Positions 1 to 43,004 of a stretch of DNA of 43,004 bases are shown here, in pieces. The stretch spans positions 1 to 43,004 of the forward strand of contig JANSYQ010000028.1 in assembly GCA_024742305.1 (NCBI GenBank), read 5' to 3'. A model generated the notes under the pieces. That model saw only the letters and a program-made list of their open reading frames with translations. It was not told where the DNA came from and made no database searches. The translations under genes and the position numbers were made by a program. The stretch comes from a bacterium. Its GTDB lineage: Bacteria; Bacteroidota; Bacteroidia; Flavobacteriales_D; Crocinitomicaceae. Each line of letters opens with the position of its first letter. Position 1 is the stretch's first letter.

Positions 1-2289
1 ACCCATTTACAACCAACAATTTCGATGAAAGACGAAATTCGTCCTGAGTCCACCGCTCGTATCAAAGTGAGTGAGAAAAACGGAAGAAAAATGTCGTATA
101 CTTTGGCGATTGTTGACGATGGATTGTTGGATCTTACGCATTTTCAAACGCCGCAACCATGGAACACCTTTTATGCGAAGGAAGCGTTGGGCATTCAAAC
201 ATGGGATTTATACGACGATGTCCTTGGCGCATATTCAGGAAGTCTTGATCATCTTTTGAGCGTTGGAGGTGGGGCAGGAGCCATTGTTGGAAATGGTCCA
301 AAAGCCAATCGTTTCCCACCTATGGTTCGATTCCTCGGTCCTTTTGAAGTGCCTGCCGGTGGATCGAAAACGCATAAAGTGGATATTCCATCTTACATCG
401 GTTCAGTGCGAGTAATGGTCGTTGCAAGAGATGAAGAATCGTACGGTAATGCCCACAAAACCGTAAAAGTGAAAAAACCGTTGATGGTTCTAGCGACCAT
501 GCCGAGAGTTCTCGGTCCGGGAGAAACGTTCTCCTTGCCCGTAGATGTATTTGCCATGGAGAAGCATATTAAAAATGTGAAAGTGACCATTGAGTCCAAC
601 GATATTTTCATCAACGAAGATGCCACATCAAAGTCCATAGAATTTACGCAAGAAGGCGACGAAATCGTGGATTTTAAACTGAGAACGAAAGAGAAAATTG
701 GAATCGGAAAGGTGAAAATTAAAGCGGTCTGCGGTAACGAAGTCGCAACGCAGGAAATTGAGATTGATGTTCGACCATCTAATCCATACACCTTTGAAAT
801 GCAAGAATTCCAATTGGACGGAGGTAAAAGTGAGAGCGCAGAAGTGCTATTCGATGGACTTACTGGAAGTCAGGAGGCATTGGTTTCGGTATCAACAGTG
901 CCACAAATGAACCTAGAGAAACGATTGAAATACTTGGTGCACTATCCACATGGTTGCGTAGAGCAAACTACTAGTGCCGTATTTCCTCAATTGTACCTGA
1001 CCGTTTTGGAAGAGTTAACTAAGGAACAAAAGCAAGTCATTACTCACAACGTGAAGGCTGGAATTGAGCGCCTACAGTTGTTCCAAACTTATGAGGGCGG
1101 ATTTGCCTATTGGCCGGGGCAGTCGTCTGCAAGTGAATGGGGAACAAATTACGCAGGTCACTTCTTACTAGAGGCAGAGCATCTTGGGTACAAATTACCT
1201 CCGGGATTGAAAGATCGTTGGATTGCTTATCAAAAAGATCGAGCGGCAGAATGGAGTGGATTTAGAATGGGTCAAGGAGAACATTTGACACAGGCCTACC
1301 GACTCTACTTACTAGCGTTGGCTGGAAGTCCGGATGTAGGAGCCATGAACCGACTCAAAGAATATGATGGGTTGAGTACTACAGCATCTTGGAGGTTGGC
1401 CACCGCATACGGTAAAATCGGGCAGTTGGAAACGGCGCGGGAAATGACCAAAAGTTTGACAACTTACGTTCCGGTCTTTACCGAGCTGACAGGTACCTTT
1501 GGTTCTGAAGTCCGGGACAGAGCAATCATTCTTGAGGCTCAGACTTCTCTAAAACAGAACGAAGGAGCTATGGAGTCCATGAAGTATTTGGCTCAGAAAA
1601 TGCGCTCAGATGAATGGTTGAGTACACAAGAAACGGCGTATTCATTGATAGCCATCGGAAGGTTTTCGAAAGTGAATCCCAACAGTGCGCAATCGACCTT
1701 TTCTCTAACGGTTGATGGCAAAGCACAGACAGCGAACATTGGCAAAAAACTGGTCAACTTTACCATTGCTGAAAGAAAAGGAAAGCGATCGCTCGTACTA
1801 AAGAATACGGGTGGCTCCTCTTTATTTGTAACTGTCACGACTAAGAAGATTCCGAAGGTCGGGAAGGAGAAGGACAAACAATCCAAGTTGAAGGCGACCA
1901 TTTCGTATGAGGATATGGATGGCAAACGCATCGACCCTACGAAGATCAAACAAGGAACAGAGTTTTACGCCATCGTTCGACTGCGGAATATCACTAGCAT
2001 GAACTACCATGAAATGGCGCTAAATCAAATTTTCCCGAGTGGCTGGGAGGTGTATAATTCGCGCATGTTTGGAGGGCAAACTTCAGGAGCACAAGTAGAT
2101 TACCAAGACATCCGAGATGATCGAGTTTTAACTTACTACTCCTTAAAGGCGCATGGAATGACAAGTGTTAAAGTGCGATTACACGCCACTTACAAAGGGA
2201 AGTTTTATTTGCCGGGAATTTACACGGAAGCCATGTATGATCATAGTATTCATGCGCAACGGAAGGGACAATGGGTAGAAGTAATTTGA
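1..2289 (+). CDS. Bacterial alpha-2-macroglobulin, C-terminal part (5' truncated by window edge)
   Basis: The reading frame is open from base 1, so the first ATG at 25 is probably internal and the N-terminal macroglobulin domains lie outside the window. The visible ~762 residues cover the A2M core region, the thioester domain and the receptor-binding-like end. The thioester motif is seen as HGCVEQTTS (Cys codon at 955-957, Gln at 964-966), so the Cys-Gln thioester pair is intact. It is followed by an alpha/alpha-toroid-like stretch (FPQLYL, YEGGFAYWPG). Known family members are periplasmic, membrane-anchored protease traps, often encoded next to pbpC as in E. coli yfhM-pbpC. Here pbpC lies about 13.8 kb downstream. 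The family call is secure; the anchor and bait region cannot be seen. Confidence 0.93.
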   Translation, partial: THLQPTISMKDEIRPESTARIKVSEKNGRKMSYTLAIVDDGLLDLTHFQTPQPWNTFYAKEALGIQTWDLYDDVLGAYSGSLDHLLSVGGGAGAIVGNGPKANRFPPMVRFLGPFEVPAGGSKTHKVDIPSYIGSVRVMVVARDEESYGNAHKTVKVKKPLMVLATMPRVLGPGETFSLPVDVFAMEKHIKNVKVTIESNDIFINEDATSKSIEFTQEGDEIVDFKLRTKEKIGIGKVKIKAVCGNEVATQEIEIDVRPSNPYTFEMQEFQLDGGKSESAEVLFDGLTGSQEALVSVSTVPQMNLEKRLKYLVHYPHGCVEQTTSAVFPQLYLTVLEELTKEQKQVITHNVKAGIERLQLFQTYEGGFAYWPGQSSASEWGTNYAGHFLLEAEHLGYKLPPGLKDRWIAYQKDRAAEWSGFRMGQGEHLTQAYRLYLLALAGSPDVGAMNRLKEYDGLSTTASWRLATAYGKIGQLETAREMTKSLTTYVPVFTELTGTFGSEVRDRAIILEAQTSLKQNEGAMESMKYLAQKMRSDEWLSTQETAYSLIAIGRFSKVNPNSAQSTFSLTVDGKAQTANIGKKLVNFTIAERKGKRSLVLKNTGGSSLFVTVTTKKIPKVGKEKDKQSKLKATISYEDMDGKRIDPTKIKQGTEFYAIVRLRNITSMNYHEMALNQIFPSGWEVYNSRMFGGQTSGAQVDYQDIRDDRVLTYYSLKAHGMTSVKVRLHATYKGKFYLPGIYTEAMYDHSIHAQRKGQWVEVI

Positions 2290-2439
2290 TTAACCACTAA
2301 GAAGAAGTCCTGGCGCATCCAAAGGTAAAAGATGGTGTCTGAAGTGCTGATAGACATCGAAAAACAGGAACAGTTTCGGGCGAATGTTTCTGCATGTAAA
2401 TATTTAGGTTGACCGGCGGGTGCGCCCAGGCGCTATTAG

Positions 2440-2495
2440 AATTATGCTCCTTCACAGAAGCTACGCGAAGGCATAGCTACGGCGCAGGCGCTGAA
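2440..2495. repeat. Interspersed repeat, copy 1 (hairpin-bearing)
   Basis: It starts with AATTATGCTCCTTC (2440-2453) and ends with GCGCAGGCGCTGAA (2482-2495). Both blocks recur at 18430-18443 and 18488-18501. Between them lies an imperfect hairpin, arms AGCTACGC (2459-2466) and GCATAGCT (2471-2478), with loop GAAG. It sits in the 277-bp gap between the alpha-2-macroglobulin stop and the lipoprotein start. It looks like a REP- or MITE-like short element; no coding sequence is seen in it. Confidence 0.7.
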
Positions 2496-2566
2496 ATATG
2501 AATTGTGAATTGGCGCTTGGCGCCTCTCCATTGGAAGGGGGACAAATCGGAAGGACTTTAGGAAAA

Positions 2567-3409
2567 ATGAATAAAGATTGCATAAATAATGTCATTTGGA
2601 TAGTATGCCTAGCTATGTTATTCGCTTGTAATCAGCGCAAGGAATCGAAGAACGCGTCGGTGTTGCATACGTCGTATTACGAGATAAGTAATTTGCTTCG
2701 CACGGACTCTACTGCAGCTCGCACAAAGTTCAGTTCAAATTTCCAACGTTCAGAGCTGGATTCTTTCCTTGTGGACAACGATGCGTTTTTGAGAAATGAC
2801 AATCTATCTCCTGTTAATTGTGATTGGTATTGCTTGAAATCGCTCGTTGAATATAATGCTGCTGTTGACTGTAGTATTTATATCGATTTACCAAGCACAG
2901 CCTCTTGGCGCATGAATACAACGATTAAAAAAGAACTCACGAGTTGGAAGGAGGATTTCCTCAAAGAACTGCGGAAGAATGATGTCTTGAGTAGTCCGTT
3001 TCGAAAAGAAGGAATGGAGAGCGACTTCCGCGCACAATTAATTTCCGCATATGAGGATTCGAACTATGTCAGCTTTAGTTTTTACATTTCTAGTTATCCG
3101 GCTGGTGCTGTTCATGGCATGTATGAGTTTGAATCTTTCAATTTTAACAAAACCACAGGGGAGCGCCTTTCTTTCTACGATCTTTTCTCGGTAGACACAC
3201 GTGAAGATTCAGTATTGATGTGTGATCTTATCACGGAGTCTATTGGCATGGGAAGACTTGATCATATTTCAGTGTATGAGTATGACTTCAATTTAAACGA
3301 AGACTACATTGTGTTCAATTTTGATGCTTACGAACTAGGCCTATATGGATTCGGAACACCGAGGGCACCGTTAAATAGGAGAGCAATGTTTGCACGGTTT
3401 GGTAATTAG
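2567..3409 (+). CDS. RsiV-like lipoprotein (DUF3298/DUF4163 type)
   Basis: I chose the ATG at 2567 rather than the in-frame ATG at 2498. The first 23 residues from 2498 are translated from low-complexity repeat-flanking DNA, whereas from 2567 the protein begins with a lipoprotein signal: a short basic n-region, a hydrophobic stretch and lipobox LFAC. The 280-aa product should be acylated and exported. The C-terminal half carries the features of the PdaC/RsiV-like DUF4163 + DUF3298 pair: an AVHG segment followed by NFNKTTGERLSFYDLF, then a YIVFNFDAYELGLYGFG segment. In Bacillus, RsiV with such domains binds lysozyme, but most members have no known role and the function here is open. It is convergent with the next gene and shares a terminator with it. 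Confidence 0.75.
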   Translation: MNKDCINNVIWIVCLAMLFACNQRKESKNASVLHTSYYEISNLLRTDSTAARTKFSSNFQRSELDSFLVDNDAFLRNDNLSPVNCDWYCLKSLVEYNAAVDCSIYIDLPSTASWRMNTTIKKELTSWKEDFLKELRKNDVLSSPFRKEGMESDFRAQLISAYEDSNYVSFSFYISSYPAGAVHGMYEFESFNFNKTTGERLSFYDLFSVDTREDSVLMCDLITESIGMGRLDHISVYEYDFNLNEDYIVFNFDAYELGLYGFGTPRAPLNRRAMFARFGN

Positions 3410-3427
3410 TTTTGATAAGTTCTAAAA

Positions 3428-3460
3428 AAAATCCCCGTTGAGAATTTCAACGGGGATTTT
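3428..3460. terminator. Bidirectional intrinsic terminator
   Basis: A perfect stem with arms AAATCCCCGTTGA (3429-3441) and TCAACGGGGATTT (3447-3459) and a 5-nt loop is flanked by an A-run on the left and T-rich sequence on the right. It lies between the convergent lipoprotein gene and the T9SS gene at 3480 and could end transcription from both sides. Confidence 0.85.
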
Positions 3461-3479
3461 AATATGGTGAAGTGATCGT

Positions 3480-6458
3480 TTATTTGATGATCACTTTTCT
3501 AACAGTTTCATGTTCTCCTGCTGCAATCTTTAGGAAGTACATTCCTTCCGGCTGATTGCTCAATTGAACATTTTGTGTGTATGCACCGTCAACAGTTCCT
3601 GCATTTGAAGACCAAACGATAGCACCACGAACATCTGTAAGTTCAAATGCCACGTCCATTCCCTCATTCAAGTTCATGTTGATAGTGAATGAACCGTTGT
3701 TCGGGTTTGGATACACATCCAAAGAAGCGAACATTGGCAACTCATCAACACTTACGAGGTTGGCGTTCATGTTTTGTGTGATTACATCTGAACCACAAGG
3801 ACCAGTAACTGTCAATGTAATTACGTAGTCACCTGTATCTGCATAAATATGCGTAGGGTTTTCGTCAGTAGATGTGTTTCCATCACCGAAATCCCAAAGG
3901 TAACTTGTTGCATCCGTTGAAGTGTTTGTACACTGTGCCGTCAAGAACGAAGTGAACAAATCAAAATCAGCAACAGCATCAGGAATATTCTGAACTACAG
4001 TTGTTGGATTCGCTTGACCGCAAGCAGTTGTAATCAATACCGAATAAGTCCCAGGTGATGTAACCGTAACTGATGGTGTGTTTTCAGTGGTGTTCCACAA
4101 GTACGAAATTGCATCGTCCGTTGGTTGCCATCCACCGATAACCATTGCTTCATTAGAACACTTCCAAAGAGTATCATCTGCAAAGCTTAAGTTCGCCAAT
4201 CCAAGGAATTCATCAGCTCCGATATCTGGAGTAACTGAATCACGCATTTGACCGTCGATATCCATCGTTAACCAAGAGTAAGGCATTGCACCTCCATCAA
4301 TGAATTGATCCTGACAAGTGTGCAGATCTTCCGGATCATTGAACTGAGGACTCAAGGTATCAGAGTTGTTATCAAATCCAGTAGTTGCTTGCCAAGTAGC
4401 CAAATCTGCAATTGGACCTCCTAGGTAGAAAAGTGTTCCATTTGGTGCCCAAAAGTTGTTGTTGTCTTGATCTGAAACACCGTTGTTGATGTACATTGCG
4501 TATCCAGGTCCTGTGTTGCTAAAGATGTTGTTATACACCGCACCATTTGCACCTCCAGTGTGGTAGAATGCTCGTGAGCTAGTTCCATTAGACTGGATAT
4601 TCACGCTGTTATTAATAACATGCTGGTTGCTAGAACCTGTGATGTAAATACCGTAAGATGTACTTGTTGTACCAGTGTCACCAACGTGCACAAAGTTGTT
4701 GTAATAACGTGCTGGCTCTGTTACGGTCGCGTCACTATTGGATGTGTAGATTCCGTAACCGTAATTCATTCCACGAATGTCGTTACCGGAAATTTGTGTT
4801 GGTCCGTCACAGTACACCATGTATAGGCGGTAGATGGATCCAGTGTAGATGTCTCCCGGTGTAAAGACGTTGTTTGATACTTCCAAGTTTTCTTGGTAGT
4901 AAAGGTGTGGTCCTCGGTAGTAAAAGTTGGTAAACTCATTATTAGTAATCACCGTTCCAGTTTCTAGATCAGCAGTTCCATCGCCATACCAATACATAGC
5001 ATAAGATCCATTCTCGAAAGTGTTACCATCGAAAACGTTCATGCTATCAATCGAACCTCCGGAAGCGGAGTAAACCAATGCATAGTTTGTGGATGTTGAG
5101 GTAACAACGTTTGCAGATTTGATGATGTTTCCGTTCCATTCGTTGAATGATGCTCCACCGGATACTTCAAAAACACGCGTGTAGGCTCCACCTGAATTTT
5201 GGAAGGTGATATTGTTGAAGTGGTAATAATCTCCTCCGTCCAACTGAACAACATAGTTATCAGTGGTCATAGTAGAGAAGTAGTCAACAACTACCAAGGT
5301 AGGATCGTTGTTTTCACTTTGGAACGTTACGGTATTTGTAGCATCCATTCCAATTACTTCGGAAAGGATAAACTGTTCGCTGTACGTACCGTCCTGTACA
5401 TTCATTACTACAGGACCACATACTCCAAATGTATTTAAAGCGTTGACTGCATCGTTGAAGGTTAAGAAGTCTCCAGTAGTTCCAATGGTATAGGTTCCGC
5501 TCAAACCTGTTGTGGTAGTAACGGTTGTTGTATCGTTACCGCTTCCTGAAGCTGGTTCAATAACACCATTAGGTAATCCTGTGTATGCTGAAAGCACATC
5601 TCCATCGGTGTAAGCTACACTACCTAGGTATACGTTTTCCGTTGCTCCAGGAGCGAGGTTACCTGTCCAAGCAACTTGCGTCTGAGGAGTCGCGTTCCAT
5701 TCCCAGTCGATGTTTACCGACGTCAAAGTATCTGTTCCGTAGTTCGTAAGCTGAACTTCTACTGAATCGTTGAAGGAACATGTAGGGATTTGCGGATTGA
5801 TCATGGCAGAGATACCTGCATCTTCTGCAAGAAGGTCATAAATATTGAAATCGTCCACAGCAACATCACTGTAGAAGTTTGTTCCTGATATAAATCGCAA
5901 ACGAACGATTACCGTATCTCCTGACCAAGCTCCCAAACTAATAGATGGAGACTCTTGCCATTCGTTTAAGTTATCCGTCCATGGTGGAACAATATCGTTG
6001 GTCCAAGAAACTCCAAAGTCGTTACTCAGATCAATGTGCAATGTTCCCATTGTAGACCCGTACATGTGGTACCAAAATTCAAATTGAACATCGTTTGTAC
6101 CAACAAGATCTATTTGAGGAGACCACATGTTCGCTGTGTAGTTTGGATATCCAGTTCCACTACAAGAAGTCTCTACGTATAGATAAGTACCTGAAGAGTT
6201 TCCGAGGGTATGGTCAGTAGATGGACCTGTAGATGAAGAGGAAGTACCTCCAATGTCTGTAAGCCAATCAAGGTCGTCTCCAAGATCATTCACCCATCCT
6301 TCAGAAAGGGCACAAGATGCTCCACAACCGGTTCCGCATGTTACAAAGTTTTCGAAATCTTGCGTGTACGGGTAAGTGTCAATAATCTGCGCATTGACAC
6401 TACTCGCATAGAAGAGAGTCGAAAGACTTAACACTAATAAGTGTAATCGATTTTTCAT
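3480..6458 (-). CDS. Secreted T9SS cargo protein with MAM-like, beta-helix and PKD domains
   Basis: This is a 992-aa protein with a Sec signal peptide (residues 1-23, cleavage after VNA). Residues about 25-205 look like a MAM/jelly-roll adhesion domain (QDFENF start, GWVND, VRLRFISGT). About 210-310 is a CARDB-like beta domain. About 340-690 is a right-handed parallel beta-helix rich in Asn/Gly (repeated NN-type turns such as ISGNDI and VINNSV). About 820-890 is a PKD domain (SYLWDFGDGNTSTDENPTHIY). About 904-992 is a type A T9SS sorting domain (VYPNPNNGSF ... EGMYFLKI ... RKVIIK). It should be exported by the Sec and Por systems and attached to the surface or released. The ligand or substrate is unknown; beta-helix regions occur in polysaccharide-active and adhesive proteins. 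It lies 44 bp downstream of another T9SS gene on the same strand and may be co-transcribed with it. Confidence 0.9.
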   Translation of the reverse strand: MKNRLHLLVLSLSTLFYASSVNAQIIDTYPYTQDFENFVTCGTGCGASCALSEGWVNDLGDDLDWLTDIGGTSSSSTGPSTDHTLGNSSGTYLYVETSCSGTGYPNYTANMWSPQIDLVGTNDVQFEFWYHMYGSTMGTLHIDLSNDFGVSWTNDIVPPWTDNLNEWQESPSISLGAWSGDTVIVRLRFISGTNFYSDVAVDDFNIYDLLAEDAGISAMINPQIPTCSFNDSVEVQLTNYGTDTLTSVNIDWEWNATPQTQVAWTGNLAPGATENVYLGSVAYTDGDVLSAYTGLPNGVIEPASGSGNDTTTVTTTTGLSGTYTIGTTGDFLTFNDAVNALNTFGVCGPVVMNVQDGTYSEQFILSEVIGMDATNTVTFQSENNDPTLVVVDYFSTMTTDNYVVQLDGGDYYHFNNITFQNSGGAYTRVFEVSGGASFNEWNGNIIKSANVVTSTSTNYALVYSASGGSIDSMNVFDGNTFENGSYAMYWYGDGTADLETGTVITNNEFTNFYYRGPHLYYQENLEVSNNVFTPGDIYTGSIYRLYMVYCDGPTQISGNDIRGMNYGYGIYTSNSDATVTEPARYYNNFVHVGDTGTTSTSYGIYITGSSNQHVINNSVNIQSNGTSSRAFYHTGGANGAVYNNIFSNTGPGYAMYINNGVSDQDNNNFWAPNGTLFYLGGPIADLATWQATTGFDNNSDTLSPQFNDPEDLHTCQDQFIDGGAMPYSWLTMDIDGQMRDSVTPDIGADEFLGLANLSFADDTLWKCSNEAMVIGGWQPTDDAISYLWNTTENTPSVTVTSPGTYSVLITTACGQANPTTVVQNIPDAVADFDLFTSFLTAQCTNTSTDATSYLWDFGDGNTSTDENPTHIYADTGDYVITLTVTGPCGSDVITQNMNANLVSVDELPMFASLDVYPNPNNGSFTINMNLNEGMDVAFELTDVRGAIVWSSNAGTVDGAYTQNVQLSNQPEGMYFLKIAAGEHETVRKVIIK

Positions 6459-6502
6459 AGTTATTATTTATTAAAGATTGTAGTTGTTTTCTTCGTCTTA
6501 TA

Positions 6503-8470
6503 TTATTGAACAAACACTTTAAACGATTTAATCGTTGCGTCTGTATCCTTTATCTGTAGGAAGTAAACACCGCTTTTAATATCGATCGTGTTCATGTTGT
6601 TTTGAGCTTCATTCGCGTGAATAGCTCTTACCACTTGTCCATTCAAGTTCACCAATTCTGCGTTCAAGTTTTGACCAAGCAAAATCTCAGGAATTTCGAT
6701 AGCGATGTTGTTTTCGGCAGAAATCACATTGATTTCATTCAAGGTCGCCTCACTAAGTCCAACAGTACTCACTAGCGTTACACTTGTTTGAGAGTTCGCC
6801 ATTGTGCTTACTGTTGCCTGTTGCGTATTTGCAAAACTTACAATGAAAATAGAGTATGGCTGACCTTCAACGATCAAATCTCCATCAGAGTCTGTTTTTT
6901 GTGCCTCAAATACTGTTGTATAAGAGGGAGAGCCATTAGCGGTAACAAACATCCATGCTGTTGAAGGCAAGTTTAAGGCGTCATTTAATGTAAAACCAAT
7001 AGCAGAGCTTGGTTTTACGGCAATTACTCGATAGGCCAAGATTCCAAATTCGCTTGAAGCAGCATCAAAATCAACCTGAAGGTCAAGACCATTTCCGTTG
7101 TCAGCAATATCTGAACCGATGATTGCGGCACCTGAAACTGGTGTTGTTACTACTTCCAAGGTAACGTCTGTAGTTGCAAACGCTAATGAGTCGATATTAG
7201 CAGACGTACCATCTGCTACACTCATAACGAAGAGTGTGTACGGCTGACCTAGAACGATCGCGTCGCCTTCTGTGTCGGTAGTAGCTGCGTTAAACGTTAA
7301 TGAGTAAGGTCCACCGTTAGGTGTTTGTGTTTCGTATGCTGTAGCTGGAACTGATTGCGCAGCTGCTAAATCGAATGATCCTGCAACAGCACTTTTCACT
7401 GCCATTACACGATATTCTTGAATTCCAAATTCGTTAGATGCGGCGCCAAAATCAGCCTGAAGATCCGTAGCATTTGCGTTGTCACCTACATCAGAACCAA
7501 CGATTGTTGTTGCTCCGTATGTCGGGGTGTTCAAGGTAACGTCTGCTGCTGCAACGGACAATGAGTTAATGGTAGCGTTTGTTCCGTCCGCAACGTTAAG
7601 CACGTAAATACGGTATGCTTGACCAATAACAATTGCATCGCCATCGGAATCAATTGCCCCGGTTGTTAATACTTGCGTGTATGTCGGCCCTCCGTTAGGA
7701 GTTACAGCCGTGTAGTTTGCCATTGGAAGGGCTTCTGCAGCAGTAATATCAAAGGTTCCGACTAGAGCAGACTTTACAATGATTACACGATATTCTGAAA
7801 TTGTCGTTTCGTCTACTGCGGCGTCAAAACTGAACTCAAGGTCCGTTTCGTTAGAGCTATTGGCAACATCCAATCCTGAAATTGCTGTTGCTTGCGATGC
7901 AACTGTACCACCGCTTCCGGTGTCACCAGCACTAATTGCGGCTCCACCATTCGTTTCGTATGCGTAGTCCTTTACTGTCCATGAATTTCCGGCGAAATTT
8001 ACGTCCAATCGAACCCAGCCGTAGTGTATCGTCCCTGAAATATCAAAACGCAACCCAATGTAGCGATCGGTAACATTACACCAGTTCCCGAAACTACATG
8101 AACCGTAGTTCAGTGATTGGAACCCGCCAGCAAAGCCATTATTAAAAAACTGTCCAGCACCAGAGCTTATCACAGCTCCGCTACTAAGTGCAAACGGGTA
8201 AGCGAATGTTGCTCCACCACTTCCAAGGCACTCATTTGTAGCCGTTAATGGTGAAATGTATAAGTTTTGACTGCCGTCATGCCAAATACGGAAATCGTCT
8301 GTACCGTTGTTATCGACATCGAGGAAATATTGGCTTCCGATTCCTCCTGTGAAGTCCGGAGTTTCATCGGTATAAACCACAGCCGCATCAGCATCGTTTG
8401 TTACTGCAATAGCAGCTGTCAACATACCGTACTGCGCCAATCTCTTTTGTAAGGAGTTAGTAGTGCTCAT
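6503..8470 (-). CDS. T9SS cargo protein with three ~120-aa tandem repeats
   Basis: This 655-aa protein has a short Ala-rich N-terminal hydrophobic segment (residues ~13-30) that resembles an atypical signal peptide. Residues ~31-190 contain YTDETPDF, DVDNNGTDDFRI and YGWVRLDV, a pattern I know from other Bacteroidota surface proteins. Three tandem units follow, about 192-312, 313-432 and 433-555. Each contains a Glu-Tyr-Arg-Val/Ile or Ala-Tyr-Arg-Val strand, an NGGP or NGSP turn and a D[ST][DE]GD segment followed by GQ.Y. The last ~90 residues form a T9SS-type sorting domain ending in GVYFLQIKD and FKVFVQ. No catalytic motif is visible, and adhesion or a structural role is only a guess. Together with the following gene it makes a pair of T9SS cargo genes. 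Confidence 0.85.
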   Translation of the reverse strand: MSTTNSLQKRLAQYGMLTAAIAVTNDADAAVVYTDETPDFTGGIGSQYFLDVDNNGTDDFRIWHDGSQNLYISPLTATNECLGSGGATFAYPFALSSGAVISSGAGQFFNNGFAGGFQSLNYGSCSFGNWCNVTDRYIGLRFDISGTIHYGWVRLDVNFAGNSWTVKDYAYETNGGAAISAGDTGSGGTVASQATAISGLDVANSSNETDLEFSFDAAVDETTISEYRVIIVKSALVGTFDITAAEALPMANYTAVTPNGGPTYTQVLTTGAIDSDGDAIVIGQAYRIYVLNVADGTNATINSLSVAAADVTLNTPTYGATTIVGSDVGDNANATDLQADFGAASNEFGIQEYRVMAVKSAVAGSFDLAAAQSVPATAYETQTPNGGPYSLTFNAATTDTEGDAIVLGQPYTLFVMSVADGTSANIDSLAFATTDVTLEVVTTPVSGAAIIGSDIADNGNGLDLQVDFDAASSEFGILAYRVIAVKPSSAIGFTLNDALNLPSTAWMFVTANGSPSYTTVFEAQKTDSDGDLIVEGQPYSIFIVSFANTQQATVSTMANSQTSVTLVSTVGLSEATLNEINVISAENNIAIEIPEILLGQNLNAELVNLNGQVVRAIHANEAQNNMNTIDIKSGVYFLQIKDTDATIKSFKVFVQ

Positions 8471-8566
8471 AGGTGTTTGTGTTTAGCGCGAATGTTTTAA
8501 CTTAGCTTTTCGCGCTTGCGTTTTGAAAATCAATGCGCAAGGTACGAAAGAAATGGTTAAAATAAA

Positions 8567-8710
8567 ATGGATAAATCCAACAAGTTACAACAGGTTGTAT
8601 ACGATATTCCGGTGAAAGGCTCTCTAGGGCTTTTGGCGTATGGAGATAGAGGGCTTAGAGCGTGGCGTAAAGTTCGAGATGAGAACAAGAAAAAAAAGTC
8701 AAGAAATTGA
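8567..8710 (+). CDS. Small 47-aa basic protein, translationally coupled to the downstream fusion enzyme
   Basis: The ORF is 48 codons long, starts at an ATG at 8567 and ends at TGA 8708-8710. Its stop overlaps the TTG start of the next gene (TTGA), the arrangement typical of coupled translation. The middle is hydrophobic and glycine-rich (VKGSLGLLAYG, then DRGLRAWR) and the tail is very basic (KKKK). I have an impression, not checked, that similar short proteins precede alkaline-phosphatase-family genes in other Bacteroidota. No function is known to me. It fills most of the otherwise empty 236-bp divergent gap. Confidence 0.6.
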   Translation: MDKSNKLQQVVYDIPVKGSLGLLAYGDRGLRAWRKVRDENKKKKSRN

Positions 8711-11223
8711 AAAAGAAAGTACTCTTAATAGGTTGGGATGCAGCGGACTGGAATATTATTAACCCATTGCTTCAGCAAGGCAAAATGCCCGCCCTGCAAG
8801 GTTTAATTAATCGGGGTGTAAAAGGGAACTTGAGTACCATGAATCCCCCTTATTCTCCCATGCTTTGGACCTCCGTTGCGACAGGTAAAACACCGGATAA
8901 ACATGGAGTTTTGGGGTTCATTGAAATTGACACCGAACAACAAATGGTTCGGCCAGTAACGGTTTCGCAACGAAAAACACGTGCACTTTGGAATATTCTT
9001 CATCATAAAGGGATGAAATCAAATCTTGTAGGTTGGTGGCCCAGTCATCCAGCGGAGCCAATCAATGGTGCAGTTGTCTCAGACTTATTTCCAAAGCCAA
9101 TTGCCAAGTACGATGAGCCATGGCCGTTAGCTCCAGGGTGCGTTCATCCAAAATCATTGTGCAACGAACTGGAAGATCTTCGTATGCATCCGCAAGAATT
9201 GACTGGAGCACATATTTTACCTTTTATTCCAAGGGCAGCGGAAATTAAAAATGAGGATCAAAAAAGTTTACAGATTCTAGCCAAAATCGTTTCTCACAAT
9301 ACCTCATTACACGCTGCTTCCACCTACTTGATGGAAAACAAAGAGTGGGATTTTACCGGTGTTTACTATGACATGATCGATCATTTTTGTCATGGGTTTA
9401 TGAAGTTTTACCCGCCGAAATTGCCCAGGGTTTCCAAGGAAAGTTTTGAGATTTTTAAGGATGTAATCGACGGCGCCTACATCTTTCAGGACATGATGCT
9501 TGAACGATCGCTTCAATTGGCTGGGGATGATACTTTGGTAGTTGTGATGTCCGACCATGGTTATGTTTCTGACAACAACAGAATGTTGGAGCATTTGGAT
9601 ATGCATGCAGCACCAGCACTTGAGCATAGAGAATTTGGTATGATCGTAATGGCGGGTCCTGGAATTAGAAAGAACGAGACGGTTTATGGAGCCTCTCTAT
9701 TGGATATCACTCCTACCTTATTGCACTACATGGGGCTGGAAGTTGGAGAGGATATGGACGGACGCGTGCTTCAAGATGTATTTACAACACCAACGTCTCC
9801 GAAAACAATTCCTTCTTGGGATCAAATTGAAGGTGATTTTGGTGAGCTGGAAAAGGAAGTGAAGGGAGATGCTTTGAGTGAACAAGCGGCAATGGAGCAG
9901 TTAATTGAGTTGGGATATGTAGATCGACCGGATATAAACATGGAGAAGGCGATTCACGAAACCAAGTGCGATTTGCGTTTCAATTTGGCACGCGTGTATT
10001 TGGGCAAGCAAGAGTACGATAAGTGCGAAGAAATCCTGAGAGAACTCATTTTGGAGGAAAGCAAAACGACCACCTATCTCGTAGATTTGATTCAGGTTTG
10101 CCTGCTCAAAGAAAATTATTCAGAGGCACGAAATTTCTTGGAGCTTCTGCGCCAAAAAGATGCAACCAAAGCCGGGAAGACGAAATTAACGGAAGCGAAA
10201 ATTCTCTTGGGCGAGGGGAATATCCAGAAGGCCAAAACCTTGCTTGAAGAATTATCAGAGCGAACTTCAATGACTGGCATCATCGCTTTAGAGTTGGGAA
10301 AACTTTTCATGAGCTTAGAAGAATATGAGAAGGCCGCGGAGCAATTTCAAAAAGCCGTTGACTTCCAACCACAAAATGCAAAGAATCAGCATGCGTTAGC
10401 AAAGGCTTATATTCAATTGAATCAACCCGAAAAGGCTTTGGACCGTGCATTAACGAGTGTAGAATTGGTGCGTCACTTTCCAGATGCACACTACACCGTT
10501 GGACAAGCGTTGGAGATGATGGGAGACAAAGAGAATGCTTTAAATGCGTATCGAACAGCGCAGTTGCTTCAACCTAAGTTGAGCCGTGCAAAAATGGCGG
10601 TCGAAAATCTGATGGGAAAGGTGTCCCAAAGCGAGAAAGCTTCCGAGAATGTTTCGGAGTTCCCTGAGGTGATTGTCGTTTCCGGCTTACCACGTTCGGG
10701 AACTTCGATGATGATGCAAATGTTGGCTGCCGGAGGTGTTGTGCCCCTGACCGACAATGTACGAAAAGAAGATGTAAGCAATCCCAAGGGATATTTCGAG
10801 TACGAGAAAACGAAAGGTCTGCACAAAGACAATTCTTGGCTGCATGAAGCAGAGGGCAAGGTGATTAAAGTTGTGGCTCCTTTATTGAAACATTTGCCTT
10901 CTAACTTCCGCTACAAGGTAGTGTTTATGACACGCGATTTGGATGAAGTCTTGGCATCCCAAGATAAAATGTTGGGTCGAGTTGGAGCAAAACCTCAGGA
11001 AGGCGTTCGGGAATCTTTTGAGAAAGAATTACAAAAGTTAGATCAGCGCATAGAACATGAACCCGGATTTGAAGTGATTAAGATTGCTTACAAAGATGTT
11101 GTGGAGAATCCAAAAGAGCCTGCAAAACTGATTGCTGATTTTCTAAATAAAGAATTGGACATCAAAGCAATGACCGATCAAGTAGAGGCGAAGCTGTATC
11201 GAAATCGAGTGATGAAATTCTAG
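8707..11223 (+). CDS. Type I phosphodiesterase / TPR / sulfotransferase fusion protein
   Basis: This 838-aa protein has three parts. Residues 1-~365 form an alkaline-phosphatase-superfamily phosphodiesterase (PF01663-like): LIGWDAADW with metal Asp11, PMLWTSVATGK with Thr55/Ser56 as likely nucleophile, YDMIDHFCHG (Asp222, Asp225, His226, His229) and MSDHGY (Asp283, His284). Residues ~400-640 form TPR repeats (e.g. ALAKAYIQLNQPEKALD). Residues ~655-838 form a sulfotransferase domain with a PAPS-loop GLPRSGTS (660-667) and a 3'-phosphate-type segment MTRDLDEVLAS. No signal peptide is seen, so it is probably cytoplasmic. The start is TTG, overlapping the stop of the 47-aa ORF. The substrate is unknown; the order suggests an enzyme that both removes and transfers charged groups on a shared scaffold, but that is inference. 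Confidence 0.88.
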   Translation: MKKKVLLIGWDAADWNIINPLLQQGKMPALQGLINRGVKGNLSTMNPPYSPMLWTSVATGKTPDKHGVLGFIEIDTEQQMVRPVTVSQRKTRALWNILHHKGMKSNLVGWWPSHPAEPINGAVVSDLFPKPIAKYDEPWPLAPGCVHPKSLCNELEDLRMHPQELTGAHILPFIPRAAEIKNEDQKSLQILAKIVSHNTSLHAASTYLMENKEWDFTGVYYDMIDHFCHGFMKFYPPKLPRVSKESFEIFKDVIDGAYIFQDMMLERSLQLAGDDTLVVVMSDHGYVSDNNRMLEHLDMHAAPALEHREFGMIVMAGPGIRKNETVYGASLLDITPTLLHYMGLEVGEDMDGRVLQDVFTTPTSPKTIPSWDQIEGDFGELEKEVKGDALSEQAAMEQLIELGYVDRPDINMEKAIHETKCDLRFNLARVYLGKQEYDKCEEILRELILEESKTTTYLVDLIQVCLLKENYSEARNFLELLRQKDATKAGKTKLTEAKILLGEGNIQKAKTLLEELSERTSMTGIIALELGKLFMSLEEYEKAAEQFQKAVDFQPQNAKNQHALAKAYIQLNQPEKALDRALTSVELVRHFPDAHYTVGQALEMMGDKENALNAYRTAQLLQPKLSRAKMAVENLMGKVSQSEKASENVSEFPEVIVVSGLPRSGTSMMMQMLAAGGVVPLTDNVRKEDVSNPKGYFEYEKTKGLHKDNSWLHEAEGKVIKVVAPLLKHLPSNFRYKVVFMTRDLDEVLASQDKMLGRVGAKPQEGVRESFEKELQKLDQRIEHEPGFEVIKIAYKDVVENPKEPAKLIADFLNKELDIKAMTDQVEAKLYRNRVMKF

Positions 11224-11233
11224 GCAATCGGAC

Positions 11234-12196
11234 TTAATAGTAGGTAAACCATTGGTAGTCAACGGAACGAATTATCCCGGCGACATACATGTAGCGTTTG
11301 GTCCAGTTTCCGTGGTTATCATACCAATAACGATAGGTAACTTCCGGGTCTTTTCCGGAAATGCCGAAGTATGTGTAGCTCGTTTCATTGCCGTGCTCAT
11401 CCAACTGTTTGATCCACCCTCGCTTTGTGGTTCTATTGTTTCGATACGATTGAGATTCCATTTTGATGGTTTGACCTTCGTAGGAGTATATCCTTTCAAA
11501 AACGAGGAAATCACCTTCTTTTTTACGCTCTGTTACAACACGCCGTAGTGAGTCGTAGCGATACGTTATAATTTCATTCTGATAAGCTTCGGAGCTTTGG
11601 TAAAGTTCACTTTTTAAAAGTCCATTTGGGTGGTACGTATAGGTGTGAGAGCGAATGTTTCCACTATTAATATGCTCAATCTCACGATAATCTACTCTGC
11701 CTAATGAATCAAAATGATTCTTGTATATATGTCTTTGATAATCGTGTCCTCCGAGATCTGTGGTCCATAATTCATTCTCCGACTTCCACTCGTATTGGAT
11801 AGCACGTAACGTATCACCAGTAGCATTTAGCGTGATATTTTTCATAGGAATGGTGTCCGTTTCATCGTAAAAGAACAAATCCGATTTTACCAAGGGGGCA
11901 CTTTGCCGGTTATGGTTGTTGATGTAAAATTTTGTCAGAAATCCTTTTTCATTGTACTCCAGTATTTTTTCAGCACCCACAAACATGTTCTCAAAGTTGT
12001 TGTTTTGATCCCAAACCTCCTTATGCTTCGAGGTACAATGGACTTTTTTTACAGGACCTTTAAACCCATGATTTGCCGGGCGTTGCAACTGACGGTTATC
12101 CTGTGAAAAGGAAAGAAAGCACAGTGTAAGAAAGTATACTGAAAGAAGGGTTTTCACACTAGTGAAACGATAAGAAAGTCGATGGTTACAAGGCAT
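11234..12196 (-). CDS. Secreted protein with RHS/YD-like strand repeats
   Basis: This 320-aa protein is last in the kinase-regulator operon. The ATG at 12196 overlaps the regulator's 3' end by 11 bp. An in-frame GTG at 12157 would start directly at the signal peptide (KTLLSVYFL..., cleavage near SFS-Q) and is a real alternative. The mature part is built of short strands with Tyr and turn motifs resembling YD repeats: YNEKGFLTKF, DSLGRVDYRE, YHPNGLLKS, DEHGNETSY, YDNHGNWTKR. No toxin domain, T9SS sorting domain or lipobox is visible. Proteins of this sort are common and uncharacterised in Bacteroidota. Its place directly behind the regulator hints that it is co-expressed with the signalling pair. 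Confidence 0.75.
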   Translation of the reverse strand: MPCNHRLSYRFTSVKTLLSVYFLTLCFLSFSQDNRQLQRPANHGFKGPVKKVHCTSKHKEVWDQNNNFENMFVGAEKILEYNEKGFLTKFYINNHNRQSAPLVKSDLFFYDETDTIPMKNITLNATGDTLRAIQYEWKSENELWTTDLGGHDYQRHIYKNHFDSLGRVDYREIEHINSGNIRSHTYTYHPNGLLKSELYQSSEAYQNEIITYRYDSLRRVVTERKKEGDFLVFERIYSYEGQTIKMESQSYRNNRTTKRGWIKQLDEHGNETSYTYFGISGKDPEVTYRYWYDNHGNWTKRYMYVAGIIRSVDYQWFTYY

Positions 12197-12932
12197 CCAG
12201 CATCTTCATGACGTCGGGACGTTTTCGAACAGAAACGGGAATCAAACTTCCATCTTTCATGTTGAGGTGTCCACCTTCGGATTTTACGTACTCTTTAATT
12301 TGTCGCGTATTCACCAAATGCGATTGATGTACGCGGAAGAATCCTTGGTCGGACAGTAGATCTTCGAACTCTTTCAAGGTGCGTGTCACCACAATTTGAT
12401 CGCCGTTTTTGAAAAAGAAAGTCGTGTAGTTTACACTGCTCTCACAACGAATGATTGTGTCTATTTCTACCACTTGAATTTTGTCCTGTGAATGCAAAGC
12501 AAGGCGTTCGTTCGGTTTCTGATGGTTCTTCAAACGATCGTTCAGGAGTTCGTATTTCGCCGATTCATCAATGTGCGATTCTCTGAATTTTTTCAGTGCT
12601 TCTGTCAATTCATCCGGGTCGATGGGTTTCATTAAATAATCAATGGCGGCATAACGAAATGCTTTAATAGCATGCGCATCGGAAGCGGTAATGAAAATGA
12701 TTTTGAAATCAACTTGCGGCAATAAATCCAGTAGGTCGAATCCGCTTCCATCTTGCATTTGAATGTCGAGGAAAAGGATGTCAGGGCGCGTGTTTTTTAG
12801 CAATTTCGCTCCTTCAACAACACCTGTAGCTTCGCCGATGACTTCAAAGTCCTTCGCATACACCGCAAGGTCCTGCTTTAATGTTGTTCTCGCTTGTTCA
12901 ATGTCGTCTATGATGATTGCCTTGTAACTCAT
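12186..12932 (-). CDS. LytTR-family response regulator
   Basis: This 248-aa protein has a receiver domain at 1-~120 with acidic pocket Asp9/Asp10, phosphoacceptor Asp56 (LFLDIQMQDG), Thr82/Ser84 (FITAS) and Lys102 (YLMKP). A LytTR DNA-binding domain follows at about 145-245 (CESSVNYTTFFF, FFRVHQSHLVN, IPVSVRKRP). This is the usual partner of LytS-type kinases and should bind promoter DNA as a dimer after phosphorylation. Only one base separates its start from the stop of the kinase gene upstream, so the two are surely co-transcribed. No target site could be identified. Confidence 0.95.
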   Translation of the reverse strand: MSYKAIIIDDIEQARTTLKQDLAVYAKDFEVIGEATGVVEGAKLLKNTRPDILFLDIQMQDGSGFDLLDLLPQVDFKIIFITASDAHAIKAFRYAAIDYLMKPIDPDELTEALKKFRESHIDESAKYELLNDRLKNHQKPNERLALHSQDKIQVVEIDTIIRCESSVNYTTFFFKNGDQIVVTRTLKEFEDLLSDQGFFRVHQSHLVNTRQIKEYVKSEGGHLNMKDGSLIPVSVRKRPDVMKMLDAL

Positions 12933-12933
12933 A

Positions 12934-15900
12934 TCAATTCAGTGGTAATCGTATAATAATTCGTGTTCCTGTCGCCGCTCCGTCTTCGTACAAATCTACA
13001 ATTTCCAGCGGTGTGTCGATGCCTTCCTCTTTTAGGTGTTCCAGTCTGTCGGTTGTCACTTCGAGCGCCGTTGATTTATGGTACGTTTCTTTGCTTTTCA
13101 AATTCAATTCTGCCGCTTTTTCGCGTCCAATGCCGTTGTCCTCTACCACACACTTCAAGGATCCGTCGCTTTCCGAAAAATGAATCCGAATCAGCCCTGA
13201 TTTTTCGCCTTCCGGCAAGCCGCGCATTCCGTGTTTGATGGCATTTTCGACAAATGGTTGCAAGATCATTGGAGGCAGAGAAATAAAGTCTTGTTCCAAC
13301 GCTGGATCGACTTCAATCGTATAGTCAAATCGGTCTCCGTTACAGAATTGTTCGATGAGCAGGTAGTTCTCCAAGGACTGAATTTCTTCTTCCAGTGTAA
13401 TGCTCGATTTTCGAGAGTTATCGAGTATTTGACGCATCAAACGGGAGAATTTCGCCAAGAAATACCGCGCTTCGGTTTCTTTCCCGGTACCAATCAAACT
13501 TTGAATTGAATTCAGCGCATTGAAAATAAAATGCGGATTCATTTGCAGTCGCATTGCCTTTTGCTCCAGTTCCAACAGGTCTTTCTCGAACTCCACCTCA
13601 CGTTGTCGAATCCGCGCATTTTTTCGAATACGTTTGATGGTTTGAATGTATACGAGTAGCAGCAGAATGATGATTCCGGCTCCAACAGAAACGCGGAACC
13701 ACACCGTTTCCCAAAAAGGCGTTTCTACGGTAAAATGATACGAAATGGGTTTGCTCCAAACGCCATCTTCATTACAGGCACGTATTTGGAACTGATATTC
13801 ACCCGGATCGAGATTGGAGTAAACGATGCTCCGATCTTTAGACAAGGGTGACCATTCAGCATCAAATCCGCTCAATTTCCACTGATAGCGCACCATATCG
13901 GGGCGTCGCAAATTGATGCCAAGGAACTCGAAAGTGATATGGTTTTCGTTGTAAGCTAGTGACAATGGATGCTTCCGAGATCCAAATTTTTTCCCATTGG
14001 TTCGTTTCTCAGAAATAGATTCGTAGAACAATTTGATGTCCTTGAAAGAAAGTAATGGCGGCTCCGGATTGCTTGCCAACTCATTTGGGTTGAATTGACA
14101 CAGACCGTTGATTGTACCCAACCAAATCGTGCCATCTTTGTCCAACCAAGAAGAATTCTGACAGGTTTCTACCCCACTAAATCCATCTTGTTTCCCGTAA
14201 TATTTGATTTGTTGAATGCTTCCGTTTTTGCCAAAGATGATGTAGTCGATCCCTTTCTCGGTTCCTGAAATGATGTTGCCCTCTTTGTCTACGGTAAGTA
14301 GGTAGATGTTATCCGATTTCAGTCCGTCTTGCTGGCGAAGAATTTGCACTTTGGGTTGATAGGCTTTCGTATCAAAACGATTCAATCCTCCGTCGGCAGT
14401 TCCTACCCACAGACGGTCCATTTTGTCAAGTGCCAAGGTCCGAATTTGATTGGAGGAAAGTCCATTTTTCCCAGCATGGAAAGTAGCACGCATTTTTTCG
14501 CGTCGAATGTCGAAGCATCCCAAGCCATCGTTCTCGGTTCCAAACCACAAATATCCTTGCTTGTCAAATTGCAACGATGTCAATCGATTGGACGGGACGC
14601 CATCTGCGTAACCCCATTTCGTAATGACGTAGTTGTCATTTTGCGGCTTCACTTTTATCAATCCGTTTCCGGCTGTCGCAATCCAGATATTTCCATTCGG
14701 ACCACGTTTAATTTGCTTTACGTATACACCCCTAAGTCCTTCGATTGCTTGAAACTCTTCGCTCTTGTAAATGTAAACGCCCGAACCGTCTGTTCCGAAC
14801 CAAATGGTTCCAATTCTATCTTCGGCGATAGATTTCACCTTCACATTAAAAAAGCCGTTTTCGCTGGTGAAGTTTTCAAACTTTCCTCCTTGATACACGC
14901 TAACTCCACGTTGTGAATTCCCAACCCAAAGGCGGTTCTGAGAATCACGCATTACAGAGTAAATGAAATTGCCAGCCAATCCAGAGCGGGTATCAAAAGT
15001 TGCGAATTGTTTCCCCAAGAACTGACATACGCCGCCTCCCGATGTTCCGAACCAAAACTGCTTCGTATTGTCTTGAAGAATGGAACGAACGTGATTGTTA
15101 CTCAGTCCTTCAGATTCTCCCAAGGTGGTAAACGTTTTCGCCGATTGATCGTATTGTACAACACCGCTTCGAAGCGTGGCAATCCACAGGTTGTCCTCAC
15201 CGTCAACATAAATATCCAATACTGTTTTTCGATAAAGTTCCAGTTGTAAATCCACGCGGAAGTATTCCTTTCCGTTGTAGCAATACATTCCATCTCCGTA
15301 GGTGCCTATCCATAAGTTGTTGCGCGAATCTTTCGAAATGCACGTAATGGCATTGCGCATGTATCGGGAATCGTCGCCACAGAAATGCCTGTCGTTCCCA
15401 TTCGTTCGAAAAAGTCCATCATTGGTTCCATACCACAAAGCGCCTTGGTATTCAATAACGCATGAGGTATTTGGCTGATCGAGCGACTTAATGTTTCCAA
15501 AGCTCAACGCGGATTTAGTAACATGAAGAATTCCTTTATTCGAGGCTGCTCTAACTTCTCCGTTGGATAGAAAAATAATGTCGCGAACTACAGTGTTTTT
15601 CGCCAGTTTCAGGGCGTGCAATTCACCATCTTCAAAGTAGGTAACTCCATTGTTCGTGCCCATCCAAATGGTGCCATCGCGACCTAATTTGATACAATTG
15701 ATATAGTTGTTTGAAAGTCCATCGTTCGTAGTTAAGGTCCGAAACTCAATCCCGTCAAAAATAGAAACACCTCCACCACGTGTTCCCAACAATAGGGCGC
15801 CTGTTGGACTTTGACACATGGCATACACCTGTGACTGACCCAGTCCATCCTCTACATTGAAATTGCGGAAGTTGAATTGCTGCCCAACAACGATAGTTGA

Positions 15901-15939
15901 AAAGCCTAAAAACAGAACAATGATGAAAAATCGAAGCAC
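12934..15939 (-). CDS. reg_prop/Y_Y_Y sensor histidine kinase, LytS-type kinase domain
   Basis: I set the start at GTG 15939, which begins a clean signal sequence (LRFFIIVLFLGF, cleavage near VVG-Q). An in-frame TTG at 15960 also exists, but it overlaps a perfect TATCTTTG -7 box. The ~1000-aa protein has a periplasmic two-bladed-propeller region of reg_prop repeats (about 25-650; many LWFGT/IWIGT/LWVGT strands), a Y_Y_Y Ig-like domain ending in YQFQIRACNEDGVW, one membrane helix (about 750-770), and a His_kinase (PF06580) domain with phospho-His in NPHFIFNALNS (codon 13531-13533). The ATPase parts are FVENAIKHG and VEDNGIGRE. No C-terminal AraC module is fused, unlike hybrid polysaccharide sensors. 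The ligand is unknown. Confidence 0.92.
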   Translation of the reverse strand: MLRFFIIVLFLGFSTIVVGQQFNFRNFNVEDGLGQSQVYAMCQSPTGALLLGTRGGGVSIFDGIEFRTLTTNDGLSNNYINCIKLGRDGTIWMGTNNGVTYFEDGELHALKLAKNTVVRDIIFLSNGEVRAASNKGILHVTKSALSFGNIKSLDQPNTSCVIEYQGALWYGTNDGLFRTNGNDRHFCGDDSRYMRNAITCISKDSRNNLWIGTYGDGMYCYNGKEYFRVDLQLELYRKTVLDIYVDGEDNLWIATLRSGVVQYDQSAKTFTTLGESEGLSNNHVRSILQDNTKQFWFGTSGGGVCQFLGKQFATFDTRSGLAGNFIYSVMRDSQNRLWVGNSQRGVSVYQGGKFENFTSENGFFNVKVKSIAEDRIGTIWFGTDGSGVYIYKSEEFQAIEGLRGVYVKQIKRGPNGNIWIATAGNGLIKVKPQNDNYVITKWGYADGVPSNRLTSLQFDKQGYLWFGTENDGLGCFDIRREKMRATFHAGKNGLSSNQIRTLALDKMDRLWVGTADGGLNRFDTKAYQPKVQILRQQDGLKSDNIYLLTVDKEGNIISGTEKGIDYIIFGKNGSIQQIKYYGKQDGFSGVETCQNSSWLDKDGTIWLGTINGLCQFNPNELASNPEPPLLSFKDIKLFYESISEKRTNGKKFGSRKHPLSLAYNENHITFEFLGINLRRPDMVRYQWKLSGFDAEWSPLSKDRSIVYSNLDPGEYQFQIRACNEDGVWSKPISYHFTVETPFWETVWFRVSVGAGIIILLLLVYIQTIKRIRKNARIRQREVEFEKDLLELEQKAMRLQMNPHFIFNALNSIQSLIGTGKETEARYFLAKFSRLMRQILDNSRKSSITLEEEIQSLENYLLIEQFCNGDRFDYTIEVDPALEQDFISLPPMILQPFVENAIKHGMRGLPEGEKSGLIRIHFSESDGSLKCVVEDNGIGREKAAELNLKSKETYHKSTALEVTTDRLEHLKEEGIDTPLEIVDLYEDGAATGTRIIIRLPLN

Positions 15940-15957
15940 GGCTGAGGTTTGGATAAT

Positions 15958-15965
15958 CAAAGATA
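15958..15965 (-). promoter_or_regulatory. Candidate promoter -7 box for the kinase operon
   Basis: Read on the minus strand, bases 15965-15958 are TATCTTTG, a perfect match to the Bacteroidota TAnnTTTG -7 box. A good -33 TTTG is not present; the nearest TTTC is about 22 bp upstream. The box ends 18 bases before the GTG chosen as the kinase start, giving a short leader. Confidence 0.45.
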
Positions 15966-16054
15966 AGAAACGGATACAATTCGATTGGAAACGAATAATC
16001 AGAGGCAGTAAATTCTGCCAAAACAGTGCCTTACCTTCGGTAAAAATCGCCCCT

Positions 16055-18418
16055 ATGTCAGCACACGCCCTCTATGGATACATGAAAGTACGACGACAAC
16101 GAAAAATTTTACGTCGTAAATGGTACCTCTTTTTGTTTTGGGTGTTTCTTGTTTGGTATGCCGACTGTTTACCTAAAGAATTGTTCAATGACAGCACTTC
16201 AACGGTGCTAGTGGATAGCAACGGGAATTTGTTGGGGGCGCATATTGCCGATGACCAACAATGGCGATTTCCCGAGAGCAAAAATGTACCGTATAAATTC
16301 AAAACATGCATTATTCAATTTGAGGACCGAAAGTTCTACCAGCATTGGGGTGTAAGTGCAAGAGGCGTAGGACGAGCCTTGTGGCAAAATTTGACATCAG
16401 GAGAGCGGGTAAGTGGAGGAAGTACCTTAACGATGCAATTGGTGCGCTTGATGCGAAAGAATCCACCACGGACATACTCGGAGAAATTATACGAGATGAT
16501 TTTGGCTACTCGAATTGAGATGCGCTACTCCAAATCGGAGATTCTAAAGATATATGTTTCGCATGCACCTTTCGGAAACAATGTGGTTGGATTGGATGCG
16601 GCTTCGTGGCGCTTTTTTGGAAGACCTGCAAACCAATTGAGTTGGGCCGAGTCGGCTACCTTGGCGGTACTTCCCAATGCTCCCGGATTGATTTACCCCG
16701 GGAGAAACCACGATTTGTTGCGTGATAAACGTAATCGGCTCTTGAAGCGCTTGCGAAAGATCGGAAAGATGAGTGAATCTGAGTATCGAATGGCATTGCT
16801 AGAACGCTTACCGGAGAAGCCACATCCGTTGCCAAACTTGGCACCACACCTTTTGCAGAAGTGTATTGCCGAAGGAAAAAAGGGACAGGTAATTCGAACA
16901 AACATTCGCTCCAAAGTACAGAGCAAAGTCAATTTTCTGCTGGACAATCACGCGCAATTGCTTCGTGAAAACGGCATTTTTAATGGTGCGATAATGGTGA
17001 CATCTGTCGAAACGGGCGAAGTACTTGCCTACGTTGGGAATGTGGTAAGTTCGGGCAAAGAGCACGCCAATCAGGTGAATTGTATCGACGCATCCCGAAG
17101 CACTGGAAGTATCATCAAACCTTTGTTGTATGGTAAGTCATTGGAGTCGGGAACCATAGCTCCTAGCATGTTTTTACGCGATGTTCCCTCTCGTTTTGGT
17201 AACTTTTCACCGAAGAATTTCGCCGGTACTTTCGAAGGTTTGATTCCCGCCAATGAGGCACTGTCAAGGAGTTTGAACATCCCAATGGTTCATTTATTGC
17301 AGCAATACGGATTGACGAAATTTCACCACAATCTCCAGCGGATGGGCTTTTCTACAATTCGCAAAAGTGCAACGCATTATGGACTCAGTTTGATCTTGGG
17401 TGGAGCGGAGGTGAACATGTTCGAATTGAATCAGGTGTACACCAACATGGCGCAGCAATTGAGGTTTCAACAAACTTCACCTTTGTATCTTTTTCCTGAA
17501 ATGAAAGAGTACAAATCGGAGTTCCCCATGAGTGCTGGGAGTATTTATGCTACGTTTGAAGCCATGTTGGACGTGCGCCGACCTGATGAAGATAACAATT
17601 GGCACATGTTCGATTCATCGCGAAAAATTGCTTGGAAAACAGGAACGAGCTACGGCTTTCGAGACGCATGGGCAGTAGGTGTGACGCCAGATTACGTAGT
17701 AAGTGTATGGGTGGGGAATGCTGATGGAGAAGGGCGACCTGGATTGACTGGAGTTCAAGCTGCTGCGCCTATTTTGTTCGATATCTTTCAAACGCTACCG
17801 ATCAAAACGCAGTGGTTCGAAAAGCCTGAATCGGATCTTGTGGAAGTGGATGTTTGTACCGTTAGTGGGCATCGGCCTACAGAAAATTGTGAGAAACAAA
17901 CCAAGGCATGGTGGCCCAAAGGATCGTTGCAAACAACCGCATGTCCATATCACCAACGAATTCACTTGAACAAAAATGGACAGCGCGTAAATTCCTCCTG
18001 TGCTGACCCCATGGACATGACGCATGCCAATTGGATGATTGTGGCGCCAGATGTTGAGGAATACTATAAGAAGCATCATCCGTTGTACCTTCCATTGCCG
18101 CCATTTCTGCAACATTGTGAAGGCGCGAATGCGTCCAATGCACTTTCTATTTTGTATCCCGATCCCGGACAGAAAATCTACCTTCCTGTCGGATTCAATG
18201 GAGAACAACAAGCCACCGTTTTTCGCTGTTCTCATTCGAACAATGATGCCGTACTTTTTTGGCACCTCGACGGTCAATTTGTGCAACAAACATCGGAGTT
18301 TCACGAGATCGTTATACGACCTGAAATAGGAAAGCACCAGCTCACTGTATATGACACGGAAGGCGCGAAGAAATCAGTTTGGTTAGAGGTAGTTGCCGCG
18401 CGGAAAGAAATCAATTAG
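16055..18418 (+). CDS. pbpC: Penicillin-binding protein 1C, bifunctional glycosyltransferase/transpeptidase
   Basis: The frame is open further upstream, but the ATG at 16055 gives a 787-aa protein of normal PBP1C length and avoids overlap with the divergent kinase gene. A second ATG at 16082 is possible. A basic n-region and one membrane anchor (about 26-45) are followed by GT51 transglycosylase with catalytic Glu90 (FEDRKFYQHWG) and GGSTLTMQL. The transpeptidase has Ser352/Lys355 (SIIK), Ser406-Leu-Asn408 and Lys528-Thr-Gly-Thr-Ser. A C-terminal BiPBP_C domain lies at about 690-785. It polymerises and cross-links glycan strands in the periplasm. In many bacteria pbpC adjoins the alpha-2-macroglobulin gene; here the partner is at the left window edge. 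Confidence 0.95.
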   Translation: MSAHALYGYMKVRRQRKILRRKWYLFLFWVFLVWYADCLPKELFNDSTSTVLVDSNGNLLGAHIADDQQWRFPESKNVPYKFKTCIIQFEDRKFYQHWGVSARGVGRALWQNLTSGERVSGGSTLTMQLVRLMRKNPPRTYSEKLYEMILATRIEMRYSKSEILKIYVSHAPFGNNVVGLDAASWRFFGRPANQLSWAESATLAVLPNAPGLIYPGRNHDLLRDKRNRLLKRLRKIGKMSESEYRMALLERLPEKPHPLPNLAPHLLQKCIAEGKKGQVIRTNIRSKVQSKVNFLLDNHAQLLRENGIFNGAIMVTSVETGEVLAYVGNVVSSGKEHANQVNCIDASRSTGSIIKPLLYGKSLESGTIAPSMFLRDVPSRFGNFSPKNFAGTFEGLIPANEALSRSLNIPMVHLLQQYGLTKFHHNLQRMGFSTIRKSATHYGLSLILGGAEVNMFELNQVYTNMAQQLRFQQTSPLYLFPEMKEYKSEFPMSAGSIYATFEAMLDVRRPDEDNNWHMFDSSRKIAWKTGTSYGFRDAWAVGVTPDYVVSVWVGNADGEGRPGLTGVQAAAPILFDIFQTLPIKTQWFEKPESDLVEVDVCTVSGHRPTENCEKQTKAWWPKGSLQTTACPYHQRIHLNKNGQRVNSSCADPMDMTHANWMIVAPDVEEYYKKHHPLYLPLPPFLQHCEGANASNALSILYPDPGQKIYLPVGFNGEQQATVFRCSHSNNDAVLFWHLDGQFVQQTSEFHEIVIRPEIGKHQLTVYDTEGAKKSVWLEVVAARKEIN

Positions 18419-18429
18419 GTGGATTTATA

Positions 18430-18504
18430 AATTATGCTCCTTCGCTGTAGCTACGCCCTCGCGTAGCTACAGCAAAGCAAGGCTTCCGCGCAGGCGCTGA
18501 ATAT
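18430..18504. repeat. Interspersed repeat, copy 2, with perfect 13-bp hairpin
   Basis: It begins 11 bp after the pbpC stop. Outer blocks AATTATGCTCCTTC (18430-18443) and GCGCAGGCGCTGAA (18488-18501) match copy 1 at 2440-2495. Inside is a perfect inverted repeat, GCTGTAGCTACGC (18444-18456) and GCGTAGCTACAGC (18461-18473), with loop CCTC. There is no T-run after it, so a classical intrinsic terminator is unlikely, although the hairpin could protect the pbpC transcript 3' end. Confidence 0.75.
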
Positions 18505-18544
18505 TGGTAATACACTCGGTCATTGAAAAACTCGGTCATCGAGC

Positions 18545-18576
18545 ATGTCGAGATGCCGAGATGCCGAGATGTCGAG
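18545..18576. repeat. Tandem 8-bp repeat, four units
   Basis: The units are ATGTCGAG, ATGCCGAG, ATGCCGAG and ATGTCGAG in immediate succession. The array is too short and spacer-free to be CRISPR. It could vary in copy number by slippage. Confidence 0.8.
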
Positions 18577-18630
18577 AAGTTGCAGTAAGCAAGGCAATTG
18601 GACGTGCCTGGAAAGTAACTTTACATTTCT

Positions 18631-18685
18631 CTAATTAGGTAATTGTACATTTCTACAAACAGCTAATTAGACAATTGCCTAATTA
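18631..18685. repeat. AT-rich inverted repeat
   Basis: CTAATTAGGTAATTGT (18631-18646) is complementary, with one mismatch in the overlap, to ACAATTGCCTAATTA (18671-18685), with a 24-bp spacer. The core GTAATTAGGCAA (inverted here) recurs at 27710-27721, so it may be part of a dispersed element. Confidence 0.6.
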
Positions 18686-18747
18686 CCAAACGTTAAATCC
18701 CTTGGAAAACATTTCTGGAAAACGTAACTTATCTAGTCAACCAAACG

Positions 18748-20124
18748 TTAAAAAACCGCTAAGCGAAACGTCGCGGCTACTTCCTTTTGATCTTCGTTGG
18801 GATAGGAAACTCGAACGCTATAAATTCCAGCGGATTGTGGCGACGGTAACACGGCGTAGTTTGCGTTGCTGACGAAAGTCGAATAGATTTCTCTTCCTCT
18901 CGTATCGTGTATTTCCACAAGGAATGAAGGTTCTCGATCTTCCTCCAAGCGAATAGTAAAAGTGCTGGACGGTAAAGTAGGGTTGGGGTAACAAATTATT
19001 TTGTCTGGTTCTGAGGATTGAAAAACTTCACGATCAAACTCCAGTAAGTGGAGTCCATTTTTCCGATCAGAAACCAATATTCTTTCCGAAGGAAGCTCGG
19101 AGTAAACTCCCCAGGCACCATTCATCATGAACAACTCTTCGTCTTCCGGATACGTGTCAAAATGAGCGATTTCCTGTGGTACCTGCGGACGAATATCATA
19201 CACGCGCAAGCCTTCGTTGTAATACGCAACAAAAGCGAAATCGTTTGTAATCATTACATTGTGAGGTACATTTCCATCCTGTGCGTTGCTGGAAACTCTT
19301 CCGCGAACATCAATCTCATGATTGGCATTTACAGAACACGATTTCACCGAGGAACCGTTCGTTTCATCTGCAAATACATATTTTGTTCCATCAGGACTCA
19401 GCCAACCTTGGTGGTTGTAGCCTTGATCTTGATAAAAGTCAAAATTTTGCAAGAAAATAGGATTTGCCGGATCACTGAAGTCGTACACACGAACGCCATC
19501 AAATCCACAGTTGAGGTAGGCAATGTTGTCTCGTACGTAGGCATCGTGCACTTCTGGAATGCCATTCGGACCCACGTACATCAGCACCGGATTCAACACA
19601 TCGCTGATGGAATACACTTGCATGGAAATCAATGGTTGTAATGTTCCATTTACAGAGGGCTGCACCGAACAGGCATACATCAGCTCATTCGGTTCGTCAA
19701 TAAAAAGGTTATGAACACGCGTGAAAGTGGAATCGTTTTCATAAACAACATGCACTGAATCGGGGAGGTATTGAAGATCGACAATTTGCAGGCTGCTCGT
19801 GCCTTCGTCGCATACCAAGAAGGCGTAATTTTGGTAGGTTTTTATATCACGATGAACCACGGATGGATGCGCATAATTTCCTTCCACGAAATCAATGGGT
19901 TCAAATGCATCGTTTTCAGAAATTCGAAAGAAGTGCACCCCTTCTGTTGACCCCAGCATAGCGTATTCCTCTCCGTTTGCAGTGTAACCCCAGCAATCAC
20001 TGTAACGCAAATCGTTGAAACCGGGTACCAAAGCGTCATCCGTCCATTGATCCAATAACTGCACATTGAAATTGGTTTGAGCAAAAGAACAGAGTGGAAA
20101 TAAAAGCACGAAATAGCGCCACAT
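18748..20124 (-). CDS. Choice-of-anchor B family protein with LVIVD-like repeats and T9SS sorting domain
   Basis: This 458-aa secreted protein has a signal peptide of ~16 residues (cleavage at SFA-Q). The body (about 30-370) matches the choice-of-anchor B type: DCWGYTANGEEYAMLGS, then EGVHFFRIS, HPSVVHRDIKTY, YAFLVCDEG, QIVDLQYLPD, HDAYVRDNIAYLNCGFDGVRVYD. These are LVIVD beta-propeller-like blades. The end (about 375-458) is a T9SS type A domain (CYPNPTLPSSTF, IHDTRGREIYS, SAGIYSVRV). It should be on the cell surface. No enzyme activity is known for the family, and the ligand is unknown. It is convergent with pbpC across the repeat-rich spacer. Confidence 0.88.
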   Translation of the reverse strand: MWRYFVLLFPLCSFAQTNFNVQLLDQWTDDALVPGFNDLRYSDCWGYTANGEEYAMLGSTEGVHFFRISENDAFEPIDFVEGNYAHPSVVHRDIKTYQNYAFLVCDEGTSSLQIVDLQYLPDSVHVVYENDSTFTRVHNLFIDEPNELMYACSVQPSVNGTLQPLISMQVYSISDVLNPVLMYVGPNGIPEVHDAYVRDNIAYLNCGFDGVRVYDFSDPANPIFLQNFDFYQDQGYNHQGWLSPDGTKYVFADETNGSSVKSCSVNANHEIDVRGRVSSNAQDGNVPHNVMITNDFAFVAYYNEGLRVYDIRPQVPQEIAHFDTYPEDEELFMMNGAWGVYSELPSERILVSDRKNGLHLLEFDREVFQSSEPDKIICYPNPTLPSSTFTIRLEEDREPSFLVEIHDTRGREIYSTFVSNANYAVLPSPQSAGIYSVRVSYPNEDQKEVAATFRLAVF

Positions 20125-20236
20125 GTGAGATTACAAATTTTGTTAAGGTAAAGATAAAACAATGCTTTTATACCGTTGTTACAAGGTATTTCATTGGCTA
20201 TTATTACTTATTTTAGCGACCACCTAAAAGAGCGAA

Positions 20237-20950
20237 GTGTCAGATTCTGTCATTATAATTCCCACATACAACGAAAAAGACAACGTTGAGCGTATGGCGC
20301 GCAAAGTGATGTCCTTGGAGAAGGAATTTGATGTGCTTTTTATTGACGATGCATCGCCCGACGGAACCGCTGACATTATTCGAACACTTCAGAAAGAATT
20401 TGAAGGGCGGATTCACCTTGAAGAACGTGAAGGAAAGCTCGGCTTGGGAACCGCATATATTCATGGATTCAAATGGAGCATTGCGAATGGCTACGACTTC
20501 ATTTTTGAAATGGACTGCGATTTTTCTCACAATCCAGACGATTTAATTCGTTTGTACAATGCCTGTGCCGTAGACGGTGCCGACGTTAGTATCGGTTCTC
20601 GCTACGTAAAAGGCGGGAAAGTTAAAAACTGGCCCATGAAACGAATTTTAATGTCCTACTTTGCCAGCGTGTATGTACGCATGATTTTGTGGATCGGTAT
20701 CAAAGACACTACCGCCGGGTTCAAGTGTTATCGTCGCAAAGTTCTAGAAACCATTTATTTGGATGGTGTCACGTTCAAGGGCTACGCATTTCAAATTTGC
20801 ATGAAATATGCGGCAAAACGTCACAAATTCAAGATTACAGAAGTTCCAATCACCTTTATTGATCGAGAACACGGAGAATCTAAAATGTCAACAGGAATTT
20901 TCAAAGAAGCATTTTTCGGTGTCTGGAAGATGCGCGGAATGAAACTATGA
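20237..20950 (+). CDS. Polyprenol monophosphomannose synthase-like GT2
   Basis: This 237-aa GT2 protein is similar in length and motifs to soluble dolichyl/polyprenyl-phosphate mannosyltransferases (DPM1 type). It starts at GTG. Visible motifs are IIIPTYNEKDNVERM, FIDDASPDGT (nucleotide-sugar site), FEMDCDFSHNPDDL (metal-binding acidic motif), GSRYVKGG and the late AGFKCYRRKVL. There is no membrane helix after the catalytic domain. It should transfer a hexose from a GDP- or UDP-sugar to a polyprenyl phosphate at the inner face of the membrane. It is the first gene of a three-gene operon; its stop overlaps the next start (ATGA). Confidence 0.9.
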   Translation: MSDSVIIIPTYNEKDNVERMARKVMSLEKEFDVLFIDDASPDGTADIIRTLQKEFEGRIHLEEREGKLGLGTAYIHGFKWSIANGYDFIFEMDCDFSHNPDDLIRLYNACAVDGADVSIGSRYVKGGKVKNWPMKRILMSYFASVYVRMILWIGIKDTTAGFKCYRRKVLETIYLDGVTFKGYAFQICMKYAAKRHKFKITEVPITFIDREHGESKMSTGIFKEAFFGVWKMRGMKL

Positions 20951-22281
20951 GTACAACATTATTGAAAGGAGGAACCCTCATCAACGAAGGAAAGAAGTTT
21001 GAGGCAGACGTATTGATCAAAAACGGTAGAATTGAAAAGATTGCCGTGTCCATTGATGGCAGTGAAGCCAATGAGGTGATCAATGTTGAAGGTAAATACG
21101 TAATGCCGGGTTGCATTGATGACCAAGTACATTTTCGTGAACCGGGACTCACCCATAAAGGAGACATTTATTCAGAATCGCGTGCGGCGGTAGCGGGTGG
21201 AATTACTTCATACATGGAGCAACCGAACACCAAGCCAGCGGCATTGACTATTGAAGAATTAGAGAAGAAGTATTCGCGCGCTAGTGAGGTATCCATTGCC
21301 AATTACAGTTTCAACATGGGAGCCTCTAACGATAACCTTGAGGAACTGAAGAAAGTCAGTAAAAGAAATGTTTCCGGAATCAAAATTTTCATGGGTTCTT
21401 CTACTGGAAATATGTTGGTGGATGAGCAAAAAACCTTAGAAGGCATCTTTCAACTGGACCATCAATTGATTACGCACTGCGAGGACGAAGCAACAATTAA
21501 AGCTAACTTAGAGAAAGCAAAGGAGCAATACGGAGAGGATATTCCAATGCGCATGCACCCAGTGATTCGAAGCGAGGAAGCATGTTATTTGAGTTCTTCT
21601 TTTGCGGCAGAATTAGCTACGAAGTATGGAAGTCGTTTGCACATTTTCCATTTAAGCACGGCGAAGGAATTGTCGCTGTTCCGAAATGATATTCCTCTTT
21701 CCGAAAAGAAAATTACCTCAGAGGTGTGTATCCATCACTTGTGGTTCGAAGATAGCCAGTACGATACCAAAGGCAGTTTGATCAAATGGAACCCAGCGGT
21801 GAAAACGGCGGCAGATCGTGAGGGACTTTGGGAAGGACTATTAGACGATAGAATCGACGTGGTGGCGACCGATCATGCGCCGCACACCATGGAAGAGAAA
21901 AATAACAAATACCTTTCTGCACCATCCGGAGGACCATTGGTACAACACGCTTTGTTGGCGATGTTGCAACGCGCAAGCGAAGGAAAAATTACCATTGAGC
22001 GCGTGGTGGAAAAAATGGCACATGCCCCGGCAGATTTGTTCCGTGTGGAAGAACGTGGCTATTTACGAGAAGGTTATTTTGCTGATATCGTGGTAGTGGA
22101 TCCAAAGGTGAAAACGACGGTTACCAAGGAATCGTTATTGTATAAGTGTGGATGGTCGCCATTCGAAGGAGAAACGTTCCAGCACAGTATTGATAGCACG
22201 TTTGTGAATGGGAACTGTGTTTTTGCAAATGGTAAAATTCAAAGCGACGCGAGCGGTAGTCGCCTTCTGTTTAATCGATGA
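20947..22281 (+). CDS. pyrC: Dihydroorotase-like amidohydrolase
   Basis: This 444-aa amidohydrolase-superfamily TIM barrel is most like class I dihydroorotases. The signature VHFREPGLTHKGD is present, but the first metal ligand of the HxH motif is Gln60 (QVH; His62 retained). Other likely ligands are Lys146 in GIKIFMG (position of the carbamylated Lys in hydantoinases), His177 (ITHCED), His235 (HIFHLS) and Asp309 (TDHAPH). It would interconvert carbamoyl aspartate and dihydroorotate, or act on a related cyclic amide. No other pyr gene is nearby. It overlaps both neighbours by 4 bp (ATGA). The pyrC symbol is tentative because of the altered metal site. Confidence 0.85.
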   Translation: MSTTLLKGGTLINEGKKFEADVLIKNGRIEKIAVSIDGSEANEVINVEGKYVMPGCIDDQVHFREPGLTHKGDIYSESRAAVAGGITSYMEQPNTKPAALTIEELEKKYSRASEVSIANYSFNMGASNDNLEELKKVSKRNVSGIKIFMGSSTGNMLVDEQKTLEGIFQLDHQLITHCEDEATIKANLEKAKEQYGEDIPMRMHPVIRSEEACYLSSSFAAELATKYGSRLHIFHLSTAKELSLFRNDIPLSEKKITSEVCIHHLWFEDSQYDTKGSLIKWNPAVKTAADREGLWEGLLDDRIDVVATDHAPHTMEEKNNKYLSAPSGGPLVQHALLAMLQRASEGKITIERVVEKMAHAPADLFRVEERGYLREGYFADIVVVDPKVKTTVTKESLLYKCGWSPFEGETFQHSIDSTFVNGNCVFANGKIQSDASGSRLLFNR

Positions 22282-22646
22282 AACATTGGATTTTCATAGC
22301 GCTGTTTTTTGTGAGCTGTTCTCCTGGAGCAGACAGAAAGGAGGCACCCGAAAATCTAATCGGAAAGAAAAAAATGGTGAAGGTAATGACCGAACTCATG
22401 AAGTTAGAAGGTCATGCCAACGCACAATTCATTCAGGTTACGCGCTACGAGGAAATCATCACAGCATCGGCGGATTCGCTGTTTAAGGCGCAAGGAGTCT
22501 CTTCCAAACAATTCGAAGCGTCATTCGAATATTACGCACACCAACAATCCGATTTAGAGGAAATTTATGAAGCCGTTTTGGACAACCTCAATCATGAAAT
22601 GACGGAATTGGAGTTGGAAGAAGAGGAGCGAAAGAAAGGGGAGTAG
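22278..22646 (+). CDS. DUF4296 lipoprotein
   Basis: This 122-aa protein is third in the GT2-dihydroorotase operon and overlaps the upstream stop by 4 bp. It has a short signal with lipobox VSC-S, followed by a helical domain with the DUF4296 pattern: PENLIGKKKMVKVMTELMKLEGHAN split around a conserved Leu-Ile after Pro, and an SFEYYAHQ segment, then an acidic-basic coiled tail. It should be anchored in the outer or inner membrane. Function is unknown in the family. The very tight gene packing suggests that expression depends on the upstream genes. Confidence 0.8.
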   Translation: MKHWIFIALFFVSCSPGADRKEAPENLIGKKKMVKVMTELMKLEGHANAQFIQVTRYEEIITASADSLFKAQGVSSKQFEASFEYYAHQQSDLEEIYEAVLDNLNHEMTELELEEEERKKGE

Positions 22647-22767
22647 CGGTACGGTACTAAGCGGCTAACTCAGATTTGACTTTTTCTTAACGAAGAATTT
22701 AAATTTTACCCAAAAGTGTGATTCGTGCAACAACTAAGGTTTGATCGCTTCGCAGTTATTATACACA

Positions 22768-23154
22768 TCACATCCATGGACTCTTGTGGTTTTTCGGTGT
22801 ATTATCAATTGAACCAGCGCCTTTCATCCATGTAATGATGACTATGAGAAGTAAGGTTCCTAAACCGACGACAAAAGGAAACATGAATTCTATCCATCCG
22901 TTGGTTCCTAGAAGCATGATCAATAGTAAATGCGTTAGAACTGCAAGGCTTAAAAAACCATAAATGTACCATTTCAATTCTTTCACAAATCGCTGTTTCT
23001 TTTGAATTTTGGCACGAATAGAATCTTGATTAATAATTTTAATACGGCTCTTCTTGTGTAATGCAGAAATATCTTGCATTGCTGATGAATACATGGATGC
23101 GTACACTATAAAGCCAATAAATTCTAGAATCGCGAAAATCAGGAGATGGTTCAT
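22768..23154 (-). CDS. Small three-helix membrane protein, unknown
   Basis: I do not recognise this 128-aa protein. It shows hydrophobic helices at about 4-22, 65-85 and 90-110, with a basic, helical cytoplasmic-type stretch between the first two (KKSRIKIINQDSIRAKIQKK). The C-terminus is polar. It stands alone on the minus strand, convergent with the DUF4296 gene across 121 bp in which I see no other feature. The coding call rests on the ATG start, membrane helices and the absence of a better frame. Confidence 0.6.
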   Translation of the reverse strand: MNHLLIFAILEFIGFIVYASMYSSAMQDISALHKKSRIKIINQDSIRAKIQKKQRFVKELKWYIYGFLSLAVLTHLLLIMLLGTNGWIEFMFPFVVGLGTLLLIVIITWMKGAGSIDNTPKNHKSPWM

Positions 23155-23183
23155 GGTGGTTTATTATTGTACATAGCGGTCGG

Positions 23184-23208
23184 CAGCTACGCACTGTGCG
23201 GCGAGCTA
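23184..23208. repeat. Possible degenerate third copy of the AGCTACGC hairpin element
   Basis: This segment contains CAGCTACGCACTGTGCGG followed by CGAGCTAC. The inner palindrome CGCAC-T-GTGCG (23190-23200) is flanked by AGCT on both sides. It shares AGCTACGC with the hairpins at 2459-2466 and 18449-18456 (the latter in AGCTACGC of the left arm) but lacks the outer blocks. Confidence 0.35.
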
Positions 23209-23306
23209 CCGTGATTATTTTCTAAAGTAAGAATTAAATTTCTGAGTTTGATTTATCAAACGAAGAGGAAAGCCCGCATAGTGTGTGAGGTGCTGTTATG
23301 TGCTTC

Positions 23307-23738
23307 TCATTTCAATGTAAGCTTGAAATTTTCAAATGTTATGTGATAAAGGGTGTCAGCTCCAATAGGTATTTCAAATTTGTGATGTTCTTTGAAACTC
23401 GCATTTTTCTTTCCGTATGGGGCAATTAAGTCCGACCAGTAGCGGTTTTGAATTATCCAATGCTTTTCACCATCCCATTTGACCAGCATCAAGGTGTAAA
23501 GATAGTCTTCAGACCAATCCTCATGATGTAATTCAAATTCTCTAGTATTTATGATAAGTGTTTTTGTGACTTCAGGATCAAGAAATACCATAATGTTTTC
23601 AGAGAAAGAAAGGCTAATCACAGTGCCGTCGTCTAAGGTTAATTGGTCAGATGCAGTTGGATAGTGCGTAGCAAACCAATAACAACCAATTAGTACTATG
23701 GCTATGATTCCTAAAATGATTATCGTTCTTTTCTTCAT
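23307..23738 (-). CDS. Small membrane-anchored or lipoprotein of unknown function
   Basis: This 143-aa protein begins with a basic n-region and a hydrophobic stretch ending in LIGC (Cys19), which could be a lipobox. However, YWF follows directly, so an uncleaved membrane anchor is equally possible. The rest is a beta-rich domain with several Trp residues (HHEDWSEDY, VKWDGEKHWI). No family is recognised. The gene lies 24 bp downstream of the YdeI-like gene on the same strand and could be the last member of a ruvC-led transcript. Confidence 0.6.
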   Translation of the reverse strand: MKKRTIIILGIIAIVLIGCYWFATHYPTASDQLTLDDGTVISLSFSENIMVFLDPEVTKTLIINTREFELHHEDWSEDYLYTLMLVKWDGEKHWIIQNRYWSDLIAPYGKKNASFKEHHKFEIPIGADTLYHITFENFKLTLK

Positions 23739-23762
23739 AGGTGCCGGTCAGTTGCACATAAC

Positions 23763-24380
23763 TTACCTATACTTCTTCATATACTTCCAGTTCCTCGGTT
23801 TACCTTCCTCAATCCATTCCAGCATTTGAGCAATGCGTTTATCTCTCGTAACATCTGTTTTCGCACTGGCAATCCATTCGATGTAATCGTTTTTATTGCT
23901 TTGACTGAATGCTTCGAAGTTTGCCTTCGCTTCTTTGTTTTGAGATAAAGCGGCTACCATTTCTTTCGGAGCCTCAAATTGTCGTGCTGATGGTTTCATC
24001 GGTGACTCAAGCCTTTCCCCCGATTCAATTAGTTCCATCGATTCTGAAATGTAGGCGATCAAAACATCACGGCGTGGAAGTTGCTCTAGCTTGGTAATCT
24101 TTCCAAACTGTCCCATTCCGGAGTTCGCAGAGGTAACGAAAACTTTATGAGGGTCTTTCATTTTACCCGCCAACCAAAATCTAAAGCTCGTATGCTGTTT
24201 GAACGCTGCCATGTGGCACAGGTTAACTCCTTGATACACAAAAAATGGCATACTCCATTTGAAGGACTCTTCAGCTTCGGGACATGCCTCCTGCACGACA
24301 TCACGGAAATAGCTCAAAATGGGCTGCGCAAATGGCTCTGCACTTTCGATATAAGCGTCAAAGTCTTTGAATTTTGCCAT
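23763..24380 (-). CDS. YdeI/OmpD-associated family protein (DUF1801 + OmdA)
   Basis: This 205-aa protein has an N-terminal DUF1801 domain (about 15-110: ESFKWSMPFFVYQGVNLCHMAAF split by a turn, then FRFWLAGKM) and a C-terminal OmdA-like helical segment (about 125-205: SQNKEAKANFEAFS, YIEWIASAKTDVTRDKRI, MLEWIEEGKPRNWKY). Members are small cytoplasmic proteins of unknown activity. It starts 9 bp after the ruvC stop, so the two are probably co-transcribed, though no functional link is known. Confidence 0.88.
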   Translation of the reverse strand: MAKFKDFDAYIESAEPFAQPILSYFRDVVQEACPEAEESFKWSMPFFVYQGVNLCHMAAFKQHTSFRFWLAGKMKDPHKVFVTSANSGMGQFGKITKLEQLPRRDVLIAYISESMELIESGERLESPMKPSARQFEAPKEMVAALSQNKEAKANFEAFSQSNKNDYIEWIASAKTDVTRDKRIAQMLEWIEEGKPRNWKYMKKYR

Positions 24381-24389
24381 GACTCTGTT

Positions 24390-24950
24390 TTATTTCTTTC
24401 TATTAGGATTGTTTTTTACAAACGAACTCCAGCTAGATGATTTGGACTTATTGTGCTCTCCAACGCCTTTTGAGTAGTGATGACAGACAGCAACGGCAAG
24501 TCCATCGGTGGCATCGAGGTACTTCGGCATTTCGCCAAACTGCAACATTTTCTGTAGCATACCTGCCACTTGTTCCTTAGACGCTGCTCCCGACCCAGTG
24601 ATCGATTGTTTGATGCGACGCGGCGAGTATTCTTCAAAAGGCAGATTATTGGCAAGTGCCGTAGCAATGGCAACGCCTTGAGCGCGACCTAGCTTTAGCA
24701 TAGACTGTACATTTTTCCCAAAGAAAGGTGCCTCAATTGCCATTTCATCCGGTTTGAACTCTTTGATGAGTCCGTCCATACGATCGTAAATGCGTTTGAG
24801 TTTGTCCGGGTGACTCGAAAGTTTTTGCAGTTGAATCACACCAAAATTGATCATTTTCAGTTGCTTACCCTGCACGTGAATGATTCCGTATCCCATCACG
24901 GTAGTTCCCGGATCGACTCCCAAAATTACTTTATCGACTGAAGTTGGCAT
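24390..24950 (-). CDS. ruvC: Crossover junction endodeoxyribonuclease RuvC
   Basis: This 186-aa RuvC resolves Holliday junctions together with RuvAB. The four catalytic acids of the family are all present: Asp13 (LGVDPGTTVMGYG), Glu73 (MAIEAPFFGKNVQS), Asp146 and Asp149 (LDATDGLAVAVCHH). The basic C-terminal tail (KSKSSSWSSFVKNN) is a little longer than in E. coli RuvC. The ATG at 24950 lies 30 bp from a divergently oriented gene, so a compact divergent promoter region must overlap the starts. Confidence 0.96.
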   Translation of the reverse strand: MPTSVDKVILGVDPGTTVMGYGIIHVQGKQLKMINFGVIQLQKLSSHPDKLKRIYDRMDGLIKEFKPDEMAIEAPFFGKNVQSMLKLGRAQGVAIATALANNLPFEEYSPRRIKQSITGSGAASKEQVAGMLQKMLQFGEMPKYLDATDGLAVAVCHHYSKGVGEHNKSKSSSWSSFVKNNPNRKK

Positions 24951-24980
24951 CTGTCATTAAAACTAGCGATTTCCAACGGA

Positions 24981-25979
24981 ATGTTATGGCAATCGAAAGG
25001 ATGGGTTTTGAGTTTTGTGCTATATTCAACTATCGAAACCGAATTACGACATACGAACAAGCTGCGGACACGATTGTTCTTGTTGCTGAAGATGCTACTC
25101 TTTTCCGGTGTTTTGGTGTTGCTTTGGTATCAATTGAACGGCGTAAAAAAAGAAGCGTGGGAGCAATTCGGAATCTCGAAATCATGGGCCTTGTTCGGTG
25201 CGATTCTACTCGTTATCCCCAATATCTATCTCGCGTACCGAAAGTGGTTGGTTACACTAAAAACCATTGAAATCAGCGCGGATCGAAAAACAAAAGTGCA
25301 CTCCTTTTTCGCCGGTTTGGTCACGGGATTGCTAACGCCCAACATGATTGGGAATTTCATCGGTCGATTCTATTATTTCGAGAAGGAGCATCGTGCAAAT
25401 ATCGCGGCATTTACCGTGCTTTCGAATATCGGTCAGTTTTTGGCGAGTATCACATTTGGCGCCGTGTCTGTGATTTGGCTGGGAGAATTGTTAGTTTGGA
25501 AAGACGAGGAACGATTGATGTACGTCTTGCTGATTATCGTTGTGGTCAGCTACTTGTTTTTCTTTTATATCGACAACTTTCTGCGTTTTTTCAAAAAGAT
25601 GAAATTTGGGGCGTCTTTCAAACAACTATTGAAGAAAAGTCCATGGTTTCGAACGCAAATTTTGTTCCTCAGTTTCGGACGTTTTCTCATTTTTACCTTG
25701 CAATTTTCGCTCATGTTGATGGCCTTCGGAGCGGATTGGACCCTTGAATTGATCGCCGCCATTTGGCAAGTGTATTTACTCACTATGATTGCACCGTCTT
25801 TGATTCTCGGAAAAGTGGGGGTGAAGGAATCTATTGCTTTATTTGTTCTAGCTTCATTGAGCGTGAATGAAGTAGCTATTCTGTTTGCGTCACTTTCCAT
25901 TTGGATTTTGAACACCGTTTCTCCAGCCTTGTTGGGATTGTTAATTTGTAGAGATAAATCATGGAGGCAACAAGCATAG
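24981..25979 (+). CDS. Flippase-like integral membrane protein (LPG synthase TM-domain family)
   Basis: This 332-aa multi-pass membrane protein has about eight hydrophobic helices and the pattern of the lysylphosphatidylglycerol-synthase TM / YbhN / AglD superfamily: YRKWLVTLK after the second helix, GLLTPNMIGNFIGRFYYF, and a later SLILGKVGVKESIA segment. Such proteins are proposed to move polyprenyl- or lipid-linked substrates across membranes. The start is the first ATG after ruvC; the N-terminal ~30 residues are poorly conserved-looking, so a later start is possible. It overlaps the next gene by 19 bp, which points to joint action with that glycosyltransferase. Confidence 0.82.
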   Translation: MLWQSKGWVLSFVLYSTIETELRHTNKLRTRLFLLLKMLLFSGVLVLLWYQLNGVKKEAWEQFGISKSWALFGAILLVIPNIYLAYRKWLVTLKTIEISADRKTKVHSFFAGLVTGLLTPNMIGNFIGRFYYFEKEHRANIAAFTVLSNIGQFLASITFGAVSVIWLGELLVWKDEERLMYVLLIIVVVSYLFFFYIDNFLRFFKKMKFGASFKQLLKKSPWFRTQILFLSFGRFLIFTLQFSLMLMAFGADWTLELIAAIWQVYLLTMIAPSLILGKVGVKESIALFVLASLSVNEVAILFASLSIWILNTVSPALLGLLICRDKSWRQQA

Positions 25980-27082
25980 ATTGGATCAATTATTTCCTTT
26001 GGGCGTATGGAATATTCTTCGCTTTGATTGGATTGTTTGGATTCTCGCTACAACGTAATAAAGAGCGTGGTTATCAAGATGGGGAGAAGTTGGAAGCAAG
26101 CGAAATTACCGTTCTGGTTCCTTTTCGAAACGAGGCGGAGAATCTTCCTGCGCTATTAGAAAGCATCTGCAATTTGTCCAAGCTTCCTGCTGAATTTATT
26201 TTCATCGATGATCATTCCGATGACAATTCTGTAGTGATCATCAAGGCGGAAATTGACAATTTGCCCATTCGTGTCATTCATGCTGATAAAGGAAAAAATG
26301 GAAAGAAAAGCGCAATTCGCAAGGGTGCAAAGGAGGTGAAAACGGAATACACGCTCACGTGGGATGCAGATGTGGTAGTGAGCACGGATTATTTTAAAGC
26401 AATAGAGCGTGTTTCGAAAGCAGATATGTACGTTTTGCCCGCGATTTTTACTTCGAAATCATTTCTTCAGCATCTATTTACCTTCGACGTAGTGGTGGCA
26501 AATGCTGTAAATACAGGACTTTCAGGTTGGCGCAGACCTATTTTTGCTAGTGGCGCGAACTTACTCTACCGAACTCGAATGTTTGAAGAATTGGATTCGA
26601 TTGATCAACATGATCATATCTCTAGCGGTGATGATACTTTCCTGCTACGCGATTTTACTCGGAACAAAGCAAAAGTTCATTTGAGTACAGATCCTGAATT
26701 AGCGGTTATGACGCCAACACCGTCCACCTTTCGAGAATATCTTTCTCAGCGATTGCGGTGGGTGAGCAAAACAAATTCCTTGGGTGATTGGCTAAATACG
26801 TTCGTGGCGGTGAAGCAATTGCTATTCATGCTTGCTTTTATCGGCTTATTGGGTTGGACCGTGCTACAAGGTTTTTGGTTCGGATTAATCTATCTACTTC
26901 TCTGTAAAATGATCACTGATTTCTTGGTGTTTAGCGCTTATTTTAAGCAAATCAAACGTTTAGGACTCCTGTTAATGTTGCCATTTGCCGAAATTTGGTT
27001 TCCGCTTTACTCCATTTTACTAGCCATCTTGATTCCCTTTTACCGACCCAAATGGAAGGGGAGGACAATTGTTTCGAAGTAG
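25961..27082 (+). CDS. Membrane-bound family 2 glycosyltransferase
   Basis: This 373-aa protein has an N-terminal membrane helix (about 8-28), a GT2 catalytic domain (about 45-265) and two to three C-terminal helices (about 280-365). Motifs are ITVLVPFRNEAENLP, FIDDHSDD, TWDADVVVS (metal-binding Asp-x-Asp), ISSGDDTFLL (acceptor/catalytic acid) and SQRLRWVSK (QxxRW type). This architecture is that of processive or lipid-acceptor GT2 enzymes such as hyaluronan/cellulose synthase relatives and ceramide glucosyltransferase-like enzymes. The sugar and acceptor are unknown. Overlap with the flippase-like gene suggests synthesis and translocation of one glycolipid. Confidence 0.9.
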   Translation: MEATSIDWINYFLWAYGIFFALIGLFGFSLQRNKERGYQDGEKLEASEITVLVPFRNEAENLPALLESICNLSKLPAEFIFIDDHSDDNSVVIIKAEIDNLPIRVIHADKGKNGKKSAIRKGAKEVKTEYTLTWDADVVVSTDYFKAIERVSKADMYVLPAIFTSKSFLQHLFTFDVVVANAVNTGLSGWRRPIFASGANLLYRTRMFEELDSIDQHDHISSGDDTFLLRDFTRNKAKVHLSTDPELAVMTPTPSTFREYLSQRLRWVSKTNSLGDWLNTFVAVKQLLFMLAFIGLLGWTVLQGFWFGLIYLLLCKMITDFLVFSAYFKQIKRLGLLLMLPFAEIWFPLYSILLAILIPFYRPKWKGRTIVSK

Positions 27083-27132
27083 TATTGCCCAAGTTAATTG
27101 AGGTAGCAAACACATTCAGCCTTGCTTCGCCA

Positions 27133-27591
27133 TTACTTAGTAAATACGTGTTTGTAATACGGATATTCTGATGTTCCTTTACTCAAAGGCAAGTGCCAAT
27201 CGCTGGTAATTAATGTGTCTTCGTTTACACAGCCTACCAATGAATCGGCTTCCTTATTATCAGGCAGTATTTTGTATTTGTAACTGTTGTTGATTTCGAA
27301 ACACAATCCCGACTTGAATTCAGGTAACACCAATCGATATTTCTCTTCCTCGGAATTTTTAATTTGATAAATACGACCTTTTTCTTCAATTCGGATGCTG
27401 TAGCTATCAGAGTAATTACTCGCAGGAATGATACTCGTTAGTACAGTATCATTCACGCTGTCATACGTGTACTCGATGGAGTACTGCCAGTTCCATGTTC
27501 CGGAGAGGACAAGGCTGTCTTTTTCAAGTTTGTCCTTGATGCAAGAAGTGAGAATAAGTAGTAAAAGGGCTAAAATGGCGATGTGTTTCAT
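27133..27591 (-). CDS. Small lipoprotein, unknown
   Basis: This 152-aa protein has a clear lipoprotein signal: Lys-His, a run of Leu/Ile and lipobox LTSC (Cys at about residue 17). The mature part is a beta-rich domain (LVLSGTWNWQYSIEYTY, YSIRIEEKGRIYQI) that may be lipocalin-like. The GTW...Y start and a following YKYKILPDN strand fit a small beta-barrel, but this is not certain. It is convergent with the membrane GT2 gene and separated from the next minus-strand gene by repeats, so it is likely transcribed alone. Confidence 0.65.
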   Translation of the reverse strand: MKHIAILALLLLILTSCIKDKLEKDSLVLSGTWNWQYSIEYTYDSVNDTVLTSIIPASNYSDSYSIRIEEKGRIYQIKNSEEEKYRLVLPEFKSGLCFEINNSYKYKILPDNKEADSLVGCVNEDTLITSDWHLPLSKGTSEYPYYKHVFTK

Positions 27592-27709
27592 GAGAGGTGA
27601 GATCTTTTTAGAGGAACAAAAATAAGTAGAGAAAGGTTACAGTTTGGTGAGTAGTACGACTTAATAAGGTAGGAATTATTTTTTGACATTAATACAATTA
27701 TACAATTAT

Positions 27710-27739
27710 GTAATTAGGCAAACCTGCCTGCCGCAGGCA
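27710..27739. repeat. Short dispersed repeats: AT-rich block and CTGCCGCAG palindrome
   Basis: GTAATTAGGCAA (27710-27721) also occurs in inverted orientation in the inverted repeat near 18676-18687. Immediately after it is TGCCTG-CCG-CAGGCA (27725-27739), a perfect 6-bp-arm palindrome of a kind I have seen scattered in intergenic regions of Bacteroidota genomes. The rest of the 235-bp gap (27592-27826) holds only the terminator of the gene at 27827. Confidence 0.6.
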
Positions 27740-27782
27740 CGGTGTCTAATTTGAGCAACAAACGAGAAAAATAAGTGCAAAA

Positions 27783-27806
27783 AAGGCCGTCCATCAGGAC
27801 AGCCTT
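27783..27806 (-). terminator. Intrinsic terminator of the DUF3127 gene
   Basis: On the minus strand AAGGCTGTCC (27806-27797) pairs with GGACGGCCTT (27792-27783), one G-U wobble, loop TGAT, followed by a run of T residues (27782-27777 as A on the plus strand). It ends 20 bp after the stop of the gene at 27827. Confidence 0.85.
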
Positions 27807-27826
27807 CTCATCATTTCTAAATTTCC

Positions 27827-28213
27827 TTAGAACGGCAAATCGTCATCATCTGATGCATCCGTTCCTCCTGAAGGCATCGGAGACGCCGCTGGGTCCAAAT
27901 TCATATCTGATGGTCCACCTTGTGGCATTCCCTGACCCATTTTCTCAATGCGCCATGCATCCAAAGTGTTGAAGTATTTCACTTCTCCCTGCGGGCTTGT
28001 CCATTCTCGACCGCGTAGATTGAAAGATACCTCTACTGTTTCTCCTTCCGTCATTCCATCGAGCATAGAACATTTATCCTGAACCGCTTGGAACATAATG
28101 TCTTGTGGGTACATCGACGAAGAATCTGTGATCACGAATTCTCGCTTCGCAAACTTCTCAGTCACCTGCACTGTGTCTTTTATTACTTTGATTTGTCCTG
28201 TTAATTTGAACAT
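27827..28213 (-). CDS. DUF3127 protein with SSB-like acidic C-terminal tip
   Basis: This 128-aa protein has a compact beta-barrel-like domain at about 1-95 (FKLTGQIKVIKDTVQVTEKF split by a turn; FVITDSSSMYPQDIMFQ; VEVSFNLRGREW; FNTLDAWRIE), which fits DUF3127, an OB-like family. A Gly/Pro/Met/Ser-rich linker follows, and the protein ends in DASDDDDLPF. The final DDDLPF closely resembles the C-terminal peptide of bacterial SSB (DDDIPF) that docks DNA-repair and replication proteins. A role in single-stranded DNA metabolism is therefore a fair inference. It lies 36 bp downstream of the flavin reductase gene. Confidence 0.88.
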   Translation of the reverse strand: MFKLTGQIKVIKDTVQVTEKFAKREFVITDSSSMYPQDIMFQAVQDKCSMLDGMTEGETVEVSFNLRGREWTSPQGEVKYFNTLDAWRIEKMGQGMPQGGPSDMNLDPAASPMPSGGTDASDDDDLPF

Positions 28214-28249
28214 AATTGCTTCTTAGTTTATGGTTGTTGTTTGTGTTGT

Positions 28250-29146
28250 CTATCCGTTATTGAATGCCAATAAAGTCATCCAGGCTTCTTCTAATTTATC
28301 TTCTTGCAAAAGCGCTTTCGCTTTCAGATGCAATTCTTTCTCCAATTGAGCAGCGTTGTCTTCTAAAGATACAAATAAATCACTCAATTCCAGAAGTTTG
28401 TGCTCGTTTACATCGGTTTCGTTCGGTAACTCAACAATCCCCGCTAGTTGTCCCAAATCGTTGGCGGAAAGAATTTCACTCGAGCGAATATCTTCCGGAA
28501 TGGCATCGTATCCAATTCCCACTGTTGTGATAGGTTTAGTGATTTCGAACATGGAGTTTTCATCGGCACGACAATACCAATTCCCGCCCATACGTGAAAC
28601 CAAGTCGATTTTCTTCTGATCAATCAAACCGTTTTCATCGAGCAAATCTTCCTTGATGTGGATGCGTTGCACCTCGCAAATAACAAGGTTTCCTGCCCCT
28701 CCTTGATCGCCTAACTCTTTTACTTCGACGACCTTACACTCGAACTGAACCGGCGCTTCTGCCACGCGTTTCGGTCGAATTGTTTCCGAAGGAATCCCCG
28801 TCAACCCCGATTTTACAAACTCATCTACATTCGGTTCAAAAGGTGAACTAGCCAAACTCATTTGCTGGACCATGTCGTAATTCACTACGTTGATAACTAC
28901 CTCAGGGACAACTTTCACGTTGTTGTAGGTATCTTTCGTGGTGTTCGTACGACCGCTTCTCGCTGGTGAGAAAATCATTATTGGTGGATTCGCACTAAAT
29001 ACATTGAAGAAACTGAAGGGTGCCAAATTGTCGTTTCCATCCGCATCTACGGTAGAAGCAAACGCGATTGGTCGAGGCCCCACAGCACCCAATAAGTGCT
29101 TGTGAACCATAGGAACAGAAAGATCTTTCGGGTCAAAAGTTACCAT
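28250..29146 (-). CDS. Flavin reductase-like protein (FMN-binding split barrel)
   Basis: This 298-aa protein has a DIM6/NTAB-type flavin reductase domain at about 1-205. Visible parts are HKHLLGAVGPRPIAFAST, LAPFSFFNVFSANPP (FMN phosphate and isoalloxazine contacts), FSPARSGRTNTTKDTYNNV and the late FECKVVEVKELGDQGG. It should bind FMN and use NAD(P)H, or serve as a flavoprotein partner. The last ~85 residues form a Leu/Glu-rich helical extension (LGQLAGIVELP, LSDLFVSLEDNAAQLEKEL) not present in the minimal family. The gene leads a probable operon with the DUF3127 gene. Confidence 0.9.
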   Translation of the reverse strand: MVTFDPKDLSVPMVHKHLLGAVGPRPIAFASTVDADGNDNLAPFSFFNVFSANPPIMIFSPARSGRTNTTKDTYNNVKVVPEVVINVVNYDMVQQMSLASSPFEPNVDEFVKSGLTGIPSETIRPKRVAEAPVQFECKVVEVKELGDQGGAGNLVICEVQRIHIKEDLLDENGLIDQKKIDLVSRMGGNWYCRADENSMFEITKPITTVGIGYDAIPEDIRSSEILSANDLGQLAGIVELPNETDVNEHKLLELSDLFVSLEDNAAQLEKELHLKAKALLQEDKLEEAWMTLLAFNNG

Positions 29147-29173
29147 ATCGTTCGTGCATTAAATTGCAGAAGG

Positions 29174-29205
29174 CAAAGGTAAGAGGAATTCAGGGTTTCT
29201 TCAAG
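29174..29205 (-). promoter_or_regulatory. Candidate Bacteroidota-type promoter of the flavin reductase gene
   Basis: On the minus strand CTTG (29205-29202) and TACCTTTG (29181-29174) are separated by 20 bp. They match the TTTG / TAnnTTTG consensus with one mismatch in the -33 box. The -7 box lies 27 bp upstream of the ATG. Confidence 0.6.
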
Positions 29206-29240
29206 AGCTACAACGCAGACTTATCCACAAGTTATAGACA

Positions 29241-31160
29241 TTATTTCACGATAAATTGCTGAACAACGTTTTGGTCTTTCAATCGTAATAGGTAAACACC
29301 GGGCGCTAATCCATCTAATGGTATAGTATCGTTTATCGATTGCGATTCCTGTTCTCGTAACAACTGTCCATATAAGGTTTCGATTCGGTAACAAACGTTA
29401 GCCGCTACATGCTGTTCTACGTGTAAAACCTCATTAGTCGGGTTAGGATAAATCAAGAGTTTCTTTTGCAATTCAGAGACAATCAATCCTAAACTTGAAG
29501 CAAACAAAACTTCCACAAGAAGCACGGCATTTGGTTCCAGCGTCACTACAAAATTACTAGTGGGTGAAATGTTCTCCATGCTCAAAATATCAGATCCATT
29601 GAGTGAAGAAACTGCCTGCGCTTGCGTCATGCCCCCTGCGATCAGAGCTTCGTACTCAAACTGTGCGTTGTTGTTTAGAGAATCTACCCTAAACAAGCGA
29701 ATTTCGTTGATGGATGATGGATTATTTATATTGAATTCATACGTGCGAGGTCCATTGGCAATAGATTGATAGTATGTGAAATTTTGAGCCGCATTTGCCA
29801 CAATAATGTCCATGCTACTGACCGGGGTAAAGGAAAGAGTTCCGTCTAGAATAGAGTCAAGAGGAGATAAGGAGTTACCAGCAATATCGATGAAACCAGC
29901 ACTATCAAGTTGTTCAATGTTGTAATGCCAATCGAACAAAAGATGATTGATTGTCTCGCCAAGCGGATCGGGAGCATAATTGGTTACAAGAATTTGCAGC
30001 GTGTTGGTATGTGCCGAAGCGACGATCGGGATTTGCTCGTTGATGTTGTAATTCACAAAACTGCCTTGTAATCGTTCTGAAAGTTGTAGGGCTTTATGCG
30101 CTGGTTTTTCAATACCTCCATAGGTCAATAATCCGTAGTCTCCGTGAAACTCTTGAGGGTCAGAATTGAAATCCTGCCATGCCGCAACGACATTATTATC
30201 GGTTGCCGTTTTTGAAATATTGATCTGATTCTTTATGAAAAACGAGCGTTGTAAGTCCGTATCACGAAAAGAAGACGGAGTATTCCATTCACTTATAATC
30301 GTTTCGGGAATCTGAATTCCTAATGAACTGCATTTTTGGGAGGTGTAATTGAGTATGTTAAGATGAATGGAATGTGCCATGTGAAAGTTATGCCAGCTCA
30401 CGAAATCTAGAGGTTTGTTCCAAACGGAGCTAGAATCAAGCAATGCAGCCAAAAGGGAAGAGTCAGCGATTTCATTTCTCAAATACCCATACGGCGGCTC
30501 CCAATTGATATGATTTCCCCAAAAATTGGTTGCTGGTCCGCCCACAGGAATTGTATTATTCACCGATTTGATAGCGTCGTACGTATTTGTGAAAAGCTCA
30601 AAATATTCAGCTTCTGTTCCGGTCCAGGAGCCTAAGTCGGGTTCATTCCAGATCTCAAAGTAAGCGTTATCAATTCCATATCCATTCACCAATTGATCCG
30701 TTAAAGCTGAAACAACAGAATTCCAGGCATTATAATCCGCCGGTGGTTTTGTGTTCAATACAAACCAGCCAGGGGTTTGAGCTGGCGAACCGTCAGAAGA
30801 TGAGCTCAACCACGCAGGCATTTTCTCAAAAATGAAAATAACCTTTTCGGAGCGATTTGAAATATCTTGTAGTTGTTGTTCGGCCAAATCTAGATATGCT
30901 AGGGCATCATTCAAATTTGTAGTATTATTCAGTGCCGACTCAATGATGTGTAAACGGATGGCGTTGTACTCACTACCATTGTTCTCAAATAGATCAATTG
31001 CCTCCTGAGTTTTTGGTACGTAAAAAATTCCATGTTTGAAAGAATTGCCAACAGCTCCGCCCTGGTCGAGAGGGTCAATGGCAATTGAGACTTGTCCTAA
31101 TACGCTGCTTGAGTTGAAAACTAAGCTAATGGCAAATAAAAATCGTACGAGCGTTTTCAA
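29241..31160 (-). CDS. Secreted GH39-like glycoside hydrolase with T9SS sorting domain
   Basis: This 639-aa protein starts at TTG and has a signal peptide (about 1-22, cleavage near VLG-Q). The catalytic region (about 25-370) has the look of a clan GH-A TIM barrel, closest to GH39: acid/base Glu173 in EIWNEPDLGSW, nucleophile Glu291 in IISEWNTPSS, and HNFHMAHS between them. A beta-sandwich segment follows (about 375-545), then a T9SS type A domain at about 555-639 (LLIYPNPTNEV, LYGQLLREQ, APGVYLLRLKD). It should hydrolyse a polysaccharide outside the cell; the substrate (xyloside, uronide or other) cannot be read from sequence. No SusC/SusD genes lie nearby, so it is not in an evident utilisation locus. 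Confidence 0.87.
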   Translation of the reverse strand: MKTLVRFLFAISLVFNSSSVLGQVSIAIDPLDQGGAVGNSFKHGIFYVPKTQEAIDLFENNGSEYNAIRLHIIESALNNTTNLNDALAYLDLAEQQLQDISNRSEKVIFIFEKMPAWLSSSSDGSPAQTPGWFVLNTKPPADYNAWNSVVSALTDQLVNGYGIDNAYFEIWNEPDLGSWTGTEAEYFELFTNTYDAIKSVNNTIPVGGPATNFWGNHINWEPPYGYLRNEIADSSLLAALLDSSSVWNKPLDFVSWHNFHMAHSIHLNILNYTSQKCSSLGIQIPETIISEWNTPSSFRDTDLQRSFFIKNQINISKTATDNNVVAAWQDFNSDPQEFHGDYGLLTYGGIEKPAHKALQLSERLQGSFVNYNINEQIPIVASAHTNTLQILVTNYAPDPLGETINHLLFDWHYNIEQLDSAGFIDIAGNSLSPLDSILDGTLSFTPVSSMDIIVANAAQNFTYYQSIANGPRTYEFNINNPSSINEIRLFRVDSLNNNAQFEYEALIAGGMTQAQAVSSLNGSDILSMENISPTSNFVVTLEPNAVLLVEVLFASSLGLIVSELQKKLLIYPNPTNEVLHVEQHVAANVCYRIETLYGQLLREQESQSINDTIPLDGLAPGVYLLRLKDQNVVQQFIVK

Positions 31161-31254
31161 TTGAATTGTTGTTTGTCCTAAAGTATTAATTTACTGAGAA
31201 CTAAAAAAAATATAACCGATTCAACTTTCTTTCAAAAAAATTAAAGGTTTGCTA

Positions 31255-31285
31255 TGTGTATTTTTTAAATAAATCTATATCTTTG
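31255..31285 (+). promoter_or_regulatory. Candidate promoter of the tRNA-Leu gene
   Basis: TATCTTTG (31278-31285) is a perfect TAnnTTTG -7 box. A -33 candidate TGTG (31255-31258) lies 19 bp upstream, one mismatch from TTTG. The region before it is A/T-rich. Transcription from here would yield a leader of about 85 nt before the mature tRNA. Confidence 0.6.
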
Positions 31286-31347
31286 CACCTCGCTTTTGCG
31301 GAGAAAAGAAAGCTTTCAGCGGAAAGCACGACGGTCAACAAGCCGAA

Positions 31348-31364
31348 TAATTCCATTGGAATTA
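31348..31364. promoter_or_regulatory. Palindrome just upstream of tRNA-Leu
   Basis: TAATTCCA-T-TGGAATTA is a perfect dyad with 8-bp arms ending 10 bp before the tRNA. A second hairpin, GCTTTC (31312-31317) with GAAAGC (31322-31327), precedes it. Either may be a processing signal or an operator. Confidence 0.5.
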
Positions 31365-31374
31365 CTGAAATAAT

Positions 31375-31456
31375 GCGGGTGTGGTGAAATTGGTAGACAC
31401 GCTAGACTTAGGATCTAGTGCCGCGAGGCGTGGGGGTTCGACTCCCTCCACCCGCA
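31375..31456 (+). tRNA. tRNA-Leu (anticodon UAG)
   Basis: The cloverleaf folds by eye. Acceptor arms are GCGGGTG (31375-31381) and CACCCGC (31449-31455) with discriminator A. The anticodon stem CTAGA/TCTAG encloses loop CTTAGGA with anticodon TAG at 31409-31411. A long class II variable arm (TGCCGCGAGGCGT region) and T arm GGGGG-TTCGACT-CCCTC follow. The 3' CCA is not encoded. It lies 66 bp upstream of the trigger factor gene. Confidence 0.96.
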
Positions 31457-31522
31457 CATAAAACAATGGTGTAAGATCGTCTTATGCCATTTTTTGTTTA
31501 AACACGATCAAAGACAAGAGTA

Positions 31523-32878
31523 ATGAATGTAACTCGTCAGGATGTAGATGCGTTGAACGCAAAACTTACGGTGGAAATCACACCAGCTGATTACGAAAAA
31601 AAGGTGAACGATACCTTGAACAACTATCGTAAAACAGCAAAAGTACCTGGATTCCGTCCGGGACACGTACCAATGGGCTTGGTGAAAAAGCAGTACGGAA
31701 AAGCAGTTCTCTCCGAAGAGCTGAACAAAGTCGTTAACCAGTCGCTACAAGAGTACATTACGGAAAACAATTTGGACCTTTTAGGAAACCCAATTCCAGT
31801 TGAAGGTGAGAACAGCTTCAAAGGAAGTTTCGATGATCCTGGTGATTTTGAATTTTACTACGACATCGCTTTGGCACCTGAAATCAATGTTCCTTTGTCA
31901 GGAAAGAACAAGTTCGATTACTTGAAAGTGAAAGTTGATGACGCTTTGATCGACAAGCAAATTGAAGATTTACGTCGCCGCTACGGAAAACTAGTTTCTG
32001 GTGAAGAAGTGGGGGAGAAAGACATGGTTTTGGCACAGTTCGTTGAATTGAATGATGACGAGTCTATTAAAGAAGGTGGAATTATGCACACTTCTACTGT
32101 TTCATTGGAGTTCGTTTCGAACGATAAAGTGAAAAAGTCTTTGATCGGTAAAAAAGTAGGAGACAAAATGGTGGTGAATCCAACAGATGTTTCCCGTGGA
32201 GGTGCTGACACAGCTGCTATGTTGGGCGTGAAAGAGGATGAGTTAGAAGGATTGTCGGATAAGTTCCAAATGACCATCAACGAAATCAAAGTAATGGAGT
32301 TGGCGGAATTGAACGAAGAGCTATTCGATAAGTTATTCGGTCCAGGAAAAGTAACGAGTGAGCAAGAACTACGCGATCAGGTGAAAAATGATTTGACGCA
32401 CATGTTCTCTAACGACTCAGATCGCATGCTTACGCGTTCTGTATACGACTCGCTTTTGGAGAAAACAGAAGTGGATTTACCGGACGAATTCTTGAAGCGT
32501 TGGATTCAAATGTCGAACGAGACAGAGATCACCATGGAGCAAATCGAAGCAGATTACGAAAACTACGCGAAAGGTTTGAAATGGCAGTTGATTCAAAGCG
32601 CAATCTTCAAAGCGAACGATATCAAGTTGGAAAACGATGAGGTGATCGAATACACGAAAGGGTTGTTAGCAAACAACTACGCGCAGTACGGAATGCCAGC
32701 TCCTGCAGATGAAGAGTTGACGCAATCGGCGATGCAAGTTCTACAAAACCGCGAGGAAGCGAACAAAGTGTACGATATGCTTGCTGAACAAAAATTGACC
32801 AAGTACTTCAAAGAGACTGTGAAGTTGAACGAGAAGGAAGTTGACTACGACAAATTCGCAGAATTAGCGTCGAACTAA
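31523..32878 (+). CDS. tig: Trigger factor
   Basis: This 451-aa ribosome-associated chaperone has the N-terminal ribosome-binding signature GFRPGHVP at about residues 43-50, following VTRQDVDALNAKL. The middle region (about 150-250) corresponds to the peptidyl-prolyl isomerase domain but looks degenerate, as often in this phylum. A helical C-terminal chaperone domain fills the rest (DQVKNDLTHMF, YDSLLEKTEVDLPDEFLKRW). It binds nascent chains at the ribosome exit. It is transcribed after tRNA-Leu and followed directly by an intrinsic terminator. Confidence 0.95.
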   Translation: MNVTRQDVDALNAKLTVEITPADYEKKVNDTLNNYRKTAKVPGFRPGHVPMGLVKKQYGKAVLSEELNKVVNQSLQEYITENNLDLLGNPIPVEGENSFKGSFDDPGDFEFYYDIALAPEINVPLSGKNKFDYLKVKVDDALIDKQIEDLRRRYGKLVSGEEVGEKDMVLAQFVELNDDESIKEGGIMHTSTVSLEFVSNDKVKKSLIGKKVGDKMVVNPTDVSRGGADTAAMLGVKEDELEGLSDKFQMTINEIKVMELAELNEELFDKLFGPGKVTSEQELRDQVKNDLTHMFSNDSDRMLTRSVYDSLLEKTEVDLPDEFLKRWIQMSNETEITMEQIEADYENYAKGLKWQLIQSAIFKANDIKLENDEVIEYTKGLLANNYAQYGMPAPADEELTQSAMQVLQNREEANKVYDMLAEQKLTKYFKETVKLNEKEVDYDKFAELASN

Positions 32879-32896
32879 GTCAAGTAAGAGATAATG

Positions 32897-32929
32897 AAAA
32901 GTCCCAGCAGTAACGTTGGGACTTTTTTT
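32897..32929 (+). terminator. Intrinsic terminator of tig
   Basis: AAAAGTCCCAGC (32897-32908) pairs with GTTGGGACTTTT (32915-32926) with one G-U wobble, loop AGTAAC, followed by a T-run to 32929. It begins 18 bp after the tig stop. Confidence 0.9.
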
Positions 32930-33085
32930 GTTCTTAAATATTGTGATTCAGTGAATTAATTCCTTTTTTTGTGCAAACAAATTCTACTACTGTAATCAAG
33001 TTTTCTTGTTCGAGTGGTGATTTTTACAGACGGAAAAATGTCACCTCGGTAATTGGACTTGATAACACTAACTAAATCACTCAAG

Positions 33086-35560
33086 ATGTCTAAACAACTT
33101 CTTTTACTCTCTTTCCTTATTGGGGCAACGGTGTCCTATGCACAAAATGTTGGAATCGGTACAAATACGCCGGACCAAAGCGCGAAACTTCAAATTGTCG
33201 ATGCAAACCGCGGACTCTTAATTCCTAATGTATCTATCGGGGATGTAAGTTTGGCAGCGCCCGTTGTGGCTCCAGCAACAGGATTGTTGGTTTGGAACAC
33301 GAATGCAGCGGTAACAGGTGGTAGCGGTACAGGGTATTACTATTGGGATGGTATCGAATGGATAAAGCTGGTGGTAGAATCTGACCTCGCAGGACTTGTT
33401 GATGCCGATGGTGATACAAGAGTGCAAGTCGAAGAAAGTCCCGATGAAGATATCATTCGATTCGATTTACAAGGCGTGGAACGCTTTGTGATGGATAGAG
33501 CAGTTCTGCATACACCCAATTCAGGTCGTTCGGTTTTTATTGGTGAAGAAGCAGGAGATGCCGATGACCTTTCTAATAATAACAATACAGCCATTGGATA
33601 TCAGTCCTTTACTTCTAGCGTAAACTCGGTGAACAATGTTTCCATCGGTTACCAGTCTCAAACGGCTGCCATTGGAGGAACAGGAAATGTTTCAGCAGGT
33701 TCTTTCTCAATGACAACCTTAACAACAGGTGACTACAACGTAGCTGTTGGTATGGCCGCCATGCGATTGACGACTACCGGTTCTTACAATACAGCTCTCG
33801 GGTCGGCTTCTCTATACGATAATACATCCGGGCAACGTAACATCTCAATCGGAACGGCATCCCTTGGGGATAATACCACAGGTAGTTACAACACAGCGAT
33901 TGGAATGCACGCGCTGAGAGAAAATCAAATCGCATCAGAAAATGTTGGGGTTGGTTATCAAGCCGGATACAACAACATACTCGGAGAAAGACTTACGGCC
34001 ATTGGAACACAATCTTTGTTCAATAGCACAGGAAATAACAACACGGCTGTTGGGCACCGAGCAGCCTACACAAATTCTACTGGATATGGAAACTCCGCTT
34101 TCGGGAATGCAGCAATGTATTCAACCACTTCGGGGTATGAAAATGTGGCTATCGGTGACAGCGCAATGTACAGTAATACAACTGGTTTTAGAAACATTGC
34201 TATTGGCCGCGGAGCTCTAGCTACCAACACAACCTCAGATTTTCTTGTGGCCATTGGATACAACGCTTTGAATCAAGCGACAGGCGGAGCGTATTACAAC
34301 GTGGCAGTTGGTGGGCGCTCCATGGAGTCACTAACTACTGGGGATTACAACACAGCAATGGGTTACCAAACCATGCAAGCTGCCACTACAGGACAGTACA
34401 ATGTTGCCATGGGGTACTACACTCTGTCTAACGTAACGACTGGTGGATACAATACCGCTATGGGCGTTCGCGCGCTTTTTGATAACACGACAGGAAGCTA
34501 CAATACTGGCTTGGGATATAACTCGGGATACGACAATATGGCGGGAACGTATAATACATCTGTCGGTTATAGAAGTTTGGAAGACAATGTGGATGGGTTG
34601 TATAATACGGCAATTGGAGCGATGGCTTTGGTGAATAGCGACCAATCCAATAATAATACTGCCGTTGGTTACTACACCTTGTACGATTTGAGCACAGGAA
34701 CGGATAATGCTGTACTAGGATATCGCGCAGCGGAGAATCTTACTACAGGTTATGATAACGTTGTGGTTGGTGCCTCTGCTTTCACTATTGCTACTACCGC
34801 GTATCAAAACGTTGCTATTGGTTACAACACAAATCCAGTGCTAACAGCCGGACATAACAATGTTTCTGTGGGAACATCTGCTAATGAAGATTTAACAACA
34901 GGAGATCATAACATTGCTGTTGGACGGAGAGCAGGAGATAACAACATTTCCGGAAATAGAAACACCACTGTCGGGTATTGGTCGGATTTCAATGCTGATG
35001 GATTCAACAACTCTTCCGCTTTTGGGTATAATTCCCGAATTACGGCATCTAACCAAGTTCGTGTCGGAATTACAACCACAACCAGTATCGGCGGATATGT
35101 TGGATGGACCAACCTGTCTGACGGAAGATTCAAGAAGAATGTTCAGGAAAATGTTGTTGGACTAGATTTTATTATGGGTTTGCGTCCAGTAACGTATCAT
35201 GTTGATTACAGTTCTCTAGACAAGTTTTTAGGAGTATCGGAACGTATGCAAAAAGACGATCCTGAGGGATATTCATCGTTGATTAATGAAAAATCTCAAG
35301 TAATTCAAAGCGGATTCATCGCGCAAGAGGTAGAGGCTTTGGTGAATCAAAACGGTTATGGATTTAACGGTGTAGATGCTCCAGAGAATGCTCTAGATCA
35401 CTACGGATTGCGTTACTCTGAGTTTGTGGTGCCATTAGTTAAAGCAACGCAGGAACAACAAGAAATAATTGAAAATCAGCAAGAGGCAATTGATTTGTTG
35501 CAGAAGCAACTGGATGAATTATCACGTCAAATGGAGCGTTTGAGCGAAGGGGAGAAGTAA
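33086..35560 (+). CDS. Secreted repeat protein with C-terminal S74 intramolecular chaperone domain
   Basis: I chose the ATG at 33086 because it opens directly into a signal peptide (MSKQLLLLSFL..., cleavage near SYA-Q); the upstream in-frame ATG at 33053 adds 11 odd residues. The 824-aa protein starts with NVGIGTNTPD, common in Bacteroidota fibre-like proteins. About 29 units of ~17 residues follow (about 165-665), each built on N-x-A-[IV]-G-Y and ending in TTG, similar to head repeats of trimeric adhesins. Then comes a Peptidase_S74 domain (LSDGRFKKNV with Ser/Lys of the autoprocessing site, GFIAQEVEALV, YSEFVVPLVKA) and a final coiled coil. S74 domains trimerise fibres and then cut themselves off. 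No T9SS domain is present. Confidence 0.85.
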   Translation: MSKQLLLLSFLIGATVSYAQNVGIGTNTPDQSAKLQIVDANRGLLIPNVSIGDVSLAAPVVAPATGLLVWNTNAAVTGGSGTGYYYWDGIEWIKLVVESDLAGLVDADGDTRVQVEESPDEDIIRFDLQGVERFVMDRAVLHTPNSGRSVFIGEEAGDADDLSNNNNTAIGYQSFTSSVNSVNNVSIGYQSQTAAIGGTGNVSAGSFSMTTLTTGDYNVAVGMAAMRLTTTGSYNTALGSASLYDNTSGQRNISIGTASLGDNTTGSYNTAIGMHALRENQIASENVGVGYQAGYNNILGERLTAIGTQSLFNSTGNNNTAVGHRAAYTNSTGYGNSAFGNAAMYSTTSGYENVAIGDSAMYSNTTGFRNIAIGRGALATNTTSDFLVAIGYNALNQATGGAYYNVAVGGRSMESLTTGDYNTAMGYQTMQAATTGQYNVAMGYYTLSNVTTGGYNTAMGVRALFDNTTGSYNTGLGYNSGYDNMAGTYNTSVGYRSLEDNVDGLYNTAIGAMALVNSDQSNNNTAVGYYTLYDLSTGTDNAVLGYRAAENLTTGYDNVVVGASAFTIATTAYQNVAIGYNTNPVLTAGHNNVSVGTSANEDLTTGDHNIAVGRRAGDNNISGNRNTTVGYWSDFNADGFNNSSAFGYNSRITASNQVRVGITTTTSIGGYVGWTNLSDGRFKKNVQENVVGLDFIMGLRPVTYHVDYSSLDKFLGVSERMQKDDPEGYSSLINEKSQVIQSGFIAQEVEALVNQNGYGFNGVDAPENALDHYGLRYSEFVVPLVKATQEQQEIIENQQEAIDLLQKQLDELSRQMERLSEGEK

Positions 35561-35656
35561 TCCTCAGCTTTAATTTGTCGTACGAATAATTATTGAGGAA
35601 ACTTAATGTACATGGGCTATTAGCATGCTGAATGAAGGTCGTGAATCACGAACAGA

Positions 35657-35688
35657 TTTCACTTTATGTTTTATTTTCGATAGTTTTG
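35657..35688 (+). promoter_or_regulatory. Candidate promoter of the gene at 35714
   Basis: TTTC (35657-35660) and TAGTTTTG (35681-35688) are 20 bp apart, close to the TTTG-N19/20-TAnnTTTG consensus. The -7 box lies 25 bp before the ATG. Confidence 0.5.
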
Positions 35689-35713
35689 AATCAAATCAAA
35701 TTAACCAAACACC

Positions 35714-36310
35714 ATGAAAAACTTACTATTACTGTCAATGCTTTTGATCACCTCTCTGTCATTTTCTCAAGAGAGTTTGGTGTTGCATCTAGTTGATGGG
35801 GGAGAAGTAACTGTAGAAGGTTATCTTATAAGTAATCAAACGACTTATACGTTTCAAACAAGCAGTGGAAAAGATGAAAAAATCAAGAAGAGAGATGTAA
35901 AGGCTATTTCGAGAGATGGAATGATAGGGATCGCAAGTCTTCCAATTACAGGTATGGGAACCTTGACCAAGGTACGTATCGTATTGTATTCCGATGATTA
36001 TGTTTTGGGGGCTTTGGATAGTGAAGATTATACTTGGTTCTATGTTTGGGATCGTGAGTGGAATATAATTGAAAAGAAATTAGATGTGCACCAAGTTTCT
36101 TTCCCAAAAGGAAAGGCTAAGAGACAAGCAGAGGAGAACGTGGAGAACATTAATAAAGTGGCAGAATATTTCTCTGGATGTGATGAAGCCTTTGAGAAAA
36201 TGAAAGAAAACGTTGGGGAGTACAACGACTTTCAAAACGACTTAATGGTTATAAATTGTGGAGCAGAACGAGACTTGCAACTTGAAGATTTTGATAGTTT
36301 ATATGAATAA
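35714..36310 (+). CDS. Small secreted protein of unknown function
   Basis: This 198-aa protein has a clean Sec signal peptide (KNLLLLSMLLITSLSFS, cleavage before QES). The mature N-terminal part (about 20-75) has a small beta-domain reading LHLVDGGEVTVEGYL, YTFQTSSGKDEKIKKRDVKAI, reminiscent of short Sm-like or SH3-like folds in other secreted Bacteroidota proteins. The C-terminal half is helical and charged. I do not recognise a named family. It has its own probable promoter and terminator, so it seems to be a single-gene unit. Confidence 0.7.
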   Translation: MKNLLLLSMLLITSLSFSQESLVLHLVDGGEVTVEGYLISNQTTYTFQTSSGKDEKIKKRDVKAISRDGMIGIASLPITGMGTLTKVRIVLYSDDYVLGALDSEDYTWFYVWDREWNIIEKKLDVHQVSFPKGKAKRQAEENVENINKVAEYFSGCDEAFEKMKENVGEYNDFQNDLMVINCGAERDLQLEDFDSLYE

Positions 36311-36322
36311 ATACGGTTCGAC

Positions 36323-36357
36323 AAAGCTCTAGTTTCTTCAAGCTGGAGCTTTTCTTT
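36323..36357 (+). terminator. Intrinsic terminator of the gene at 35714
   Basis: AAAGCTCTAG (36323-36332) pairs with CTGGAGCTTT (36343-36352) with one T-G wobble, followed by a T-rich tail. It begins 12 bp after the stop. Confidence 0.8.
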
Positions 36358-36385
36358 TTTATTTCTGTGCCGTGACCATATAGAC

Positions 36386-37117
36386 ATGAAACAAACGGTT
36401 AAAAAGCTGCTTCCTTCTTGGGTTTTGGATCGCTGGATGAAACTTCAGTATCAACGAAAGAGTTCCGTCTATCAAAATCGTGACATTAACCAAGTTTTCA
36501 CGGAGATTTACGAAAAGAATCGTTGGAAGGATAACGAAACGGTTTCGGGTCAGGGTTCAACTTTGACTCAAATGCAACCAATCATTCCGGCAATCGAAGA
36601 AGCGTTTGCTACACTGGAAGTTAAAACTATTTTAGACATTCCTTGTGGCGATTTCAACTGGATGCAACACGTGAACCTCGAGGGAATTGATTACCGCGGT
36701 GCGGACATCGTTGTGGATTTAATAAATCAAAATCAAGCAAAATTTGGAGCCGAGAACATTCATTTTTCTCATCTTGATATAACAAAAGATCAATTACCAA
36801 AATCCGACTTGATACTCAACAAAGATTGCTTTATTCACTTTTCGTACGCGCATATTTATCAAGCCTTACAACGAATCAAAGAAAGTGAATCTCGTTATTT
36901 GATGGGGACTACGTACACCAATCAAACATTGAATTTTGATATCACCACAGGCGATTGGCGACCGTTAAATTTTCAAATTGGGCCTTTCTATTTCCCCAAA
37001 CCAATACTATCCATCACTGAATATTGTGAGCAGCACCTGACAAAAGCACAAAAAGGAAAATCCTTGGTAATTTGGGAAATACAAAAAATTAAATTATCGG
37101 AAAACGGTTATGAATGA
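36386..37117 (+). CDS. Class I SAM-dependent methyltransferase
   Basis: This 243-aa protein has a Rossmann-type methyltransferase core. Motif I is ILDIPCGDFNWM (about 90-101), followed by an acidic strand end (YRGADIVVDLI), a NIHFSHLDIT strand and motif DLILNKDCFIHF. The N-terminal ~70 residues are basic and helical, with an RWKDNETVSGQGS segment seen in methyltransferases of capsule and glycan clusters. The substrate is unknown. It is convergent with the lipid-like operon and overlaps the end of its last gene by 10 bp, so the two cannot both be extended. Confidence 0.85.
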   Translation: MKQTVKKLLPSWVLDRWMKLQYQRKSSVYQNRDINQVFTEIYEKNRWKDNETVSGQGSTLTQMQPIIPAIEEAFATLEVKTILDIPCGDFNWMQHVNLEGIDYRGADIVVDLINQNQAKFGAENIHFSHLDITKDQLPKSDLILNKDCFIHFSYAHIYQALQRIKESESRYLMGTTYTNQTLNFDITTGDWRPLNFQIGPFYFPKPILSITEYCEQHLTKAQKGKSLVIWEIQKIKLSENGYE

Positions 37118-38601
37118 AGGCGGTTTTTCAGCGCCGGATAGTCAATCTTTGAATTGTGTCTTGGGTCCCTTGGGATGTCCAAAATTTTGATTTCATCGTA
37201 CGGGAATTCCAGTTGCTGCTCTCGAACGGTTTCAGGTGAAATAGAACCCTCGATAGTCAGAATCAATTTCGAGTTCACCTTGAGCAAGGTCCCCATGATC
37301 ACCCCCGGAATTTGTTGCAAGCGATTTTCAATGATAAATGGAGAAAGAATGGCTTCTTCGTGTTCAATGAGCTGCTGACATCGCCCCGTAAGGTGAAGCT
37401 GTTCATTTGACAGAAATCCGGAATCACCTGTTCGGTGCCAAATCGTATCCCCACAAACTATCTTGTTCTTCTTGAATGCTTCGTCGTTGTTGAAATAACG
37501 CTTCAATACATGTGGTCCCGCAACGATAATTTCTCCAATGGCTCCATCTTCCTTGGTAAGAGCATCGAGATCTTCACTCGTCGCGGTAGGAATGGCGCCT
37601 TCGCTAATGGAAATTATACGTAATTCGGTTTTATGATATACATGTCCAACGGGCAAACCGTCAGACAATTCGGCTTCTTTACTAACGAGTTCTTTGGCTT
37701 CAATAGAACTTATAGGTTCTGATTCTGTTGATCCGTAAACAATGTTTACTTGTGCATTCGAAAATGCGTTCAAGAGAGTTTTCGCCTGATTAGGGAACAC
37801 AGGAGCGCCGCCGGTGAACACTTTTTCGATTCCATCAAACACAGTGGAGTTGGAGGTTTTTTTTGCAAGTTGCTCCACGACGAAAGGTGAAGCGGTAATT
37901 CTGTTGACTTTGTGCTGTTGAATTTGATGAACCAATTTTTCGGACTCCATCGTTTCCGGTTTCGACATTTTGAAGTCGGCGATAACAGAAGTGCAGCCAA
38001 CTCCGAGGTTTACAAACAGTACAATCGGCAAGACAGGCATGTCGACATCCTCGGGTTTTGGATCAATTTCGTCAATTAATGCGTCGAACTGCTCTTTCAA
38101 AAATCCATGTGTTCGATCGGCTGCTTTGGGTCTTCCAGTACTACCAGTAGTAAAGGTGATCAGCGCAGAGTCATCGTCGGAAACTATCGTAATGGGTTCC
38201 TTTCCCGAATTTTTTTTCTTCATGGATAGTTTGATCGGGATACGACGTAGCTCTTTTGAAAACCATGCGAATATTCGTGCTTTGGGGATGCCGATGAACC
38301 CTTTACAATCCGCGATTTCACAACACAGTTCCAATCGTTTTTTATTAACCCAAGCATCCAAGAAAACGGCCGTAGCTCCGCAATAGAACAAAGCCAAGAC
38401 GATTCGGTAAAGATCCACACTCATCGGAACAAAAACCAGCACTCGGTCTCCCTTTTGTATACCTTTGCTTTTGAAATATGCAGCTGTTTCCAACACATCT
38501 CTTTGAAGTTCTTCATACGTGATGCTTTGCTTAGGGTCAATGATGGCCAGGCGCTCTGGATACGTTTTGGCGGCATCAAGAAAAAGTTGAGAAATATTCA
38601 T
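37108..38601 (-). CDS. OleC-like acyl-adenylate/CoA ligase (ANL superfamily)
   Basis: This 497-aa AMP-forming ligase is the last gene of the five-gene operon, overlapping its neighbour by 4 bp (ATGA). The nucleotide loop is FTTGSTGRPKA, the adenine/aromatic motif YGSTESEPIS, the hinge HRTGDSGF and the C-terminal catalytic Lys485 in NSKIDYP. The segments VLPIVLFVNLGVGCTS and FTGGAPVFPNQ resemble the OleC / fatty-acid ligase branch more than typical acyl-CoA synthetases. It probably activates a fatty or hydroxy-fatty acid as an adenylate. Whether it makes a thioester, an amide precursor or a beta-lactone cannot be told. No oleA, oleB or oleD lies in the window. Confidence 0.85.
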   Translation of the reverse strand: MNISQLFLDAAKTYPERLAIIDPKQSITYEELQRDVLETAAYFKSKGIQKGDRVLVFVPMSVDLYRIVLALFYCGATAVFLDAWVNKKRLELCCEIADCKGFIGIPKARIFAWFSKELRRIPIKLSMKKKNSGKEPITIVSDDDSALITFTTGSTGRPKAADRTHGFLKEQFDALIDEIDPKPEDVDMPVLPIVLFVNLGVGCTSVIADFKMSKPETMESEKLVHQIQQHKVNRITASPFVVEQLAKKTSNSTVFDGIEKVFTGGAPVFPNQAKTLLNAFSNAQVNIVYGSTESEPISSIEAKELVSKEAELSDGLPVGHVYHKTELRIISISEGAIPTATSEDLDALTKEDGAIGEIIVAGPHVLKRYFNNDEAFKKNKIVCGDTIWHRTGDSGFLSNEQLHLTGRCQQLIEHEEAILSPFIIENRLQQIPGVIMGTLLKVNSKLILTIEGSISPETVREQQLEFPYDEIKILDIPRDPRHNSKIDYPALKNRLHS

Positions 38602-39614
38602 AGGCTCATTCCGTATAGCGAGTAGGATTTGTAATGGTCTCCCTCATAATTATTGGAGATGCTCACTGAGTTGTTGTCGTGGATCATTAGTGCGTGAATC
38701 ACTCTTTGAAAATTGCGTTTGGCAGCAATTTGATAGGTTTTCCCAGCCAAATACGAACCAATCCCACGGAAGGGCGTGTCTTTTTTTCTTGCAAGCGACT
38801 TGATAATTAACGTCTTTCCGGAAGCGTCTAAATAATCAGGAATGGAGAAGGAGATCGCTTGAATTTCACCATTTTGATCTTCCACCACCCAAATGAGTTC
38901 AGGATCGAAGTATTTTTTCAACGATGCATACTTCTTTACGAAGTCATCTTCTGCTATCGGTGTGAACAAGAAATTTTCCTGAAACGCCTCGTTATTGAAT
39001 TTCGCAAGTTTTCGGAGGTCGTTTTCAAGGTCGTTAAGGTCCAGTGATCGAAAAACTGCACCATTTTCATTGTAGCGATCTTCCCATTGTGTGATACGCT
39101 CATCATTGAAGACCAATTGCGTATCGAGGTTGGAAATGTAGTTTGAAATCGTCTCGAATCCACAATTTTGCCATAGCTTTCCGTAATAATCGTGGTGATA
39201 CGGTTCCATGAAAAAGTTCGCATGCTCGTTGTGGTCGCTAAATCGGTAGTTGTTCCAAGTCGATCCTTCCATGGGGCCTATCACATATTCAAAGCCCAAT
39301 GATTTACCAACTTTCACCACTTCGTTCAATAGAAATTGAGCCGCTTCTTGATCGTTTATACTTTCAAAACTCCCAATGGTACAGGCTTTTTTCTGCTGGA
39401 AACTTAATCCAGGTTTTACATAAAGCGCACAACGTGCAATCGGAAGATCATCCTCCAACAACACGAAACAATTGTTCAAATGCTCTGATGGAACCGGATC
39501 ATGCCCCAAAATGAAACGTTGACTTTCCTTGGAGTAAAGGCGTTTTGGGACATCTTCAAAATGATGAAAGTCACCTTGATTAGGAAGAGTAGATATAAGT
39601 TGAAAATTACGCAT
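38598..39614 (-). CDS. GNAT-like acyltransferase
   Basis: This 338-aa protein has two GNAT-like halves: the first (about 45-165) with FVLLEDDLPIARCALYV and YVIGPMEGSTWNNYRF, the second (about 220-335) with LIWVVEDQNGEIQAISF, KSLARKKDTPFRGIGSYL (acyl-CoA pyrophosphate-type loop) and IHDNNSVSISNNY. It resembles the uncharacterised YghO-type acyltransferase-like proteins. It would transfer an acyl group to an amine or hydroxyl. It overlaps the kinase gene by 8 bp and the ligase gene by 4 bp, so a shared pathway is very likely: the ligase may supply the acyl donor. Confidence 0.75.
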   Translation of the reverse strand: MRNFQLISTLPNQGDFHHFEDVPKRLYSKESQRFILGHDPVPSEHLNNCFVLLEDDLPIARCALYVKPGLSFQQKKACTIGSFESINDQEAAQFLLNEVVKVGKSLGFEYVIGPMEGSTWNNYRFSDHNEHANFFMEPYHHDYYGKLWQNCGFETISNYISNLDTQLVFNDERITQWEDRYNENGAVFRSLDLNDLENDLRKLAKFNNEAFQENFLFTPIAEDDFVKKYASLKKYFDPELIWVVEDQNGEIQAISFSIPDYLDASGKTLIIKSLARKKDTPFRGIGSYLAGKTYQIAAKRNFQRVIHALMIHDNNSVSISNNYEGDHYKSYSLYGMSL

Positions 39615-40284
39615 AGTTTAAGAAGTATTCAGCAATCATCAAAACAACCGTAGCTGCGAATGGGATGGTAAAGTTATCGTATCCACCGTGAGAAATTCCT
39701 TCCGCAAAAGTGGTGCAAATCGAGAGGGCGAAACCGATAACCACGGCATGAATGAAGGAGTATTGCTCCAAGCCAATTAAAAATGCAAACGAAAGTACAA
39801 ACGCCGCAACTGCAAATCCGAGTGATCCGCTAAGTGTCTTTTTTTGTCGGAAGACAATGTAGGGTTTGTACGGATACTTTTGTCCAACATACGCTGCTAC
39901 CGGATCACATAGTGCCAAGGTTAAAATAGGAATGTAGTACAGCGCGAAATTATCGAAGTAGTTGTAGTTCAGGAAACAACCGTATACAATAATAGGGTAG
40001 AGGATGCTCCCAGTGGTTTTTCGCTTCACGGCGTTGATCGATGGCAATAACTTCAGTGGCCAACTGGCGATCAAAATCAATAAGAAACTTGCGCATAACG
40101 CTAGTACGGACCAATGATTTTCTAGCATCGGCGGAAAGAGGAGCGTTAAAATACCTGTCGATATGTGGACAATCTTGCGTGTAACCTCCGCATGATAATT
40201 GAAGCGATGATACAACAACTCAGCCACTGCAAACAGGACCAAAAACGCTGTCCCTAAAACCCCTATGTTAATCCAATTTGTCAC
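39607..40284 (-). CDS. CTP-dependent lipid alcohol kinase-like membrane protein (SEC59/DGK1/VTE5 family)
   Basis: This 225-aa protein with about seven membrane helices starts at GTG, overlapping the upstream stop (GTGA). Family signatures are RKIVHISTGIL (first loop), CDPVAAYVGQ, RQKKTLSGSLG and EGISHGGYDNFTIPF, as in dolichol kinase, yeast diacylglycerol kinase Dgk1 and phytol kinase VTE5, which use CTP. It may phosphorylate diacylglycerol or a polyprenol, or handle CDP-activated lipids; automated annotation often calls such genes phosphatidate cytidylyltransferase. It is third in the operon, between the BtaA-like and acyltransferase genes. Confidence 0.85.
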   Translation of the reverse strand: MTNWINIGVLGTAFLVLFAVAELLYHRFNYHAEVTRKIVHISTGILTLLFPPMLENHWSVLALCASFLLILIASWPLKLLPSINAVKRKTTGSILYPIIVYGCFLNYNYFDNFALYYIPILTLALCDPVAAYVGQKYPYKPYIVFRQKKTLSGSLGFAVAAFVLSFAFLIGLEQYSFIHAVVIGFALSICTTFAEGISHGGYDNFTIPFAATVVLMIAEYFLNYA

Positions 40285-41369
40285 GAGTCTTTTTTATCAA
40301 TTTGAAGTCCCATGTAGAAGAATCCATTGTCCTTCTGAATCAATGACTTTGTCAGTTCCGATTCACTTTCAACACCTGAAATCATCTTATGGATTTTTCT
40401 AGGGACCATTAAGTTCCAATAGGCAATTCGAGCGTTGGAGGAACTGTTATCCACGATGTTTTGAGCGACTTGTTCAAATAAATCCATCGGCATATATTCG
40501 AAAATGTTGGAAAGATTGAATTTCGAAAAATTCTGATATTCTTCAAAGGCTTGTTCAGCCAATCCATTAAAAACCAAGAGACTGTCCAAATTGGATTTGA
40601 TTTTTTCGAAGTTTTCTTTTCGTGCGTAATGTGGCAGAAAGTCGCCGAATTCTCCTTTCATAATGAAATGAAGAAAGTAGTTGTTCTGTGCGTTGATATG
40701 ACTCAGGTGTGCTGCAGCTTGTCCTAAAATAAATTCCGAGACTACGACATCTACTTCTTTCAGAAAGGCAGGATCGCGCCCGAAGCGTCCCATTACAAAC
40801 TTGCTGAAAAACAGTTTGAACAAAAGTCTCCATCGGCGGTTGTTCCATTTTTTGTGGAAGAAGGCAGCTTGTTCTTCGGCCGTTTTTCCTTCAAAGAGTC
40901 GGTTCACGCGCTTTTTTGTGTGAACGAGAGGTAAAATCCTTCTCCGGAACAGGCGGAAGTACCGCTCAAACTTGCCTTGAAAAATTATTCCGTCGGTAAT
41001 TTCTTGCTCTCTCGATGACCAAAATACTTGTAACTCGTCTGAGAGGGCGGTCTTTACTTTTTCAAACAATTGTATTCTACGTGTGGAGGCTGCAAAGCCG
41101 AGAAACTCAAGAAACTCTTCGTATTCCAGCGTCGCAAAGGCTGCTTTTTTCAGTTCAATGAGATGCAACTGTATGGCATTGATGTCTACTGCAACCACTA
41201 TTTCCGGACCTTTTGAAAGTAGCGAAAAGCTATTGTCTCCCGCCGATCCAATGGAGAGTACGCGATCGCCGGAAGTGATGTTCAATCCTTCCAAAAGCAC
41301 GTCGGCATCTTCCCAGCAATTGGCGTAACGAATGTAGTCGTGTTGCACGTTGTTTAACTGTTCTTTCAT
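40281..41369 (-). CDS. BtaA/DUF3419-like 3-amino-3-carboxypropyl transferase
   Basis: I chose the ATG at 41369; an in-frame TTG at 41390 would overlap the previous gene by 11 bp. The 362-aa protein has the DUF3419 pattern: YIRYANCWEDADVLL, a SAM-binding loop DRVLSIGSAGDNSFSLL, VAVDINAIQLHLIELK and a C-terminal IFEYMP(M)D strand-helix with an AYWNLMVPR end. In Rhodobacter, BtaA moves the 3-amino-3-carboxypropyl group of SAM onto diacylglycerol to give a homoserine lipid. No BtaB methyltransferase is in the operon, so the product, if this chemistry applies, would stay unmethylated or be modified otherwise, for example by N-acylation. Confidence 0.85.
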   Translation of the reverse strand: MKEQLNNVQHDYIRYANCWEDADVLLEGLNITSGDRVLSIGSAGDNSFSLLSKGPEIVVAVDINAIQLHLIELKKAAFATLEYEEFLEFLGFAASTRRIQLFEKVKTALSDELQVFWSSREQEITDGIIFQGKFERYFRLFRRRILPLVHTKKRVNRLFEGKTAEEQAAFFHKKWNNRRWRLLFKLFFSKFVMGRFGRDPAFLKEVDVVVSEFILGQAAAHLSHINAQNNYFLHFIMKGEFGDFLPHYARKENFEKIKSNLDSLLVFNGLAEQAFEEYQNFSKFNLSNIFEYMPMDLFEQVAQNIVDNSSSNARIAYWNLMVPRKIHKMISGVESESELTKSLIQKDNGFFYMGLQIDKKDS

Positions 41370-41379
41370 AGCTTCGTTG

Positions 41380-43004
41380 TTATTTCTCAACCACTTTAAT
41401 TTCTCCTGTGCTTCCGTCCATAATTACTTCATTTCCGGATTTCAGCGTACGTAATAGTCCGGTTACGCTGACAATGCATGGAATTCCCATCTCTCTAGAA
41501 ACGATGGCAGAATGGCTAAGCAAACTACCGCGTTCTACAATGATGGCAGAGGCCGTGGGAAAGAGGGTTACCCAACCGGGATCGGTACTAGAAGTGACCA
41601 AAATGTCTCCGTTCAAGGAATCTATTTCGTTCGGATCTTTTACTACACGAACTTTTGCCTGAACACGACCCGGACAACAGCCAATTCCTGATAAATCGCC
41701 TTCGATAGGTTCCATTTTCTCGGTTGAATAAATGTACTCGTCAGAAAAATTATTTCCATAAGTGAAGAATCGTTCCTCAGGATCACGTTGTTCTTGGTAT
41801 TCGGCAAACTCCGCTTTTCGCGCAGAAATAGTTGCTTTGATATCGTCCGGTAGAGGAGACTTTTGTAGTTGAAGAATTTCATCCAGTTCCAAGTAGAATA
41901 CATCTCTTGGATGATCAATACTGCCATCGCTTGCCAAACGTTCGCCAAGGTGTGAAAACATGGTTCGGACCATTCCAAATCCGCGGGTACGTTCGTAGCG
42001 CAAATTTTCGCGGTTGCTCACCAAATCCCGTGCTTTTTTCAATGCATATCGGAACCACCAACGCTTGATTGGCTTTCCTTTTAGTTTGGCATTCATGCGT
42101 TCTTCAGCATCTTGGCGCAACGTATCTTCAATGTTTTCGGTCCCATGTCGTTCCGTAATTCCTTGCTCTACATACGATTTGATTACCTTAATGAACAAGG
42201 TAGGATCTTGACCGTGGGAAATAGTTTCCAACTTCAATTCCCCCACACAGCGATTGCCAAATAAATGAATGTAGGTATCAATTTCTTCCTTGATTTTGGG
42301 GAACTGTCCATCCGACAGAGCAGACCAAATATCCTTCGGATTGTTCTCTGTGAACAATGCCTTACATTCTTTATCAGCAGAAATATTACGCGAAATGGAC
42401 ATACTGCGGTGAATCGGCTCCACCGAAATAATGTCCTGACTTCCACAAAGTAGATCGTTATGAATATTCGGTTCTTCAGGACACCATTTGCTGGTTTGTT
42501 TTTGTAAAATTCCAAACCAAATCATCGCGAAGAAATCATTGATCAACGGTGCTTTCCACTTGAGCAGTAAAGTTTGTTCAAATCGGGCGTAATGTGATGC
42601 GATTTCCTGCGGAGTCATTTGGCTGTAATCCATAGCTTGGTACTCCGACATAATGGTTTCCAATTGTGCGAGGAAACGATCGCGTTCTTTGGGTAACCGT
42701 CGCTGCAGTCGAATCATTTTGAAAAGCATTCCAACGATACGCATTCGTGCCAACCCCTTACTCATTTGATAATCTTCCTTCAGTTCAAAACGCTCTTTTA
42801 CGCCCATCATGTTTTCCATGAACTCAGCATTGATGGAGTAGCCCGGAAGCATTGCGAGCATTTTGTACCAACTGAGCAAATTGTAGTAGACACGCCCACG
42901 AACCAGTCCAAGCGTGTTGGCAAAAACGTCCTTGTGCCGATCTATTTCGTGCTCCTTGACACCAAGCAGACCTACAAATTGGCGGTACACCATTTCGTAC
43001 ATCT
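41380..43004 (-). CDS. PEP-synthase-like phosphotransferase, C-terminal part (5' truncated by window edge)
   Basis: The frame runs off the window; the ATG at 43002 looks internal because the following text (GRVYYNLLSWYKMLAMLPG) matches the middle of pyruvate-phosphate dikinase / PEP-synthase-like proteins, so an ATP-grasp domain probably lies upstream. The visible 541 residues end with a swivelling phosphohistidine domain: VTSSTDPGWVTLFPTA, then RGSLLSHSAIVSREMGIPC with the likely phospho-His at codon 41512-41514. Such enzymes pass the beta-phosphate of ATP via His to a small substrate or antibiotic. It is the first visible gene of the operon, 10 bp before the BtaA-like ATG. Confidence 0.85.
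   Translation of the reverse strand, partial: MYEMVYRQFVGLLGVKEHEIDRHKDVFANTLGLVRGRVYYNLLSWYKMLAMLPGYSINAEFMENMMGVKERFELKEDYQMSKGLARMRIVGMLFKMIRLQRRLPKERDRFLAQLETIMSEYQAMDYSQMTPQEIASHYARFEQTLLLKWKAPLINDFFAMIWFGILQKQTSKWCPEEPNIHNDLLCGSQDIISVEPIHRSMSISRNISADKECKALFTENNPKDIWSALSDGQFPKIKEEIDTYIHLFGNRCVGELKLETISHGQDPTLFIKVIKSYVEQGITERHGTENIEDTLRQDAEERMNAKLKGKPIKRWWFRYALKKARDLVSNRENLRYERTRGFGMVRTMFSHLGERLASDGSIDHPRDVFYLELDEILQLQKSPLPDDIKATISARKAEFAEYQEQRDPEERFFTYGNNFSDEYIYSTEKMEPIEGDLSGIGCCPGRVQAKVRVVKDPNEIDSLNGDILVTSSTDPGWVTLFPTASAIIVERGSLLSHSAIVSREMGIPCIVSVTGLLRTLKSGNEVIMDGSTGEIKVVEK

Follow-up and report, generated by a model that had tools for sequence, protein, structure and literature searches.

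A seven-gene cassette linking a class I HMGR to lipid-type enzymes in scattered aquatic bacteria

Seven enzyme genes travel together in scattered aquatic bacteria. We rate as roughly an even prospect that they form an operon for one dedicated pathway, leading to an undescribed membrane lipid or prenyl-lipid that carries an amino-acid-type group. The window, which is the whole of contig C38 of our genome (43,004 bases), holds the five distal genes and ends inside PEPS, the first gene of the operon seen there; the operon resumes on contig C6, at whose end lie the N terminus of PEPS, a UbiA gene and a class I HMGR gene. The features are as follows.

41380..43004, minus strand: PEPS, C-terminal 540 amino acids, ATP-grasp/phosphohistidine dikinase-like, cut by the contig end
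40281..41369, minus strand: DUF3419 protein, BtaA-like, putative SAM:acceptor 3-amino-3-carboxypropyl transferase (PF11899)
39607..40284, minus strand: kinase-like membrane protein of the CdsA/DGK1/SEC59/VTE5 type, putative CTP-dependent lipid-alcohol kinase
38598..39614, minus strand: tandem-GNAT acyltransferase, from an AlphaFold model
37108..38601, minus strand: ANL adenylating enzyme, OleC/PRK09274-like (PF00501)
14372-15397 of locus L040 (end of contig C6): N-terminal part of PEPS

The tight packing described in the sequence-only reading of these five genes was reproduced, with overlaps of 4 bp (ANL/GNAT), 8 bp (GNAT/kinase-like) and 4 bp (kinase-like/DUF3419) and a 10-bp gap between PEPS and the DUF3419 gene, whose start was placed by alignment at ATG 41369 and not TTG 41390. 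That reading also proposed extending the sequence past position 43004 to find the rest of the operon, and it does continue there, but the count of five genes fell short, missing UbiA and HMGR. The full order is HMGR-UbiA-PEPS-DUF3419-kinase-like-GNAT-ANL. Continuity of the two contigs is something that we infer rather than read through, because the two PEPS pieces abut on the orthologue from locus L018 (residues 1-322 and 321-860) and the contig ends have 8 identical bases in common. Two neighbors, a convergent methyltransferase gene (36386-37117) and an open reading frame at 35714-36310, were rejected as members of the system, as tblastn at E<=1e-5 matched neither of them in any of the retrieved loci longer than 6 kb.

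The cassette was found at 23 loci: 15 among 99 relatives (our own included), 7 among 395 Bacteroidota, and 1 on an alphaproteobacterial plasmid. All seven genes lie on a single contig in 17 of the 23, two of these with an end gene cut; five more are interrupted by contig ends, and one (genome G088) is split, with HMGR-UbiA on another contig and PEPS not downstream of them. Four loci (L091-L094) have a permuted gene order in which the set is still whole. In genome G004, which is 89% complete and whose contig starts inside PEPS, neither HMGR nor a cassette-type UbiA was found. The expectation that the five families would be found side by side in other genomes was thus borne out, and scattered homologues, which would have spoken against a common pathway, were encountered only in G088. 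DUF3419 accompanied cassette-type UbiA in 9/9 genomes, compared with 46/395 overall in an even sample of the phylum, and the pairwise identities of the seven proteins correlate across 16 loci (r 0.83-0.97), a figure that partly reflects species relatedness. Recurrence of the same set in 23 loci places it beyond chance. Among plasmid records, four carried DUF3419, with the cassette in one and the others belonging to one Rhizobium and two Shinella; a single plasmid record carried UbiA, and a scan of genome contigs led to only three close relatives. The cassette is apparently a horizontally mobile operon.

Pfam supports the family assignments of three of the five genes in the window above cut-off (ANL, DUF3419 and PEPS); the kinase-like protein fell just short. 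The ANL protein matches the AMP-binding family PF00501 above cut-off (1.9e-44). Its resemblance to the OleC beta-lactone synthetase, also an ANL enzyme, is limited: OleC models are among its best NCBIfam matches, but they fall short, with 196.8 bits for NF045786 (cut-off, 900) and 182.9 of 850. NF006754 reached 341.5 bits (cut-off, 478), and a further search with the ANL protein gave nothing at E<=1e-20. The GNAT protein had no Pfam match, and its model is a tandem GNAT. OlsBA and GlsBA are the enzymes of ornithine and glutamine aminolipids, and an analogy may be proposed in the N-acylation of an amino-acid head by a GNAT; unlike that system, the cassette GNAT is a tandem protein, and no OlsA/PlsC-type acyltransferase was identified among the seven proteins. 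The kinase-like protein scores 23.9 bits against CTP_transf_1 (cut-off, 24). Its AF2 model (pLDDT 89) gave CDP-DAG synthetase as the top three Foldseek matches (probability 1.00), the best at E 5.2e-3, TM 0.41 and rmsd 9.4, with none at E<=0.001. No solved relative was found by sequence, and none of nine relatives scanned matched CTP_transf_1; eight had no Pfam match at E<=0.05 and one had a weak match to DUF3522. The model weakly suggests a CdsA/DGK1-type protein, a putative lipid-alcohol kinase.

Could the cassette instead encode a specialized metabolite, such as a meroterpenoid or prenylated amino acid, whose product diffuses away rather than entering the membrane? The phosphohistidine domain of PEPS matches PF00391 (PEP-utilizers) above cut-off (4.9e-24), and NF004881 scored 485.7 bits, short of its cut-off of 883. 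PEP synthase proper has a phosphohistidine domain followed by a C-terminal PEP/pyruvate barrel; in PEPS, no further domain follows the phosphohistidine domain (465-533 of 540), unlike that arrangement. The domain order is that of 5hv2, named "PEP synthase" in the PDB and which we take to be a rifampin phosphotransferase, and the L018 orthologue aligns to this structure, including the His loop. PEPS is also related to the prodigiosin-type ligases PigC and RedH (306.7-310.6 bits, below cut-off), and this relationship favors a diffusible product, as do the patchy distribution and plasmid carriage of the cassette, a P450 gene beside ANL in locus L030, and a distant DUF3419 gene near KAS III on the Rhizobium plasmid. 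Relatives of PEPS on Streptomyces plasmids lie in different, AfsA-type neighborhoods. Against a diffusible product, no recurring transporter or regulator was seen across the loci, judged by eye, and phospholipid-type enzymes occur in several of them. A CDP-alcohol phosphotransferase gene with a CarS-like or CdsA gene lies inside or beside the cluster at L023, L024 and L026, and L027 has genes of similar size and position. In the variant locus L095, UbiA, PEPS, GNAT and DUF3419 stand together with a lipid kinase of the YegS type, a PS decarboxylase and a NAD_binding_4/thioester-type reductase; no HMGR, CdsA-type kinase or ANL was present in the stretch read. We regard a specialized metabolite as a possible but doubtful outcome.

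An archaeal-type isoprenoid ether lipid, in which UbiA would be a DGGGP synthase, the CdsA-type protein a CTP transferase and HMGR the isoprenoid supply, is unlikely. Genes for archaeal-type ether lipids occur in bacteria of the FCB group and share with the cassette a UbiA-superfamily enzyme, CTP transferases and an isoprenoid theme (PMC7852524). Polyprenyl synthase genes adjoin L021 and L095, the latter also having an IPP isomerase in its vicinity, and the CDP-alcohol phosphotransferases and CarS-like genes point the same way, but CarS-like genes occur in only two loci (L023 and L024). PcrB/GGGPS is present in 13/15 carriers but in 83/99 relatives overall, carriers or not, and on these counts shows no association or link with the cassette. 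To our knowledge, DUF3419, ANL and GNAT have no part in such a pathway, and HMGR could not supply isoprenoid without mevalonate-diphosphate decarboxylase (MVD).

UbiA itself passes the PF01040 cut-off (37.3 bits; cut-off, 34.2), and DGGGP synthase is among its solved relatives (E 0.002), after chlorophyll synthase (5.9e-5), but it reaches no DGGGPS cut-off. Our own had no match at E<=0.05 to models named for geranylgeranyl transfer to GGGP, and the plasmid protein scored 24.5 and 24.8 bits against them (cut-offs, 296 and 353). Motif I is kept (D-E-x-K-D-x3-D); motif II reads R202-K203 and E210, with R202-K203 invariant in 11/11 aligned sequences. With this second Asp motif changed, the protein may not transfer a prenyl group from a diphosphate. 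Distant UbiA matches in the noncarriers G028 and G032 had 25% and 23% identity. Plants make tocopherol by a prenyl route, VTE5-VTE6-VTE2, which likewise combines a UbiA enzyme and a CdsA-like kinase for lipid alcohols; unlike that route, the cassette has no aromatic-precursor gene and its UbiA has the altered motif. We know of no counterpart there to HMGR, DUF3419, PEPS, GNAT or ANL. The ebo cluster is likewise a conserved bacterial operon with a UbiA protein (UbiA-297/EboC), present in Flavobacteria and having no known product (PMC9235831); its partner genes are different, and our UbiA reaches 13.6 bits with the EboC model (cut-off, 250).

The DUF3419 protein raises the case of a DGTS-type betaine lipid, in which BtaA would make diacylglyceryl-homoserine, a methyltransferase encoded elsewhere would finish the molecule, and the other genes would be accessory. 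The match to PF11899, which we take to be the BtaA domain, is strong (1.5e-68, above cut-off), and a SAM-binding-type motif is common to both systems. However, a BtaB-like methyltransferase gene adjoins DUF3419 in 0/25 cluster sequences (24 loci, our own as two pieces and L095 included) compared with 20/20 loci outside the cluster, these being the 20 best scoring of 37 genomes and including two that supplied the BtaB queries. Cluster sequences and the BtaAs of btaAB operons, none of them biochemically characterized, fall on opposite sides of a branch with 100/100 support in a tree that drew a long-branch warning from treekit; identity to one btaAB-type BtaA is 24.6%, and the best solved relative was at E 0.063, not a useful value. 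A separate clade without BtaB means that the acceptor may not be diacylglycerol, and on the two observations together we reject a plain betaine-lipid operon. The version with a distant methyltransferase is very improbable, as it would leave HMGR, UbiA, PEPS and ANL unexplained among six further conserved enzymes.

HMGR, a key enzyme of the cholesterol pathway, is usually seen as catalyzing the step that commits a cell to the mevalonate pathway. The cassette protein matches PF00368 (4.2e-121) and aligns to 6hr7 across the TTEGALVAS, DKK, GDA and AH..LGR stretches, which are presumably catalytic. It is class I (TIGR00533, 333.5 bits, short of its cut-off of 441.8; 66.6 bits with the class II model). 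In G091 and G019, by contrast, the HMGRs that adjoin genes of the mevalonate pathway belong to class II. MVD had no match in 14/15 carriers, compared with matches in 6/7 HMGR-bearing noncarriers tested (G068 being the one without); all matches, that in the carrier G091 included, were at 162-169 bits and so under the curated 171.35. DXR is present in 13/15 carriers; the two in which it was not found, G006 and G088, have genomes 82% and 71% complete. The HMGS search (1/20 positive) was set aside as unreliable because G061 and G037 were negative despite having MVD. A mevalonate-pathway operon is rejected for the 14/15 carriers in which no MVD was found, alongside DXR in 13/15, leaving the cassette HMGR an orphan. 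Given these counts and the class difference, it is scarcely credible that HMGR boosts isoprenoid supply for a prenylated compound within a mevalonate route missed by our searches, even though it immediately precedes UbiA wherever both are seen (L024 excepted) and the one carrier with MVD, G091, has a mevalonate-type locus with a second HMGR as well as DXR.

A dedicated pathway to an undescribed lipid remains our preferred reading. The gene set, its conservation, the class and orphan status of HMGR, the lack of BtaB beside DUF3419 and the domain assignments are computed results; every reaction, the order of the reactions and the product we infer as follows. Class I HMGR would reduce HMG-CoA, or another CoA ester like it, and the mevalonate or comparable alcohol so formed would serve as a building block and would not be routed to isopentenyl diphosphate, since almost all carriers seem to use the MEP route. 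A chain, prenyl or of another lipid type, would be attached by the divergent UbiA. The lipid alcohol so produced would be phosphorylated or activated by PEPS together with the membrane protein of the CdsA/DGK1 type, and in some lineages the CarS/CdsA and CDP-alcohol phosphotransferase pair may then add a polar head. The DUF3419 enzyme would add 3-amino-3-carboxypropyl from SAM, and ANL would activate an acid for transfer to the amine by the tandem GNAT. The lipid interpretation made from five genes survives along with their co-occurrence, and no open-access paper among those listed, mostly the top 8 to 20 of longer sets, describes a pathway with this gene set; its chemistry has changed because HMGR and the divergent UbiA, absent from that scheme, lay beyond the contig end.

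More tentatively, the product may be a bacterial membrane lipid of a new class, one that takes up mevalonate itself as a direct structural building block. A dedicated class I HMGR would make this mevalonate in MEP bacteria, the atypical UbiA would join it to a prenyl or alkyl chain, a SAM-derived aminocarboxypropyl group would be joined to it as well, and the seven-gene cassette would have been passed between phyla. The steady partnership of class I HMGR with lipid-type enzymes, in carriers of which 14/15 showed no MVD, implies a role for mevalonate or HMGR outside isoprenoid supply. The cassette opens a direct way to study an undescribed lipid of aquatic Bacteroidota, along with the roles of three kinds of protein that are annotated only in generic terms: DUF3419, PEPS-like and atypical UbiA.

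The sequence-only reading had described a five-gene overlapping lipid-type operon at 37108-43004, and the ORF listing bore out the five minus-strand genes with the spacings it gave. The gene for the phosphohistidine dikinase-like enzyme (PEPS) is cut by the right end of the window, which is the entire contig C38 of the genome. A plasmid-encoded, full-length relative of PEPS served as the query that located the missing N-terminal part at the extreme end of contig C6 of the same genome, and a UbiA family search placed a UbiA gene immediately before it. ORF reading of this contig end (locus L040) gave the following:

L040 12227-13501, HMGR
L040 13503-14435, UbiA
L040, after UbiA and running off the contig, PEPS N-terminal part

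On the uncut orthologue in locus L018, the two PEPS pieces cover residues 1-322 and 321-860, and 8 bases are common to the ends of C6 and C38. Since the pieces abut on that orthologue and the contig ends share these bases, we infer the order HMGR-UbiA-PEPS-DUF3419-kinase-GNAT-ANL, in which GNAT is a tandem acyltransferase, ANL is an adenylating enzyme, and the putative CdsA/DGK1-type membrane protein carries a weak kinase label. Convergent with the operon, a weak SAM-methyltransferase homologue at 36386-37117 (+) shares 10 bp with the 3' end of ANL; among the fetched loci over 6 kb, none had a homologue of it. A long protein at 33053-35560 (+) carries repeated 'TGxYNTAxG'-type units, read by eye, and a tail that we take to be of the intramolecular-chaperone type.

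That the seven genes constitute one conserved pathway is well supported. Counting our own genome, 15 of the 99 relatives have the DUF3419 protein of the cluster, and the 14 other carrier loci kept the same neighbor order as far as contigs extend, with extra genes inserted in some. The exception is genome G088, where HMGR-UbiA lies on a separate contig and PEPS does not follow (L076); the HMGR-UbiA pair of G041 stands at the end of contig C205 (L077), which fits an assembly break. In G004 (assembly 89% complete), the cluster contig begins within PEPS, and no HMGR or UbiA of the cluster kind was found. When the UbiA profile was run against 395 evenly sampled Bacteroidota genomes, 9 matched at E<=1e-20, own included; seven of the other eight had all seven genes, four of these loci in the permuted order GNAT-ANL-HMGR-UbiA-PEPS-DUF3419-kinase. 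The gene order of our operon recurs on an alphaproteobacterial plasmid (Roseinatronobacter sp. S2, NZ_CP121116.1), where HMGR spans the record start. In total, 23 loci were found. All seven genes share a contig in 17 of them (ANL in L025 and HMGR in L017 being cut by the contig end), 5 are truncated by contig ends, and 1 is split. Pairwise identities of the seven proteins, uncorrected for species relatedness, correlated at 0.83-0.97 over the 16 loci where the ORF caller gave all seven (L027, with its kinase ORF uncalled, was left out). In the DUF3419 tree, the plasmid copy stood next to those of a single, distant Bacteroidota family (100/98, long branch). Patchiness, plasmid carriage, and this position together suggest that the whole cassette moved by horizontal transfer.

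A role for the cluster HMGR outside isoprenoid supply is well supported for 14 of 15 carriers, in which mevalonate-diphosphate decarboxylase (MVD) was not found. HMGR occurs in 39 of the 99 relatives and in every carrier except G004. MVD was sought in 24 genomes (the 15 carriers, 7 HMGR-bearing noncarriers, and 2 others); it was matched in carrier G091 and six of the seven noncarriers, always at 162-169 bits, under the curated 171.35, and the same search did not find it in the remaining 14 carriers. A search for HMG-CoA synthase (HMGS) matched 1 of 20 genomes and also missed G061 and G037, which have MVD. Of the 15 carriers, 13 have the MEP-route marker DXR; the assemblies of the other two are incomplete (82% and 71%). 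By NCBIfam, our HMGR is class I (TIGR00533, 333.5 bits, below the 441.8 cut-off; class II, 66.6), as are the cluster HMGRs of L029 and L091 by the same behavior. A second G091 copy, 1.1 kb from MVD, is class II, as is the HMGR of G019, whose neighbors, judged by eye, are of the mevalonate type. The nearest solved relative is 6hr7, an archaeal protein, and the catalytic TTEGALVAS, DKK, GDA, and AH..LGR stretches are kept. The seventh noncarrier, G068, combines a lone HMGR of class I with DXR, and MVD was not found in it. That mevalonate serves as a building block, and in what order the steps run, is conjecture that we consider possible and somewhat doubtful. At L068, L069, L070, and L071 (G068, G084, G078, and G074), HMGR genes sharing 55-61% identity with that of the cluster stand alone, with no other cluster genes beside them within the stretches read. 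Long HMGR fusions of 765 and 769 aa lie near a PEPS-like gene and ORFs resembling thymidylate kinase by eye at L074 and L075 (G037 and G052). Of the 99 relatives, 83 have PcrB/GGGP synthase, with or without the cluster.

DUF3419, the BtaA domain, was found in 46 of the 395 sample genomes, among them all 9 with the cluster UbiA. In the 20 best-scoring of the 37 other genomes, a BtaB-like methyltransferase adjoined BtaA in 20 of 20 loci, whereas none adjoined any of the 25 cluster sequences. Two of the 20 loci supplied the BtaB queries, similarity in L106 and L108 was only 30-33%, and Pfam was run on four of these methyltransferases as a check. Cluster and btaAB proteins also fell on opposite sides of a 100/100 branch, for which treekit gave a long-branch warning. 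By neighborhood and tree, the cluster enzyme thus forms a subfamily of its own; it probably still transfers an aminocarboxypropyl group, but it lacks the customary methyltransferase partner and perhaps uses a different acceptor. On a Rhizobium plasmid, a very divergent DUF3419 gene (L044:3962-5035) has KAS III and CoF-synthetase genes nearby.

Neighboring genes offer clues to the product. In L023, L024, and L026, the cluster holds or adjoins a CDP-alcohol phosphotransferase together with a CarS-like or CdsA gene; in L027, genes of the same size take that place. Pfam places a Polyketide_cyc2/lipid-transport-type protein between GNAT and ANL in L025, L026, and, below cut-off, L024; in L027 the assignment is by position, and in L088 and L089 by BLAST. 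The polyprenyl synthase directly after ANL in L021 may be an ordinary neighbor, as DnaG comes next. One locus holds a variant:

L095:5738-14635, UbiA, PEPS, GNAT, DUF3419, YegS-type lipid kinase, PS decarboxylase, and NAD_binding_4/thioester-reductase-type enzyme

IPP isomerase and a polyprenyl synthase lie in its vicinity; no HMGR, CdsA-type kinase, or ANL was found within the stretch read, and in this one case the YegS-type kinase might take the part of the CdsA-type protein, and the reductase that of HMGR. On two Streptomyces plasmids (L041 and L042), AfsA-hotdog, isoprenylcysteine-methyltransferase-type, and PEPS-like genes lie close together. Among the open-access papers listed in the literature search, none describes the seven-gene set. 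The phosphotransferase, CarS/CdsA, Polyketide_cyc2-type, and L095 clues point to a pathway in which a lipid alcohol would be phosphorylated and sometimes turned into a phospholipid, with an amino-acid-type modification in addition, and a lipid-type product is likely.
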